Part shown: positions 1 through 64,000 of the stretch, in pieces
Layout: each line of letters starts with the position of its first letter
Position numbering within the stretch: the stretch's first letter is position 1
Origin: Gemmatimonadota bacterium
Lineage (GTDB): Bacteria > JBHIER01 > G020348925
Length of the DNA stretch: 64,000 nt
Reading direction: 5' to 3'
NCBI GenBank assembly: GCA_020348925.1
Contig: CP070758.1
Location: forward strand, 3,822,859-3,886,858
The notes under the pieces: model-generated
The model's input: the letters and a program-made list of their open reading frames with translations, nothing else
What the model was told of the DNA's origin: nothing
Database searches by the model: none
Made by a program: the position numbers and the translations under genes

Positions 1-75
1 CCAAGAAAATCCTTTTCCCATAAAAACAGACTGGATGACAATAAGTTCATGGGAATCATAAAATTACATAATCCC

Positions 76-91
76 TGCAACATCCGTACCA
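76..91 (-). promoter_or_regulatory. Sigma-54 (-24/-12) promoter, probably for a pilin gene beyond the left edge
   Basis: On the minus strand the sequence TGGTACGGATGTTGCA matches the sigma-54 consensus TGGCACG-N4-TTGCA at every fixed position but one, with the required GG-N10-GC spacing. It lies about 100 bp past the stop codon of pilR and points out of the window. An AAAAGGA ribosome-binding-like sequence sits in the last bases before the edge. In Geobacter-type loci pilA follows pilR and is driven by sigma-54 with PilR, so I infer that pilA starts just outside. No coding sequence is visible in bases 1-189. Confidence 0.75.
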
Positions 92-189
92 GTAAGGCCG
101 CAGGAAACCAGCCACGAAAAAAACGCTGACATTTGCAAAACGCCAGCGCAATATGCGGTAGACACAATCACCACCCTGGACCTCCCTCC

Positions 190-1560
190 TCAGTCCATCT
201 CGTCCCGGGAATACTGGTACCGTTCTATTTTCCGATGAAGGGTGGACGGATCAATTCCCAACATCTCAGCTGCCTTCTGTTTGCGCCACTTGTTGGCCTG
301 AAGCACCCAATAGATGTATGCCTTCTCGATAGTCTCCATGGTCGGCAGAAAGGTATCGTCCACGAAGGCCATTGGCTTGAGCTTCGGATTTCGAACTGTC
401 TCCGGGAGATGTTCAGGAGTGATGGTTCCGTTATCGCAGAGAAGGACGGCACGTTCCACCACATTCTCCAGCTCCCGCACATTCCCCGGCCAATCGTACT
501 CGGTCAGAAAACGCATCGCTCCCTTCGAGACGCGAACCGCCTCACCCTCGTTGCGCTCCTTCTCACGATCCAAAAAATAATTCACCAACAACTCCACATC
601 GCCCCCCCGCTCACGCAACGGCGGGATCACTGTCGGTATCACATTCAACCGATAGTACAGATCCTCCCGAAACTGACCCTCCTGAACCGCCCGCTCCAAA
701 TCGCGATTCGTCGCCGCAATCAACCGGACATCCACCTGCAAGGTCTCGGTACCTCCGACACGTTCAAACCGGCGCTCCTCAATCACCCGCAACAATTTCG
801 TCTGCACGCGCAAACTGATATCACCCACCTCATCTATGAACAACGTCCCGCCATTGGCCATCTCAAATCGACCGATGCGACGCTCCTTGGCATCGGTAAA
901 CGCCCCCCGCTCATGACCGAACAACTCACTCTCCACCAGGCCCTCAGAGAAAGCCGCCACGTTGGCCCGCACAAACGGACCCTCACAACGCAAACTGTTG
1001 TGGTGTATCGCACTGGCCACCAGCTCCTTGCCCGTACCGCTCTCTCCCCGAATCAACACCGTCGAATCCGACGGCGCCACCCGCACAATGTGCTCCCGCA
1101 CCGACTCCATCTGAGAACTGCTCCCGATCAACCGATCCAAACCTCCGTTCCCACCGACCCACTCCCGCAACAGCCGATTCTCCCGACGCAATCCTGAAAC
1201 CTCCAAGACGCGATCCACATAAGCCATCAACTCCCGCTTCTTAAAGGGCTTCTCGATGAAAAAGGACGCTCCCGCGTTGAGCGCCTCAATGGCCGCCTCT
1301 TTGGTCCCATAGGCCGTCATGACGATCACGGGAACCGTCCTATCAATTTCTTTTACCCGCTGCAGAATCTCCAACCCATGGGTGCCGGGCATCCGAATAT
1401 CGGTGATGACCACATCGAACCGCTTCCCCCCTACCACTTCGAAGGCTTTTCTGCCATCCGTTTCCATCTGAACTGTAAAACCTTCCCGCTCCAACATGAT
1501 CCTTAAGAAATCACACATGCTCTCTTCATCATCTATGACAAGCACCGATTTGAATGCCAT
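190..1560 (-). CDS. pilR: PilR-type sigma-54-dependent response regulator
   Basis: 456-residue NtrC-family activator. An N-terminal receiver (residues 5-118) has acidic residues DDEE near the start and phosphoacceptor D54 in the TDIRMPG motif. The AAA+ domain (about 140-370) has Walker A GESGTGKE at 172-179 and Walker B LFIDEV near 240. The C-terminal Fis-type helix-turn-helix contains DPSTLHRKI. The sigma-54 contact loop reads GAFTDA rather than GAFTGA, a variant seen in other family members. The start ATG follows AAAGGAGT. It lies 64 bp after pilS, its expected sensor kinase partner, and ends the pil operon. The sigma-54 promoter at 76-91 is its probable target. The assignment to PilR rests on context as much as sequence. 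Confidence 0.93.
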   Translation of the reverse strand: MAFKSVLVIDDEESMCDFLRIMLEREGFTVQMETDGRKAFEVVGGKRFDVVITDIRMPGTHGLEILQRVKEIDRTVPVIVMTAYGTKEAAIEALNAGASFFIEKPFKKRELMAYVDRVLEVSGLRRENRLLREWVGGNGGLDRLIGSSSQMESVREHIVRVAPSDSTVLIRGESGTGKELVASAIHHNSLRCEGPFVRANVAAFSEGLVESELFGHERGAFTDAKERRIGRFEMANGGTLFIDEVGDISLRVQTKLLRVIEERRFERVGGTETLQVDVRLIAATNRDLERAVQEGQFREDLYYRLNVIPTVIPPLRERGGDVELLVNYFLDREKERNEGEAVRVSKGAMRFLTEYDWPGNVRELENVVERAVLLCDNGTITPEHLPETVRNPKLKPMAFVDDTFLPTMETIEKAYIYWVLQANKWRKQKAAEMLGIDPSTLHRKIERYQYSRDEMD

Positions 1561-1624
1561 TCTATCACTCCTTTCATACGGCTCAACTCTCAGGTCAGCA
1601 CCCGGTGACCATAAGGGTCACTGT

Positions 1625-3349
1625 TTAGCAACATCTTGGCAGAGAAACGAGAAACGTGACCCCTTGTTCTCTATTATTCTCGATTTCAATCCGTCCTTTA
1701 TTGTGTTCTAAAATTCTCTGAACAATTGACAACCCGAGACCTGTTCCACTCTTCTTGGTTGACACAAAGGGTTCAAAGATGCGATCACGATCCTTCTCTT
1801 CAACCCCAACACCGGTATCGGAGACAAAGATACGAACATCATCACCACTGTCTCGAGACGATCCGGATCCGTTACTCGAGTGCACACCAATCTTGAGCTC
1901 ACCGCCCTCTGGCATCGCTTCAAGCCCATTAACCAGCAAATTGATGAGAAGCTGTTTTAACTGATCTTCATCGAATTGCACTGAGATCGCTTGTACTCCA
2001 ATCTCATTCAGTACGGTAATGTTCTTGTTGTTACTCGGATGATTTTCAATGAGAGAGAACACCTCATCGACAACATCGTTCAGAGAAACCTTTGTTGCCG
2101 TTGGCAGTTTGAGTCGGGAGAAGTCGAGGAATCCCTTGATAATTTTATTTAATCGCTCCGATTCTCGGACAATGAGAGTCATAAGCTTCTCGTTCTCACC
2201 GGACACGGGAACGGCCTCTCTCAAGACCTCAACCGCCCCACTGATCGATGCTAGGGGATTTCGAATCTCATGAGCGATCCCGGCTGACAATTCCCCCACG
2301 GCTGCTAAACGGTCGGCCCGCCTCATCATCTGCTCCATTCGCTTCACATCCGTCAGATCCTGAAAGTTCACAATGACCCCACCCCTTCTCCCCTGCTCAT
2401 CCTGCACGAGCGCTGTCGTGAGACCGATGGGTTTCATTTTCACCAGACCGCATTTGACGGTGATCTCCCGTCTCGAATGAATGATTCCCTGTTCTAAGGT
2501 CTCCATCATCATGCGTCCCAGATCGGGCATTCGCTGGGCAAAAACCTCCTGACAGTATTTTCCCTTCACGTCGCCCTCCCTATAGCTCAAGATGTGCTCC
2601 GCAGCTTTATTGAAGTAGACGATCCTTCCCTCATAATCAACGGTGATGAGCCCTCCAGACATGTTTTTCATAATGTTGTCGGTGTCCAGGCGCATCCGTT
2701 TGAGCATGTTGGATGTCGTCTGTAACTCTTCGCCTTTGAGCCGTAGACGTTCCGCGAGATACCCACTGATAAATGCGGACAGGAAGAAAAATGAGATGTA
2801 CAGATAGATGTTAATAAGCACAGCCTGAAACTGATACGTCGAGGAGGAGAGTTGTCCCGCAAAAAACATTTCCGGAATAATCCCCTTAAATTCAGTCCAG
2901 ATAAGCAGCCCGTAGACGAGACTCGACTGACCGGCTATGAGGATACTCCCTTTGAGTCCCAAAAAGAGGCTGGCTCCGAAGATGGCCAGAAAGTACAGAG
3001 GAATGAGAGGACTGTCAATCCCGCCTGTATAGTAGACGATCTCCGTGATGACAAAAATGTCCCAGATGAGCTGGGAATACATGAGATGAACGATCCCCGT
3101 CCCCTTCTTCACACCGATTTTCACACCAAACCACACGAAGGCCGTCACAAGATACGTGGCCAACAAAACAAGGGGTAAGGGCCAGAGCACGGTGTTCAGT
3201 TTCAAACTTCTGAAAAAAAGATAGATCGCCCCTATGAGGAGGGTTAGGACCACGACTCGAACAAGAGACATCCACCAGACGCGGCGAATGAACTCCTCAG
3301 ACCATTTGGAGGGTCCTTCCTTCAGTCCTTTTTGACCTTCCTGCTTCAC
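1625..3349 (-). CDS. pilS: PilS-type membrane sensor histidine kinase
   Basis: 574 residues. The N-terminal ~200 residues hold about six hydrophobic segments, followed by a short helical linker and a PAS domain (about 215-330, with GLITVDYEGRIVYFN). A HisKA dimerisation domain follows with its phosphorylatable His in AHEIRNPLASISG, then an HATPase_c domain with the N box, the DTGVGV G1 box and GTGLGLSI G2 box. The gene starts with GTG sharing one base with the TAG stop of pilC, so the two are probably translationally coupled. It is expected to phosphorylate PilR. In pseudomonads the membrane part of PilS senses pilin; that this one does so is inference. Confidence 0.92.
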   Translation of the reverse strand: MKQEGQKGLKEGPSKWSEEFIRRVWWMSLVRVVVLTLLIGAIYLFFRSLKLNTVLWPLPLVLLATYLVTAFVWFGVKIGVKKGTGIVHLMYSQLIWDIFVITEIVYYTGGIDSPLIPLYFLAIFGASLFLGLKGSILIAGQSSLVYGLLIWTEFKGIIPEMFFAGQLSSSTYQFQAVLINIYLYISFFFLSAFISGYLAERLRLKGEELQTTSNMLKRMRLDTDNIMKNMSGGLITVDYEGRIVYFNKAAEHILSYREGDVKGKYCQEVFAQRMPDLGRMMMETLEQGIIHSRREITVKCGLVKMKPIGLTTALVQDEQGRRGGVIVNFQDLTDVKRMEQMMRRADRLAAVGELSAGIAHEIRNPLASISGAVEVLREAVPVSGENEKLMTLIVRESERLNKIIKGFLDFSRLKLPTATKVSLNDVVDEVFSLIENHPSNNKNITVLNEIGVQAISVQFDEDQLKQLLINLLVNGLEAMPEGGELKIGVHSSNGSGSSRDSGDDVRIFVSDTGVGVEEKDRDRIFEPFVSTKKSGTGLGLSIVQRILEHNKGRIEIENNREQGVTFLVSLPRCC

Positions 3350-4548
3350 TATTTCACTGCTCCGATGAGATCAAACATAGGCAAATACATGGCAATGAGC
3401 ATGCCTCCAACAACGGTTCCTAAAATAACGATCATGATCGGTTCTAACACCGATGTCATCGATTGAACCGCCGTATCCACTTCGTCCTCGTAAAAATCGG
3501 CTATTTTCCCAAGCATGACATCGACTTCCCCGGTCTGTTCGCCCACGGCAACCATCTGAACGACCATTGGAGGAAAAACACCGCTCTCTTTGAGTGGTTC
3601 GGAAATGGTCTGACCGCCCGCAATACGCTCTGCCATCTGTTTGACCGTGATTTCGATGACCATATTTCCGGAAGATTTGGCCGTAATATTCAGAGCCTCG
3701 ATAATGGCCTCACCGCTGGACAGCAGAGTCTCCAGTGTTCGGGCAAATCGGGAAATAGCCGTCTTGAGGACCACTGGGCCGAAGACGGGGAGGGACAGGA
3801 AAATTCTATCCCGAATAAGCCTGCCCTTGTCCTTTCGAGTCACAAATTTGTAACCAACGATGAGGAGCACAATACCGATAATCAGGTACACAAAGTTGTG
3901 CTGGAGGATATTGCTCAGGAAGAGAACGATCTTCGTCGGACCGGGCAGCTCCGCATCAAAATCGGCGAACAGATCGGCAAAAACCGGAATAATAAAGATG
4001 AGCATAAAACATACGGCGACAACGGCCACCACAGAGATGACGAGGGGATACATAAGGGCCCCTTTTATTTTCCTCCGAAGTGCGACAGTCTTTTCCAGAT
4101 ATGTGGCGACGCGTCTCAGGATCACATCCAAGACACCCCCCAATTCGCCTGCCTCGACCATATGGATAAAGAGATCGCCGAAAATATTGCGGTACTTGAT
4201 CAAACTGTCAGCCAGGGTGCTACCGCTCTCGACGTTGTGGGAGACACTGCGCAGAACTTTTTGGAAATGCTTGTTATCAACCTGATTGGCCATGACTGCC
4301 AGGCACTGTGAAAGGGGCAATCCTGCACCGATCATCACGGCAAATTGTCGGGCAAAATTCGCTATTTCCCCCAATCTGATTCCAGTGCCAATTTTGAAAA
4401 TGAGTTCTTTCCTCTTCTTCTTGACGGTTGTGACAGTAACTCGGTTGGCCCGAAACCAACGGTACAGCTCGTCCGTTGTACGAACCTCAACCTCACCGGA
4501 GACTTTCTTACCGGCAGGATTCTTCCCTTCGTATACGTAAATAGCCAT
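3349..4548 (-). CDS. pilC: Type IV pilus inner-membrane platform protein PilC
   Basis: 399 residues, the usual length for PilC/GspF. Two T2SSF domains (about 68-195 and 270-395) are each followed by hydrophobic segments (near 170, 220 and 375), giving the family's typical three-membrane-segment layout. The conserved FARQFAVMIGAGLPL and FARTLETLLSSGEAI repeats mark the two halves. The protein anchors the assembly and retraction ATPases at the inner membrane. The start ATG has GAGGG seven bases upstream and lies two bases after the pilT stop, inside the pilB-T-C-S-R operon. Confidence 0.95.
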   Translation of the reverse strand: MAIYVYEGKNPAGKKVSGEVEVRTTDELYRWFRANRVTVTTVKKKRKELIFKIGTGIRLGEIANFARQFAVMIGAGLPLSQCLAVMANQVDNKHFQKVLRSVSHNVESGSTLADSLIKYRNIFGDLFIHMVEAGELGGVLDVILRRVATYLEKTVALRRKIKGALMYPLVISVVAVVAVCFMLIFIIPVFADLFADFDAELPGPTKIVLFLSNILQHNFVYLIIGIVLLIVGYKFVTRKDKGRLIRDRIFLSLPVFGPVVLKTAISRFARTLETLLSSGEAIIEALNITAKSSGNMVIEITVKQMAERIAGGQTISEPLKESGVFPPMVVQMVAVGEQTGEVDVMLGKIADFYEDEVDTAVQSMTSVLEPIMIVILGTVVGGMLIAMYLPMFDLIGAVK

Positions 4549-4550
4549 TA

Positions 4551-5663
4551 TTAAACCCTCCCTGCAGTACTCATAGCTGGTTTTCTTTTTGACAACATAT
4601 CGTCGAGCTCTTTGGGATCAGGACTTCGCATGATGGCCTCATATGAGGATATGGCCTGCTTCGTGACCAGTTCGAAAAGAGATTGATTCATGGTCTTCAT
4701 GCCGTACCGCCCGCCCACCTGCATGAGACTGTATATCTGGTGAACTTTGTCGTCTCGAATGAGCGCCCGAATGGCGGGGGTACAGATCATCACTTCCATC
4801 GCCATCACTCTCCCCCCACCTATCTTCGGTATGAGCGTTTGGGACAAAACGCCTTCCAGAGAAAGTGACAACTGAACTCGAACCTGAACTTGCTGATGCG
4901 CGGGAAAGACATCGATAATTCGGTTAATTGTTTGAGCACAGGAGTTGGTGTGCAAGGTGGCCAAGACAAGATGACCCGTTTCAGCAATAGTCAAAGCCGC
5001 CTCCACGGTTTCAAGGTCCCGCATCTCTCCAATGAGGACCACATCAGGATCCTGCCGCAAGATATACTTCAGGGCACCTTTAAAGGTTTCCGTGTCCAGC
5101 GTCACTTCTCTCTGGTTCACCAGACATTTGCGATGATGGTGGACGTATTCAATAGGATCCTCGATCGTAATGATGTGGTCCGATCGCTCCCGATTTATTT
5201 TATCGATCATAGCGGCCAGCGTTGTTGACTTTCCGCTGCCCGTCGGTCCTGTCACCAACACAAGCCCTCGCGGTTTTCCGGCCATATCGCTGACGATGGG
5301 AGGAAGTCCCAACTTTGCGAAAGAGGGAATCACGACGGGGAGTCGACGGAGAGCCACGGCCACGGAACCTCTCTCCATATAGACATTCACTCGAAATCTG
5401 GCCTCATCCTTCAAGCCAAAAGAGAAATCGAGCTCCTTGTTCTCTTCAAAGATTCGTTTCTGTTTCTCGGTGATCATACTGTAGGCCAACTTCTGCGTGT
5501 TCTCCGGAGACAACAGATGCCGGTCGATACTTACGAGCCGTCCGTCGATGCGAAATAACGGAGGTGAATCAACCGCCAGATGCAAATCCGATGCATCCCG
5601 GACGATCATATCCTCCAACATTTCATTCAGATCAAACTTCTTGTGAGTGTCTTTTTCAGTCAT
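4551..5663 (-). CDS. pilT: Type IV pilus retraction ATPase PilT
   Basis: 370 residues from the chosen ATG. A GTG seven codons upstream (5684) overlaps the pilB stop, but the ATG has AAGG at good spacing and gives the usual PilT length. The N-terminal PAS-like domain contains DLHL. The RecA-like domain has Walker A GPTGSGKST, an Asp box with EDPIEYVH, Walker B LIGEMRD and a His box ETGHLVLATLHT. The AIRNLIR-like C-terminal motif is present as AIRALIRDDK. PilT is a cytoplasmic hexamer that powers pilus retraction, hence twitching motility. Coupling to pilB and pilC is direct: there is no intergenic space. Confidence 0.94.
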   Translation of the reverse strand: MTEKDTHKKFDLNEMLEDMIVRDASDLHLAVDSPPLFRIDGRLVSIDRHLLSPENTQKLAYSMITEKQKRIFEENKELDFSFGLKDEARFRVNVYMERGSVAVALRRLPVVIPSFAKLGLPPIVSDMAGKPRGLVLVTGPTGSGKSTTLAAMIDKINRERSDHIITIEDPIEYVHHHRKCLVNQREVTLDTETFKGALKYILRQDPDVVLIGEMRDLETVEAALTIAETGHLVLATLHTNSCAQTINRIIDVFPAHQQVQVRVQLSLSLEGVLSQTLIPKIGGGRVMAMEVMICTPAIRALIRDDKVHQIYSLMQVGGRYGMKTMNQSLFELVTKQAISSYEAIMRSPDPKELDDMLSKRKPAMSTAGRV

Positions 5664-5680
5664 GGCCTTATCCTTCCCGA

Positions 5681-7381
5681 TCACTTTCCTGTGGTTTCCC
5701 GTATAACCTCTTCAAACGAGGTGATGCCATCTTTAAATTTGATGAGCGCATCATCTCTCAACGTAATCATCCCATCGGCAACAGCTTGGTTTCTCAATTC
5801 CTCAGTCGATGCTTCAATGTGGATCATGCGACGAATGACCGAAGAGATCGGCATCACTTCGTAAAGACCCAAACGCCCTTTGTATCCCGTCTGATTGCAG
5901 TTCGAACATCCCTGCGCTTTAAATATCCGCATATCGCCGTTATCACGAGGATCAATGCCCAGCTCGTTGAACATCTCATCATTCGCGCGCACCGCTTCTT
6001 TGCAGTGTGAACAAAGCTTTCTCACGAGTCTCTGGGCGATCACCATATTTAAAGACGTTGACACGAGAAAAGGGGCAATCCCCATATCGATCAGTCGATT
6101 AATCGTGCTGGGGGCATCGTTCGTATGGAGAGTACTCAAAACCAAATGACCCGTGAGCGCTGCTTTAATAGCAATCTCTCCGGTCTCAACGTCTCGAATC
6201 TCCCCCACCATAATAATATTCGGATCCTGCCGCAGGAAGGATCTGAGGGAAGAAGCGAAGTTGAGACCGACCTCCGGTCGGACCTGCACCTGGTTGATTC
6301 CGGGCAAGTTATATTCAACCGGATCCTCCGCCGTCATAATATTTGTATCGACGGTATTGAGCATGCTCAGGGCTGAGTAGAGCGTCGTGGTCTTTCCGCT
6401 TCCGGTCGGCCCTGTGACTAAGACAATGCCGTAAGGTTCCTTAACGGCCTTAACAAAATTCTGCAGAGCACTCATCTGGAATCCCAACTTCGTCAGATCA
6501 AGTGTCAGATTACTTGAATCCAAGATCCTCATCACCACCTTTTCTCCAAAGACGGTGGGTAGCGTCGAGACACGAAGATCAACAGTTTTATTGGCCAGCC
6601 GGATTTTAATCCGTCCATCCTGAGGAATGCGTCGTTCTGCGATGTTTAAGCTTGCCATAATTTTCAATCGGGAGGTGACAGCCGGCTTCAAACGATAGGG
6701 CAATTGGGGCATTTCTATAAGCGTACCGTCAATTCGATACCGCACCCGAAATACTTTTTCGAAGGGTTCCAGATGAATATCGCTTGCCCCTTTTCGAATA
6801 GCTTCGATGATCAGGCTATTGACCAGGCGAACCAAAGGAGCTTCTTGAACGGCGGACTCAAGATCAACTTCCTCAAAATCTTCCTCCTCTTTCGTTTCTA
6901 CCAGAACCTCCAGATCTTCAACATCCCTCATCACTTCCGAATATGAATCTCCCGTGTCATACAGTTTTTCGATGGCCTTTTGTATGGCAGAATCCGTGGC
7001 AACCCGAGCCTCAATCGTACAGCCTGTGAGGAACTTGAGAGCATCGAGAAGAAAGAAATTTGTGGGATCGGCCATGGCCACTAACAATCGCCTGCCAGAC
7101 TTCTCCAGAGGTAATACTTTAAATTTGATTATGACATCGGATGGGAGCAGGCCCACAATATCTGGATCCAGAGATTTTTCAGAAAGATCGACCGATTGGA
7201 CACCAAGCTGTTTCGATAAATATTCTAAAAGGTCTTGTTCTGTGATAAATCCTAAGTCCGTAAGGTTCGTCCCCAGCGTGCCCCCTTGACGTTCCTGACG
7301 GTCCAGCGCCTTTTCTAACTGCACCTCCGATATACGGCCATCCTGGACGAGCATCTCGCCCAATTTTAAAATTCTGGCCAT
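5681..7381 (-). CDS. pilB: Type IV pilus extension ATPase PilB
   Basis: 566 residues. The N-terminal MshEN/GspE-N type domain covers about 1-155. The ATPase core has ASDIHLEP, Walker A GPTGSGKTTTLYS, the Asp box EDPVEYNLPG, Walker B MVGEIRD and the His box LTGHLVLSTLHTND. A tetracysteine zinc-binding module (CSHC and CSNC, about 455-500) is present, as expected for PilB and absent from PilT. The start ATG follows GAGGAG. PilB powers pilus polymerisation from the inner-membrane platform. The product would act opposite to PilT, encoded immediately downstream. Confidence 0.95.
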   Translation of the reverse strand: MARILKLGEMLVQDGRISEVQLEKALDRQERQGGTLGTNLTDLGFITEQDLLEYLSKQLGVQSVDLSEKSLDPDIVGLLPSDVIIKFKVLPLEKSGRRLLVAMADPTNFFLLDALKFLTGCTIEARVATDSAIQKAIEKLYDTGDSYSEVMRDVEDLEVLVETKEEEDFEEVDLESAVQEAPLVRLVNSLIIEAIRKGASDIHLEPFEKVFRVRYRIDGTLIEMPQLPYRLKPAVTSRLKIMASLNIAERRIPQDGRIKIRLANKTVDLRVSTLPTVFGEKVVMRILDSSNLTLDLTKLGFQMSALQNFVKAVKEPYGIVLVTGPTGSGKTTTLYSALSMLNTVDTNIMTAEDPVEYNLPGINQVQVRPEVGLNFASSLRSFLRQDPNIIMVGEIRDVETGEIAIKAALTGHLVLSTLHTNDAPSTINRLIDMGIAPFLVSTSLNMVIAQRLVRKLCSHCKEAVRANDEMFNELGIDPRDNGDMRIFKAQGCSNCNQTGYKGRLGLYEVMPISSVIRRMIHIEASTEELRNQAVADGMITLRDDALIKFKDGITSFEEVIRETTGK

Positions 7382-7487
7382 CGATTGCTCCTCAATGTAG
7401 GTAGTAATATTCCGACCATTGATTGCTGTTCACTATCATTCAAGAAATAATATGGTACCGATTTTCTGCAGGATTGCGGCCGCGAGC

Positions 7488-7772
7488 TCAATCTCCGGGA
7501 ATATCATGAGACCGAACCTCTCCAAAAACGAGCTCGGTCATCTCCTCCACTTTTTTCGAGGCGGCCTCAAGGGTATATCCTTTGTCCAGCGACTCCTTCA
7601 TCTGTTTTAATCGAAGAAAATCCCGGCTCGTATATCGCTTAAACTTCCTGGATCCCATTTGCACATACCGTGGTCGGACAATCCCCTTCAACTCCCAATA
7701 GTATAACTGCCTCAAGCTGATGCCCAGTTTTTTTATTATGTCAGAACTGCACAGCAGACCCCTGCTATCCAT
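7488..7772 (-). CDS. Small MerR-family DNA-binding regulator
   Basis: 94 residues. An N-terminal winged helix of the MerR type contains SSDIIKKLGISLRQLYYWE followed by the wing GSRKFKRYT and a short C-terminal helical stretch. There is no effector domain, so it resembles short MerR/MlrA-like regulators rather than metal sensors. The ATG is preceded by AGGAGGT. The gene sits 106 bp upstream of pilB on the same strand and may be the first gene of the pil operon. Its own upstream region carries the palindrome at 7803-7819, which also occurs before the kinase operon at 16.5 kb, so it is a natural candidate for binding both sites. That link is inference. Confidence 0.85.
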   Translation of the reverse strand: MDSRGLLCSSDIIKKLGISLRQLYYWELKGIVRPRYVQMGSRKFKRYTSRDFLRLKQMKESLDKGYTLEAASKKVEEMTELVFGEVRSHDIPGD

Positions 7773-8133
7773 AGCGACAATACCTCCTGACCTTATCTAT
7801 GAACATTACACATCAATGTCAAAATAGAACCAAAAAAAATGTCTTTTCTTTGAATCATCCAGCACATCACATACTCAAGAATAGCCCACCCATCGTACTC
7901 ACGCTCTCTTCTCTAACATGATTTTAGCAAACTTCATGCCAAACGCTCTTTTCCAAGGAAAAGCATCTGGCAAGCATCATCGAAGCATCAGGAATCCTTT
8001 GCAGTGAACGAATACGATGGACATTTCGTTCGAGCATATCGCCGTCAGAAAGAGAAATCCTGCGTAGACTCACAGGGGGATTTCGCCAACCATTGGTGAA
8101 ATAGCAGAGTCGTCGTATCATACCTTACATCGT
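7773..8133. other. Intergenic region between the kinase operon and merR
   Basis: 361 bp. The merR promoter/operator occupies the right part of the minus-strand leader (7790-7860). A 65-codon minus-strand open frame (7924-8121) starts with ATG, but its Shine-Dalgarno is directly abutting, its sequence has no family resemblance I can name, and I do not call it a gene. No convincing terminator for the kinase operon was found. Confidence 0.5.
7803..7819 (-). promoter_or_regulatory. Candidate operator (copy A), palindromic, upstream of merR
   Basis: Seventeen bases with ACATT and AATGT arms around seven bases, starting 31 bp upstream of the merR ATG. It overlaps a possible -35 TTGACA on the minus strand (7817-7822). 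An almost identical 17-mer (one mismatch) is found at 16534-16550, upstream of the histidine kinase operon. Such placement suggests autoregulation by the adjacent MerR protein, but no binding data can be seen here. Confidence 0.5.
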
Positions 8134-11100
8134 TCATGCGTCCCCTCTAAAAAGAAGGTTGACTTCGGCAACAAGATCTTTAACATCGAAAGGCTTGGAA
8201 AGATACGGCATATTACAATCTTCAATGAAACGGATGGTGTCGGAGTTTCCCACATCACCTGTCAAAAAGAGAAATTTTTCCGCCAAGCGTGGTTTGCATT
8301 CTTGGCAAAAGTGATAGATCGTTACCCCGTCCTTGCCTGGCATTTTCAGGTCGGAAACTATGGCATCGTAATTGTCCTCCTTTATCTTACGGAGAGCAGA
8401 TTCTCCATCATAGGCCATCTCCACGGTGTGTCCTTCCCCTTCCAGGGCCTCTTTGACTAAATCCACCACCAGTGCTTCATCGTCAATGATCAAAATTTTC
8501 TTGTTTTCGAGTTTTGTTGTGTATTCGATGCGAATTGGGAGACTCTGATTTTCCGCATTCCCCGGCATCTGCACGGGTAAGGTAACGGTGAATTTTGCCC
8601 CTCGATCTTTCTCATTCGCAGCCGTGATCACTCCGCCATGCTCCTTGATAATTCCGTAGGAAATTGAGAGTCCCAAGCCGGTTCCCTTTCCTACTGGTTT
8701 CGTAGTAAAAAAGGGATCGAACACTTTGGAAAGATGTTCTTCGGCAATACCAGGGCCGTCGTCTTGGAAGGAAATTTGAGACATATTCGATTCCTTCAGC
8801 CACTGTGTGGTGACTTTCAAGCGTCCCTTCCCATGAGCCTCGAGCATCGCCTGCTCAGCATTAATAAAAAGATTCATAAAGACTTGTTGAAGCTGATGTT
8901 CATCACCAAATATTGGAGGGCACTTGGGATCGAATTCCCGGATAACCTCGATGTTATTCACCCGCATCTCATACGCTCTGAGTTCCAAGGTCTGATCAAC
9001 AACCTTGTTGATCTGGAGGATTCTCTTCGTCGGTTTGCTTTGGCGGGCGAAGGTCAGCAAATTCTGAACGATTTTGCGAGCCCGCTCCGCCTCTTGACAA
9101 ATGGTCTGCAGCGATTGCTTCGACTTTCCCGGGAGGTCAGGCGACATAAGAAGCAGTTGCGCATACCCCAGAACTCCTGTGAGTGGATTGTTGAGTTCAT
9201 GCGCCACGCCTGATATTAATAATCCCAAGGCGGACATCTTTTCAGACTGAAGAAGTTGAGATCTCAGTTTTTCCTGCTCCGTGATGTCCATTGCTATTTC
9301 CAAAACGACCCGATCTCCTTTTTCATTCATAATCGGCATGGCAAAGGTTTCCAGAGTCAAACCATCTGCCGTAGTACTGGTGTACATGTACGGATCAGAC
9401 TGCTGTTCTCTTAAAAAGTAATTCACAGCACAGAAACAATTCTTGCAGGGCTTTTGACCGAGTCGAAAAACCTTATAGCATTTCGAGCCGATTCGTTCCC
9501 CAACCGCCTCAACGGATTTCCTGTTTTGGTAAATGATGTTGTACGTCTGATCCTCCATCACAACTTGCGCGTGCATGTTATCCAAGATAATTCGAAGCTT
9601 GTCCCTTTCAATCCTTAGAGATTCCTCCATGCGCTTACGGTCAGCAATTTCCTGCTCCGCCTGCTCATAGAGTTGTGCGTTTTCAATGGCAACCGCTATT
9701 TGATCGGCAAGGGTCTGCAAGGTAAAGACATCATCCTCGGAAAAAGCGTTGATCTCAGCACTCTGTGCATCCAGCACACCAATGATCGTTCCCTTCGACA
9801 CAATAGGTACGGCCATTTCGGATTGTGTCTCCATGTCCTTCAGCGACGCGCGATATCGAGATTCCTTGCTCACGTCGGGTACGATGAGAGGTTCGCCATG
9901 TTTCGCCACCCACCCTGTGATACCCTCGGACCCGGCTTGCAGTCGAACCTGGTTTTCAAACGGCTGCAGAGGTGGCAATGTGGTTGCCCTGAGAACCAGT
10001 GTCTCATCCTCCAGTAGAAGAAGGATCACGTTGTAATAGTGAAACGCGTCGCCGATTAATCGAACCGCCTGATGCAGCAACTCATCAAGTTCCAGAATCG
10101 CCGTGGTTTTCTGACCGACAGAGGCAATGAGTGCCAGACGAGCTGCTCTCTTCCTGATAGCTTCCTCGGCCTTCTTTCGCTCGGTGATGTCACGCAGAAT
10201 GCCTTGGGTGGCAATACCTCCTTTGTACTGGATATAGGAAACTGCGGGTTCCACCTCGATCTCCTCGCCCTCCTTGGAAAGAGCCGTAAACTCGTAGCGC
10301 GAAGAGACGATCTGCCCCCTCTCCACTTTCTCAACCCGCTCCTGAATCAAACTCCGACTCTTCGGCGCAACCAATTTCATGAAATTAAAGTCAGGAGCGT
10401 TGGTTTCTTCCTGCGTATAGCCAAACAGCTCTTCAAATTTTTTATTGATTATTTCAAATTTCCCATCGTGCAACAGGTAGATGGCATCTTGAGAGTTGTT
10501 GATGAGACTTCTGTACTTCTCTTCGCTTTCCCGGAGCGCCTTCTCGGCCTCTTTCCGATCGGAAACATCTCGAATAACTGTCACGACTTGCGACACCTGT
10601 CCATTCTCAAAAACAGGAATTTTTCGTGTTTCTGTGATGAATTCCCTCCGGGTGACCCGCGTGGTTTCCTCTGTAATAAGCATCTTCCCAGTATGAAAAA
10701 CTTCCCGATATTCATCGCCCACTTTTTCCGACAGAAAGGGATAAATTTCAAAAACAGATCGGCCAATGATGTCTGTTTCTATGCCCAGTTCTTTATTCCA
10801 ATGTTTCAGCGCCCTGTTACATAAGAGAAATCGTAAGTTGCGATCAAGGACGTGAATGGCATCCCCCATTGAATCGATTGTCGATCGATATTGTAATTCT
10901 GAGGTTCTCTGGGCTTCCTCCGCTCGCTTTCGTTCGGTAATGTCGACAAATGCCGCCTGAATAGCCGGTTTCCCTTCATATTCAATCCGGCTGGCAAACA
11001 TCTCGACCCAGCAGATGTCCCCGTTCCGTCGGATCAGGCGGAATTCGTATCGCGAGGGAACAGGTTTCCCTTCCAATCGATCCTGAAAGCGCTGGAAGAA

Positions 11101-11676
11101 AACAGCCCGATCCTCGGGGTAGAGATGGGATTGTAATTGATCGGACGATAGGGAGGCCAAGTCCTCAACCGAATAGCCCAAAATGTCAGCCATTGCCGTG
11201 TTGGTAAAAACAATTCGAGGGGGTATGCCCTGGGCAATGACAAGCCCTTGGAGCGACTGCTCAACAATCGACCTGCTCGCATCCTCCACCCGTTTCCGCT
11301 CAATGGCATAGCGAATGGATCGCACCAGTATGCCGCCCTCAACCTGGCCCTTCACCAAATAGTCTTGAGCACCCTCTCTGACTGCCTTTACCGCCAAAGA
11401 TTCATCGTCTTGACCGGTTAAAATAATGATGGGTCGAAGTGGCACCTTCTCCCGTATCTTGGTGAACGTTTCAAATCCTCGGCTGTCGGGCAGCGTAAGA
11501 TCCAACAGAACGACGTCAATCTCTTTTTGTTCGAGGTACTCTATCCCCGCCGCAAGCCGATCAACACAATGCAGGCGAAATTGAACGCCCTTGACTTCAT
11601 GAAGGATCTCTTGAATCAGCCGCGCGTCGCCGGGATTATCCTCAATGAGTAGAAGGTATATTGGCTTCTCAGTCAT
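8134..11676 (-). CDS. Hybrid sensor histidine kinase (REC-PAS-PAS-PAS-GAF-PAS-HisKA-HATPase-REC)
   Basis: 1180 residues from the ATG at 11676, which has GAGGG upstream; the frame stays open 36 codons further, but that extension is not part of the receiver fold. Order: receiver with intact Asp (VVLLDLTLPDS) about 5-125; three PAS domains to about 510; a GAF domain about 515-665; a fourth PAS with CKNCFC cysteines; HisKA with His in AHELNNPLTG; HATPase with GTGLGLSI; and a C-terminal receiver (SDLKMPG). No membrane segment is seen, so it should be cytoplasmic. It lies 129 bp downstream of the receiver-GGDEF gene in a four-gene signalling operon. Its third PAS is a close relative of the fifth PAS of the kinase at 13157-16351. 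The ligand is unknown. Confidence 0.9.
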   Translation of the reverse strand: MTEKPIYLLLIEDNPGDARLIQEILHEVKGVQFRLHCVDRLAAGIEYLEQKEIDVVLLDLTLPDSRGFETFTKIREKVPLRPIIILTGQDDESLAVKAVREGAQDYLVKGQVEGGILVRSIRYAIERKRVEDASRSIVEQSLQGLVIAQGIPPRIVFTNTAMADILGYSVEDLASLSSDQLQSHLYPEDRAVFFQRFQDRLEGKPVPSRYEFRLIRRNGDICWVEMFASRIEYEGKPAIQAAFVDITERKRAEEAQRTSELQYRSTIDSMGDAIHVLDRNLRFLLCNRALKHWNKELGIETDIIGRSVFEIYPFLSEKVGDEYREVFHTGKMLITEETTRVTRREFITETRKIPVFENGQVSQVVTVIRDVSDRKEAEKALRESEEKYRSLINNSQDAIYLLHDGKFEIINKKFEELFGYTQEETNAPDFNFMKLVAPKSRSLIQERVEKVERGQIVSSRYEFTALSKEGEEIEVEPAVSYIQYKGGIATQGILRDITERKKAEEAIRKRAARLALIASVGQKTTAILELDELLHQAVRLIGDAFHYYNVILLLLEDETLVLRATTLPPLQPFENQVRLQAGSEGITGWVAKHGEPLIVPDVSKESRYRASLKDMETQSEMAVPIVSKGTIIGVLDAQSAEINAFSEDDVFTLQTLADQIAVAIENAQLYEQAEQEIADRKRMEESLRIERDKLRIILDNMHAQVVMEDQTYNIIYQNRKSVEAVGERIGSKCYKVFRLGQKPCKNCFCAVNYFLREQQSDPYMYTSTTADGLTLETFAMPIMNEKGDRVVLEIAMDITEQEKLRSQLLQSEKMSALGLLISGVAHELNNPLTGVLGYAQLLLMSPDLPGKSKQSLQTICQEAERARKIVQNLLTFARQSKPTKRILQINKVVDQTLELRAYEMRVNNIEVIREFDPKCPPIFGDEHQLQQVFMNLFINAEQAMLEAHGKGRLKVTTQWLKESNMSQISFQDDGPGIAEEHLSKVFDPFFTTKPVGKGTGLGLSISYGIIKEHGGVITAANEKDRGAKFTVTLPVQMPGNAENQSLPIRIEYTTKLENKKILIIDDEALVVDLVKEALEGEGHTVEMAYDGESALRKIKEDNYDAIVSDLKMPGKDGVTIYHFCQECKPRLAEKFLFLTGDVGNSDTIRFIEDCNMPYLSKPFDVKDLVAEVNLLFRGDA

Positions 11677-11805
11677 GTTTCCCTCAACCCGTGCGCGATC
11701 GCAGAACCTCTCCCGCACTGAAACAGGCATCGCAACGATGGGATACAACAGCACCGTCCGGGGGAAAAACTTCAGTTGAGACACGAGGCATAATTTTGTT
11801 CTCCG

Positions 11806-12708
11806 TCACATGTACATCTGATAACCGTTACGTCCTGTATCCTTCGCCTGATACATGGCAATGTCCGCATGCTTCATAAGTCTATCGGCGTCCGGTCCTT
11901 GTTCGGGGTACACCGCAATACCGATACAGGCAGTAATCGTGAGTTCGTGTCCATCAATGGCAAAGGACTTTTGAAAAATCTCCAAAATTCTATGAGCGAC
12001 CCGATCAACATCCTCAATACCTGATATCTCCGGTAAAAGAAGAAGACATTCATTTCCTCCCATTCTGGCAATAGTATCCTCCTGGCGCAACAGATGGGTC
12101 AATTGCACTCCGACGACTTTCAGGAGTGGGGCCTCTCGACTATGTCCCAAGGAATCATTCACATCTTTAAATCGATCCAAATCGATCAGCATAACCGTCA
12201 ATTTCTGCTCGTTACGGTGCGCGTGGGCCAGCGCCAGATTGAGACGATCGTTGAAGAGCACTCTGTTGGGGAGACTGGTGAGGGGGTCAAAGTACGCCAA
12301 TTTTCTGATCGTCTCTTCCATCTTCTTCCATTCAATCGCATACCGTATCGAGCGTACGACTTCATTCGAATCGACCTGTCCCTTCACCAGATAATCCTGT
12401 GCTCCCTGGTGCACAGCTGTCACTGCGATTGTCTCATCGTTGAGTCCGCTCAACACGACGACCGGCATTTCAGGGGCGTGGGTGCGGATCTTGGCAAAGG
12501 TGTCGAGCCCTTGGCTGTCAGGGAGTAAGAGACCCAAGAGAACAAGATCAAAATCTTCACCGGTAAGACACTCCCGGGCCCTCGGAATTCTGTCAGTACA
12601 CTCCAGATCAAAGACTGTACCTTTTGCCTCAGTCAATATTTCTTCGATGAGACGCGTATCGCCCGGATTGTCCTCAACCAGAAGAACTTTGATAGATGCA
12701 CCACTCAT
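11806..12708 (-). CDS. Receiver-GGDEF protein, degenerate in both domains
   Basis: 300 residues from the ATG at 12708, which overlaps the preceding stop as ATGA; a longer frame reaches 12813 but is unlikely. The N-terminal receiver (about 5-125) is closely related to the one at the N-terminus of the next gene's product, but the phosphoacceptor Asp is Gly: [11 protein letters not shown] against LLDLTLPDS, a GGT codon in place of GAT. The GGDEF domain (about 135-295) has normal flanking motifs ([32 protein letters not shown]), but the signature reads GGNEC. GGDEF enzymes need the third-position acidic residue for metal binding, so cyclase activity is doubtful. It may act as a scaffold or c-di-GMP/GTP-responsive partner; this is inference. 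Confidence 0.88.
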
Positions 12709-13160
12709 TGCTTCCCATCCGGCGGCAGCTTCACAATGGTTACCCAAAAATCTTCGATAGATTTCACAACGGTGATAAATTTTTCCAGATCGACTGGTTT
12801 GGTGACATAACAATTTGCATAGAGGTCGTATGCCTTCGCAATATCTTCTTCAGCTTGTGATGTCGTCAGAACGACAACCGGGATTCGGCGCAGGTGTGTG
12901 TCCTCTTTAATTTCAGCAAGCACTTCCCGACCGTCTTTCTTTGGGAGATTCAGATCAAGCAAAATAAGATCAGGCCGAGGAGAATTACTGTATTCGCCAT
13001 CTCTGCCTAGGAAACGCATAGCCTCAACACCATCACTCGCCACATGCAGATTGTTGCTAACTTTATTTTCCTTGAGAGCTTCCAGGGTCAAACGCACATC
13101 TCCCGGATTGTCCTCAACCAACAAAATTTCGATAGGTTTACCGATTCTCTGACTTGTCAT
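12705..13160 (-). CDS. Single-domain response regulator (Rcp1-like)
   Basis: 151 residues forming one receiver domain: acidic pocket EDNPGD, phosphoacceptor Asp in LILLDLNLP, Thr in VLTTS and Lys in TKPVD. The insert around [18 protein letters not shown] is typical of the Rcp1 group that pairs with phytochrome-type PAS kinases. It overlaps both neighbours by ATGA: the kinase at 13157-16351 upstream and the receiver-GGDEF gene downstream. It is therefore the likely phosphate acceptor of that kinase. It has no output domain, so it probably acts as a phosphorelay shuttle or by protein contact. Confidence 0.92.
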
Positions 13161-16100
13161 AATGACGTCTCTCCTTGCATTGGAATTGTGAAATAAAAAA
13201 TGGACCCTTGCTCAGGTTGCGATCCAGCCCAGATTCGTCCTCCGTGACGTTCGACGATCTTTTTGCAAATGGCCAATCCGGCACCGGTACCCGGGTACTC
13301 ATCCTTCGTGTGCAGACGCTGAAAAATGCGAAAGATCCTTTCCGTATATTGCGAATCGATGCCAATACCATTATCAGCTACGGAAAACCGCCACTCTCCA
13401 TTGTCCCGCACCACACCAACGTGTATCTCAGGATTCATGGCACTGCGAAACTTGATGGCATTGCCTATTAAATTTTGGAACACCTGTACGAGTTGCGTTC
13501 CGTCAGCGACAACTGCTGGCAAGGCATCATGAGTTACTCTGGCCTGACTCTCCTCGATGGCCACCTTCAGATTCACGAGGACTTGCTTGAGCACGTCCTC
13601 ACACTTCGTCGGCTTAAAGGGCTTCCCTCGCGTTCCCACACGCGAAAAAGCCAGCAAATCATTGATAAGATTTTGCATGCGAACGGCCCCGTCGACCGCA
13701 AACCCGATGAATTCAGTTGCATCTGAATCGAGACGGTCTGAGTACCGCCGTTTGAGAAGCTGCATATAACTGGCGATCATACGCAGGGGTTCTTGAAGAT
13801 CATGAGAAGCAATGTAGGCAAAATGTTCGAGCTCCTGATTGCTCCGTTCCAACTCAGTTGCATATTCCCGCAAGGCTTTCTCCGCTCGCACCCGTTCAGT
13901 GATATCGCGAAGAACACCCTGGGTGGCTATACCACCTTTATATTGTATGTAGGACACCGAGGTTTCAACGACGACCTCTGTGCCGTCTCGGGACACGGCC
14001 GTAAACTCATATTGGGGCGGAACGGTCTCACCCCGCTTCACTTTTTCAATGCGCTCCTCAATAACGGGCACACTTTTCGGCGACACCAGATTCATGAAAT
14101 TAAATTCAGGGGCATTGGTTTCTTCTTGATTGTATCCGAAGAGCTCTTCAAAACGTTTATTGATGATCTCGAACTTTCCATTGAACAACAGATAAATAGC
14201 ATCACGGGACTGATCGATGAGGTTCCTGTATTTCTCCTCCGACTCCCGCAACGCTTCCTCCGACTGTTTACGACCCGTTATATCACGATAGATACCGTAG
14301 AGAGCCACCTGCTCCTCCCCCACATTGATCGGTGAAGCAAGCACCGATACATTGATCAACATACCATCTTTGCGGCGTCGCAGGCTCTCAATTGCAACGT
14401 TTTGACCATGCGTCACTTTATCGGTAATTGAAACCGCCTCGTCCCGGAGATTCTCGGGAGCAATAAGATCATCAATCGAGCGTCCGATTGCCTCCTCGCG
14501 CTCGTATCCGAAGAGCCTGACGAATTCACTATTCAACCGCATAATTCTGCCGTTGTTATCAGCCATCACGATAGCCTCTTGGGCACTCTCGAACAGCTGC
14601 TCGAGATATGCCTTCTCAAGGCGCAATCCTTCTTCCTTCTGCTTAAATTGAATGGCCAATGCAATCTGATCCGAGACGAATTCGAGAATCTCCAAATGCT
14701 TTTCAGTATACCGTGAAACATCTCTGTAACTTTGTACACCCACAGCACCGACAACATCCTGTCCCACCCGGAGAGGAACACCAACCCAAACTTTCGCAGG
14801 CGCTCCGACTTCTTCAACCTCACCCGTGTGCTTCAACTTCCTGATGTCCTCCTCTGTCAACAGAAGTGATGCGTCCTGACTTATGACATACGATATCAGT
14901 GATTTCCCGGCCGGGAATGAAGTGTAACTGTCCTTTTCATTGATGAAATAAGGAAGTGAAATAACGTCATTGTCTCTGTCATACAGGGCTATGAAGAAAT
15001 TCGTTGTGTCCAAAACAGTGCCGAGAACATGATGAATCGACTTGTACAACTTTGTGAGATCTTCGGTGGTATTGGCTGCATTTGAGATTTGATACAGAAC
15101 ACGTTGTATTTTCTCGGTTCGGACTCTGTCTGTGATATCACGGTAGATCCCATAGACACCCACCTGATCTTTGCCAACAATAATCGGCGAAGCCAAAATT
15201 GAAACATTGAACAGTCGACCATCTTTTCGTCGACGCAAGGTCTCTGCGGCAACTTTCTCTCCGCTCGATACAGTGGCCGTAATAGACTCGGCCTCTTCCA
15301 GGAGCTCACCCGGGGCGACGAGCTCGTCCAAAGATTGCCCAAGGGTCTCTTCGCGGGTGTAGCCAAACAGTCTGCGAAACTCACTATTGATGCGCTGAAC
15401 ATTCCCCTCCATATCAGCCATGACAATTGCCTCTTGAGCACTTTCGAAGAGTTGTTCAAGATACGCCTTTTCGATTCGCAGCGCTTCCTCTGCCTGCGTG
15501 CGTTCCGTTATATCCTCAACCGTTCCTTCGTAGTATAGGACATTTCCAGATTCATCACGGGCGCATCGGACACTCTCTCGAACAAAAATGGTTGTGCCAT
15601 CACTCCTTGTCCAGGAGGCTTCAAGGCCTGTGACCTGTCCCTCCCGTTCAACACGCTGCTTGAACGTAGAACGACAATAATTGGGCTCAAATCCGGTTTC
15701 TTCTAAATTTCGATTCTTGAGTTCTTCAAAGGAAGAATAACCCAACATTCGGACCAGTGCGGGATTCGCCATGAAGATCTCCCCTTCTGGAGAGGTTCGA
15801 TACAGACCTATCATTGAATTCTCAAAGAGGCTTCGAAATTGTTCTTCGGCATTTCGCAGGGCTGCTTCAGTCGTTTTGCGGTGGGTCACATCACGTGCAA
15901 CTCCCTGAACAGCATAGGGAATTCCATCTCTGAATAACACCGATGACTCCGCTTCAACCCAAACGAAACTCCCGTCCTTTTTCCGAAGTTGATATTCCGT
16001 TGGCTTGCGCTCAACGCCTGTCTGCTTGATCTCTTCGAGGGCTTTGTGAGCCTTCTCCAATTGATCGCCATCAAGAAGGGACGAAAAATCGAGGACAAGA

Positions 16101-16351
16101 ATATCCTCTCTATTATAACCAAGCAAATCCAGGGCTGTTTGATTTGCGTCCAGGAACCGACCTTCAAAATCATGGACATACACACAGTAAAGAGAACGGT
16201 CGAATAAAGCCTGATATCGATCCTCGGAGAGGTGGCGTGTCCTCAAAGCCTGATCTGTTTTATCTTTCACGTTCTCCGGTTCAACACCGTTCCGATCTCC
16301 CTCTCGCGGCTCTTGTTTCCGCTGATCTTCCTCCGTATGGCCATCTTTCAT
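13157..16351 (-). CDS. Multi-PAS/GAF sensor histidine kinase (Cph1-type transmitter)
   Basis: 1064 residues without an evident membrane segment. Domain order: a charged N-terminal 40 residues, PAS1 (45-160), PAS2 (165-285), PAS3 (290-410), GAF (415-570), PAS4 (580-695), PAS5 (700-820), HisKA with [12 protein letters not shown] (about 830-900), HATPase with [12 protein letters not shown]. The HisKA subtype (HDLQEPLR) is the one of bacteriophytochromes and their relatives. PAS3 and PAS4 are near-copies (both begin with [20 protein letters not shown]), and PAS5 matches a PAS in the hybrid kinase downstream, so the array grew by duplication. It leads the operon; the palindromic element at 16534-16550 lies 183 bp upstream. 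Confidence 0.92.
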
Positions 16352-16827
16352 TGTGCGCCTCTCCTCAAACAGGCATTCCGCAAAAACATAAAATCAATCT
16401 TTGTGATCATACAGAATGTCTCTTGATCCCGTTAAATTGTATCACACAACATACTGAGTATCACCTCATGAAAACCATGGGATAGGATTGGCATAACGTT
16501 TTTTTACTCGAAACATGCTCACCTTTCAAAGATACATTATACATCAATGTCGAAACCCTTCGAAAAACAAACAGTCATTCCGCAATTTTCATGCCAGGCA
16601 TGGACTGCAATCGGTACGGCCCCGGAGAATAATCAGCAAAACATTGAAAAACAATAGGATATAATATATTGACTTGGCACTATTTGACGATTCAGGAGAA
16701 CAGTGATGAGACGGAGGAGGTTCTTATTGCAGAGGGTTTGGGTGTTCTCACCCACAAATTGCCACTTGAAGATTATTCAGGGGATCGCAGAGATCGGTGT
16801 CGGAGAAAGATTTCACAGGGCACTCTG
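16352..16827. other. Intergenic/promoter region of the signalling operon
   Basis: 476 bp without a supported gene. It contains the palindromic element at 16534-16550 with a TATAAT hexamer inside it on the minus strand (GTATAATG), so promoter and putative operator may coincide. Nothing else recognisable was found. Confidence 0.5.
16534..16550 (-). promoter_or_regulatory. Candidate operator (copy B) upstream of the histidine kinase operon
   Basis: Identical at 16 of 17 positions to the element before merR at 7803-7819, with ACATT/AATGT arms intact; the single difference is in the spacer and creates a TATAAT on the minus strand. Bases flanking the outer side (CGACA versus TGACA) are also similar. 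This suggests that one regulator controls both transcription units. Confidence 0.5.
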
Positions 16828-17022
16828 TCAACCGATGCTCCGCAACCACCGGACCAGGAAGAGCACAACAGCAAAAACAATGAACAGCCACAGAATGTAA
16901 TGACTTTTTATCGGCTCCTTCCGCCGGTATTTTCGGAAGTTAAACCGCTTTTCCCCAGACTCTTCCTCAGAACTTTTTCGAATCGAAAAACGGCGAGGTC
17001 GGTGGTATCTTTTCATGCTCAT
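16828..17022 (-). CDS. Small basic single-pass membrane protein
   Basis: 64 residues. The first ~38 residues are strongly basic (MSMKRYHRPRRF...), followed by one hydrophobic helix (YILWLFIVFAVVLFLV) and a short positively charged tail, so the C-terminus is just outside one membrane span. It starts 16 bp after the stop of the dipeptide epimerase gene and is the last gene of that unit. No family is recognised. Composition and position argue that it is real. Confidence 0.55.
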   Translation of the reverse strand: MSMKRYHRPRRFSIRKSSEEESGEKRFNFRKYRRKEPIKSHYILWLFIVFAVVLFLVRWLRSIG

Positions 17023-17037
17023 GGTTTCCTCGAAAAA

Positions 17038-18075
17038 TCACACGATCTGTTCGTGTGACATTTCTTCTCTCCGCACGACTCCGAATCCTGGTCTCTCCGG
17101 TAAGATGAGTTGCCCCTCGTCCAGAAGGACTCCTGTGAAGGGATCATTCGTTGTGAGCAGATTCCCGTCGAGATCGGCATAATCAACTGAGGGAGAAAGA
17201 TGCGCAGCGGCGGTGATGGCTACGGAACTCTCCACCCGACATCCCAACATGATCATCATGTCGAGAGCCCGGGCTACATGAATCATTCGCAGGGCCTCAC
17301 GCACCCCCCCACACTTCATCAGCTTGATATTAATACCATCAATTCGGCCGACCAATTTCGGAATATCCTTTGCAATCCGGACGGGTTCGTCAGCAAAAAG
17401 GGGGAGATGGGTCCTCTTTTTCACAAATTCAAAACCTTCAAGATCATCGACCGGAACAGGCTGTTCGATAAACTCGACATCAAACGCTTCAAACCTGTTT
17501 ATTTTTTCGACAGCCTCTTGCGGTGTCCAAGCCCCGTTGGCATCGACGCGAAGAACGGCTTGACTCTCCTCGCGAACCGCTTTCAGTATTTCAAAATCGT
17601 AATCCGTACCCAGTTTGACTTTCAAAACAGGGAAATCACGGACCTCTCTCACCTTCTGTCGGATGTGTTCAATCGTATCAATTCCTATGGTGAAAGAGGT
17701 TCGGCAGGCCTTCTCCTTGTCCAATCCGAAAAGTTGAAAGGCGGGGATACCCAGAAGCTTTCCCACAAGATCGTGCAAGGCCATATCAACGGCGGTCGCG
17801 GCGGCACGACTGTACGGCGAGATTTGTCCGAGACGATCCAAAATCGCCTCGATCTGGAAAGGATCGTCGCCCAAAACGGCAGCTGCTTTCGAAAGAAATT
17901 GGACGACGCTCTTCTGATCTTCCCCAAAGTATCCGGACGGAGCCGCCTCTCCGTATCCGACAACGCCCTCGTGAATTATTTCAATGAAAATATTGTGATA
18001 CGCGTTGTGGGCTTCGCGCGAAATTCGAAAAACATGTCGCGTTCTCAAATCGAGGGGCTCATATTTCAGTCGCAC
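17038..18075 (-). CDS. Dipeptide epimerase (enolase superfamily, L-Ala-D/L-Glu epimerase type)
   Basis: 345 residues. I place the start at GTG 18075, since GGAGG lies seven bases upstream and the protein then begins with the normal family N-terminus (VRLKYEPLDL); an upstream start would add 17 unrelated residues. The muconate-lactonizing-type barrel has KVKLG (catalytic Lys pair), metal ligands in RVDANGAW, EFIEQP and FADEP, and a second Lys in IKLMKCGG. The late DLDG motif is the DxD that binds the amino group of dipeptides, favouring a dipeptide substrate. It would epimerise L-Ala-D-Glu released from murein. In related gene pairs with DUF1611, the enolase-family partner has been reported to act on N-acetyl-glutamate, an alternative worth noting. 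It overlaps the DUF1611 stop by 10 bp. Confidence 0.85.
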   Translation of the reverse strand: MRLKYEPLDLRTRHVFRISREAHNAYHNIFIEIIHEGVVGYGEAAPSGYFGEDQKSVVQFLSKAAAVLGDDPFQIEAILDRLGQISPYSRAAATAVDMALHDLVGKLLGIPAFQLFGLDKEKACRTSFTIGIDTIEHIRQKVREVRDFPVLKVKLGTDYDFEILKAVREESQAVLRVDANGAWTPQEAVEKINRFEAFDVEFIEQPVPVDDLEGFEFVKKRTHLPLFADEPVRIAKDIPKLVGRIDGINIKLMKCGGVREALRMIHVARALDMMIMLGCRVESSVAITAAAHLSPSVDYADLDGNLLTTNDPFTGVLLDEGQLILPERPGFGVVRREEMSHEQIV

Positions 18076-19121
18076 AGGGAGTCCTCCAGGGCATCCATCA
18101 ATTTCGCCGCTCCGAATTTGATACAATCCGTAGTAGGAATCTTTGTTTCATCCTCGATCCGGTCAATCGTCTCCGCAATCTCCTTCTCAGTCAGATCGTA
18201 ACAATTCAGGGCAATGGCAACCACTTTTGTCGTTCGTATCCAATGCGCCGCCTCCTCGTAGAGCCGAATCACTTGAGGAAGTGGCGGAATGGGGAACGAG
18301 GTATCTCCCAAATATTCTCCAATATACTTCCGGCTGGGTTGATGACAGAGAACCAACGCCTGGGGAGCACATCCATGAAGGAGGGCCAGGGTCACTCCTG
18401 AATATCCGGGATGAAACAGCGAACCTTGACCCTCAACAAATATCCAGTCTGCACGGATGGAAGACTCAAGGACCATTTTTTCAACCGTACCTGCCATGAA
18501 ATCGCCGGCAACCCTGTCAATGGCGACTCCCTTTCCCCAAACCAACATTCCGGTCTGTCCTGTGGGAATACAATCCGCTGCCAGCTCCCGCAGCCGAGCC
18601 TCTTTGAATAATTCAAAGGTCACCGTCATCTTGCCCGTATCACAATCTGAACCGACAGTCAGGACAACATGCGAGTCGATGTGTCTCGCTGCTCCGGAGG
18701 CGATAGGAAGCTCTCGCGGAGGCTTTCGAAGGTCCTCTATGACGACTCCCTTTCTGCGTGCCAATGATGCAAACGCCTCATCGTCAGACAGGAAAAAATG
18801 GAGTCCGTTGACTATCGTCATCCTGTGTTCGATGGCCTCCCGAATAATATCTCTCCATTCTTCGGGCAAGACACCACCACGTGGTGCCACCCCAATCAAC
18901 AAGGTATTCGGTCTGTATTGAAGTGCCTCTTCAAGGGAAGCTACGATCGGACACCCATTGCCGTAACCGATGATGTCATCGACGACGTTTCCGCTCTTCG
19001 TACTGTCAATGACTGCAACCACCTCATCAGGAATATACCGAAGAGCTCCGACCCCCGTCTTTGAACTGAAGGATCCGAAGGCACCTTCAGCCAAAATAAC
19101 AATTCGTCGACCTTCATTCAT
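18066..19121 (-). CDS. DUF1611 family P-loop protein
   Basis: 351 residues from ATG 19121; a TTG at 19160 would add 13 residues and neither start has a clear Shine-Dalgarno. The N-terminal domain (Rossmann-like, RRIVILAEGAFG) is followed by a P-loop domain with GSDCDTGKMT and a conserved FVEGQGSLFHP region, matching DUF1611. Members are typically encoded next to dipeptide epimerases, as here. One characterised pair (DgcN/DgcA, D-glutamate catabolism) uses the DUF1611 protein as an N-acetyltransferase; whether that holds here is unproven. It may instead ligate or activate a murein-derived peptide. Confidence 0.82.
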   Translation of the reverse strand: MNEGRRIVILAEGAFGSFSSKTGVGALRYIPDEVVAVIDSTKSGNVVDDIIGYGNGCPIVASLEEALQYRPNTLLIGVAPRGGVLPEEWRDIIREAIEHRMTIVNGLHFFLSDDEAFASLARRKGVVIEDLRKPPRELPIASGAARHIDSHVVLTVGSDCDTGKMTVTFELFKEARLRELAADCIPTGQTGMLVWGKGVAIDRVAGDFMAGTVEKMVLESSIRADWIFVEGQGSLFHPGYSGVTLALLHGCAPQALVLCHQPSRKYIGEYLGDTSFPIPPLPQVIRLYEEAAHWIRTTKVVAIALNCYDLTEKEIAETIDRIEDETKIPTTDCIKFGAAKLMDALEDSLCD

Positions 19122-19166
19122 GGTTCGCCGCGACGCACAGAAAATCCCAACTTCGGCCAATCTTCA

Positions 19167-19841
19167 CTACACCAACATTCTCGCTATGAAATACAGTTGC
19201 GTAAATGAATATCCTGTAAAGAGAAAACAAAACGGTGTGACAAATGCGAAAAGAATCCATCCGATGATATTGAGACCGATCATAGGGCCCACAATGATGA
19301 GACCAAAGACGATGAAAATGCCGTATCGCTCCAGGCGCAGGAAGGAATACTCATACTCCGGCGGAAGAAATCTCAGTAAAATTCTCGAACCATCCAAAGG
19401 CGGAATAGGAATTAAATTGAAACACGCCAAGACCAAATTAATGATGACTCCTATTGCCAAGAAGCTCACCGGAATACCAAATACGCCCACGACTCCTGGG
19501 CGATACAAGAGTCGAAAAAGAATACCGCAACAGAATGCCAAGATTATGTTAACAGCCGGCCCGCTCAATCCGACCCACATCATATCCCTTTTTGGATCTC
19601 GTAGATTGTACGGATTTACCGGTACTGGTTTGGCGTACCCAAACAAAAAGTGTGAGCCGCTCAAAAGCAGCATGGCCGGGAGCAGCACAGAGCCAAAAAG
19701 GTCGATATGCGGAAGAGGATTCAATGTCAGCCTCCCCGCGTATCGCGCTGTTGGATCGCCCAATCTGTCTGCCATCCAACCATGGCTTACCTCATGAATG
19801 ACGACTGCGAAGAGTAGAACCGGTATGGATAAAAGTGTCAT
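19167..19841 (-). CDS. Site-2 protease family (M50) membrane protease
   Basis: 224 residues, nearly all in hydrophobic segments (about five to six spans). The zinc motif HEVSHG lies in the first helix (residues 16-21) and the second metal ligand in NLIPIPPLDG. There is no PDZ domain, so it belongs to the short YwhC-like group rather than RseP. It would cut within the membrane; the substrate is unknown. The ATG is close behind TAGGAA, and a promoter with TTGATC and TATATT boxes lies 71-99 bp upstream (19912-19940). Downstream lies DUF1611 with a 45-bp gap, so these genes are probably co-transcribed. Confidence 0.88.
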   Translation of the reverse strand: MTLLSIPVLLFAVVIHEVSHGWMADRLGDPTARYAGRLTLNPLPHIDLFGSVLLPAMLLLSGSHFLFGYAKPVPVNPYNLRDPKRDMMWVGLSGPAVNIILAFCCGILFRLLYRPGVVGVFGIPVSFLAIGVIINLVLACFNLIPIPPLDGSRILLRFLPPEYEYSFLRLERYGIFIVFGLIIVGPMIGLNIIGWILFAFVTPFCFLFTGYSFTQLYFIARMLV

Positions 19842-19911
19842 TTCCTACATCCGAGTTTTCGAGTTTCTCAGCCTTTTCCAGATAACGCCATCTCACTGTT
19901 AAATCGAACAG

Positions 19912-19940
19912 AATATAAGCTTACACTGTACCAAGATCAA
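19912..19940 (-). promoter_or_regulatory. Sigma-70-type promoter for the M50 protease-DUF1611-epimerase unit
   Basis: Minus-strand -35 TTGATC (19935-19940) and -10 TATATT (19912-19917) with exactly 17 bases between them, 71 bp upstream of the M50 protease ATG. Confidence 0.5.
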
Positions 19941-20052
19941 TAGCTTTTCCATACAGCTGAAAAATTGTGGCACAACGACAGATTCTGTCTCCATCAAACA
20001 ACCGCACGGAGCTTCGGCAGAAAGCGTTTCCAGGAAACGGGGCACGAGCGCT

Positions 20053-20559
20053 TCAGAGATCGAGTCGCCGTGTCCCGACATACCGCTGCTGAAAATACGG
20101 TGATTCGAATTTTGAAATTGTTACCCCCTGGCCCTCGCTTGCGTGCACAAACCGATTTTCTCCCACGAAGATCCCGACATGGGTTGCCCGCTTCCCATTT
20201 TCGGAGAAAAAGAGAAGATCTCCGAAGCACCACCGCTTCCGTGCCACATGATATCCCATCGCAAAAAGCCCTTCAGTGCTGTGCGGAAGATCGATCCCAA
20301 GCGCTTGTTGAAAAACCACAACAACAAGACCCGAACAATCAAGACCATCTTTACTGTCACCACCCCACTGGTACGGAGTGCCGAGATAGGCTGTGATGAC
20401 TTTCTCGATTTTTTCGCGGCATTTTGCAATCCTGCCCCCACACCTCGTGTCCCCTCGGAACGGATACCGGGGATACGGTCGGATGCCGGCACACCCCAAC
20501 CCCACCCCATAGATCGCGAGCAAGAGAACGACCCCATATCGACCGAGAATTGTGTTCAT
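20053..20559 (-). CDS. NlpC/P60 family cell-wall hydrolase, secreted
   Basis: 168 residues. An N-terminal hydrophobic export signal (VVLLLAIYGVGLGC) is followed by Cys23; the lipobox is imperfect, so it may be a lipoprotein or simply exported. The NlpC/P60 domain (about 48-165) has catalytic Cys in GLDCSGL, His in ATHVGIFV and the third polar residue in RFVHASEG, plus the substrate-positioning YQWGGDS. It is expected to cut gamma-D-Glu-diamino acid bonds in peptidoglycan stem peptides. Its gene is 211 bp upstream of the M50/DUF1611/epimerase group. The possible murein-peptide theme is shared with the epimerase. Confidence 0.88.
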   Translation of the reverse strand: MNTILGRYGVVLLLAIYGVGLGCAGIRPYPRYPFRGDTRCGGRIAKCREKIEKVITAYLGTPYQWGGDSKDGLDCSGLVVVVFQQALGIDLPHSTEGLFAMGYHVARKRWCFGDLLFFSENGKRATHVGIFVGENRFVHASEGQGVTISKFESPYFQQRYVGTRRLDL

Positions 20560-20878
20560 GAATCAGCGCACCTTTCTTTTCGTAACTCCGGTATTCAAAT
20601 AAGGCGTGCTGAAAGCCTTATGTCAATGAAAATCCTCATGTTGAAAAATATGTTGCATAAAAATGAGGGAATCGCTATCTTACACGACTTGGAAATATCG
20701 AGTACGCTGAGGCGCTGAACAAAAGTCTGAAATGAGTGATTGCACGTCCCAAGTGGAGCGTCCGTATGTTTCCGGAACCTTTCGTTTGAGATTGTTGAGA
20801 CGAGCCTCCGTGTAGAAGACACGGGATATGCGATTGCTACGCTGGATCAACAACGTGTAAACATATCCTCTCATTTTT
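20560..20878. other. Divergent intergenic region
   Basis: 319 bp separating the minus-strand NlpC/P60 gene from the plus-strand glycosyltransferase cluster. It should hold promoters for both directions, but I could not identify a -35/-10 pair with confidence. No gene seen. Confidence 0.4.
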
Positions 20879-22000
20879 ATGCATCTCACACTGATAACAA
20901 TCTGCCTCATCGGATTGGGATTTTTGTATCTTTGCGGCATTGTCATACTCCTCATCGGCTTACACCGATTGAAGAATGGCATGAATAATGAAACGCCCTT
21001 CGTTTCCATTATCGTAGCCGCTCGTAATGAGGACAGACACATTGAACACTGCGTCACGGCCCTCATCGATCAGGATTATCCGCAGCAGCGATACGAGATC
21101 ATCGTCGTGGATGACCGATCGCACGATCGTACGCCCGAGATCGTCAATACCATGTTGGAAAGATCCAAAAATCTTCGTCTGTTTCATGTTGGAACCGAAC
21201 CCTCACCCCTTGTGGGGAAAAAACGGGCTCTTGATCTTGGCATACGACAGAGTCGAGGCGAGATCATTCTGACGACAGACGCCGATTGCCTGCCGAAATC
21301 AACGTGGATCGGCGGCATGATCAAGTACTTTGAACCGAGCGTGGGATTGGTGGCCGGTTACACATACACCGAAGAACCCGGAGAAAGGGTGACCGTTCTT
21401 CAAAGACTCCGGTCAGTCGAACGAATCTCTGTAGCGGCCGTTGCCGCCGGGAGTATCGGTTGGGGTCAAGGTCTCACGTGTACGGGCCAAAATTTGGCCT
21501 ATCGAAAGAAGGTCTACTACGATGTCGGCGGTTTTTCAAAGATTGGTCATGTGCGGTCCGGAGACGATGACCTCCTTATTCAACGCGTGCACCGAAAAAC
21601 CTCATGGCAAACCCGATATGCCGTATCGTCTGAAACCTATGTCCGGACAAAACCACCCTCAGGAGCCCGGCCGTACATTCAGCAGGAAAAAAGGCGGGCC
21701 TCAAAAGGATTTCTCTATCCCCCCTGGTTGACTCTCTCTCTCCTGGCCCTTTATTCATTTTACATCCTTCTCTTCGTTTCCTTGTGGATCTCTTTCTTCG
21801 ATTGGAATCATTTTTCAATTGCATGGTATGTACTTGGCGCCAAAGCGTTCGGGGAATTTCCTCTTCTTGTGAAAATATGTACTCTTCTCAATCGGAAAGA
21901 TCTCGTCGTTCTTTTTCCAGTAGCAGAGATCGTACATATACCCTATCTTATCATTTTCGGATTGTGGGGAACCCTGTGCACGTATTCGTGGAAAGAATAA
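20879..22000 (+). CDS. Membrane glycosyltransferase, family 2
   Basis: 373 residues. One N-terminal membrane helix (residues 3-28), a GT-A domain (about 38-290) with FVSIIVAARNE, VVDDRSHDRT, the metal-binding DAD of TTDADC and an acceptor-site GDDD, and three to four C-terminal hydrophobic segments. The usual QxxRW motif is altered to QEKRRA, unlike the next gene which keeps QKRRW. The layout is that of processive or polyprenol-linked GT2 enzymes on the inner membrane; the sugar and acceptor cannot be read from sequence. There is no obvious ribosome-binding site before the ATG. It opens a plus-strand cluster of seven genes. Confidence 0.88.
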   Translation: MHLTLITICLIGLGFLYLCGIVILLIGLHRLKNGMNNETPFVSIIVAARNEDRHIEHCVTALIDQDYPQQRYEIIVVDDRSHDRTPEIVNTMLERSKNLRLFHVGTEPSPLVGKKRALDLGIRQSRGEIILTTDADCLPKSTWIGGMIKYFEPSVGLVAGYTYTEEPGERVTVLQRLRSVERISVAAVAAGSIGWGQGLTCTGQNLAYRKKVYYDVGGFSKIGHVRSGDDDLLIQRVHRKTSWQTRYAVSSETYVRTKPPSGARPYIQQEKRRASKGFLYPPWLTLSLLALYSFYILLFVSLWISFFDWNHFSIAWYVLGAKAFGEFPLLVKICTLLNRKDLVVLFPVAEIVHIPYLIIFGLWGTLCTYSWKE

Positions 22001-22193
22001 TTCAAAGAACCCGGACGGTTCAAAAAATGTGTCAGACAGAGAAGTATTGAATGTATTTTATGTAACTTAGAATTATCAATGACGTGAAGCTCGAATGGAG
22101 AACCTTGCGCGACCGCCAACACCATCATTCCGGCATTCCGGATCAGGTCCCTGCAGGAATGATTGCGAATAAAGAACGCGGCAGGGGAAAATA

Positions 22194-23333
22194 GTGTTTG
22201 GATTCATTCTCATTCTTTTTTTTCTGACAGCATTCTACGGTATTGAAGGACTCAAATTCCTTCGAGGTTTATCTCTTTTACGGCGGGGAACGAACGAAAG
22301 GGAATTTGTGGTCTCTGTCGTCGTAGCTGTGAGAAACGAGGAGCGAACAATCGGTGCGTGTTTGGAGGCCCTCCTGAGCCAGACGTACCCGAAGGGTAAA
22401 TATGAGATCATTGTCGTCGACGATCAATCGACCGACAGGACATCGGAAATCGTGACATCTTATCTCCAGGACAATTCGAATGTGACCCTCCTCAAGATAG
22501 AAGAATCCACAGAGAACTGGGCGCCTAAAAAGTACGCCCTCAATGCGGGTATCGAAAAAAGCCGTGGGGAAATCATACTGACAACGGATGCCGACTGCCT
22601 CGTCGAGCCAACCTGGATCCACAGGATGATCTCATATTTTGAGGAGGATATTGGAATGGTCGCGGGATTCTCACAAGTTGGTACCCCGGATGAAAAACTG
22701 AGCCTGTTTGGGAAACTTCAAGCAATCGACTTTCTGGCCCTCATGACCACCGCCGCAGGCGCAATTGGAAACAACCTCCCGTGGGCCGCCTCCGGCCAAA
22801 ATCTGGCCTATAGGAAGGAAGCCTTTGAAAGTGTCGGTGGGTTCGAAAGAATTCGACACCGCCCCTCCGGAGACGACGTCCTCTTGCTCCAACTCGTTTC
22901 AACTATGACGGAGTGGAAGATCCGATTCGCCACATCTGAGGAATCCTTTGTCACAACACGACCGGAAAAAACAGTGGGCGCTTTCCTCAATCAAAAAAGA
23001 AGGTGGGCTTCGAACAGCGGTATGCAAATCGAACTCAATAAAAAATTCTTCGCTTACTTAGTGGTTACGTTCAGCCTCAATGTGCTCCTGTTCATAACCC
23101 TCCCTCTGTCTCTTGTTCTGGAGGACTTCTTTTTCGCTCCCTGGATCAGTTTTGTGGTCAAGGCCGGTGTCGACTTTGCCGTTATCGGAAAGGGGACACA
23201 CATGTTTCGACGGCACGACCTCCTCGCACTCTTTCCGATATGGGAACTAGTGCACATCCCCTACATCGTTGTAACTGGGATTTTGGGCACGACGGGCGGT
23301 TTTACCTGGAAAGAGAGATACTACAACCGATGA
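22194..23333 (+). CDS. Membrane glycosyltransferase, family 2 (paralogue of preceding gene)
   Basis: 379 residues starting at GTG after AGGGG. It has the same architecture as the gene before it: an N-terminal helix, a GT-A domain with VSVVVAVRNEE, VVDDQSTDRT, TTDADC, the PSGDD acceptor Asp and an intact QKRRW motif, then C-terminal membrane segments. Sequence similarity across the full length indicates a tandem duplication. The intact QxxRW motif suggests that this copy has the fully conventional active site. It is followed directly (no gap) by a radical SAM gene. Confidence 0.9.
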   Translation: MFGFILILFFLTAFYGIEGLKFLRGLSLLRRGTNEREFVVSVVVAVRNEERTIGACLEALLSQTYPKGKYEIIVVDDQSTDRTSEIVTSYLQDNSNVTLLKIEESTENWAPKKYALNAGIEKSRGEIILTTDADCLVEPTWIHRMISYFEEDIGMVAGFSQVGTPDEKLSLFGKLQAIDFLALMTTAAGAIGNNLPWAASGQNLAYRKEAFESVGGFERIRHRPSGDDVLLLQLVSTMTEWKIRFATSEESFVTTRPEKTVGAFLNQKRRWASNSGMQIELNKKFFAYLVVTFSLNVLLFITLPLSLVLEDFFFAPWISFVVKAGVDFAVIGKGTHMFRRHDLLALFPIWELVHIPYIVVTGILGTTGGFTWKERYYNR

Positions 23334-24446
23334 GTGTCTTTTGAAAAGGATTTTTTGGTGAATTTTCGAAAAATTGTCAAACCGGCGAAGAAGGGAATTG
23401 CGAATATCTTAGCCAGACGTCCGGTCAATTCGAGCACTGAAATCAGATTAACCCGACTCTGCACCCAGCGATGTCGTCAATGCAACATTTACAATAAGAG
23501 CACCGAACCGCCGACTGTCAATCCGGACGATTTTGCCCTCATGGCGAGGCGGCTGAGAGATTACGGGGCATACGTCGGCTTTATCAGCGGTGGCGAACCG
23601 ACTCTCGTACCGCATCTGAATGAAATGTTGCACGAGGCGGTAAAGACGTTTCCGGTGGCGGTGACTCTGAACACAGGCTTGTACAATACGACGAAAACGA
23701 TCGAGCACATCGCCGAATACGTTCTGAGGCATAACATCAATATTCAGACTTCCCTGGATGGCCTGAATGATGTGGGGGACGATCTTCGTGGTGTTCCTGA
23801 ATTCTCACGGACTGTACTCAAGCATATGGAAGTCATCTCAGAGATGCGGAGAGACTTACGATCACACTCCCTTCTCTATGTAAACATCGTCCTCAACAAC
23901 CTCAATATGGATCAAATCCCAGAGATGATTCACCATATTGCTGCGAAGGGATGGGATGTGACTGTCGGTCTCTACCATACAGTGACCTCATCCACAAAAA
24001 ATGATGAGGCACTCAGACCTGTCCTCGGACAGGATCTTGACCGGCTCATAGCATACTTGATCGACCATCCCCGTATCCTGACGCTGAAACCCTTTCTCCA
24101 GGGAATCAAGGTGTTTCTCGATGGAAACGGGTTCAAAAAACACTGCCCGTTTTTGACCTCCCCCCTTCTCGCCACCCGCCTCACAATCATGGAAACCGGA
24201 GATGTTCATCTGTGCCGGGGGGAACCTATTGGAAATATTTTGAAGCATGAATTACGAGAGATCTTCTCCGATCGTGCCTACACTCAGCGTTTATCGGAGT
24301 ACAGGAGATGTTCTGGATGCTGGACAAGTTGTTACATTCAACGATCCCTGCTCCTGCACCCCCGCACTCCAAAAGAATTTCTGTCAAATATGAAGAAAGT
24401 ACTTCGTGCACGACGAGCTGTGCGCTTGAAGCCGGAGGTCCAATGA
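23334..24446 (+). CDS. Radical SAM protein with C-terminal cysteine-rich (SPASM-like) tail
   Basis: 370 residues; the GTG start lies directly after the TGA of the glycosyltransferase gene. The radical SAM cluster motif is CTQRCRQC (residues 43-50), followed by the SAM-binding FISGGEPTL and a TIM-barrel region. The C-terminal part carries further cysteines (HLCRGEPIGN and CSGCWTSC) typical of an auxiliary iron-sulfur cluster. Such enzymes modify peptides, sugars or cofactors, and no substrate is implied by sequence alone. It is co-transcribed with a second radical SAM gene, with ATGA overlap. Confidence 0.87.
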   Translation: MSFEKDFLVNFRKIVKPAKKGIANILARRPVNSSTEIRLTRLCTQRCRQCNIYNKSTEPPTVNPDDFALMARRLRDYGAYVGFISGGEPTLVPHLNEMLHEAVKTFPVAVTLNTGLYNTTKTIEHIAEYVLRHNINIQTSLDGLNDVGDDLRGVPEFSRTVLKHMEVISEMRRDLRSHSLLYVNIVLNNLNMDQIPEMIHHIAAKGWDVTVGLYHTVTSSTKNDEALRPVLGQDLDRLIAYLIDHPRILTLKPFLQGIKVFLDGNGFKKHCPFLTSPLLATRLTIMETGDVHLCRGEPIGNILKHELREIFSDRAYTQRLSEYRRCSGCWTSCYIQRSLLLHPRTPKEFLSNMKKVLRARRAVRLKPEVQ

Positions 24447-25483
24447 TTCGGTCAGCCATGACCATCCTTCGAAGACACGCGACCACCAAAAAGGCAGTGA
24501 ACGTCCTCATTGTGCTGGTCTCGTATCTTCTTTCGAAACTGATCCGGCGACCGATTGCGTGGGGCCATCCCTTTATGCTTATGGTCGAACCTACGAATAT
24601 GTGTAACCTCAAATGTCCCCTCTGTCCTACCGGCTCCGATAGTCTCACACGGCCCAAAGGAAAAATGTCTTACGAACATTTTGTACATCTCATCGACGAA
24701 GTTCACGAACATCTCTTGCTCCTCAGTCTCTGGAACGTGGGCGAGCCTTTCCTGAACGAGAGTTTTATCAAAATGATTCGATTCGCAAAGAGAAAAAACA
24801 TATACGTCATCACGAGTACCAATGGTCATTTTTTAGGTACAAGAGAAAAGGTGCGAGATCTTATCCTATCGGGCTTGGACGAATTGATCGTCTCCATGGA
24901 CGGTGCAAGTTCGGAAACGTACAATCGTTTTAGACAGAATGGACAGTTTCAGACAGTCGTCGATGGGCTCCGAGGAGTGACGGACGAAAAGAATATTCTC
25001 AAGAGCGCAAGTCCCCGAATCGATCTTCAATTTATTGTCATGCGACACAATGAACATGAGGTCAAGGCGATGGAAGATTTAGCCCGAGAGCTGAAGGTCG
25101 ACAAATTGACCCTCAAAACAGTTCAGGTTACAAACGTGGAGGAGGCCGAGGAATTTCTCCCCACCCAACAGGAATTCAGACGGTACCTTTTTCATGGAGA
25201 CACCTTCCGTATGAGGGGGAAACTGAAGAACAATTGTCGTTGGCTGTGGTTCTGTCCCGTCGTCAACTGGAACGGAACAGTCGTTCCCTGCTGCTTCGAC
25301 AAAGACAACGAGTTCACTTTTGGAAACGTTTTCGAAGAATCATCTTTAGAGAATATTTGGCAGAATGAGCAGTACAGCGCTTTTCGAAGAAACATATTGA
25401 GCGACAGAAAAGCCTATGCACTGTGCACAAATTGTTCTGAAGGTATAAAGAGCCTGTATATAAAAAAGGAACGGCTTACTTAG
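24443..25483 (+). CDS. Radical SAM/SPASM domain protein
   Basis: 346 residues from ATG 24443, which overlaps the upstream TGA and has a strong GGAGGT five bases before it; the frame is open 45 codons further, inside the preceding gene, and that part is not real. The cluster motif is CNLKCPLC near residue 55, with GEPFLNE and other barrel motifs following. The SPASM part contains VVPCCFDKDNEFTFGN and the terminal CTNC, as in anaerobic sulfatase-maturase-like enzymes. An N-terminal hydrophobic helix (VLIVLVSYLL) suggests membrane association. Two adjacent radical SAM enzymes with glycosyltransferases imply a modified glycolipid or peptide product. Confidence 0.88.
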   Translation: MIRSAMTILRRHATTKKAVNVLIVLVSYLLSKLIRRPIAWGHPFMLMVEPTNMCNLKCPLCPTGSDSLTRPKGKMSYEHFVHLIDEVHEHLLLLSLWNVGEPFLNESFIKMIRFAKRKNIYVITSTNGHFLGTREKVRDLILSGLDELIVSMDGASSETYNRFRQNGQFQTVVDGLRGVTDEKNILKSASPRIDLQFIVMRHNEHEVKAMEDLARELKVDKLTLKTVQVTNVEEAEEFLPTQQEFRRYLFHGDTFRMRGKLKNNCRWLWFCPVVNWNGTVVPCCFDKDNEFTFGNVFEESSLENIWQNEQYSAFRRNILSDRKAYALCTNCSEGIKSLYIKKERLT

Positions 25484-25494
25484 GGAAACACGAA

Positions 25495-26424
25495 ATGACT
25501 CTGCGTTGGAGAAAATATCTCGTTGTCGCGAAGATCATACTCACGTTCCTCATTCTGGGGATCGTGCTTCTTCAGGTTGACATACATCGAATTGGATCGG
25601 CTTTTCAATCCCTTCGAGTTTCATTTTTTATTCTGGCTCTCCTATTCGTTCCAGTCAATCTCATTTTTCAGCTGATCCGATGGCATTATATTCTTAAGAC
25701 AGTGGCCATCGCTGTGACACCCCGACACGCGTTCAAGTCGATTCTGGCAGGATTGGCCTTCAGTCTTGTGACCCCAGGACGGGTTGGCGAAGTCGGACGA
25801 TCACTCTATTTTCAATCTTCGACCACGATCAAAACTGCTGGCCTCGTTATCTTAGAAAAGGCTTATGCATTCATAGTCATACTGATCGTCTCAGGCATCA
25901 GCATCATGCTTTGGCAAAGAACACTTATAGGAGCTCTTATAATTGTCAGTGCACTTTTTATCGGATTTCAGTTGAAACTCATCCGTTCCCTTCTCTCCCG
26001 GCTCTCTTTTCTGTTCCCGTACGGCGAAAAAATCGCAGAGTTGTGGTCGTCCTGGGACAGCTTTGAACGAAAGCACATCGCACTTCTGCTGGCGATCTCA
26101 ATGGGATTCTTTGTCATTGTATTTCTCCAGTTCTTCATTCTTGTATCATCCTTTCAGACGGTGTCCCCGGCGTCAGCACTGATCGCCATTCCTCTGACGA
26201 TGGCCATCAATTCTTTTCCCATCACAATTGCCGGGTTGGGTCTGCGAGAAGGCGCTGCGGTTTTTTTCTTTTCCAAGTTCGGAGTGGCCGAAGCCGCAGC
26301 TTTAAACGGAGCGTTCCTTCTCTTCGTTATCGATATTCTCATTCCAGGACTTGTCGGCCTGCCTCTCATATCGAAAATGAGATTGCACTTCGAACACGCC
26401 GCTGAGGAGAAACCGTTCCCATGA
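25495..26424 (+). CDS. Lysylphosphatidylglycerol synthase TM-region/flippase-like membrane protein (UPF0104)
   Basis: 309 residues with about eight hydrophobic segments. It has the family's features: an early RWHYIL region, LAGLAFSLVTPGRVGE with the conserved Pro-Gly-Arg, and the late FPITIAGLGLREG motif. The soluble aminoacyl transferase domain of MprF is absent, so this is the stand-alone membrane part, which in other systems translocates or handles lipids. The setting, after two glycosyltransferases and two radical SAM genes, suggests transport of the cluster's lipid-linked product. The next gene overlaps by ATGA. Confidence 0.87.
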   Translation: MTLRWRKYLVVAKIILTFLILGIVLLQVDIHRIGSAFQSLRVSFFILALLFVPVNLIFQLIRWHYILKTVAIAVTPRHAFKSILAGLAFSLVTPGRVGEVGRSLYFQSSTTIKTAGLVILEKAYAFIVILIVSGISIMLWQRTLIGALIIVSALFIGFQLKLIRSLLSRLSFLFPYGEKIAELWSSWDSFERKHIALLLAISMGFFVIVFLQFFILVSSFQTVSPASALIAIPLTMAINSFPITIAGLGLREGAAVFFFSKFGVAEAAALNGAFLLFVIDILIPGLVGLPLISKMRLHFEHAAEEKPFP

Positions 26425-27212
26425 GATATCCTATTCTTCTGCAACTCAGATTCTGGTGCATTATTCATTGTACCCTCTTCGCATTCTCCGCTCCGTCCGT
26501 CTTGAGCTCCGGTGAAACGCAACGCCAAGAAACCTATGTGTACAGCTTTCAATACTTGGGCCTGACAGTGGCAGAAGGTACCATCACCATCTCCGATACT
26601 CTCATGGATGACGGCACAAGTGGAAAATATATGAAGACCCGTGCCACCTCCCTGACGGCAGCATCCGTTCTCTTTCGAATCGATAACAAATACAGCACTC
26701 TTATTGATACAGCAACCTGTCTTCCGCTTCTCTACACAAAAAATATCGAGCAGACGAATTTGAGTCAGGGCTGTCATTTTCAATTCGACCAAAAGAACCT
26801 CTGCATACTCAGCGCTGAGGGGGAAAAAATTTCCCTGGCTGCTCCGACTCACAACTTCTTCTCCGCCCTCTATTACATGATGAACCATACTTTTCAACCC
26901 AAAGAGATTCTGCGTCTCCCAGTCTATGCCGCCGGGAATATTTGGGAAGTCAGAGCGGAGGCACTCAAAACAGAGATGATCGCAACATCGATTGGTACCT
27001 ATCGAACCGTACAGGTTGAAATCGAATTTCACCGTCATTCCAATTTCCAAGAGCAGACAAGAAAAACAGACGTCCTCACGAACCGTCTCCTGCAGGAGGA
27101 TGTCAAAACGTATCTCTGGTTTTCGGCAACCGAAAATGGTGTGGTCGTCAAGGCCGAATATGAACTGTTTCCCGCAGGACTGCGCATGATGTTAGCCGGA
27201 TACATGAAATAG
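26421..27212 (+). CDS. DUF3108 family exported protein
   Basis: 263 residues. An N-terminal signal-like segment (IHCTLFAFSAPSVLSSG) precedes a beta-rich domain with the DUF3108 pattern: the YSFQYLGLTVAEGTI start, repeated strands and a closing DVKTYLWFSATENGVVVKAEY. Family members are usually periplasmic and of unknown function. The ATG overlaps the flippase-like gene's stop, so synthesis is coupled; the product may bind or present the exported glycolipid. Confidence 0.82.
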   Translation: MRYPILLQLRFWCIIHCTLFAFSAPSVLSSGETQRQETYVYSFQYLGLTVAEGTITISDTLMDDGTSGKYMKTRATSLTAASVLFRIDNKYSTLIDTATCLPLLYTKNIEQTNLSQGCHFQFDQKNLCILSAEGEKISLAAPTHNFFSALYYMMNHTFQPKEILRLPVYAAGNIWEVRAEALKTEMIATSIGTYRTVQVEIEFHRHSNFQEQTRKTDVLTNRLLQEDVKTYLWFSATENGVVVKAEYELFPAGLRMMLAGYMK

Positions 27213-27220
27213 GAGAACCG

Positions 27221-28837
27221 ATGGACATCCCTTTCAATCCTTTCTATGTCGCCCTCTACCCAGAAATTCACTACACTTTTGATCTCTTTTTCAGTAGACT
27301 GTGGCATGCTCAGCCCGAAATTCTCGCCGATTGTCCATGGCGTATCAATCCCGGATGCAAGATTCCTCTTCTGTGCATTATCAAGCATGCCGATAGATTT
27401 CCCATATCGCTCGAATCAATCGCCGTTGAGATGCTCTATGATGACGGAACGAGAGAGAATCAGACGATATGGGCCACCCCCTATCCTATAAAAACTTATC
27501 ACTGGTACAATGTGTTTCTGATTGCACCGAGAAAAGAGTACTCAGGCAATATTCTTATTTCCGTGTACATCAACATCCAGCAGGGACATCACGCTCACCA
27601 TATTGTGAACCATAATTATCGAGGCATAATGAAATCTCCTCTGAAAGTGCACATCGCCAAGGAGCCGCTTCCGGCTTTAGAGCACTGGTATTACGGCGAA
27701 TCGCATTGCCACAGTTTTCACTCCGACGACCAGGTGGAATTTGGAGCTCCGGTATCAGCTACAATCCAGCTGGCAACAGCGATGGGTCTCAACTGGATAG
27801 CCATAACGGATCACTCCTACGACTTGGACGATACATACGGAAACGCTTTGCATTATGATCACAATCTCTCGAAGTGGAAAAAGCTAAAAAAGGACATACA
27901 GAACGAAAACGGTAAAAGTTCATTCAAAACAATTCTGGGAGAGGAAATTTCATGCGGCAGTGCGCGAAATAAAAATATCCACCTTCTCGCCTATGGAATC
28001 AATAATTTTATACCAGGCGGTGGTGACGGGGCCGAACGCTGGTTCAGGACGAGACCGGATTTGCCATTGAAGAAGGTCCTTCGGATAGTGAAGGAAGACG
28101 GGGGTATCGCTTATGCCGCTCACCCACAGGAGCGTTTTACATTGGGTGAACGGTTTATGCTTCGCCGAGGACATTGGGAAAAAGAAGATCACGCCCTCAC
28201 AGATTATTGCGGACTCCAATTCTGGAACGGGAAGCAGGACAAATCGTTTCATGAAGGGTACAAACGATGGATTGAGATGTTGCTCCAAGGGAGGCGCATT
28301 TATTGTATCGGTGGTGACGATTCACATGGTGATTTTAATGTTTTCCGTCAAATAAGAATTCCCCTCGTCAAAATGATAGAATCACCATACAAGGTTTTTG
28401 GCAAAGTTCGAACATGTATCTTCTGTGAAAACGAATTCAATGAAAAATCAATCCTGACAGCCTTAGCCAAGGGACACATCATAGTCACCTCAGGTCCCTT
28501 TGCCACCCTGTCTGCCCGGAATGAACAGGGAAATACGGTCGGAATCGGTGGAGAAATTTCAGGAAAAAAAGTGGACATCGTTATAACAGGCAGATCCTCA
28601 GAAGAATTTGGAGACATAGAACAGGTGTCACTGTACACTGGCAATCTGAAGGATCGGAACGAGAAAAAGCAGGAATTTCTCTTCAAGGCAGATTATTCCA
28701 ATGCTCGGGATTTCGAAATCAAAAACACGTCTCTTCAAACGGCAGATCCGGTCTATTTTCGATTGGAGGCAACATCCAGGAAGGGGAAAAATGCGTATAC
28801 CGTTTATACAAATCCGATTTGGTACACACCGGCCTAA
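27221..28837 (+). CDS. PHP-domain metallohydrolase-like protein (CehA/McbA type)
   Basis: 538 residues with no obvious signal peptide. The N-terminal ~150 residues form a beta-rich domain, followed by a PHP-type metal site: HCHSFHSDD (His-x-His), AITDHS, an acidic GEEISCG, AYAAHPQE and GGDDSHGD. This series of His/Asp motifs matches the CehA/McbA group of PHP hydrolases. A C-terminal beta domain (from about 450) follows. A good GGAG lies upstream of the ATG, eight bases after the DUF3108 stop. The enzyme probably hydrolyses a phospho- or other ester; the substrate is unknown. It closes the 20.9-28.8 kb cluster. Confidence 0.82.
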   Translation: MDIPFNPFYVALYPEIHYTFDLFFSRLWHAQPEILADCPWRINPGCKIPLLCIIKHADRFPISLESIAVEMLYDDGTRENQTIWATPYPIKTYHWYNVFLIAPRKEYSGNILISVYINIQQGHHAHHIVNHNYRGIMKSPLKVHIAKEPLPALEHWYYGESHCHSFHSDDQVEFGAPVSATIQLATAMGLNWIAITDHSYDLDDTYGNALHYDHNLSKWKKLKKDIQNENGKSSFKTILGEEISCGSARNKNIHLLAYGINNFIPGGGDGAERWFRTRPDLPLKKVLRIVKEDGGIAYAAHPQERFTLGERFMLRRGHWEKEDHALTDYCGLQFWNGKQDKSFHEGYKRWIEMLLQGRRIYCIGGDDSHGDFNVFRQIRIPLVKMIESPYKVFGKVRTCIFCENEFNEKSILTALAKGHIIVTSGPFATLSARNEQGNTVGIGGEISGKKVDIVITGRSSEEFGDIEQVSLYTGNLKDRNEKKQEFLFKADYSNARDFEIKNTSLQTADPVYFRLEATSRKGKNAYTVYTNPIWYTPA

Positions 28838-28930
28838 GATTCTTTTGTTTCTATCTTTTTCTCATCCCAGCCGTGGCGGTGACACTGATGACGATGTGCG
28901 AGCGGTCGGAGACATGTCAGGAGAGCGCGA

Positions 28931-30739
28931 ATGAAATTCGGGGACTTTTTCGCGGACCAGAATTGTATCGTTTTTGACGGTGCTCTGGGCACACAACTCT
29001 ATGCACGGGGCATTCCGAAAGGACACTGTTACGATGAGCTGAACATCTCCATGCCGGAAGTCGTGATGGGAATTCACCAAGAGTATATCGATGCGGGAGC
29101 TCAGGTTATCACCACAAACACGTTCGGTGCCAATGCCTCTATCCTGGAGGAATATTATGATCTGGGCGGAAAAGTAAAAGAGATAAACTATTTCGGAGCA
29201 CGACTGGCAAAACGTATTGCCAAGAAAAGATCCTTTGTCGCCGGCTCCATCGGTCCTGTAACGAGACCTCTTGACCGGGAGAAGAAACTGAAAGACGAGG
29301 ACATCTCGATGATACTCAAGGAACAGATTGAGGCGCTCCTCGAAGGCGGAGTGGACCTCTTGCTCCTCGAAACCTTTGCCAGTCTTGATGAGCTTCAAGC
29401 GGGTATACGCATAGCACGGGAAATAGACAAAGAGATCGTCATCATCGCTGAGGCTTCCTTTCCCAACAACGGTCTCACTCTTTTTGGAAAAAATCCGTAC
29501 GAAGCGGCCCTCAGGCTCGACGTTCAAGAGGTCGATGTCAGCGGGTCCAACTGCGGCACAGGCCCTCAGAGCGTTTACGAAGCGATCAGAAAAATGGGAT
29601 CAGTAACCGACAAGGAGCTGTGTGCCATGCCCAACGCCGGTTTGGCTCAATTCACTCAAGGAAAATTCTCCTATCCGTACAATCCGGAATACTTCGCACG
29701 GTACGGGAAAAAACTGTTGGCATCCGGAGTGAGAGTTATCGGCGGATGCTGCGGTACAACCCCCCAGCATATCAAGCTCCTCACTAAAAACCTTGAAGGA
29801 CTGACACCCGGTAGAAGGAAAACCAAAAAAATCGAGATCACCCAACAGAGACAGGTCAGAAAAAGAGAAGAAATCACTTCGCATTTGCCGTCGCTTTTTG
29901 ACAGAGGGGACGCCATCGCCCTTGAAATCGATCCACCCAGGGACACCGATTTTGAGGGTTTCATCAAAAAAATAGAGCCATATGCAGAATATATCGATGT
30001 CATACATGTCTCGGATAGTCCCATGGCAAAACCGAGAATGTCTCCCATTTCTGCAGGAAAGCTTCTGAAGGATGCTCTTGAGAAAGAGATCGTCATTCAC
30101 TACACGTGCAGGGACAGAAACATTCTTGGTATCCAATCCGATCTCATCGGCGCTTCTGCCCTCGGACTCGAAAACGTGCTGGCCCTCGGTGGAGACCCTC
30201 CTTCCATAGGCGATTATCCCTTCGCCACAGGCGTCTACGATCTCACCGCGGACGGGCTCGTCGAAATGATGTCGGCCCTGAACCAGGGCGTTGATCTTCT
30301 TGGAAACCCGGTTGGACAGCAAACCCATTTCTTCATCGGCATTGGCGCGGGAATGGGGCAAAAAGATACAAGCGAAATCGAGATCGTAAAGAGAAAGATA
30401 CAACATGGGGCACATTTTATAGTGACCCAACCGATCTTTGATCTCGAAGGAAAAAGAGATCATTTTGAGGCTTTGAAAAAGCTGAGATCTCCTATAGTGG
30501 TCAGTATCTTTCCTCTCGTCTCCTCTCAAAATGCTGAATATGTTCACTTCGAGGTGCCTGGTATCACAATTCCGCACAGATATTTGAAAAGAATGGAGGG
30601 GAAGAAAGGGAAAGAGGGGGAAAAAGAATGGATAAGTATTGCCAGAGAACTTCTAAAAGAACTGCGCGGTTTCGCCAACGGAATTCTGCTCATTCCACCT
30701 TTCAATCGATTTCACCTTGTCGAAGAAATTCTTTCGTAG
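28931..30739 (+). CDS. Bifunctional homocysteine S-methyltransferase / methylenetetrahydrofolate reductase
   Basis: 602 residues. The N-terminal homocysteine methyltransferase domain (about 1-290) carries the three zinc-binding cysteines C208, C273 and C274 (GSNCGTG, GGCCGTTP). The C-terminal MTHFR domain (about 310-600) has ALEIDPPRD, the flavin-site region ALGGDPPS and QPIFDLE. This fused form is common in Firmicutes and some deltaproteobacteria. It would reduce methylene-THF with FAD and pass a methyl group to homocysteine, making methionine. The ATG follows AGGAG. It probably forms an operon with ubiE 15 bp downstream. Confidence 0.93.
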   Translation: MKFGDFFADQNCIVFDGALGTQLYARGIPKGHCYDELNISMPEVVMGIHQEYIDAGAQVITTNTFGANASILEEYYDLGGKVKEINYFGARLAKRIAKKRSFVAGSIGPVTRPLDREKKLKDEDISMILKEQIEALLEGGVDLLLLETFASLDELQAGIRIAREIDKEIVIIAEASFPNNGLTLFGKNPYEAALRLDVQEVDVSGSNCGTGPQSVYEAIRKMGSVTDKELCAMPNAGLAQFTQGKFSYPYNPEYFARYGKKLLASGVRVIGGCCGTTPQHIKLLTKNLEGLTPGRRKTKKIEITQQRQVRKREEITSHLPSLFDRGDAIALEIDPPRDTDFEGFIKKIEPYAEYIDVIHVSDSPMAKPRMSPISAGKLLKDALEKEIVIHYTCRDRNILGIQSDLIGASALGLENVLALGGDPPSIGDYPFATGVYDLTADGLVEMMSALNQGVDLLGNPVGQQTHFFIGIGAGMGQKDTSEIEIVKRKIQHGAHFIVTQPIFDLEGKRDHFEALKKLRSPIVVSIFPLVSSQNAEYVHFEVPGITIPHRYLKRMEGKKGKEGEKEWISIARELLKELRGFANGILLIPPFNRFHLVEEILS

Positions 30740-30754
30740 GACACAGGAAAAAAG

Positions 30755-31447
30755 ATGAATGTAGGCATTCAAAAACTGTTTTCTGAGGTGCCGCGCACCT
30801 ACGAGCTCGTCAACCATGTGCTGACTTTTGGGTTCGATATCCTGTGGCGCAGGACAGCCGCGAAGGTTGCGGTTTCCGGAGGCGGAACACAATGGCTGGA
30901 CCTGTGCAGCGGGACAGGCGAAATGGCTCTCTCTCTCCGGCAAATCGGAGGAGATGAGGTGACCGTCGTTGCTGCCGACTTTTCCCTGCCCATGTTGCGT
31001 CATCTCAAAGAAAAACCGGAAGCCGAAAATATCGTCTTGACGCTGGCGGAAGCGAGCCAGCTCCCTTTTCCCAACAACACCTTCGATCTGGGGACCCTCT
31101 CCTTTGCCACACGGAATATCAAAGTCAGCCGAGACGATTTGATTCAATGTTTCCGAGAATTCCACCGCATCATCAAGCCGGGCGGGCGCTTCGTCATTCT
31201 GGAAACGAGCCAGCCGCCCTCAAGATGCATCAGGTGGCTCATCCACACCTACGTTCGGCTCTTCGTGCGTCCTGTCGGATTCATCATTTCAGGATCGCGC
31301 ACGCCCTACGCCTATCTCTCGCGTACGATACGACGGTTCTATGAGGCCGAAGAACTATCGGACATTATCAAACAAGCCGGTTTCTCAGAGGTGACCTTCA
31401 AACGCTTACTCTTCGGGATAACCGCAATACATAAAGCGTTAAAATAA
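30755..31447 (+). CDS. ubiE: UbiE/MenG-type quinone methyltransferase
   Basis: 230 residues, normal for the family. The class I methyltransferase fold has LDLCSGTGEMA as SAM-binding motif I, the conserved N-terminal YELVNHVLTFGFDILWRR (MenG/UbiE hallmark) and LSFATRNI plus a GGRFVILETSQP segment. It would methylate demethylmenaquinone (or demethoxy-ubiquinone intermediates) in quinone biosynthesis; in an anaerobe, menaquinone is the likelier product. Neighbour to the methyl-transfer gene upstream, which may feed SAM synthesis. Confidence 0.9.
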   Translation: MNVGIQKLFSEVPRTYELVNHVLTFGFDILWRRTAAKVAVSGGGTQWLDLCSGTGEMALSLRQIGGDEVTVVAADFSLPMLRHLKEKPEAENIVLTLAEASQLPFPNNTFDLGTLSFATRNIKVSRDDLIQCFREFHRIIKPGGRFVILETSQPPSRCIRWLIHTYVRLFVRPVGFIISGSRTPYAYLSRTIRRFYEAEELSDIIKQAGFSEVTFKRLLFGITAIHKALK

Positions 31448-31544
31448 TATGAGTTACATCGTATAAGATGAAGAGGAACATCGATTCCCTCTCGAAGAAT
31501 GAATATATGCCAGGAGCGTTTAGTTAAAAGAAAGGAGACCTATA

Positions 31545-32027
31545 ATGCAAGTCTTAGTCATGTACTACTCGCGATCGGGGAACACGAAAAAGCTGGCCGA
31601 AGAAATAGCCAAGGGAGTGAAAGAAGTCGAAGACATCGAATGTGTCGTGAAATCCGTGTCCGAGATTACACAAGATGACTTTTTAGAAGCGGACGGCATC
31701 ATTGCCGGAAGCCCCGTCTATTTTGGAGCCATGGCGGCGGAGATGAAGGAGATCTTCGACAAGTTTGTCGGCATCCGAAAACACATGGAAGGAAAAATCG
31801 GCGCGGCTTTCTCCACAGCCGGTGACCCATCTGGCGGAAAAGAGACGACGATGCTGTCCATCATCCAGGCCATGCTCATTTACGGCATGATCATCGTCGG
31901 CGACCCCCTGGACGCCAGCGGTCACTACGGCGTCGCTTGTCTTGGCGCCCCGGACAAACTGGCGGCTGAGAATGGTGCGAAGTTGGGGAGGCGGGTGGCT
32001 CTGTTGGTTAAAAAACTACAGGTCTAA
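31545..32027 (+). CDS. Flavodoxin-family protein (WrbA-like)
   Basis: 160 residues forming one flavodoxin fold. The FMN phosphate-binding loop is YSRSGNTKKLAE at the N-terminus; the isoalloxazine-contact loops appear as GSPVYFGAMAAEMK and the FSTAGDPSGGKETT stretch, as in WrbA/NADPH-dependent FMN reductase relatives. It is probably a soluble electron carrier or quinone reductase. The ATG has a strong AAAGGAGA, and the gene starts 97 bp after ubiE. It is the last well-ordered gene before the accessory region. Confidence 0.9.
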   Translation: MQVLVMYYSRSGNTKKLAEEIAKGVKEVEDIECVVKSVSEITQDDFLEADGIIAGSPVYFGAMAAEMKEIFDKFVGIRKHMEGKIGAAFSTAGDPSGGKETTMLSIIQAMLIYGMIIVGDPLDASGHYGVACLGAPDKLAAENGAKLGRRVALLVKKLQV

Positions 32028-32100
32028 TGTATAGATTGTATTGGAATCGAAGGAAAGAATATTACAATTCACTTTTTCGTTATTCTTCGCCGCTATACCT

Positions 32101-32655
32101 TCAATTTCCTCCATGTTCCTCCAATGTTTTTCGAAGAATGTGGAGAAGAGCCCTGTCTCGATCACACTCAAGGTGTTCCCTCATATTGATGAGGGTCGGC
32201 AGGTCAAAAAATTTTGTGAGTTCCGTCTCCGAGATTCACTTTCTCCGTTTTTTTCGACAACGCACCATACCCCTGACCACCCAACGTACTTCCCCCCAAA
32301 TTCAAAGGCCCGTATTTCGTCATCAAAAGGCTATATCCTGTATTGCCAGGAAGGGAGTTTGTCGGCGAGATATCTGGTTTATCGCGGGACACCATCACCA
32401 GCTCCTGGAGTACCTTTCCTAATCCTACCAGATTGTGGCCTCTCTCGAATAGACCAGATCAAGATCGAAAATGGATCGGACATCACGCAATCTCAGAATG
32501 GACCGGACAGTTCGCTGCAAAACCAAGAGTCGCTGCCTGGGGCTCTGAGAAAGTATCCACCGGATCGGGGTGACATCAACACCATCGTCAGCGGACGATT
32601 TCTCATGCTCCCCTGTTGAACCGATCTTCGATCCTGTTTTATGGAGCTCACTCAT
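32101..32655 (-). pseudogene. Frameshifted nucleotidyltransferase-like pseudogene
   Basis: An ATG at 32655 with AAAGGA upstream opens a frame that reaches a FDLDLVYSRE motif and then stops. The alignment continues in a second frame (…LVGLGKVLQELVMVSRDKPD and NTGYSLLMTKYGPLNLGG) to a run of six T on the minus strand, and then in a third frame (DLPTLINMREHLE, DRDRALLHILRKTLEEHGGN) to a TGA at 32101. Together they read as one ~180-residue protein of the DLD-motif nucleotidyltransferase kind seen in small toxin-like or AbiEii-related genes, ending with the usual KDRA...L..TLEE tail. The N-terminal third is poorly conserved. At least two frameshifts are needed; one is in a homopolymer and could be a sequencing error. 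Confidence 0.6.
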
Positions 32656-32878
32656 GTCGATTCCTTTATTGCCCCATCTCTCCCAGACCAGCTAAAGGTT
32701 TGGGTTTCACATGCCTGAATTTTGCGGTATCACCTCACTGTATTAGGGGTCTCGATTGTGTGATGCGACACAAAAGAGAGAAACACCGACAGTCTTTCGG
32801 TTGATGCACAAACCATAGTTATTATTCGTTCAAAATCTTCAGTTGGTTTCGGGGTCCCTGAGATACAGGGAATACTTT
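32656..32878. other. Non-coding gap in the accessory region
   Basis: 223 bp between the nucleotidyltransferase remnant and the zinc-ribbon gene. No open frame, repeat or hairpin of note was seen. The 73 bp at 32028-32100, before the remnant, also hold nothing. Confidence 0.4.
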
Positions 32879-33043
32879 TTACAACTGAGAGATGTTCAGA
32901 CCCTTCTGAATGAAAAGGCTCCGCTCACAGTGCGCACACGACAGGGCTCCCCTATTCACGGCATCATCACCGTCCTTGTCGCGCAGAATAAGTTCACCAT
33001 GACACTGAGGACAACACGGCAATGGCACTGTTGAGCATTTCAT
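32879..33043 (-). CDS. Small Trm112/YcaR-like zinc-ribbon protein
   Basis: 54 residues from ATG 33043 (a GTG at 33052 is an alternative; neither has a good Shine-Dalgarno). Two zinc knuckles are visible, CPQC at 11-14 and CAHC at 37-40, the first preceded by another Cys. The frame CPQCHGELIL...GALSCAHCERSLFIQKGLN follows the YcaR/Trm112 plan of a short Cys4 ribbon ending in an LF.I..G(I/L) strand. Such proteins are usually about 55-65 residues and serve as small metal-binding partners of methyltransferases. It lies 83 bp downstream of a membrane protein gene on the same strand and is easily missed because of its size. Confidence 0.6.
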   Translation of the reverse strand: MKCSTVPLPCCPQCHGELILRDKDGDDAVNRGALSCAHCERSLFIQKGLNISQL

Positions 33044-33126
33044 CTCAATCACATACTCAGTTACAAGTCAAAAGGGGAAATATCCAAATTGCGGGTTTCT
33101 CTCTGTCCACGTGCAGTTCTTTGCTG

Positions 33127-33735
33127 TTACTCCATTGAGCAAAACTCACACCTTCGTTCTTGTCGATACATATCCAAACCACTACTCTTTCCCCTTACCC
33201 GCAATACGAAAAAAAGAACGAGAGCAGATGCAAAGAGAAAAAAGGCGATGATGGCAGCAATGGCAAGGTAGTATCGGTTTCTAACAGAAGTGTCCGTTAG
33301 TTTCCAGCGCCTGATTGTATAGCGAAAAAGCATGATGGAAAGAAAAAGAAAAATGCTTTGGATAAAGAAGAAGGTGTATTGAGAAAAAAGAATACCGGCC
33401 GCAGCCCATGCATCGGGGAACTGTTTTGTAGAAGCACGATAGATATTCAGAACAAGAAAACCGGGGACTAAAATGAGGGCTATGGTTGAATTGGCTATGA
33501 GGAGCTTGAATTCGTTGCGATCGCCAAAGATGAAAAAAAACGTCAACATAAAACCCAGAACAACAAGTGGGAACAAAGGCTCGCTGTGATGTGATTTGGG
33601 ATAAGACGGAGAATATCCGGCCCAGAGGCTGTACAAACCCCAAAAGAAAAGCCACAGGAGCAGCTCGTATGCAACCGACTTGGTAGCATATCTGTCAATT
33701 AATGATCCACGACTTTTCGAAGGAATGGAATTCAC
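33127..33735 (-). CDS. Hypothetical polytopic membrane protein
   Basis: 202 residues with about five hydrophobic segments (near 25-40, 55-70, 80-100, 115-140, 160-185) and a basic, Cys-containing tail (RRCEFCSME). The start is GTG, sharing one base with the TAG stop of the small upstream frame (33735-33929), which suggests translational coupling. No family is recognised. It lies between the HAD-like gene and the zinc-ribbon gene in the accessory region. Confidence 0.65.
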   Translation of the reverse strand: MNSIPSKSRGSLIDRYATKSVAYELLLWLFFWGLYSLWAGYSPSYPKSHHSEPLFPLVVLGFMLTFFFIFGDRNEFKLLIANSTIALILVPGFLVLNIYRASTKQFPDAWAAAGILFSQYTFFFIQSIFLFLSIMLFRYTIRRWKLTDTSVRNRYYLAIAAIIAFFLFASALVLFFVLRVRGKSSGLDMYRQERRCEFCSME

Positions 33736-33929
33736 TATCTCTCTTCCTTAAGAATGAAAGGTTCTATCATTCCTTCAGTTTGTACATAAGTTGCTTGCCA
33801 ACGATTAGCAAACCACAAAGCCTGCACAGTCCGTTGGATCCGCCGATCTTCTTCACTCGAGTTGATCCATCCATGCTGATTGTATCGTTGTGAGGAAACC
33901 ACAACGATATTATTCCAGCGGTTCGACAA
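33735..33929 (-). CDS. Small hypothetical protein, possibly coupled to the membrane protein
   Basis: 64 residues from a TTG that overlaps the end of the HAD-like gene (20-bp overlap). The stop forms TAGTG with the start of the next gene. Sequence: polar, rich in Trp, Arg and Gln, no hydrophobic helix and no known motif. Evidence for translation is the overlap arrangement only; the true start may be a GTG a few codons further in. Confidence 0.35.
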   Translation of the reverse strand: MSNRWNNIVVVSSQRYNQHGWINSSEEDRRIQRTVQALWFANRWQATYVQTEGMIEPFILKEER

Positions 33930-34713
33930 ACGCGCTTTCCGGTTGGCGTGTCACAGGAAAATCGACGGGAAACACTTCGAGTTTTACCTTCTCTCCCATG
34001 TGTGTGTTAATCACGAAGAAACGTTTGTCGATGTAATCTTTCTTGCATTCACACATAGCCCTTAAAATAAGGCTCACGTTCTGCGGATCGTCGTCGGACA
34101 TGCCAAAGCGGTGTTCTGGATCGGATCCGAATTTTTCCAGCGCCTTGTCGACGGATTTCTTGATCGCGACTCTCTTCAATGCCGGTGTGGTCTTTATCAG
34201 GCCGGGATCGTCGAGTTGTTCGCGGCGCACCTCATCGTTTCCTACGGGTAAAAGGGTGAGGTAATTCGGCTCTCGCGGGATCAGGCCTTTTTCGACGAGT
34301 ACGCGCAAACCGACCTTCAGGGTCCCGGGACTGTGGCCCCGGGCAGTAATAATCGAGACGGGCCGCTGTTTTTTGCAGGCGTAAACGAACAGATCCCAGG
34401 AGGGCGCTTGCCAGTTCCGCTCATTCGATTCAATCGCCTTTTCAATGTCCTCCACAAAGTATTGTTTCTGACCGGGTTGTAGTTCGTCTGCCGGAATATC
34501 ACCGAAGTTACGGTAACTCCCGTCGAACATGGCATAGTTCTCCCACTTGCCCGGCTGTCCCAGGAGAGGATGAATAGTGGCAAATTCACCGGTGCTGAAC
34601 GGCTCGGGTTTCTCCGTTTCCGTGTTCAGGATGAATATGGGTGTGGTCAAGAACATGATGTTGTCATCAAAATCAAAGAAATAGAAGCTAACATCGTCAA
34701 ATTGAATGGCCAT
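33910..34713 (-). CDS. HAD-superfamily hydrolase-like protein
   Basis: 267 residues from ATG 34713, with AGGAG nine bases upstream; the frame extends to a TTG at 34743 without a better signal. HAD motif I is FFDFDDN (D14 and D16, the nucleophile/acid pair). Motif II is probably the Thr of SIITARG, a basic residue for motif III is likely in the KKSVDKALEKF region, and motif IV is GMSDDDPQN. The layout, with an insertion between motif I and II, does not let me name a subfamily. Encoded 118 bp downstream of the phospholipase D-like gene; a shared role in nucleic acid or phospholipid processing is possible but unproven. Confidence 0.7.
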   Translation of the reverse strand: MAIQFDDVSFYFFDFDDNIMFLTTPIFILNTETEKPEPFSTGEFATIHPLLGQPGKWENYAMFDGSYRNFGDIPADELQPGQKQYFVEDIEKAIESNERNWQAPSWDLFVYACKKQRPVSIITARGHSPGTLKVGLRVLVEKGLIPREPNYLTLLPVGNDEVRREQLDDPGLIKTTPALKRVAIKKSVDKALEKFGSDPEHRFGMSDDDPQNVSLILRAMCECKKDYIDKRFFVINTHMGEKVKLEVFPVDFPVTRQPESAFVEPLE

Positions 34714-34831
34714 TTCTTCGTACTCCTGTTTTGTCGGGTTCAACAGTGCGAGCGCAAGCCTCTTCCCCGCACCGACTCCGTTCAGCGGAACAGCCAGGAA
34801 CAGTGAGTGTCAGAGAGAAATCTTCCGTCGC

Positions 34832-36697
34832 CTAACTGAACAACAGCCTTTCAGAGAGCTCCTGTGTCCCATCGGTGTAGTAGGGTTTCGTCCATGAATC
34901 ATCAGGGTATAAATATGCTGCCTTTTCCGCTTCCTCGTCGGACAGCTTGTTCAACTCATTTCGCGACTTGAAGTGGTTAAACAGCCGCATGAATTCCCCG
35001 AGAAATATGTCGGCGACGCGTTTGTTGCCCCGAATGATGAGCATGTTCTCGTCGTTGTTGACTGTGGAGGCCTCACTGAAGTTCGCAGAACCGGTAATCA
35101 CCACAGGATCGTCCGAGAGCGGATCTATCAGCATGTACTTGGTGTGCAGATAATTGACATGGTCGTTCAATCCCGTCAGCGTTTCGATGAATTGTTTGTG
35201 CTTATCTTTACCGCCTGCCCGTTTCTTCAAGGTATCGCCCCACGCTATCCGGTTTTGCGTGCACTTGGCCATGAGGGGGTACTTCGGCCGCATGAGGCCC
35301 GTGATACCTTCCAGCAAAAGATAGCGCAGGTATGGTCCTCCGCCGCTGACCGGCTTCTTCCTTTTCACCTTTTTGAAGATTTCATCAGCGACGGAAAAGG
35401 CTGCGGTGAAGAAGACGGAATTCTCCGCAGCATCCAGTCGGTCGGCGTACCAGTCGAGCATGGCCTTGGTCAGCCGCGGGCTGAATACCGGAGTCATGGA
35501 ATTTGGCGGCGGAGGTCCCTGGAGATCCGACTGCTGCAGGATCGTCCAGTTCCGAAGACCCTTATCGGGAGGATCGGATTTCGCCGACTTCTTCTTGGGA
35601 TCGGTGGAAAGTTTAGCCCAATACTCGAAGTACTTTTGCGCCACGGCTTCGTCCCGTACGACATGTCCCACGTTGGACTGGCCGAAGATTCCGCCGGCCG
35701 TGAAATTCGTGGAGCCGGTCCAGACCTGTATGGGCTTGCCGTTCTTCAGCAGCACAATGAACTTGTTGTGCGAGATCTGTGTGATTGTCCGTGGTATCAT
35801 CATTTCCTTGAATGCGGACAGATATTTGGCATTGGAAATCCCGATCTGGCTCACGGCCTGTTTGGCCGCCTCACAGACACTATCTCCGGACACCTCTTTG
35901 ATCACTTCTCTGCTCGTGTACGTTGCCGGTTCCTGTCCACCCTTCGTATAGTTCACAGTGGTGTCAGCATCGTAGTTCCGCTTAAGCCGATACGTACTCT
36001 GTCGTTTGGCGTGGTGCACAATTTTGACGTCAGCTCCCCTCTCCAGGGCATTGACGAAAGCCTGAATGACTGGGGGATAGGTGAACTCATACACCGCGGC
36101 GCGTATCGAATATTCAGGACCTTTGGCCTGGGCAATGAAACGCAGCATGGCTTCTTCAAGCCCTCGCGACAGCCACTTGTAAGCCTCGCGCTGTGGCACA
36201 TCTTCCGGCTTGAGGAATTCGGTAAATCTCATCTCATCCGGATCTTCCACCTGAGCCTCATCCTTGTACCATCTGCGGTACTTGCCGAACCGGCGGCTGT
36301 AGGCCTGACTGCCGGCGACGCCGCGGTTGAAGTAGACGGCGTGCGTCTTATCCTCCGGGTCTTCAGTAGTAATCGTTACGTCAACCGGTTTTCCCTTTTC
36401 AGGTGCTGCGGGACTACCGTACACAGGGACCACGCGGTAGGTATAGGTTTTCTTCGGATCCACGACATAATCACTCCACTGAAAAGCTTGAATAACCGGC
36501 ACTTTGCTTGTGATTCCTTCAAAATCGCGATCGCCACGCAACGGTTGAAACTTACCTGTTTTTCCTTTGCGCTTGGAAATGGTAAATCCCAGCAGACCCT
36601 TGGCCGCTTGCTTCTCTGCGTTCAGTCCAAGCAGTACGACCTCCGTACCGGCAATCGCATGGACTGAAATGCCTGTTTTCTTGTTGCGTTTGCGCAT
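34832..36697 (-). CDS. Phospholipase D-like protein with two HKD motifs
   Basis: 621 residues. N-terminal ~115 residues resemble a fibronectin III/beta-sandwich (TYTYRVVPVYG). Two PLD domains follow: the first HKD at H310-N-K312 with GSTNF at 328-332, the second at H518-x-K520 with D525 and GSANF at 536-540. In the first HKD the acidic residue six places after His is missing (HNKFIVLLKNG), while the second is complete. Members include nucleases, transferases and antimicrobial effectors. No signal peptide is seen, so a cytoplasmic role is likely. The ATG follows AGGAG. It sits 101 bp downstream of the glycyl radical fusion gene. Confidence 0.82.
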   Translation of the reverse strand: MRKRNKKTGISVHAIAGTEVVLLGLNAEKQAAKGLLGFTISKRKGKTGKFQPLRGDRDFEGITSKVPVIQAFQWSDYVVDPKKTYTYRVVPVYGSPAAPEKGKPVDVTITTEDPEDKTHAVYFNRGVAGSQAYSRRFGKYRRWYKDEAQVEDPDEMRFTEFLKPEDVPQREAYKWLSRGLEEAMLRFIAQAKGPEYSIRAAVYEFTYPPVIQAFVNALERGADVKIVHHAKRQSTYRLKRNYDADTTVNYTKGGQEPATYTSREVIKEVSGDSVCEAAKQAVSQIGISNAKYLSAFKEMMIPRTITQISHNKFIVLLKNGKPIQVWTGSTNFTAGGIFGQSNVGHVVRDEAVAQKYFEYWAKLSTDPKKKSAKSDPPDKGLRNWTILQQSDLQGPPPPNSMTPVFSPRLTKAMLDWYADRLDAAENSVFFTAAFSVADEIFKKVKRKKPVSGGGPYLRYLLLEGITGLMRPKYPLMAKCTQNRIAWGDTLKKRAGGKDKHKQFIETLTGLNDHVNYLHTKYMLIDPLSDDPVVITGSANFSEASTVNNDENMLIIRGNKRVADIFLGEFMRLFNHFKSRNELNKLSDEEAEKAAYLYPDDSWTKPYYTDGTQELSERLLFS

Positions 36698-36798
36698 GAC
36701 CTGATTCTCCTTTCTTTCTCTTGACAGAAGTAAACGATGTGTGTGCTCAGTGCCACTATTTCCTACTCCGCCAAAATCGTTTCCCTCTTACGACGGCG

Positions 36799-39700
36799 TC
36801 AGCAGTCCAATTTCTTTTGGCGACCGCTCTCGTCATCGACTCCCCGGCGGACCAATCCTCGCCATGCCGTCTGCACCTCAGCGGTGACGTGCTCTGGGTC
36901 TCCGGCCGCCTCGAAGACAGGACGGCGCTTGTGCTGCTCCTGGTGATGCGGAAACATGGCGACGAAAAACTCGCTCCAGCCTCCCATGCGCATCCGCACC
37001 AGATCGTAGCGCTCCGGAAAGCGCTGCGCCTCCTCCAACGTGCTGGGGTCCGCGCAACTAATCGACATCATGTTCGGGCCGATCTTCCCCTCCGCGAACT
37101 GCCGGATCAGTTCCTTGAGTTGTTCAAGGGGAAAGTTCTCCCGGATGTTGATATCGACCGGAGAACCGCACGACAGGCCCACGCCTATGGGATCAGTATG
37201 CGCGGGATCGTCGTATGCTGTTTTACCCTCTGCCCAGGAGTGCAGGGATTTTATCGCCACTCGGCCGCGCGCGGGCACGGGGAGATCGAGCGGCGTCGAG
37301 GAGGGGCTGAAATCCGACGCCACCGTCTGGCCGTTCCGCCGCCCGTCCGCGGACGCTCCCAGGAAGGAGCCCACACCGGCGTAATCCTCGAAGGTTGCAA
37401 TGCCCGGGGTGATCACGAACTCAAAAGGGCACTCGTCCGTGCCATAGCGGCCGCGCAGGATCTCCAGCTTTTCGGAAATCGGGTTCTTCGGATTGCGGAT
37501 CAAGTCGTACGCCATGTCTACCAAATCTCTCACCACCTTACGCGCGAAGCGGTCCACCTCCTCATGTCCCTGACCGAACTTGGACAGTCCCAGGGCATAA
37601 TTGCGCAAATGTTTGAAGCGCTCGGCCTGCACGGCAATCCGACCCTCACCGATCGTGCTGCTATAGAACGGTTCTTTCATGTCATAGCCCCAGTTGCAAA
37701 TGAGGCAATTTACCAGCTCTGGCAAGGTGAATACCGCCTCGTTGCTGAAGACCATGTGCCGGATGGCCCACAGCGAGTCGATCGCGGTTGCGATACCACT
37801 CATCAACGGCGAAAGCAGTTTATAACGAGCGCCGCCGGCTGTCAAGTCCCGGCTCCGTTCCAAGCAATCGTCGATCAGCGCTGAGAGTAACGGACTCGGA
37901 CATACCTTGCTTAGATTGCCATAGCGCGAAAGCATGCCGTTGTAAAAATCGATCAGCTTGTAACGATAATGCTCGAGGAAAAGCTCGTAGAACGCTTCCC
38001 AACTATCGATTTCTTCCGCCGGTTTCGAGTGGAAAGACGCCTTGAGACCCGTGATGTGGATGGGTCCCGCTGCGGCGTACGTGCGACCTCGGTTGAGGGC
38101 CATCTCGATGGCATCTGGAACCGGCACAAAGGAGAAAGCAAACTCGTTCTTGCCGGCCATGATGGTCTCGAAACATCCATCGCAAACCATGTCGCGGGCA
38201 TCCGCGAGATCTACAACGGTTCCGGTCTCGATGATCCCCTCACCACTTCGCAACAGCCCCGCAATGATCTTGTCGTCGTTAATGAGGAAGGGGTGTCCTC
38301 CACCGGAAAGGACGCAACGAGCAGCTTCCTCCAAGACGTCGTCCGGCGTATCGGGGTGAACTCTGAGCGACAGACAAGGCGCGTTCAATGGCAGACGCCG
38401 AGCTGCACGGAGGCACATGCGGGTGACCGCGTTGCACCCGTCCTCCGGGGTCTCGGCGTCGTTTGCCTTGCAGCCCCCTACGGTGATCTGCTGCACCCAT
38501 TGGTTGAGGGCAGCACCCTGGGGGAAGTCACCACCCTCATACGTAATGGCTACGGAGCCGCGGGATAGCCTGTCGTTGAAATGCCGGTGATTCAACAGAA
38601 CCTGTTCGTCCATCTTGATCCAGAAACAGTCGATGATTTCCTGGGCCTCGTCCGGTGTGATCCTATCGGCCTCGTAGAAGGGCGCGAGAAGCTGATCCAG
38701 TCGACCAATCGACACGGACTCTCCTGCGATGTGCATGCAGCAATGCATACTGAATACGAGCTGAGCAGCTTCCACAAAGGTCGTCGGGGATTCGTTCGCG
38801 AGCTTCTCCATCCGCTGGGCAATCGACTTCAGGTTTTCCCTGTCATGCTGGGAGCCGTACCGCATACCAGAGAGTATTCCTCGCACCAGAGCTGCGTAGT
38901 TGCGCATATAGGTCTGCACTCCCTCGAGCGAATAGATGACGGACTGAAAGAACTGCTCCACCTCAGTATCCGACGCGTTGGCGCGGAGGCGCTCTGCTTC
39001 GTCGAGGAGACCTCCGATTCCCTTCTCCAGTAGTCGATGGTAGTTGGGTACGTTGTGGCCTGCCGCACCCCCCTCGCTCAGCTTCATTACGAACGCCTCG
39101 GTTCGCTCGTCCTCCTGCAGGTAATGCATCACCTCATACCCCGATCCGAGGGTGTAATCCGGCACTACGCCGACGATGATCTCTTTGGGATGGATACGGT
39201 ATGTGCCGAATCTGCGACCGGGCTCTTCACTACTCAACAGTTCCAACGTCTTCTTGACCGCGAGCCCCTTGCGCTCCGCCACGGAAACCTTCAGCAAGTG
39301 CTGGTCCTTTTCATCCAGGTAGTCCTTCAGGTGGCCGAGTTCGGGTGCCGCTCGGCGCCGGTACCAGGTATCGTGCCATCGGCTAAACGTGTATCCCAGA
39401 AGCTCGATAACCCGGTCGGTGGGATGCGGCTTGAGGTCGATGGCGCGGTTGCCCACACGATAGAGATAGTCCTTGGTGTTGTAAAACATCAATCCATTCT
39501 CGCTGCGGATATTGAAGAATTCGTTCATCAGTACGGTCAGAGTGCGATGCGGCGCAGGCAGCTCGAGCTCCAGAGCACTGGGCACGTACCAGTGGTTCCC
39601 CAAATCGGCATGCGATACATTGAGGTGGCGACACTTGATGTAATGTTTCTCGTCTCCAATCATGTTCTGCAATACCTCGACGAAGGTCATAATGCTTTTG

Positions 39701-40674
39701 GCATAAGAGATTTGATAGATACCGAGTTCTTTTCCTGGGCCGATTTTCGCCGAACGATCGGGGGGACTTTCTTCCTCAACGCGGTACTTGACTCCGTCCT
39801 CGCCATTGTGTCGAACGAGCTTCATGTAGCGATGAAAGGGCTGACTCTGCCCCACCAGGCGATAGTTGACCCCGTCCGGGTCATTGACGCGAACCAGCTT
39901 GACGTGCGCTCGCTCGTCGTCGTTAACGATTATGTTGCCGCCGTGATCGCGGCCAATCAAGTTCTCGAGCTCGCTGTCCGCCATGCCTAATAACTGTTGC
40001 CAGTCATGAATAAATCGCTGCGTGAGACAGAAGCATCCTCCTTTGTGTTGGGGGAACTCGTCCCCGACGATCGCGCGGGCCGAGAAACCCACCGGGTCTA
40101 CCGACGAAATCAAACCATGGAGCATCCGACCACCGTAGATGCGTCCGCTGTGAAGGCTATCTCCAATGGTGCAGTTTGTCTTCTCCTCATCGATGGCGTC
40201 GCCAAGTTCGGCCATAACCCTGTCTGCTATTTCTTTCGTCTTATCCTCCTGAAGTGACTTGATTTGGAAGAACAGTTCACCGCCGTCGAGGGCGTAGGGC
40301 GGCTGATGGTCTGCCAGAACCTGGTGCAACACTTCGCGCCCCTCGAACAGTGCATCGTCCAGGGGAATGGCGTTCTCTTCGCTCCACCGACGCCACTGAT
40401 CGAAGCTGACGCCGGTCACAGCGACCCACATGAAGTCGCTTTCCTCGGCGGAAGCATGGAGATCCGCCGCGAGGTGTTTCATTCTTGAAAAGCTTAGTGC
40501 TTCGGGAGATTTGAAATGTACGGTCAGGTAAGCGGAGTGCTCCGAGACGAAGGGTATTCCTACCTGGGCGTAACGCAGCGCAATATCTTCAAGATCCCCA
40601 TCCCGGAAGCGGCGGGAAAGAGCGACGGCCTTTCTCGACCCTGACAATTTGAAAGCCTGATCTGGTGTAAGCAT
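36799..40674 (-). CDS. DyP-type peroxidase-like / glycyl radical enzyme fusion
   Basis: 1291 residues from ATG 40674, chosen because AAGGAGGT lies eight bases upstream; the frame is open 27 codons further. Residues ~1-370 follow the dye-decolorizing peroxidase fold: FFQIKSLQ, a GRMLHGLISS segment where GxxDG is expected (catalytic Asp replaced by Ser), the family's GR after an LSxxExxxIIGR-like stretch (ENLIGRD), H257 at the position of the proximal heme His (AHVKLV), and the closing IYQISYAKS...VPSALELE strand. Residues ~430-1290 are a complete pyruvate formate-lyase-type glycyl radical enzyme: EIIVG near 500, thiyl Cys834 and Glu836 (DGCFE), and the glycyl loop RMRMGGWSEFF with Gly1232. No GRE-activating radical SAM enzyme is visible nearby. 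A local repeat (KLVR.N..DGV.YR) lies in the DyP part. The substrate cannot be predicted. Confidence 0.8.
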   Translation of the reverse strand: MLTPDQAFKLSGSRKAVALSRRFRDGDLEDIALRYAQVGIPFVSEHSAYLTVHFKSPEALSFSRMKHLAADLHASAEESDFMWVAVTGVSFDQWRRWSEENAIPLDDALFEGREVLHQVLADHQPPYALDGGELFFQIKSLQEDKTKEIADRVMAELGDAIDEEKTNCTIGDSLHSGRIYGGRMLHGLISSVDPVGFSARAIVGDEFPQHKGGCFCLTQRFIHDWQQLLGMADSELENLIGRDHGGNIIVNDDERAHVKLVRVNDPDGVNYRLVGQSQPFHRYMKLVRHNGEDGVKYRVEEESPPDRSAKIGPGKELGIYQISYAKSIMTFVEVLQNMIGDEKHYIKCRHLNVSHADLGNHWYVPSALELELPAPHRTLTVLMNEFFNIRSENGLMFYNTKDYLYRVGNRAIDLKPHPTDRVIELLGYTFSRWHDTWYRRRAAPELGHLKDYLDEKDQHLLKVSVAERKGLAVKKTLELLSSEEPGRRFGTYRIHPKEIIVGVVPDYTLGSGYEVMHYLQEDERTEAFVMKLSEGGAAGHNVPNYHRLLEKGIGGLLDEAERLRANASDTEVEQFFQSVIYSLEGVQTYMRNYAALVRGILSGMRYGSQHDRENLKSIAQRMEKLANESPTTFVEAAQLVFSMHCCMHIAGESVSIGRLDQLLAPFYEADRITPDEAQEIIDCFWIKMDEQVLLNHRHFNDRLSRGSVAITYEGGDFPQGAALNQWVQQITVGGCKANDAETPEDGCNAVTRMCLRAARRLPLNAPCLSLRVHPDTPDDVLEEAARCVLSGGGHPFLINDDKIIAGLLRSGEGIIETGTVVDLADARDMVCDGCFETIMAGKNEFAFSFVPVPDAIEMALNRGRTYAAAGPIHITGLKASFHSKPAEEIDSWEAFYELFLEHYRYKLIDFYNGMLSRYGNLSKVCPSPLLSALIDDCLERSRDLTAGGARYKLLSPLMSGIATAIDSLWAIRHMVFSNEAVFTLPELVNCLICNWGYDMKEPFYSSTIGEGRIAVQAERFKHLRNYALGLSKFGQGHEEVDRFARKVVRDLVDMAYDLIRNPKNPISEKLEILRGRYGTDECPFEFVITPGIATFEDYAGVGSFLGASADGRRNGQTVASDFSPSSTPLDLPVPARGRVAIKSLHSWAEGKTAYDDPAHTDPIGVGLSCGSPVDINIRENFPLEQLKELIRQFAEGKIGPNMMSISCADPSTLEEAQRFPERYDLVRMRMGGWSEFFVAMFPHHQEQHKRRPVFEAAGDPEHVTAEVQTAWRGLVRRGVDDESGRQKKLDC

Positions 40675-40784
40675 CGAAAGATACCTCCTTGCATATTCGT
40701 TCAAAATGGGGGGCGATTTTGAGTTTCCACAAACGCTTGCAGAAGAACCTGTCATTCTCGACAGGTTTCGAAACTATCAGTAAC

Positions 40785-41135
40785 CTAAGCAGCCGCATTT
40801 GAGTCTGGTATCATAAGAAAGAATTGTGCACCGTGCTGGAGAGGCCCTCCTAAAACGACGTGTTCCGCGGAGCTGTGTGGGCGAAGGAGATAATAATAAC
40901 CGGATCCGTCGTGACACAGAGTCCGCATGTCGTCAGCGGACAGCCGGTGCAAGTAATTGATTGGGAAATCAGGATTGAGAGTATGACAAATCGAGTTCTG
41001 AGCACGAGGCTCCCTTTCCCGTTCAAAGACGAACCTCTCTGACTCATACACTCTGCGGCGTAATCCAAACCACGCTGTGAACGGCTGGAAATCAAGTGCT
41101 TCGAATGGTCCCTGAGAGTTTTTTTCTACGTTCAT
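40785..41135 (-). CDS. Hypothetical protein, doubtful
   Basis: 116 residues, ATG start without a clear Shine-Dalgarno. The sequence is globular in look (aromatic and charged mix, no membrane helix) but matches no family I can recall. It precedes the glycyl radical fusion gene by 110 bp on the same strand, which is the only support for it. Confidence 0.3.
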   Translation of the reverse strand: MNVEKNSQGPFEALDFQPFTAWFGLRRRVYESERFVFEREREPRAQNSICHTLNPDFPINYLHRLSADDMRTLCHDGSGYYYLLRPHSSAEHVVLGGPLQHGAQFFLMIPDSNAAA

Positions 41136-41269
41136 CTGTCCATCCGTGTCGTAAGCGGTGCAAGGATTCGCTCACCGCCGCGAGTTTGCGAGGGTCTGGT
41201 GCACAACAAGGTCGGGCCACGCATCACCAGATGTACAAGTTTCCACGATGTTTCGCGCGGAAGGATATG

Positions 41270-41908
41270 CTACAATCCCAATTCCTCGCCAACTATTATC
41301 ACGGTGATGACCGGCTTATAGGTGTCGTTATCAAACTGCCTTTCAATGATAACTGTTTTATTACAAATCCTCCATGGAGATGAACAATCAATGCATTCGC
41401 CTGTTTCACCACATGGTGGCATCGGATCAAAATGTGTATGACGTTTCACATTCAAAGGAGCAGCCGTCGTCCTGATCCTTTCCAGCGCCTCTTCGAGGCT
41501 CTTCACAATCTTATTTATTCCTACTATTATTAGGACCTGGTCCGGCCCGAAGAGCATGGCGGCGACACGGTTCCCAAGGGCATCCACGTTGACAATTTTG
41601 CCGTCCAACGTCAGAGCATTCGTACCCGTCACAAACACGTCGGAAGTCAATGCTCGCTTCTTAAGCCGCATATTGTCTTCAGCGCTGACTCCACTTTGCC
41701 ATGGGTTCAGGAAAGTATAGTTGCCCTTCTCCAGAGCATCGACAAGGCCTATTTGCCTTAATGTAACAGAATCGCCAAATCCAACGATACTGCCCTCAGG
41801 AATCATTGAAAGAACCTTCTTTAAAGCTTGTTTCCCATTCTCCACATAGAGGGCCGAAATATTGTTCTGGTTCAATGTTTCAATCAAACTTGGGATTTCT
41901 TGTTTCAT
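41270..41908 (-). CDS. LUD-domain (LutC/DUF162) protein
   Basis: 212 residues, one LUD domain. Family marks: VGFGDSVTLRQIG near residue 45, DVFVTGTNALTLDGKIVNVD near 100, and GNRVAAMLFGP with the following VGINKIV. A late Cys-rich CGETGECIDCSSPWRIC patch is typical of the DUF162 members annotated as lactate utilisation. The role in the cell is not known for such stand-alone copies. The ATG follows CAGGA. It leads the accessory minus-strand group and is separated from the upstream rdd terminator by 845 bp. Confidence 0.85.
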   Translation of the reverse strand: MKQEIPSLIETLNQNNISALYVENGKQALKKVLSMIPEGSIVGFGDSVTLRQIGLVDALEKGNYTFLNPWQSGVSAEDNMRLKKRALTSDVFVTGTNALTLDGKIVNVDALGNRVAAMLFGPDQVLIIVGINKIVKSLEEALERIRTTAAPLNVKRHTHFDPMPPCGETGECIDCSSPWRICNKTVIIERQFDNDTYKPVITVIIVGEELGL

Positions 41909-42753
41909 TGGTTCCTGTCTTTTATCTTAGACTCATGGGAAGGAAATTCTCATGAACACATGATGTCATTATCACGGTCCAGCGTCACAAAACACCTGCG
42001 CGTTCATGCGTCGGGTGAATTTGTTATTGGGGTCCTCTCCATGTTTTCTTCCGTGTATGTATGTTGCCTCGATAGCTTTCACTTGCGTGTCGCCAATATG
42101 ATAGTAAGATGCTTGTCCTTCGATACTGCTGCATCTCCTGAGCCTTCGCCGAGAAATGCTTGATACCCGAGATGTCGAAGAGTACTCGGAGTACAAGAGA
42201 TCATGACAAACCTGCCTCGAATCGATCCTTCAACGGCGGTGTTCGAGTAGTACCATCTTCTTCCTCATTAGGAACAAGAATCAGACGGCCTGTGAGCCGA
42301 GCGGCCTTTTGCAACCAGTTCGAGAGTTCCTTGTTGTGAGGAGATCGAATTCCCCAGGTCATCAGTCTTGTCAATGAGGTTCCACGTGCCGTCAATACGA
42401 ATTCATCGGTAGAGTCTGTCTCCAATCCAGGGAATGGGCCTATCGTACCAAAGCACCACCGCCTCAATTTGCTCCACCATCCAAAATGTTATTCATTCGT
42501 TGAATTTAATCTAAGTATATGAAACATTTTGATAAATGTCAAGGAAATTTCTTTCAATGTCGTGAATATTGATGAGGGTTATGACTTCTGTCCTGCATGA
42601 CTCGCTACTGAGACTCAGAGTCACGGAGACACGTAGCAAACAGTCTTTAGCTTTCCATGTCTGGAATCAATGAGGATAAGTGGTGGAAACTCAAACCTAT
42701 TTTAAAACTCCGCCCTTGCCGACATCAAAGAAGTGAAGGCAGGAACTAGGCCA
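41909..42753. other. Large intergenic region without a recognised gene
   Basis: 845 bp. Two minus-strand frames of 88 (42201-42467) and 74 (41972-42196) codons are open but lack recognisable motifs and convincing starts, so they may be remnants. The DNA is A+T-richer than the flanks at 42480-42560. No repeat ends or terminal inverted repeats of an insertion sequence were found. Confidence 0.45.
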
Positions 42754-42783
42754 AAAGGGCGGCTGCAGAGAAAGCCGCCCTTT
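42754..42783 (-). terminator. Rho-independent terminator after the purine salvage operon
   Basis: Perfect 11-bp inverted repeat (AAAGGGCGGCT / AGCCGCCCTTT) with an 8-base loop; on the minus strand the stem is followed by TTTTGG. It lies 34 bp beyond the rdd stop codon. Confidence 0.85.
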
Positions 42784-42816
42784 CTTTTGAACGCTGTAAA
42801 GAAGAAACAGAATACT

Positions 42817-43392
42817 TTATGATGTAATCTCGATGACACGCGTCCCGGCGATCTTGTCCCCGATCCGCTCGCCGTTTTCGTCAGTGATGACGAGAATAAC
42901 CTCGATGATGATGGCAACGAGATACAAAACGGCCCCGATGATCCAGCCGACAACAGGAATCACCATGAAAATCATGGGGATTATGAAAGGGAGATTGCGC
43001 TTGATCGACAAGACGTAATCACACCGCTGGCCTGTCTCAACCATGACAGCTCTGAGGTTCAATAACTTTTTACCCAAACTCTGACCGTCAACCGGTTCGA
43101 AGGTGAACCCATCGCGCAAAGCCATGTAGGCAGCCCCAATGAGCCACCCAATGACAGGGATCAGACCGACGATGTAGCTGATGACAATGTCGATAATCGC
43201 CGCAACCGCCCTCTTCCCGATGTCGGCTTTGGCCAGCTCCTGTGGTGGTGTCGGCTCACGATCCCCCTTCTTCTCCGCCGGTTTCATTTCCGCCGGTGCT
43301 TCCTCTTTTTTCTGAGACTCTGCAGGACCCTCTTTCTTTTGAGCGGACTCTGCTGTTTGGGAAGATTCTTCTTTCCGTTCCTCTTCAGCCAT
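42817..43392 (-). CDS. RDD-family membrane protein with charged N-terminal extension
   Basis: 191 residues; the ATG at 43392 has AAGGAGGTG seven bases upstream (a GTG nine bases earlier lies within that site). Residues 1-55 are Glu/Lys/Ala/Pro-rich and low complexity, likely disordered. The RDD domain has the RAVAAIIDIVISY first helix and KLLNLRAVMV, with three to four hydrophobic segments overall. Function of RDD proteins is uncertain (some are Na+/H+ exchangers). It is the final gene of the tonB-hpt-purA-ade unit, followed by a strong terminator. Confidence 0.85.
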   Translation of the reverse strand: MAEEERKEESSQTAESAQKKEGPAESQKKEEAPAEMKPAEKKGDREPTPPQELAKADIGKRAVAAIIDIVISYIVGLIPVIGWLIGAAYMALRDGFTFEPVDGQSLGKKLLNLRAVMVETGQRCDYVLSIKRNLPFIIPMIFMVIPVVGWIIGAVLYLVAIIIEVILVITDENGERIGDKIAGTRVIEITS

Positions 43393-43439
43393 AACTGTCA
43401 CCTCCTTAAGAAACTCTGAATAGTGTTATTCCTTCCACT

Positions 43440-45200
43440 CTACTCAAACAAATCCACAATTTGAAATGTATTCACATCCACCAGCCCTTGATCCGTCACT
43501 TTCAACTCAGGTATGACCGGAAGGGCCAGAAATGAGAGTGTTGTAAAAGGACTGTCCAATCGAACGCCCAAATCCCTTGCAGCCTGATGCACACGATCGA
43601 GCCCCTCGCAGACTGTTTCCAAAGGCTGATCGGACATGAGACCGGCCACAGGCAACGGAAGTGACGCTCCAACGTCTCTGTCCGAGACCACCACAAATCC
43701 ACCACCCATCCTCCCAATCTCTTGGACCGCTCTGACCATATCACCGTCGTCCACACCGACGACAATAACGTTGTGCGCGTCGTGGGCCACCGACGATGCC
43801 AATGCTCCCTTCTTGAGACCGAATCCGTTTACGAGAGCAAGTCCTATATTGCCCGTTCCACTGTGTCGTTCAATAACAGCTACTTTTAAAACATCCTCCT
43901 CCGGATCAGAAACGATTGTTCCAAGTTCCGTTTTGACATCCTGAACAAGATGTCTCGTAACGATCTGATTCTCGATAAGCCCGATTACTCTTGCCTTTGA
44001 CCCATTGGCTTCAATTCTGAAGCTGTCCTCAGAGAGGGGCGGCAGGTGCACGGACTCGAAAACAGTATCGCTGGAATAAAAGGGAATATCACTTTTTATC
44101 AGACCTTCTTGAGCGACTATCTGGCCGGACTTGAGAACAGTCTCAACATGAAATTCCTTCAGGTCGTCAACGACAACAAGATCGGCAATATAACCGGGTG
44201 CCACAGCCCCACGTCTCTTCAAACCGAAATATTCCGCCGGATGTAACGTCACGAGTTGGACCGCCATCACAGGATCAAGTCCTAAAGAGACTGCCTTTTG
44301 TAGAATGTGGTCCATATGGCCTTCGACCCGCAGATCTTCCGGATGCCGGTCATCCGTGACGAATAGACAACGCCTCGAAGTGGATGCATTGATAACCGGG
44401 AGCAGCTCAGCCAGGTTCTTGGCGGCCGATCCCTCTCGAATCATCAGCCGCATCCCCAACCTCAGTTTCGCCTCGGCCTCCTCCCGTGTTGTGCATTCAT
44501 GATCGGATCCAATTCCCGCTGTGACATAGGCATTGAGCTCCGGACCCGCAACCCGGGGGGCATGACCATCGATGACGACCCCTGACTTGGAAGAGATCAC
44601 GAGCTTCCCCAGGACTTCGGGTGTTCCGAAGATGACGCCGGGAAAATTCATCATCTCCCCCAATCCAAGAACCCGATCGTACTTGAGAGCCTGCGCGATC
44701 TCATCCTCCCCCAGGGAAGCGCCGGCCGTCTCCAGGAGTGTGGCCGGAACGCAGGAGGGAACCATGACGAAAACGTCCAAGGGAATTCCCTCGCTGGCCT
44801 TGAGCATATACTCGATTCCGTTTAATCCCAAGACGTTGGCGATCTCATGAGGATCGATGACGACCGCTGTCGTTCCACGAGGAACAACGGCCCGGGCAAA
44901 CTCCGACAGCGTCACGTGAGAACTTTCCACGTGGACGTGCCCGTCTATGAAGCCTGGTAGTAAATACTTCCCCTGGAGATCGAGAACCTGCTTCCCCTCC
45001 GTGTAGGACTCCCCAATGCCGGCTATGAAAGCACCACTGACGACCACATGGGATTCGCGCACTTCACCGCAAAACACATCAACCAGACGAGCGTTCTTCA
45101 ACAGAAGATCGCCGGGCTCATCACCGCGTGCCACGGTGATGCGGCGTTTCAAATCCTCCACAGAAATGTCTGTGCCTGTTCGTTTTCCAGCGGTACTCAT
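43440..45200 (-). CDS. ade: Adenine deaminase
   Basis: 586 residues, the normal length. The amidohydrolase metal site begins at DGHVHVESSHV (about 88-98), with further ligands in the GHAPRV region and in FVTDDRHPEDL; the C-terminal adenine deaminase-specific domain has SSVAHDAHNVIVVG. It deaminates adenine to hypoxanthine, using manganese or iron. Located between rdd and purA in an operon that also encodes hypoxanthine phosphoribosyltransferase, so adenine can be turned to IMP and back to AMP through purA and purB. Confidence 0.95.
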   Translation of the reverse strand: MSTAGKRTGTDISVEDLKRRITVARGDEPGDLLLKNARLVDVFCGEVRESHVVVSGAFIAGIGESYTEGKQVLDLQGKYLLPGFIDGHVHVESSHVTLSEFARAVVPRGTTAVVIDPHEIANVLGLNGIEYMLKASEGIPLDVFVMVPSCVPATLLETAGASLGEDEIAQALKYDRVLGLGEMMNFPGVIFGTPEVLGKLVISSKSGVVIDGHAPRVAGPELNAYVTAGIGSDHECTTREEAEAKLRLGMRLMIREGSAAKNLAELLPVINASTSRRCLFVTDDRHPEDLRVEGHMDHILQKAVSLGLDPVMAVQLVTLHPAEYFGLKRRGAVAPGYIADLVVVDDLKEFHVETVLKSGQIVAQEGLIKSDIPFYSSDTVFESVHLPPLSEDSFRIEANGSKARVIGLIENQIVTRHLVQDVKTELGTIVSDPEEDVLKVAVIERHSGTGNIGLALVNGFGLKKGALASSVAHDAHNVIVVGVDDGDMVRAVQEIGRMGGGFVVVSDRDVGASLPLPVAGLMSDQPLETVCEGLDRVHQAARDLGVRLDSPFTTLSFLALPVIPELKVTDQGLVDVNTFQIVDLFE

Positions 45201-45207
45201 CGCTCCC

Positions 45208-46506
<1,299 letters not shown>

Positions 46507-47043
46507 TCAATCAATATGATTTTTTAATTCTATATACCCAATGTACGGTAAATTCCTAAATTGCTCATCGTAATCCAGGCCATATCCGACGAGAAATCGA
46601 TCCGGGACTGTCATTCCAAGGTAGTCTATGTTGACCTCTGCGGCATGCCGATCGGGTTTGTCCAGAAGGACGCACGTTTTTAAGCTCTGCGGCTTTCGCT
46701 CCCATAACGTCTCCAGAAGAAATTGCAGAGACAAACCCGTGTCAACGATATCCTCGACAAGAAGAACCTCTTTGCCCTCTATCGAGTCTCTCAGATCTGA
46801 GACAAGGGTTATTGTTCCCGAACTCTCCGTCCCGGATCCGTAACTGGCCACGGCGATGAAATCGGTCTTCACCGGAATGGTCAGGCGACGGACAAGGTCG
46901 GCCATAAATATCCAGGCGCCTTTAAGCACGCCGACAACATGGAGAACCTTGCCGTCATACTCTGACGAGATCTGTCGCCCAAGCTCCCTCACCGTGCCGT
47001 GTATCTCGTCCTCAGAGATCAGAGGAATAACGTTACCGTTCAC
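46507..47043 (-). CDS. hpt: Hypoxanthine phosphoribosyltransferase
   Basis: 178 residues from GTG 47043, chosen because GAGG lies seven bases before it and the length then fits the family; an upstream ATG at 47121 would lie inside the tonB-like gene. The PRPP-binding motif is VLLVEDIVDTGLS, with the flexible-loop and purine-binding segments VASYGSGTESSG and VGYGLDYDE. It makes IMP from hypoxanthine. The start overlaps the upstream stop by 11 bp. Confidence 0.93.
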   Translation of the reverse strand: MNGNVIPLISEDEIHGTVRELGRQISSEYDGKVLHVVGVLKGAWIFMADLVRRLTIPVKTDFIAVASYGSGTESSGTITLVSDLRDSIEGKEVLLVEDIVDTGLSLQFLLETLWERKPQSLKTCVLLDKPDRHAAEVNIDYLGMTVPDRFLVGYGLDYDEQFRNLPYIGYIELKNHID

Positions 47044-47476
47044 TGGGATGCCTCTTCTCCACATTATCCGGGTCAAAGACGAAGGGTTTATAAAGTCGCA
47101 TGCGGACCGGCTTTCCATCAAGGATGGCGGGCGTGAATTTCAACTGCCGGGCTGCATTCAAAGCAGCCTGATCAAGACTTGTCACACCGCAGCTGACCGA
47201 CACCTCTGCCTCCTCAACAAGACCCTCCTTGCTCAGAATCATCTTGATATGAACGGTTCCCCCGATTCCCGCATCCAACGCCTCCTTGGGATACTGAACT
47301 TCCAGCGGATTAATCTGCCGCGGCATCTCGTCCACAATATGGTAGAGACTATCGGAATCACCCGCAGGAGGCGTGTGAGACTCCGAAACGTCATCTGTTT
47401 TCGACCGTCTGCCGAAGTACAACCCCGCTGTGGCCAGCACGACCAACGCCAACATGCTCCAAAGAATTCTTTTCAC
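47033..47476 (-). CDS. TonB C-terminal domain protein (energy transducer type)
   Basis: 147 residues from GTG 47476 with GGAG six bases upstream. An N-terminal membrane helix (ILWSMLALVVLATAGLYF) anchors it, followed by a short acidic linker and the TonB C-terminal domain (about 70-145) with YPKEALDAGIGGTV and a LDQAALNAARQLKFTPAILDG stretch. The long proline-rich spacer of true TonB is absent, so it is a short TonB-like protein. No exbB/exbD genes lie nearby. It is the first gene of the purine salvage operon, an unusual pairing. Confidence 0.85.
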   Translation of the reverse strand: MKRILWSMLALVVLATAGLYFGRRSKTDDVSESHTPPAGDSDSLYHIVDEMPRQINPLEVQYPKEALDAGIGGTVHIKMILSKEGLVEEAEVSVSCGVTSLDQAALNAARQLKFTPAILDGKPVRMRLYKPFVFDPDNVEKRHPSER

Positions 47477-47534
47477 GTATCTCTCCCCCCCTATGGACTG
47501 CATTCAGACATAATGGATCCCGACCAAACATTTC

Positions 47535-47563
47535 ATGTTAACATAAAAAATGTGAATTGTCAA
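47535..47563 (-). promoter_or_regulatory. Sigma-70-type promoter of the tonB-hpt-purA-ade-rdd operon
   Basis: Perfect -35 TTGACA (47558-47563) and -10 TAACAT (47535-47540) with a 17-base spacer on the minus strand, giving a ~50-nt leader to the GTG of the tonB-like gene. The -35 lies 7 bp from the palindrome at 47571-47584. Confidence 0.7.
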
Positions 47564-47570
47564 GAAAAAA

Positions 47571-47584
47571 GTGTCGATCGACAC
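47571..47584. promoter_or_regulatory. Perfect 14-bp palindrome between ligA and the purine operon promoter
   Basis: GTGTCGATCGACAC equals its own complement. On the minus strand it is flanked by an A run on one side and a T run on the other, so in RNA it could act as ligA's terminator; as DNA it could be an operator overlapping the operon promoter region. Confidence 0.5.
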
Positions 47585-47665
47585 ATTTTTCCCTTCGAAA
47601 AATTCGCTCATACTTCACATGCTTCCCTGCAACCAATTTGATAGAGGTCGGCTTGCGTTGCTCTC

Positions 47666-50789
<3,124 letters not shown>

Positions 50790-50793
<4 letters not shown>

Positions 50794-51377
50794 TTCGTCT
50801 GCACCTCACGAGAAGTTCTCACAATTCGCATGTAGCCCACAAAGTAATCCAGGCCTGACAGAAGAACAAGGATAACGGCAATATACGTGGCTATGGTAGC
50901 ATGGGGTTGGAGATCAACAACATAGAATAAAATCATGGCAGCCAACGCTGTCACCGTCGTCTTTCCAAGAAAATTGGACGAAGTGATTAAATCGTTCCTT
51001 GTGATCAGACGAAGGGCCAGGAGAAGAATAAGAATATCCCTGCTGAAGATGACGAGTGCGGCCCACAGGGGAAAATCCCTCAGCATCAACAAGAAGAGGA
51101 CACCGCAGCCCACCGAGATTTTGTCGACGAGGGGATCCAATATGCGGCCGACATTGGTAACTTGGTTCCGCTTGTGTGCAATGTATCCATCCAAAGCATC
51201 AAACAGAATCGCCACAAGAATAAGAACAATTGCGACGAGGTTCGAACCCAGTGTCTCCTGCCGGAGACAAAAAAAAATGAACGGCAAAAGAATAAGACGG
51301 CTCAGAGTGACTAAATTTGGGAGGTAGAAAACTTCTTTTATGTTCAGTTTTTGCATGGACGCAATGGGTAGTGACAT
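50790..51377 (-). CDS. pgsA: CDP-alcohol phosphatidyltransferase, probably PgsA
   Basis: 195 residues with about five hydrophobic segments. The signature DxxDGxxARx8GxxxD appears as DALDGYIAHKRNQVTNVGRILDPLVD. This is the CDP-alcohol phosphatidyltransferase active site binding two metals. It most likely makes phosphatidylglycerol phosphate from CDP-diacylglycerol; the exact alcohol is not readable from sequence. Start codon is uncertain between 51377 and 51356. Confidence 0.87.
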
Positions 51378-51395
51378 GGCTCTGGAAATACTTTC

Positions 51396-53105
51396 TTACC
51401 TCCTTCCCGCTCTTGCAACCAACTCTTCGGCATGTTTCCGTACAATCGGAGTGACGTCTTTCCCTCCCAACAATCGAGCGATCTCTCCGACTTTCTCCCT
51501 TTCGCCCAATTGGGAAATGGCACTGACAGTTCTCCCCTTATGCACTCTCTTGGCGACGACATAATGCTCCTCTGAGAGACTGGCAATCTGTGGCAGATGC
51601 GTAATACAAATAATCTGATGGGTTCCGGCCAGCTTTTTCAATTTTTTCCCGACCGCCTCCGCTATCTTTCCCCCGATTCCAATATCGATCTCGTCAAAAA
51701 CCATGGTGGGGACGCCTTCCAGTTTGGCCAGAGTGGATTTTATCGCGAGCATGATTCTGGAAATCTCACCCCCAGAGGCAATTTTTGCCAATGGTTTCAA
51801 CTCTTCCCCGACATTGGGAGCGATGAAAAACTCCACGTGATCCATACCACGATGATCCGCACTGTATCGATCCCTGTCCAGCTCGACAATACCATGCTCG
51901 TCCTCCAGCCATGAAATCCCGATTTCAAACCGTATGGCTCTCATCCCCAGATCTTTTAACTCACTCTCCACCAGTTTTTTCAGTCTTTGCGCAGCCAATT
52001 TTCGCTTCTGGGAAAGAGTGACACATCTCCTCCCCAACTCCTCTTTCTTTCGCGCAAGTTCCGATTCGTGCGCGGCAAGCCGATCACCATATCCATCCAC
52101 CTGAGCCAAACTCTGTTCAAGGAACCGACGGTGCTGGACCACCTGTTCCAGTGATCCACCGTATTTCCGCTTGAGACGGCTGAAGGCGCCCAGTCGATCC
52201 CGGACCTCTTCCAATCGATCAGGATCATATTCGGTTTTTTGCCTATAGGTGAGCAGGAAATCCGACAGCTCCTGTAATTCCTGAAGGGCATCGTCGAAAG
52301 ATTTCATGTGGTCGGTCAGACGCGTATCAATGCGGCTCATGGTTTCGAATGTATTCCGCAGGAGATGTAAACGATCGACAATGGAGTCCTCCGCTTGATG
52401 CAACCGATCGAAAATCTCATCCGCAGAGTGACACAGCTTCTCACTGTTCTCAAGGAGATTTCGTTCGCGCTCCAGGTCCTCCTCTTCCCCCTCCAGGGGA
52501 TTCACTTCTCGTATCTCCTTCAGCTGAAAACGGTAGAGCTCCTCCTGCTGTCTCAATAAAGCCTCTTGTGCCTTAAATTCTTTCACCTGTCGCAATGTGT
52601 CTTGGTATGAATCGTACAACTCCGCGATGTGATTCCGAAGGGAATGCAGGGCACCGAAGGTATCCAGAAAATCGACGTGCGAATCAACATTCAGCAGCGA
52701 TTGATGTTGGTGTTGCCCGTGAAGGTCAACGAGCAGATCGCCCATCTTTTTCAACAGAGACAGTGTGATCGGTCGACCGTTGACAAAAGCTTTGCTTCGG
52801 CCATCCACTCCCATCTCCCGGCGCAACGTAAAACATTCACCGTCCGTTTCGATTCCGGCGGCACGGCACAAGCCTAGCGGTGGAGATTCAGAACCGCAGG
52901 TGAAGATACCCTCAACAATCGTCATGTCGCTCCCCGTCCGGACGGCCTCAATCCTGGCTCGTTCGCCTAAAATCATGCTGAGAGCACCTAGAATGATCGA
53001 CTTCCCCGCCCCCGTCTCCCCGGTGATGACATTGAGACCCCGGCCGAACGTCACCGTCACATCATCGATCAGAGCGAAGTTCTGAACGTGCAGTCTCTGT
53101 ATCAC
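51396..53105 (-). CDS. recN: DNA repair ATPase RecN
   Basis: 569 residues, SMC-like. N-terminal Walker A GETGAGKS in the LHVQNFALIDD half, two coiled-coil arms in the middle (about 170-370, Glu/Arg/Leu rich) and C-terminal ABC signature ASGGEISRIMLAIK with Walker B PTMVFDEIDIGIGG. It acts in recombination repair of double-strand breaks. The GTG start overlaps the nadK stop (GTGA). Confidence 0.96.
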   Translation of the reverse strand: MIQRLHVQNFALIDDVTVTFGRGLNVITGETGAGKSIILGALSMILGERARIEAVRTGSDMTIVEGIFTCGSESPPLGLCRAAGIETDGECFTLRREMGVDGRSKAFVNGRPITLSLLKKMGDLLVDLHGQHQHQSLLNVDSHVDFLDTFGALHSLRNHIAELYDSYQDTLRQVKEFKAQEALLRQQEELYRFQLKEIREVNPLEGEEEDLERERNLLENSEKLCHSADEIFDRLHQAEDSIVDRLHLLRNTFETMSRIDTRLTDHMKSFDDALQELQELSDFLLTYRQKTEYDPDRLEEVRDRLGAFSRLKRKYGGSLEQVVQHRRFLEQSLAQVDGYGDRLAAHESELARKKEELGRRCVTLSQKRKLAAQRLKKLVESELKDLGMRAIRFEIGISWLEDEHGIVELDRDRYSADHRGMDHVEFFIAPNVGEELKPLAKIASGGEISRIMLAIKSTLAKLEGVPTMVFDEIDIGIGGKIAEAVGKKLKKLAGTHQIICITHLPQIASLSEEHYVVAKRVHKGRTVSAISQLGEREKVGEIARLLGGKDVTPIVRKHAEELVARAGRR

Positions 53106-53968
53106 CCCTCACGTACCCCCCATTTTAATTTTGCCCGCAGAACGTCGTAGTAGGTTCGGCTGCTGGCCCTGACAAGCTTTACTGAGCTGCTCCCCTTTCT
53201 GACGATAACGCTATCACCCTGCTGAAGTGCGTAATTGATCTGGCCGTCAACGGTGAGTTTCACATCGCCCCGGGCCGTTTCAATCGTCACCTCAATGGTC
53301 TCATCGCCTGCGACAATCATGGGGCGATTGGCCAGGACGTGGGGACATATGGGACTGAGAATAATAGCCTCCATCCGAGGATGAACAATCGGCCCACCGA
53401 CCGAAAGTGAATAGGCCGTGGACCCCGTGGGAGTTGCAATGATCAAACCATCGGCCGTTGACGTATTCACAAATTTTCCGCCGATGCGGATCGAGAGGTC
53501 GAGAATCCGCGGCGACGCCCCTTTATCGATGACAATATCATTCAAAGCAACGTAAGCCTTTGCATTAAAGATCGTCTCAAGAGTCATCCGTTCGCTTAAA
53601 CCGTATCTGCCCGCTTTCACCTTATCAAGTGTTTGGGGCAGTTCGTCAGGGGTAATGTCCGCCAGAAATCCCAACCCTCCCACCTTGACACCTAAGATAG
53701 GCACATTATCGACACCGATGGCCCGGGCTGCCGCCAATATGGTCCCATCCCCTCCCAGAGCAATCAATGCTTCGATCTTATCATGCAAATCCGGAACGGG
53801 GTAACTCTTCTCTTTGTAACCGACGAGGGGCACAAGTTCTTCCGACAGAGCAAAGGAGAGGTCTCTCTCCTCAATCCACCGAATGAGTTCGGGAACGATC
53901 CTCTTCGTCTCATCCTTGTGAGGGTTGGCCACAATACCAAAGGACGTGATCGGATATCCCTCTTTCAT
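53102..53968 (-). CDS. nadK: NAD kinase
   Basis: 288 residues. The NAD-kinase fold has the GGDGTILAAAR motif (about 75-85), a NNP-type loop in VPILGVKVGGLGFLADI and ATPTGSTAYSLSVGGPIVHP, the typical nucleotide-binding end. It phosphorylates NAD to NADP. The ATG overlaps the dxs stop by ATGA and the stop overlaps recN, so dxs-nadK-recN are coupled. Confidence 0.95.
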   Translation of the reverse strand: MKEGYPITSFGIVANPHKDETKRIVPELIRWIEERDLSFALSEELVPLVGYKEKSYPVPDLHDKIEALIALGGDGTILAAARAIGVDNVPILGVKVGGLGFLADITPDELPQTLDKVKAGRYGLSERMTLETIFNAKAYVALNDIVIDKGASPRILDLSIRIGGKFVNTSTADGLIIATPTGSTAYSLSVGGPIVHPRMEAIILSPICPHVLANRPMIVAGDETIEVTIETARGDVKLTVDGQINYALQQGDSVIVRKGSSSVKLVRASSRTYYDVLRAKLKWGVREG

Positions 53969-55842
53969 CGCTGTAATTCCTGTTTGACGGCCTGCGCAAT
54001 TCCTTCAGGATCCAACTTCAGCATGTGTAAGAGCTCTGACCGACCGCCATGATCGATAAACGCATCGGGTAACCCCAGCCGTTTCAGCGAGACCTTGGAA
54101 TATCCCGCCTCCAGAACGTACTCCAGTACGGCGGTTCCAAATCCACCGGTCAGCACGTTCTCCTCAAGTGTAAAAACTGTGTCCGTCTTCCGGCACACAT
54201 GATCCACACAAGCTCTGTCCAGAGGCTTCACGAAGCGCATATTGACAACACCAACGGAATAGCCCTCCTTCTTGAGTTCCTGAGCTGCCTCAAGGGCAGG
54301 AGCAACCATGGACCCAATGGCTAAAAAAACTGCATCCCGACCCTCTTCGACCACCTCCGACTCTCCAATCGGCAGGGTGCGGAAGGACAAATCCAGGACC
54401 ACACCGACACCACGACCACGGGGATACCGAAGAACAATCGGACCATCCTCATAAGCCAAGGCAGTCTTCATCATGTGTTGGAGTTCGTTCTCATCCTTGG
54501 GGGCCATAATAATGAGATTGGGGACATGGCGTAAGTAACTCAAATCGAAAGTCCCGTGATGGGTCGGTCCGTCCTCACCGACAATTCCTGCCCTGTCGAG
54601 AGCAAACACAACCGGTAATTTCTGTAAGGCCACATCATGCACCACCTGATCGTAGGCGCGCTGTAAAAATGTCGAGTAGATGGCGGTTACGGGGCGATAC
54701 CCACGAGCTGCCAGGCCGGCGGCAAAGGTAACTGCATGTTGTTCGGCAATTCCCACGTCGAAAAAACGTCTCGGAAATCTCTTCGCAAAACGGTTCATTC
54801 CCGTGCCTTCAGACATTGCTGCTGTGATCCCTACAATACGAGGATCCTCCTCACCGAGCCTGACCAAGGTTCGACCAAAAATCTCGGTATACGTCGGAAC
54901 AGTCCCCTTGGTCTGAACAGTTCCAGTCATCCGCTCAAAAGGACTCACGCCATGAAAGCGAGGCGCATCCTCTTCGGCATACTTATACCCCTTCCCCTTT
55001 TTCGTCAGCACGTGAACGAATATGGGACCGGACAGAGTCCGTATCTGCTTGAGCGTTCTGATGAGCTGGGTGAGATTGTGGCCATCGATAGGGCCGAAAT
55101 ACCGAAACCCCAACTCCTCGAAAAGCATACCTGGAACGATGATCCCTTTCAAACCCTCATCAATCCGATGAACAAGTGTCTGGATTCGTTTTCCGACCTT
55201 CGACAATTTTCCCGTCAGCTGCCAAATGTCAGACTTGAGCCGATTATACAGGGGAGCAGAAATGAGATCAGTCATGTATTTCGACAGGGCCCCAACATTT
55301 TTCGAGATGGACATTTCGTTGTCATTGAGAATGACGATGATGTTTTTACCCAGTTCTCCGGCATTGTTCAAGCCTTCAAAGGCCAGTCCGCCACTGAGAG
55401 CACCGTCTCCCACGACGGCAATAACAGAATAGATCTCACCACCGATGTCACGGGCACACACCATGCCTAAGGCGGACGATATAGAGGTGCTGGCATGGCC
55501 TGTGCCATATGGATCGTAGGGGCTTTCATTTTTTTTCGGGAATTTGGCCAATCCCTGATATTGCCCCAGCGTCTCAAACTCCTTCCGCCGCCCGGTGATG
55601 ATTTTATGAGTATACGTCTGATGTCCTACATCCCAGATGATTTTGTCCTGGGGAGCATTAAAGACATAGTGGAGAGCCAGCGTCAGTTCCACGGTGCCCA
55701 AGCTCGGGGCCAAATGACCCCCGTTTTTCGAGACAACCGAGATAATCACATTCCGGATTTCGCCGGCAAGTTTCACCAGTTCTGGTATGCTCAACCTTTT
55801 TATATCTTTTGGGGAATTGACGGTTTTCAGAATATTGCTCAC
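53965..55842 (-). CDS. dxs: 1-deoxy-D-xylulose-5-phosphate synthase
   Basis: 625 residues, GTG start with AGAGG eight bases upstream. The thiamine diphosphate site has GDGALSGGLAFEGLNNAG and the following NDNEMSIS; HHGTFDLSYL and RYPRGRG are the transketolase-like second half. It condenses pyruvate and glyceraldehyde 3-phosphate, the first step of the non-mevalonate isoprenoid route. Followed by nadK and preceded by ispA, which uses its downstream products. Confidence 0.97.
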   Translation of the reverse strand: MSNILKTVNSPKDIKRLSIPELVKLAGEIRNVIISVVSKNGGHLAPSLGTVELTLALHYVFNAPQDKIIWDVGHQTYTHKIITGRRKEFETLGQYQGLAKFPKKNESPYDPYGTGHASTSISSALGMVCARDIGGEIYSVIAVVGDGALSGGLAFEGLNNAGELGKNIIVILNDNEMSISKNVGALSKYMTDLISAPLYNRLKSDIWQLTGKLSKVGKRIQTLVHRIDEGLKGIIVPGMLFEELGFRYFGPIDGHNLTQLIRTLKQIRTLSGPIFVHVLTKKGKGYKYAEEDAPRFHGVSPFERMTGTVQTKGTVPTYTEIFGRTLVRLGEEDPRIVGITAAMSEGTGMNRFAKRFPRRFFDVGIAEQHAVTFAAGLAARGYRPVTAIYSTFLQRAYDQVVHDVALQKLPVVFALDRAGIVGEDGPTHHGTFDLSYLRHVPNLIIMAPKDENELQHMMKTALAYEDGPIVLRYPRGRGVGVVLDLSFRTLPIGESEVVEEGRDAVFLAIGSMVAPALEAAQELKKEGYSVGVVNMRFVKPLDRACVDHVCRKTDTVFTLEENVLTGGFGTAVLEYVLEAGYSKVSLKRLGLPDAFIDHGGRSELLHMLKLDPEGIAQAVKQELQR

Positions 55843-55887
55843 CGAGATTACCTCTCCATTCGATACCTTCTCTATGAGCTCGAGAAT

Positions 55888-56757
55888 CTATCGAGTACGC
55901 TGAATTACAAAATCGGCTAACGCTTTGAGAATATATGCGGATGTACCCAACATATCAAGCTCTTTTTTAGCCTTCTCTATGAACCGTTGTGCTTCGAGCC
56001 TCGAATGTTCGAGGCCAAAAAGAGCCGGATAGGTGGCCTTCTTCTTTTTCTCATCAGTGCCGGTACTTTTACCCAAGGTGTCCGTTTCGCCCTCGAGATT
56101 GAGAATATCGTCGACAATTTGAAAAGCCAATCCCAAATCCTTGCCAAATCGAGTAACCGATGTGAGTTCTTGTATACCGGCCCCGGCGAGGATGGCTCCA
56201 ATACGAGCAGCAACAGTGATGAGTGCTCCCGTCTTTTGGGAATGTATATATTCCACATCTTTGGATGAAAAAGGTTTTCCCTCAGTCTCAATATCGACGA
56301 CCTGACCTCCGACCATGCCCTGCGCACCAATGGCCTTCGCCACTTCGTGAATGATATCCGAACGACCTGTTGACGCCAAAAGTTCAAAAGCGAGGGCGCT
56401 GAGCGCATCCCCGGCCAAAACGGCGATGGATTCATCGAAGGCTTTATGCAGGGTCGGCTTTCCACGCCTCCAGGCATCATCATCCATGCACGGCAAATCG
56501 TCGTGGATGAGGGAATAGGTGTGAATCAGCTCGAGAGCACACGCGGCGCGCAAAATATCCCCATCACCCTCACCGCCCAATAGTTCGAATGTTGCAACGG
56601 TCAGAATTGGGCGAAATCGCTTGCCAGTGCCCATCACACTGTACCTCATCGCCTGGTGGATCGAACAGGGATAGACATCGGGCTGAGGTAAAAAGCAATC
56701 CAGGGCTTCATCAATAACTTTCTTTTTTTTCAACAGATATTGTTTGACATCCATCAT
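55888..56757 (-). CDS. ispA: Polyprenyl (farnesyl/geranyl) diphosphate synthase
   Basis: 289 residues from ATG 56757; the frame stays open 37 codons upstream, across xseB. The first aspartate-rich motif is DDLPCMDDD, the second is FQIVDDILNLEG. Chain-length control residues are those of short-chain synthases (IspA type). It makes farnesyl diphosphate for quinones and lipid carriers. Fits in the dxs neighbourhood. Confidence 0.94.
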   Translation of the reverse strand: MMDVKQYLLKKKKVIDEALDCFLPQPDVYPCSIHQAMRYSVMGTGKRFRPILTVATFELLGGEGDGDILRAACALELIHTYSLIHDDLPCMDDDAWRRGKPTLHKAFDESIAVLAGDALSALAFELLASTGRSDIIHEVAKAIGAQGMVGGQVVDIETEGKPFSSKDVEYIHSQKTGALITVAARIGAILAGAGIQELTSVTRFGKDLGLAFQIVDDILNLEGETDTLGKSTGTDEKKKKATYPALFGLEHSRLEAQRFIEKAKKELDMLGTSAYILKALADFVIQRTR

Positions 56758-56771
56758 CTCTGCTCGACGAA

Positions 56772-56996
56772 TCACGTCTTGTCCAGCGGCTCTGTTTGAA
56801 ACGTTCCATCTTTCCCGCGATGGAACAACTGCAGCTTCTCCTTGGCCGCCGTCAGTTTTTGGGCACACGTTCGGGACATCTCCATCCCCTCTTCAAAGAG
56901 TTTGAGCGAATCCTCCAGGGACAGATCCCCCTTTTCCAACTCTCGAACAATCTCCTCCAATCGTTTCAACGCCATTTCAAATTCGCTTGTCGCCAT
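56772..56996 (-). CDS. xseB: Exodeoxyribonuclease VII small subunit
   Basis: 74 residues from ATG 56996, which has GGAG eight bases upstream, and a GTG three codons earlier overlaps the xseA stop. The sequence has the XseB pattern: FEMALKRLEEIVRELEKGDLSLEDSL, then FEEGMEMSRTC. It joins XseA in a nuclease that degrades single-stranded DNA. Confidence 0.93.
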   Translation of the reverse strand: MATSEFEMALKRLEEIVRELEKGDLSLEDSLKLFEEGMEMSRTCAQKLTAAKEKLQLFHRGKDGTFQTEPLDKT

Positions 56997-57001
56997 GTCG
57001 A

Positions 57002-58207
57002 TCACTCCGCCCCCACAGCTTCCACTCGAGCCTGGACTGTACCTCGATGGAACATCACTTCAACTTGATCATCGATGTTTAAGGTGCCGGCCTCCCTGAT
57101 GATGACGCTCCCCGGTATTGTTCTGCAGATACTGTACCCGCGCCGCAACACACTCAGAGGATTCAACCCCTCAAGCTTATCCCTCTGAAGAACAAGAGCA
57201 TGTTCCTTCTCTTTCATAAAATAATCCACATGCACCGAGAGATCTTTGACCAATTCATCACACCTCTGTTCATAGTGTTCAATCATGTCGAACGGTCGCC
57301 TCAAACCGTAGCTGAGTCTGAACGATTCGATCCGATCTTCCCACGATGCAATTTTTCTCTCCATAAGTTCCTTCAGATGTGCGGCACGAACCCGCACATT
57401 TTCAACAAGCTGGTTTCGATCTGGAACCACCATCTCTGCAGCGGCGGATGGTGTCGGAGCTCTCACATCCGCAACGAAGTCCGCGATGGTGACATCGACT
57501 TCATGACCCACTGCAGACACAACGGGTATCTCCGAATCGAAGATTGCTCTTGCTACGCTTTCTTCGTTGAAGGCCCACAGATCCTCCAGGGAACCACCCC
57601 CTCTGGTTACGATAATCACATCGACTTTCCCATAACTGTTGAAAGCATTGATGGCCTGTGCAATCTCTTCAGCAGCTCCCTCACCCTGAACCTTCACAGG
57701 ATTCAGAACAAGTTGTGTTCCCGGGAGGCGCCTGTGAATGATCTCAACGACATCCCGGAGAGCAGCCCCGGTGTGTGAGGAGACTATACCGTCACGTGTG
57801 GGATACTGGGGAAGAGGCTTCTTTCGTTCCTCGGCGAACAATCCCTCCTGAAGCAACTTCGCCTTTAACCGTTCGAAGGCCATTTGAAGCTCGCCGATTC
57901 CCATGGGTTGCATCTGTCGTACCCTCAATTGATAGTGACCAGCCCGTTCGTAAACGGAAACATCCCCCTGCGCCAGCAACTTCATCCCATTCTGAGGAGT
58001 AAAAAAGAGGCGCACAGCATCCTCCCTCCACATGACACCCTTGATCTGGCACTCCTCATCTTTCAGGGTAAAATACATATGACCGGACGTATGATGGGTG
58101 AAGTTTGAAAGTTCTCCCCGGATCCAGACGGTAGGAATACTCGTCTCCAACAGATATCTGATCTTTCTCGTAATTTCAGTAACACTGTAAATATCAGCGG
58201 AACACAT
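57002..58207 (-). CDS. xseA: Exodeoxyribonuclease VII large subunit
   Basis: 401 residues. The N-terminal OB-fold (IPTVWIRGELSNFTHHTSGHMYFTLKD) is followed by the nuclease domain with VSSHTGAALRDV, TRGGGSLEDLWAFNE and the VSAVGHEVDVTIADFVADVRAPTPSAAAEM block, and a coiled-coil tail. Paired with xseB directly downstream. Starts with ATG, weak Shine-Dalgarno, three bases after the folD fusion. Confidence 0.96.
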   Translation of the reverse strand: MCSADIYSVTEITRKIRYLLETSIPTVWIRGELSNFTHHTSGHMYFTLKDEECQIKGVMWREDAVRLFFTPQNGMKLLAQGDVSVYERAGHYQLRVRQMQPMGIGELQMAFERLKAKLLQEGLFAEERKKPLPQYPTRDGIVSSHTGAALRDVVEIIHRRLPGTQLVLNPVKVQGEGAAEEIAQAINAFNSYGKVDVIIVTRGGGSLEDLWAFNEESVARAIFDSEIPVVSAVGHEVDVTIADFVADVRAPTPSAAAEMVVPDRNQLVENVRVRAAHLKELMERKIASWEDRIESFRLSYGLRRPFDMIEHYEQRCDELVKDLSVHVDYFMKEKEHALVLQRDKLEGLNPLSVLRRGYSICRTIPGSVIIREAGTLNIDDQVEVMFHRGTVQARVEAVGAE

Positions 58208-58210
58208 CTT

Positions 58211-59722
58211 TTACGATCGTATGTTTCGTGTTGTCTTAAAATGCACTTTGGCAACTTTGGATAAGACGTTCGGTCCATGTTTCTTTACGCATTTTTTCCC
58301 ATCCTCGACCACCTTCGTTGCTCCTTTCGGAAAAGCAATACCCCACTTGCTGGATAATTTTTCCAAACGACTTAGGAATTCGGCCCGAGCCAAGAGAGAT
58401 GCGGCGGCCACGGCGATATCATCCTCTGCCTTCGTCTTCTGTTCCAGTTTGATCTCCTTTCCCCTCTTCAGCAAGGCATCCAAGATGAATCGCTCATCGC
58501 CAAATTGATCGGATAACGCCCTTGCACAGGATACTTTTCCAAGAAGATTCTCGATGGCTCGCGCGTGTCCCCAGGCTAAAATTCTGTTCAGATTTTTCAT
58601 CTTCTCGTACAGGGTATTATATTTTTCAGGGCCGATGGCAACAACATTCCAAGGACATATTTTCTTGATTTCGGTGGCCAAGCTTTTCACTCGAGTATCC
58701 GACACTCGCTTCGAGTCCCGGATGTTCAAGAGACGGAGTTTCGCTTCCGTTTCACGATTGACATACACACCAGCCACGACAAGCGGTCCAAAGTAGTCTC
58801 CTTTGCCGGCCTCATCAGTTCCAATCCATCCCTGTTCCTCTTCTTTTCGAAAGAACCGGGCGGCTTGAACGGTGTTACTCAACAGCATCGTAATCGTCAT
58901 CGGTCCCACCCCACCGGGAACAGGCGTAATGGCTGCAGCCACTTCTCGGGCCGATGCAAAATGAACATCCCCTGCAAGTCGATACCCTTTGTCCGAGGAA
59001 GCATCTTCGACCCGATTGACCCCGACATCGATGACAACAGCTCCTGGTCTGATCATATCCCCCGTTACAAATTCAGGCCGACCGGCAGCCACGATAAGGA
59101 TATCCGCCTGCCTCGTGAATGCACGAATATCTGATGTTCCTGTGTGGCAAATTGTTACGGTTGCATTGGCCCCTTCTTTTTTTTGAATTAAGATATTGGC
59201 CATGGGCTTCCCGACAATATTGCTGCGCCCCACAATGACGATATGCTTCCCCTCAGGTGTGTATCCGCTTCGGATCAGGAGCTGCTGAATCCCGGCGGGC
59301 GTGGCTGGGAGCAAAAACGGATTCCCCGCGACGAGTCTGCCGATGTTCACCGGGTGAAAGCCATCGACATCCTTCTCCGGTGAGAGAGCCATAAGTACCT
59401 GCTCTTCATCCAAATGATCGGGAAGAGGCAGTTGGACGAGAATACCGTGGATGTTCGGATCATTATTAAATTGTTCGATGCGTTGCAACAGTTCGGACTG
59501 ACTGGTTTCCCTGCCCAGCCTTTCTGTCACAGAATAGAATCCCATTTCGACACAGGCCTTCTCCTTCATCCGGACATAAATGCGAGAAGCGGGATCATCG
59601 CCGACGAGAATCACCGCCAGACCGGGGACAATGCCCTGTTTCTTCAAGTCCGCCACCTGTTTTCGCAATTCCTCTCGGATCTCTGAACCAATACGCCGTC
59701 CATCGATAAGGTTTGCCGCCAT
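58211..59722 (-). CDS. folD: FolD-RNase HIII fusion protein
   Basis: 503 residues in a single continuous frame. Residues 1-290 are a complete FolD (methylenetetrahydrofolate dehydrogenase/cyclohydrolase): YVRMKEKACVEMG with catalytic Lys55, the QLPLPDHL region, the NADP-binding GRSNIVGKP and TPVPGGVGPMT. After a short linker (FRKEEEQG) residues 298-503 are a ribonuclease HII/HIII domain with WIGTDEAGKGDYFGPL (D303, E304) and AEDDIAVAAAS for the last acids. The TBP-like N-terminal domain of classical RNase HIII is absent. The start follows AAGGAGGAAG. I know of no standard FolD-RNase H fusion, so the join should be checked. Confidence 0.9.
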   Translation of the reverse strand: MAANLIDGRRIGSEIREELRKQVADLKKQGIVPGLAVILVGDDPASRIYVRMKEKACVEMGFYSVTERLGRETSQSELLQRIEQFNNDPNIHGILVQLPLPDHLDEEQVLMALSPEKDVDGFHPVNIGRLVAGNPFLLPATPAGIQQLLIRSGYTPEGKHIVIVGRSNIVGKPMANILIQKKEGANATVTICHTGTSDIRAFTRQADILIVAAGRPEFVTGDMIRPGAVVIDVGVNRVEDASSDKGYRLAGDVHFASAREVAAAITPVPGGVGPMTITMLLSNTVQAARFFRKEEEQGWIGTDEAGKGDYFGPLVVAGVYVNRETEAKLRLLNIRDSKRVSDTRVKSLATEIKKICPWNVVAIGPEKYNTLYEKMKNLNRILAWGHARAIENLLGKVSCARALSDQFGDERFILDALLKRGKEIKLEQKTKAEDDIAVAAASLLARAEFLSRLEKLSSKWGIAFPKGATKVVEDGKKCVKKHGPNVLSKVAKVHFKTTRNIRS

Positions 59723-59724
59723 GA

Positions 59725-60522
59725 TTACTCTTCCTCCTTATTCTGAAGATCCAACATGAGCCGCTGAATGTGAAGCGCCTTTCCCGTCTGGGCCTCCACC
59801 GTAATCACGACTCCGCAGAATTTCAAATTTCCATCGGCTGGGCTGAATCGCGCCGGCATCTGGGTGAGAAATCGATTCAATACAACGTCTGTCTGAATGC
59901 CGATAATAGAATCGTGCGGTCCCGTCATGCCGACATCCGTGATGTACGCCGTTCCCCCGGGGAGAATACGCTCGTCAGCGGTCTGCACGTGCGTGTGTGT
60001 GCCGATCACGGCGCTGACCTTTCCATCGAGGTACCAGCCCATGGCCATCTTTTCCGATGTGGCCTCCGCGTGAAAATCAACGAAGACGATCCGCGTCACT
60101 TGATGCAGTTCTTCGACATGCTTCACGGCGACACGAAAAGGACAGTCGAGTTCCCGCATAAAAACCCTTCCCTGCAAATTGAGCACGCCGACCGGGAATC
60201 CATTGCCAAGATGAAAAATGAGCGATCCGGAGCCTATGGTCCCAGGGGGATAATTGGCTGGGCGGAGTATCGCAGAACTGTTTTGCATGAAGGGCAGTAT
60301 CTCCTTGCGATCCCACACATGATTCCCCGAGGTAAGAATATCGATACCATAAGTGAAGAGTGCCTGGGCGACTTTGACCGTAATCCCCTTTCCCGCCGAC
60401 GCATTTTCGCAATTTGCCACACACACATCGACAGCAAACTCCCTGCGGAGGGCGGGAACCATCTCGGCGACAACGCGACGCCCAGGTTTTCCGACGATAT
60501 CAGCAATGAAAAGACAGTTCAC
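59725..60522 (-). CDS. YmdB-family metallophosphoesterase
   Basis: 265 residues from GTG 60522, matching the family's N-terminus (CLFIADIVGKPGRR); a TTG at 60549 has GGGAG upstream and would add nine residues. Metal ligands appear in FIADIVGKPG, CENASAG, TSGNHVWD, VDFHAEATSE and GTHTHVQTAD. In Bacillus YmdB hydrolyses cyclic AMP-type nucleotides and is partnered with RNase Y; here too it lies right after rny. Confidence 0.9.
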   Translation of the reverse strand: MNCLFIADIVGKPGRRVVAEMVPALRREFAVDVCVANCENASAGKGITVKVAQALFTYGIDILTSGNHVWDRKEILPFMQNSSAILRPANYPPGTIGSGSLIFHLGNGFPVGVLNLQGRVFMRELDCPFRVAVKHVEELHQVTRIVFVDFHAEATSEKMAMGWYLDGKVSAVIGTHTHVQTADERILPGGTAYITDVGMTGPHDSIIGIQTDVVLNRFLTQMPARFSPADGNLKFCGVVITVEAQTGKALHIQRLMLDLQNKEEE

Positions 60523-60532
60523 GGTACCCGTG

Positions 60533-62098
60533 TTACTTGGCGTATTCAACGGCGCGGGTCTCCCGTATTACTGTGACCTTGATTTGTCCCGGGTATTCCA
60601 TTTCCGATTGGATTTTCCCAGCGATATCCTCCGCCAATTGAGCTGCTTGGGCGTCATCAAGCTTGTCATGCTGAACCATGACACGGATCTCCCGCCCAGC
60701 TTGAATGGCGTAAGCTTTTTCAACACCGCTGAAGGAATCAGCAAGTTCCTCCAACTGCTCCAGACGTTTAATATAGGCTTCCAATGTCTCGCGCCTGGCT
60801 CCGGGCCGGGACCCTGAAATGGCATCCGCCGCACCGACCAACACGGCGATAAGCGATTCCGGTTCAGCGTCTTCATGGTGTGCCATAATTGCGTTGAGAA
60901 TGATGGAATTCTCATTATATTTCTTTGCAATTTGAAAACCTATACTGGTGTGTGTCCCCTCAACATTATGATCCAAGGCTTTTCCGATATCGTGGAGGAG
61001 CCCGGCTCGCTTCGCGACATTCACATCCAACTCAAGTTCCGCCGCCATGAGGCCTGCAAGGTAGGCAACTTCTTTGCTGTGTTGTAAAACATTTTGCCCG
61101 TAGCTCGTTCGGTACTTCAACCTTCCTAAGAGTCTCACAAGGTCGGTGTGGAGTCCGTGGATGCCGACATCGTAGCAGGTCTGCTCTCCGGCCTCAAAAA
61201 TATCTTCTTCGACCTCCTGTTTCGCCTTCGTTACAATTTCCTCAATGCGTCCAGGATGGATACGCCCATCGATGATCAATTTTTCCAAGGCGATCCGTGC
61301 GGCCTCGCGTCGAATCGGATCAAACCCGGAAAGAATGACAGCCTCAGGGGTATCATCAACGATCACATCGATCCCCGTTGCTATTTCGAAAGAACGGATA
61401 TTTCGCCCTTCACGGCCGATGATACGACCTTTCATCTCATCGTTCGGCAATGAGACGACCGACACAGTCGTCTCGACCGTATGCTCGGCGGCACATCGTT
61501 GAATCGCAGAACTGATAACTTCCTTCGCCTCTTTCATCGCCGTCTGTTGCGCTCGATCTTTAATCTCTTTAATCATCTGGGCCGCTTCTTGCTTGGCTTT
61601 CGACTCCAGATTCGCCATAAGAAGTTTTTTGGCTTCCTGGGTCGTAAGTCCGGCAATGCGTTCCAATTTCACGTTCTGTTCCCGAATAAGTCGTGACAGT
61701 TGTTCATCCTTGGCTCGCAGCGCTTTCTCCTTCTGATGCAACGAGTGCTCTTTGTCCTTTGTCTCGCGCTCCTTTTTACTTAAAATGTCGACCTTGCGAT
61801 CAAGATTCATCTCCCGTTCTGCCGTCTTCTTCTCCATCCGCTGTATTTCTAACTGTCGAGCCTGTGTCTCCTTTTCAAATCGTACCTTGGCCTTGTACCA
61901 TTCATCCTTGGCTTCCAACATGGCGGCCTTTTTCTGGGTCTCCGCCTCTTTCTGCGCATCGGCAATGATCTTCTCAGCAAATTTTTCGGCATTCACAATC
62001 TTGCTTTGACCGATCTTGTAACTGGCAATCCAGCCGGCGAAAAAGAAAAGAAGAGCCCCAAGACCTGCAAAGATAATCAAAAAGTAATTTATATCCAT
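60533..62098 (-). CDS. rny: Ribonuclease Y
   Basis: 521 residues. An N-terminal membrane helix ([19 protein letters not shown]), a long coiled coil (about 30-200), a KH domain ([13 protein letters not shown]) and an HD phosphohydrolase domain ([11 protein letters not shown] ... [11 protein letters not shown]) occur in the standard order. It is a membrane-bound endoribonuclease initiating mRNA decay. The ATG has GAGGAGGAATC upstream. The gene is adjacent to the YmdB-like gene, as in Bacillus. Confidence 0.97.
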
Positions 62099-62134
62099 TT
62101 CAGATTCCTCCTCAACATCCTAAAAGTAAGTTAT

Positions 62135-63481
62135 CTATTCTCTAAGATTGGCCTCGCTTAGATTCCGCAATTTCTCCAAATGTCTCTTTATAATCCTTTC
62201 ATACCCACGATCCGAGGGTGTATAGTACTTCCGCTGCTTGGGGAGATACTCCTGTTTGATGTATCCGTGTTCGTAAGAGTGGGGATACAGATATCCCTGG
62301 CCGCGGTCCAGTTGCTTCGCCCCCGGATATTGGGCATCTTTCAGATGCACCGGGACGTCCATCATCTGGCCCTCACGGATGTCCTCTAACGCCAATGAAA
62401 TTGCACTGGAACACGCATTGCTCTTGGGCGCTGTTGCTACATAGACGGCGGCTTGGGCCAGAGGAATTTGCGCTTCAGGCATCCCCAGGTATTGAGCTGC
62501 CGTAAAGGCAGCTGAGGCCACTCCAAGGGCTTGCGGATCAGCATTGCCGACATCTTCGGAGGCACAGATAATGATACGCCGCGCAATGTAACGGGGATCT
62601 TCACCAGCAGTGATCATTCGCGCCATCCAATATAAGGCGGCATCCGGATCCGAGCCGCGCATGCTCTTAATGAAAGCAGAAACAATATCGTAGTGACTGT
62701 CCCCATTCCGATCATGCCGAAATACCCTCCCCGGCACGGATTCCTCCGCTCGAGTACGCGTGATCACAATTTTATCCTCACAGGCGGTCGTGCTGAACAC
62801 TGCAACCTCAAGAGTATTGAGAAATCGCCTCGCATCACCTTCAGCATGATCGATCCAACATTGCACAGCCTCTTCCTCAATCTCGATATGGAGAGCCCCC
62901 AAGCCATTCTTTGTATCGGTGAGGGCTCTTTGAAGCAACTTTTTCAAAGCCTCCTTCGACAGAACCCTCAATTCGAAAACATGCGACCGCGAAATCAGGG
63001 GCGATACGATGTAGAAAAATGGATTTTCAACTGTCGTACCGATCAAAATAATGTGACCGTCTTCAACATCGGGCAGAAGAACTTCCTGTTGCGCTTTATT
63101 AAAGCGGTGGATTTCATCGATGAAAAGCATCGTTTTTTGTCCGGTTTGATGGAGCCTCATCTTGGCTCGGCCAACGACTTGGCGAATCTCGGACACACCA
63201 GATGAGACAGCATTCACCCTTTCAAAGCATGACTTCGTTGTCTCAGCGATAATATGGGCCAGTGATGTTTTTCCCGTACCGGGGGGACCATACAGGATGA
63301 TGGACGTGAAACGGTCTGATTCGATCATCCTGCGCAGGAGAGATCCTTCCTGCAGAAGATGATCCTGTCCAACGAACTCATCGATGGAGGTCGGCCTCAT
63401 ACGTCTCGCCAATGGAGCGGTCTTCAATGCGCCTCCGTTTTTTTCCTCTCCAAAAAGATCTGTATCATTATCCGATTTCAT
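62135..63481 (-). CDS. rarA: Replication-associated recombination protein A (RarA/MgsA)
   Basis: 448 residues. AAA+ ATPase with GPPGTGKTSLAH Walker A, MLFIDEIHRFNKAQQ Walker B and sensor IGTTVENPFF. The C-terminal half has the MgsA family region DPDAALYWMARM...EDPRYIARR and ends in KYYTPSDRGYE. It acts on stalled replication forks. The upstream gap to zapA is 186 bp and may hold an RNA. The start ATG lies 5 bp after a T8 run. Confidence 0.94.
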   Translation of the reverse strand: MKSDNDTDLFGEEKNGGALKTAPLARRMRPTSIDEFVGQDHLLQEGSLLRRMIESDRFTSIILYGPPGTGKTSLAHIIAETTKSCFERVNAVSSGVSEIRQVVGRAKMRLHQTGQKTMLFIDEIHRFNKAQQEVLLPDVEDGHIILIGTTVENPFFYIVSPLISRSHVFELRVLSKEALKKLLQRALTDTKNGLGALHIEIEEEAVQCWIDHAEGDARRFLNTLEVAVFSTTACEDKIVITRTRAEESVPGRVFRHDRNGDSHYDIVSAFIKSMRGSDPDAALYWMARMITAGEDPRYIARRIIICASEDVGNADPQALGVASAAFTAAQYLGMPEAQIPLAQAAVYVATAPKSNACSSAISLALEDIREGQMMDVPVHLKDAQYPGAKQLDRGQGYLYPHSYEHGYIKQEYLPKQRKYYTPSDRGYERIIKRHLEKLRNLSEANLRE

Positions 63482-63640
63482 TTTTCAAAAAAAACCCCAC
63501 CTGACGCTGCGACAATCGGGGGAAAAGCGTGCACTCAAACTGACGAGGCTCTTCCCTCGCGTCGACACCACGAACGAGTAGGGATAAAAAGAAACGGAAT
63601 AAAGATGTTCAGATGTTACCAGAATACATTATATATGATC
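63482..63640 (-). ncRNA. Possible structured RNA in the zapA-rarA gap
   Basis: On the minus strand a TATAAT (63628-63633) is followed by about 140 nt that could fold: CCCUACU pairs with AGGUGGGG, and GACGCGAGG with CCUCGUC forms an inner hairpin, then U8 (63487-63494) ends the region. In many proteobacteria 6S RNA is encoded next to zapA, so this is a position where it may occur, but the sequence does not obviously match the 6S consensus. The -35 is poor. Confidence 0.3.
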
Positions 63641-63667
63641 GTCCAAATTTTCCCTCCTGCCAACACA

Positions 63668-63970
63668 TCACGGTGCATCTTCCATCAGCTCTCTTCCCAA
63701 CCATCCCGAAATTTCTGCTGCTTTCTCTTCCATCTCCGCGAGCGTCTTTTCTCGCTCGGCTCTCTCTTTGAAAAGCTCATCGGTGATATTCATAGCAGCC
63801 AAAATGGCCACCTTCGTCGTCGAAGGGAGAGATAAATGTCTCGAGACCTCCCTCATTTTTTCGTCAACGTATCGCGCTACATTTTCAACATATTCTGGAT
63901 CCGCTTCGCCTTTAATAGGGTAATCGGTTCCAAAAATACTCACTTTTACGGGTCGGTCCTTCTCCGCCAT
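63668..63970 (-). CDS. zapA: Cell division protein ZapA
   Basis: 100 residues from ATG 63970 with AAGG five bases upstream; in-frame alternatives at 63982 and 63985 add four or five residues. The N-terminal VKVSIFGTDYPIKGE beta region and the coiled-coil C-terminus with MNITDELFKERAEREKTLAEMEEKA are those of ZapA, which bundles FtsZ filaments. It is the right-most gene; its promoter is outside the window or in the last bases. Confidence 0.9.
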   Translation of the reverse strand: MAEKDRPVKVSIFGTDYPIKGEADPEYVENVARYVDEKMREVSRHLSLPSTTKVAILAAMNITDELFKERAEREKTLAEMEEKAAEISGWLGRELMEDAP

Positions 63971-64000
63971 AATTGCCTTCATCAAGTAAAAGAGCTGATT

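Follow-up and report, generated by a model that had tools for sequence, protein, structure and literature searches.

Glycyl radical enzymes (GREs) are textbook anaerobic catalysts, which are killed by air and depend on a radical-SAM activase. Class I ribonucleotide reductase uses a thiyl radical in a related barrel, in this case made aerobically by a separate O2-dependent metal subunit. The closest described system is a fusion of a dye-decolorizing peroxidase (DyP) to a PFL in the fungus Chaetomium cochliodes, the role of which was left open by Zamocky et al. 2016, who state that such fusions occur in distant prokaryotes, point to a 2014 review as regards other organisms, and report that the fungus also has a putative PFL activase (PMC5041501). 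This paper was the only prior art in the literature searched, most subscription papers being outside its scope. The DNA analysed here, a 64,000-nucleotide stretch from a Gemmatimonadota bacterium (hereafter the window), carries a gene of the same layout, namely an N-terminal type-B DyP and a C-terminal PFL/GRE in one chain, a likeness drawn from the description of the fungal protein. Therefore, the architecture itself is not new, and the preliminary description, which had proposed an undescribed system, holds for the function, the pairing and the activase-free aerobic pattern, but not for the fusion. What we consider new is the obligate pairing, the activase-free hosts, the dual origin of the DyPs and the conserved cassette, none of which was found in that literature; the Chaetomium paper contains neither the standalone type-A pairing nor activase-free bacterial hosts, the PLD/HAD cassette or a branch devoid of the DyP Asp and Arg.

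The fusion gene and its two modules

The DyP-GRE gene lies on the minus strand (36799..40674) and encodes 1291 aa from an ATG at 40674, as supported by its open frame, a Shine-Dalgarno sequence, Pfam and NCBIfam domains, and 38 homologous loci. According to the ORF listing, the minus-strand frame from 36799 to 40755 has no internal stop, and hence a single continuous frame does join a DyP fold to a GRE, as had been proposed. The longest ORF starts at 40755 (1318-aa frame), but this start was rejected in favour of 40674, since AAGGAGG, a strong ribosome-binding site, is located ~9 nt upstream of the latter and the starts of close homologues match it; thus, the length of 1291 aa and the residue numbers given in the preliminary description are correct. 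A sequencing error or artificial fusion at the join, which was to be checked, is ruled out by the identical fused frame in ~28 independent genomes, together with conservation of both halves and signs of purifying selection on them. Between the window copy and its relative L012, dN is ~0.19 and dS at least 1.3 in both halves; with dS close to saturation, these values point to purifying selection only coarsely.

The C-terminal GRE module (36799..39420, minus strand; approximately residues 419-1291) matches the PFL-like domain (PF02901) in Pfam at E 2e-107 as well as GRE profiles, including TIGR01774 PFL2-3 in NCBIfam (E 7e-67, below cut-off), and with a profile of the C-terminal half, CutC and the diol and glycerol dehydratases are recovered at E 1e-84 to 5e-89. 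The GRE fold is also seen when the Aliikangiella relative L017 is compared with GREs by Foldseek (TMt ~0.74). With the PFL2, glycerol dehydratase and CutC enzymes the module shares the barrel fold, the Cys-x-Glu pair, the glycyl loop and a GH motif (His540). Alignment bears out the earlier reading that Cys834, Glu836 and Gly1232 are intact. The thiyl-radical Cys834 (38173..38175, minus strand) stands with Cys831 in CDGC-F-E, and Glu836 (38167-38169, minus strand), two residues on, is present in every member reaching that position. Gly1232 (36979..36981, minus strand), the predicted site of the glycyl radical in RMGGWSE, and the following Trp1233 are invariant in all 35 members that reach the loop. 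These four residues and the loop Arg are invariant save in a degenerate Albibeggiatoa copy (L030), in which the Cys and the glycyl loop have been lost. Compared with the PFL2/CutC class, the loop is unusual (RMGGWSE instead of RVxGYS; PF01228 matches it at E 0.018, below cut-off), and the region aligned with what we take to be Asp447 and Tyr339 of glycerol dehydratase also differs. Known specificities such as choline lyase or diol dehydratase were rejected, and no substrate is assigned, because no equivalog model in NCBIfam comes near its cut-off (148 bits against 1050 for CutC, the others also far below).

The N-terminal type-B DyP-like heme module (39502..40674, minus strand; approximately residues 1-391) matches Dyp_perox_C in Pfam at E 4e-9 and TIGR01413 Dyp_perox_fam in NCBIfam at E 1.5e-15, the latter below cut-off. 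The profile of this half spans complete type-B DyPs, with DypB in the PDB at E 5e-34, and its AlphaFold model (pLDDT 83, pTM 0.87) leads Foldseek to DtpB and DypB with TMt ~0.8; the predicted models as a whole are confident (pLDDT 82-83, pTM 0.87), but less so in several stretches that include the glycyl loop and the distal loop of the DyP. The whole fold of DypB and DtpB is therefore retained, and so is the proximal heme ligand, His257 (His284 in the 1318-aa frame; 39904..39906, minus strand), which is conserved in 28/28 fused members, in agreement with the preliminary description. As also noted there, the catalytic Asp of the GxxDG motif is lost, its position being taken by His186 (40117..40119, minus strand). 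The distal Arg, overlooked at that time, is replaced by Gly275 (39850..39852, minus strand). Among the 28 fused members, the catalytic position holds Asp in 10, Glu in 13 and His in 5, so that 23 keep an acidic residue; the distal Arg is likewise kept in 23, its replacement by Gly or Ser being confined to the window clade (the window copy and L011-L014), which accounts for all five His and in which both distal residues are lost throughout. In DypB, the distal Arg counts more than the Asp in peroxidase activity, a point for which no confirming paper was found in the literature searched. Because both residues are missing, the window copy, which differs from type-B DyPs in these positions and in its fused GRE, is classed as DyP-like and not as a DyP peroxidase, and the module of this branch is probably not a peroxidase but a predicted non-peroxidase heme module. 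Of the roles suggested for it earlier, sensing of O2 or peroxide, removal of O2 and electron donation are retained as candidates, whereas removal of peroxide is unlikely in view of the lost distal residues. An association of the Asp and Arg losses with anaerobic life was rejected as a simple rule, since the hosts of L012 and L013 encode COX1-type oxidases.

Distribution and obligate pairing

Relatives of the DyP-GRE protein number 38, across at least eight phyla. A plasmid search gave a fused protein from Asticcacaulis (35% identical) and a Hymenobacter GRE with a separate DyP, and when 84,980 genomes were scanned with GRE peptides alone, a further 36 members (L011-L046) were found in Acidobacteriota, Thermodesulfobacteriota, Planctomycetota, Pseudomonadota, Myxococcota, Cyanobacteriota, Actinomycetota, Bacteroidota and Verrucomicrobiota; several of the hosts are incomplete MAGs. 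In the tree, the family forms one clade apart from the sampled canonical GREs (support 100/100), including the PFL2/CutC class, from which it also differs in being always paired with a DyP and in lacking a linked activase. The window copy clusters with L011-L013 across phyla (100/100), which implies that the family has spread by horizontal transfer.

A DyP is present at 37 of the 38 family loci, the exception being L043, where the contig ends inside the GRE; every complete locus thus pairs the GRE with a DyP, either fused or as the next gene, and no DyP was found at the 16 canonical GRE loci. The fused DyPs are of type B. The standalone DyPs are EfeB-like and of type A (type tested on L035), with Asp, His and Arg all kept; their genes directly follow, rather than precede, that of the GRE in Bacteroidota, Ensifer, Sphingomonas and Haloferula. 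Since two DyP subfamilies have been joined to one GRE clade, these comparisons provide strong evidence for a functional bond between the two proteins.

Possible routes of radical activation in mostly oxygen-respiring hosts

Consistent with the preliminary description, the window contains no activase gene, and the check advised there found two elsewhere in the host genome, each near another GRE. Among the 37 family genomes, TIGR02494 is above cut-off in 4, and TIGR02493 in 2 of those 4; in all four, the activase adjoins another, canonical GRE. By the same two models, a PFL-type GRE activase occurs in 0/33 genomes whose sole GREs are DyP-GRE, and hence it is not safe to conclude, as was done earlier, that the activation has to come from elsewhere. 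In 58 unrelated control genomes, an activase was found in 13/14 with a canonical GRE and in 0/44 without a GRE, a pattern with which E. coli, Bacteroides and Lactococcus agree. The difference between 0/33 and 13/14 (Fisher p = 1e-10) is only indicative, because the genomes are non-independent. Heme-copper oxidases are encoded in 35/37 host genomes, being missing only in the window's host and in a Desulfobacca MAG; judging from this gene content, most hosts of the family are oxygen-respiring.

Our preferred reading, tentative and a little short of even in probability, is that the family is a horizontally spread radical enzyme, in which a PFL-type barrel has as its obligatory DyP partner a heme module that installs or controls the radical, and the substrate derives from the action of a phosphodiesterase and a phosphatase. 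The heme module would install, repair or gate the protein radical in place of an activase, for example via a ferryl heme, a Trp/Tyr hole and then the Cys/Gly pair. The stronger form, namely that in aerobes the DyP heme module and not a radical-SAM activase makes the glycyl/thiyl radical, we consider doubtful. If it were true, the family would be to the anaerobic GREs what class I is to class III ribonucleotide reductases, a counterpart for the oxygen era; the analogy with class I is functional only, a diiron centre there corresponding to heme here, and no sequence relation is claimed. An intact clade transferred among O2-respiring hosts that lack a PFL-type activase, with a DyP as constant partner, challenges the rule that GREs are anaerobic and require a radical-SAM activase, and aerobic activation of GRE chemistry becomes directly testable. 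Should the heme be responsible, it would represent a new route to a protein radical, and could let hard anaerobic chemistry run in air. In the window branch, the distal residues are lost and the hosts of L012, L013 and L014 also show no activase, and therefore heme peroxidase chemistry is no general activation route there. A heme pocket without peroxidase residues, together with the activases that the window's host has near its other GREs, makes a gating, sensor or electron-relay element likelier than peroxidase chemistry for this branch, and the radical of the window enzyme may come from a host activase.

A credible competitor, which we nevertheless regard as somewhat improbable, is that a radical-SAM protein, divergent or unlinked and missed by the models, activates the GRE in the conventional way, and that the DyP does no more than protect the enzyme from peroxide, or sense O2 or peroxide and switch the GRE. 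To our knowledge, every known GRE depends on a radical-SAM activase, and this established rule speaks for conventional activation here as well. NrdG is above cut-off in one family genome, and seven others, including six that are DyP-GRE-only, show a weak match; given these sub-cut-off NrdG-like proteins and an NrdG2-looking protein (L073) in one DyP-GRE-only genome, such genomes may hold an unusual activase. However, 27/33 DyP-GRE-only genomes give no NrdG-like match at all at 1e-12, and the 38 family loci have no recurrent radical-SAM gene as a neighbour. The window clade, which has lost the peroxidase residues and kept the proximal His, looks sensor-like, and a protective or sensing DyP also accords with the induction of the fungal homologue by H2O2 and peroxyacetic acid (PMC5041501). 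Against this reading, a glycyl radical is endangered chiefly by O2, which DyP does not remove.

The heme may instead have no part in making the radical, if DyP and GRE act successively on one small molecule and channel a reactive intermediate between them. Pairing that persists as a fusion or as adjacent genes in the opposite order is typical of pathway partners, and phosphodiesterase, phosphatase and glyoxalase-like genes adjoin; the use of two different DyP subfamilies, as well as the conservation of a window-clade DyP without peroxidase residues, renders such a two-step enzyme unlikely. Still less probable is a barrel which is no longer a glycyl radical enzyme and serves aerobes as a scaffold or hydrolytic enzyme. 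This would suit the aerobic, activase-free hosts, the unusual loop with its poor PF01228 match, and the loss of Cys and loop in L030, but all intact members, across phyla, keep the Cys, Glu, Gly and loop Arg without exception.

Neighbouring genes and genomic setting

Between 41135 and 33910, the window carries Cupin_5-like, DyP-GRE, PLD and HAD genes in that order, all with the same orientation. A PLD-superfamily phosphodiesterase gene (34832..36697, minus strand; PLDc_2 E 1e-21) follows the DyP-GRE gene after 101 bp, and its homologues flank 8 family loci, those of the window and 7 others. Beyond it lies a gene for a HAD-superfamily-like phosphatase (33910..34743, minus strand), with the motifs DFDDN, SIITARG and SDDDPQN recognised by eye; it has no Pfam match, nor any match among the plasmids and PDB searched. 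Homologues of this window type stand beside the GRE at L011, L013, L040, L041 and, in part, L043, and HAD-type phosphatases of several kinds flank the genes or are fused to them at ~17 loci, the kinds being the window type, an L035 type fused to the DyP, a Hymenobacter type and DUF2608, which we take to belong to the HAD superfamily. Across the family, the phosphodiesterase and HAD partners return in fusions that vary. A recurring logic of phosphodiesterase, then phosphatase, then radical enzyme is suggested by these neighbours. The phosphodiesterase (PLD here, PF04185 in relatives) and the HAD phosphatase would release the substrate, presumably a small alcohol or amino-alcohol. Just upstream of the DyP-GRE gene, a Cupin_5-like (DUF985) gene (40785..41135, minus strand) matches Pfam at E 4e-5, just below cut-off, and has homologues near L014, L018 and L023; its membership of the cassette is uncertain. 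A phage or defence origin was rejected, as no viral contig carries the DyP-GRE gene and PADLOC gives weak generic PLD matches only. PF04185 phosphoesterase genes flank 5 loci, VOC/glyoxalase genes 6, and DUF2278 with an FGE-sulfatase gene 2. The G+C content of the DyP-GRE gene is 57%, compared with 50% in the remaining window.

Canonical glycyl radical enzymes and candidate activases

Apart from the DyP-GRE, in which a DyP-type heme module is paired with a glycyl radical enzyme (GRE), the window's host possesses two additional, canonical GREs (G000:C1:1344337-1350673 and G000:C1:4741998-4744843), each with a radical-SAM activase nearby. No heme-copper oxidase was found in this genome, which is anaerobe-like; the compared genome set included no close relatives of this host. 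In Chromobacterium alticapitis (L032; G080:C157:16587-27239), a canonical PFL and its activase lie about 6 kb from the DyP-GRE. NrdG-like 4Fe-4S proteins of about 210–235 aa, scoring below the NrdG cut-off, occur in cyanobacterial, myxobacterial and Sideroxydans hosts (L080 in G070, L081 in G072, L082 in G077 and L083 in G071), and are possible alternative activases.

Neighbouring genes and plasmid homologues

DyP-GRE loci in two phyla are adjoined by genes fusing trypsin to a non-specific endonuclease (L013:17840-22978, L024:14010-16007), and conflict-type genes, read by eye as CHAT-like, are located near L036. The homocysteine S-methyltransferase–methylenetetrahydrofolate reductase fusion in the window (28931-30739) is an ordinary, already known one. 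Rhizobial and burkholderial plasmids commonly carry homologues of the window's PLD-superfamily gene (34832-36697) without DyP-GRE (L007-L010), sometimes adjoined by DUF2278 and phosphatase or metallophosphoesterase genes.

Degenerate or interrupted copies and module recombination

The Albibeggiatoa copy (L030:9959-13423), which has Tyr at both active-site Cys positions and lacks the glycyl loop, is a degenerate or inactivated member. Apparent frameshifts interrupt the GRE, DyP and HAD of a Hymenobacter plasmid copy (L006:9935-14206), possibly reflecting assembly errors; all three genes are uninterrupted in its relative L039. Since standalone type-A DyPs (L035:12363-14438, L036:12581-14563) carry a HAD-like domain at their C-terminal end, the DyP, HAD, GRE and PLD modules recombine.
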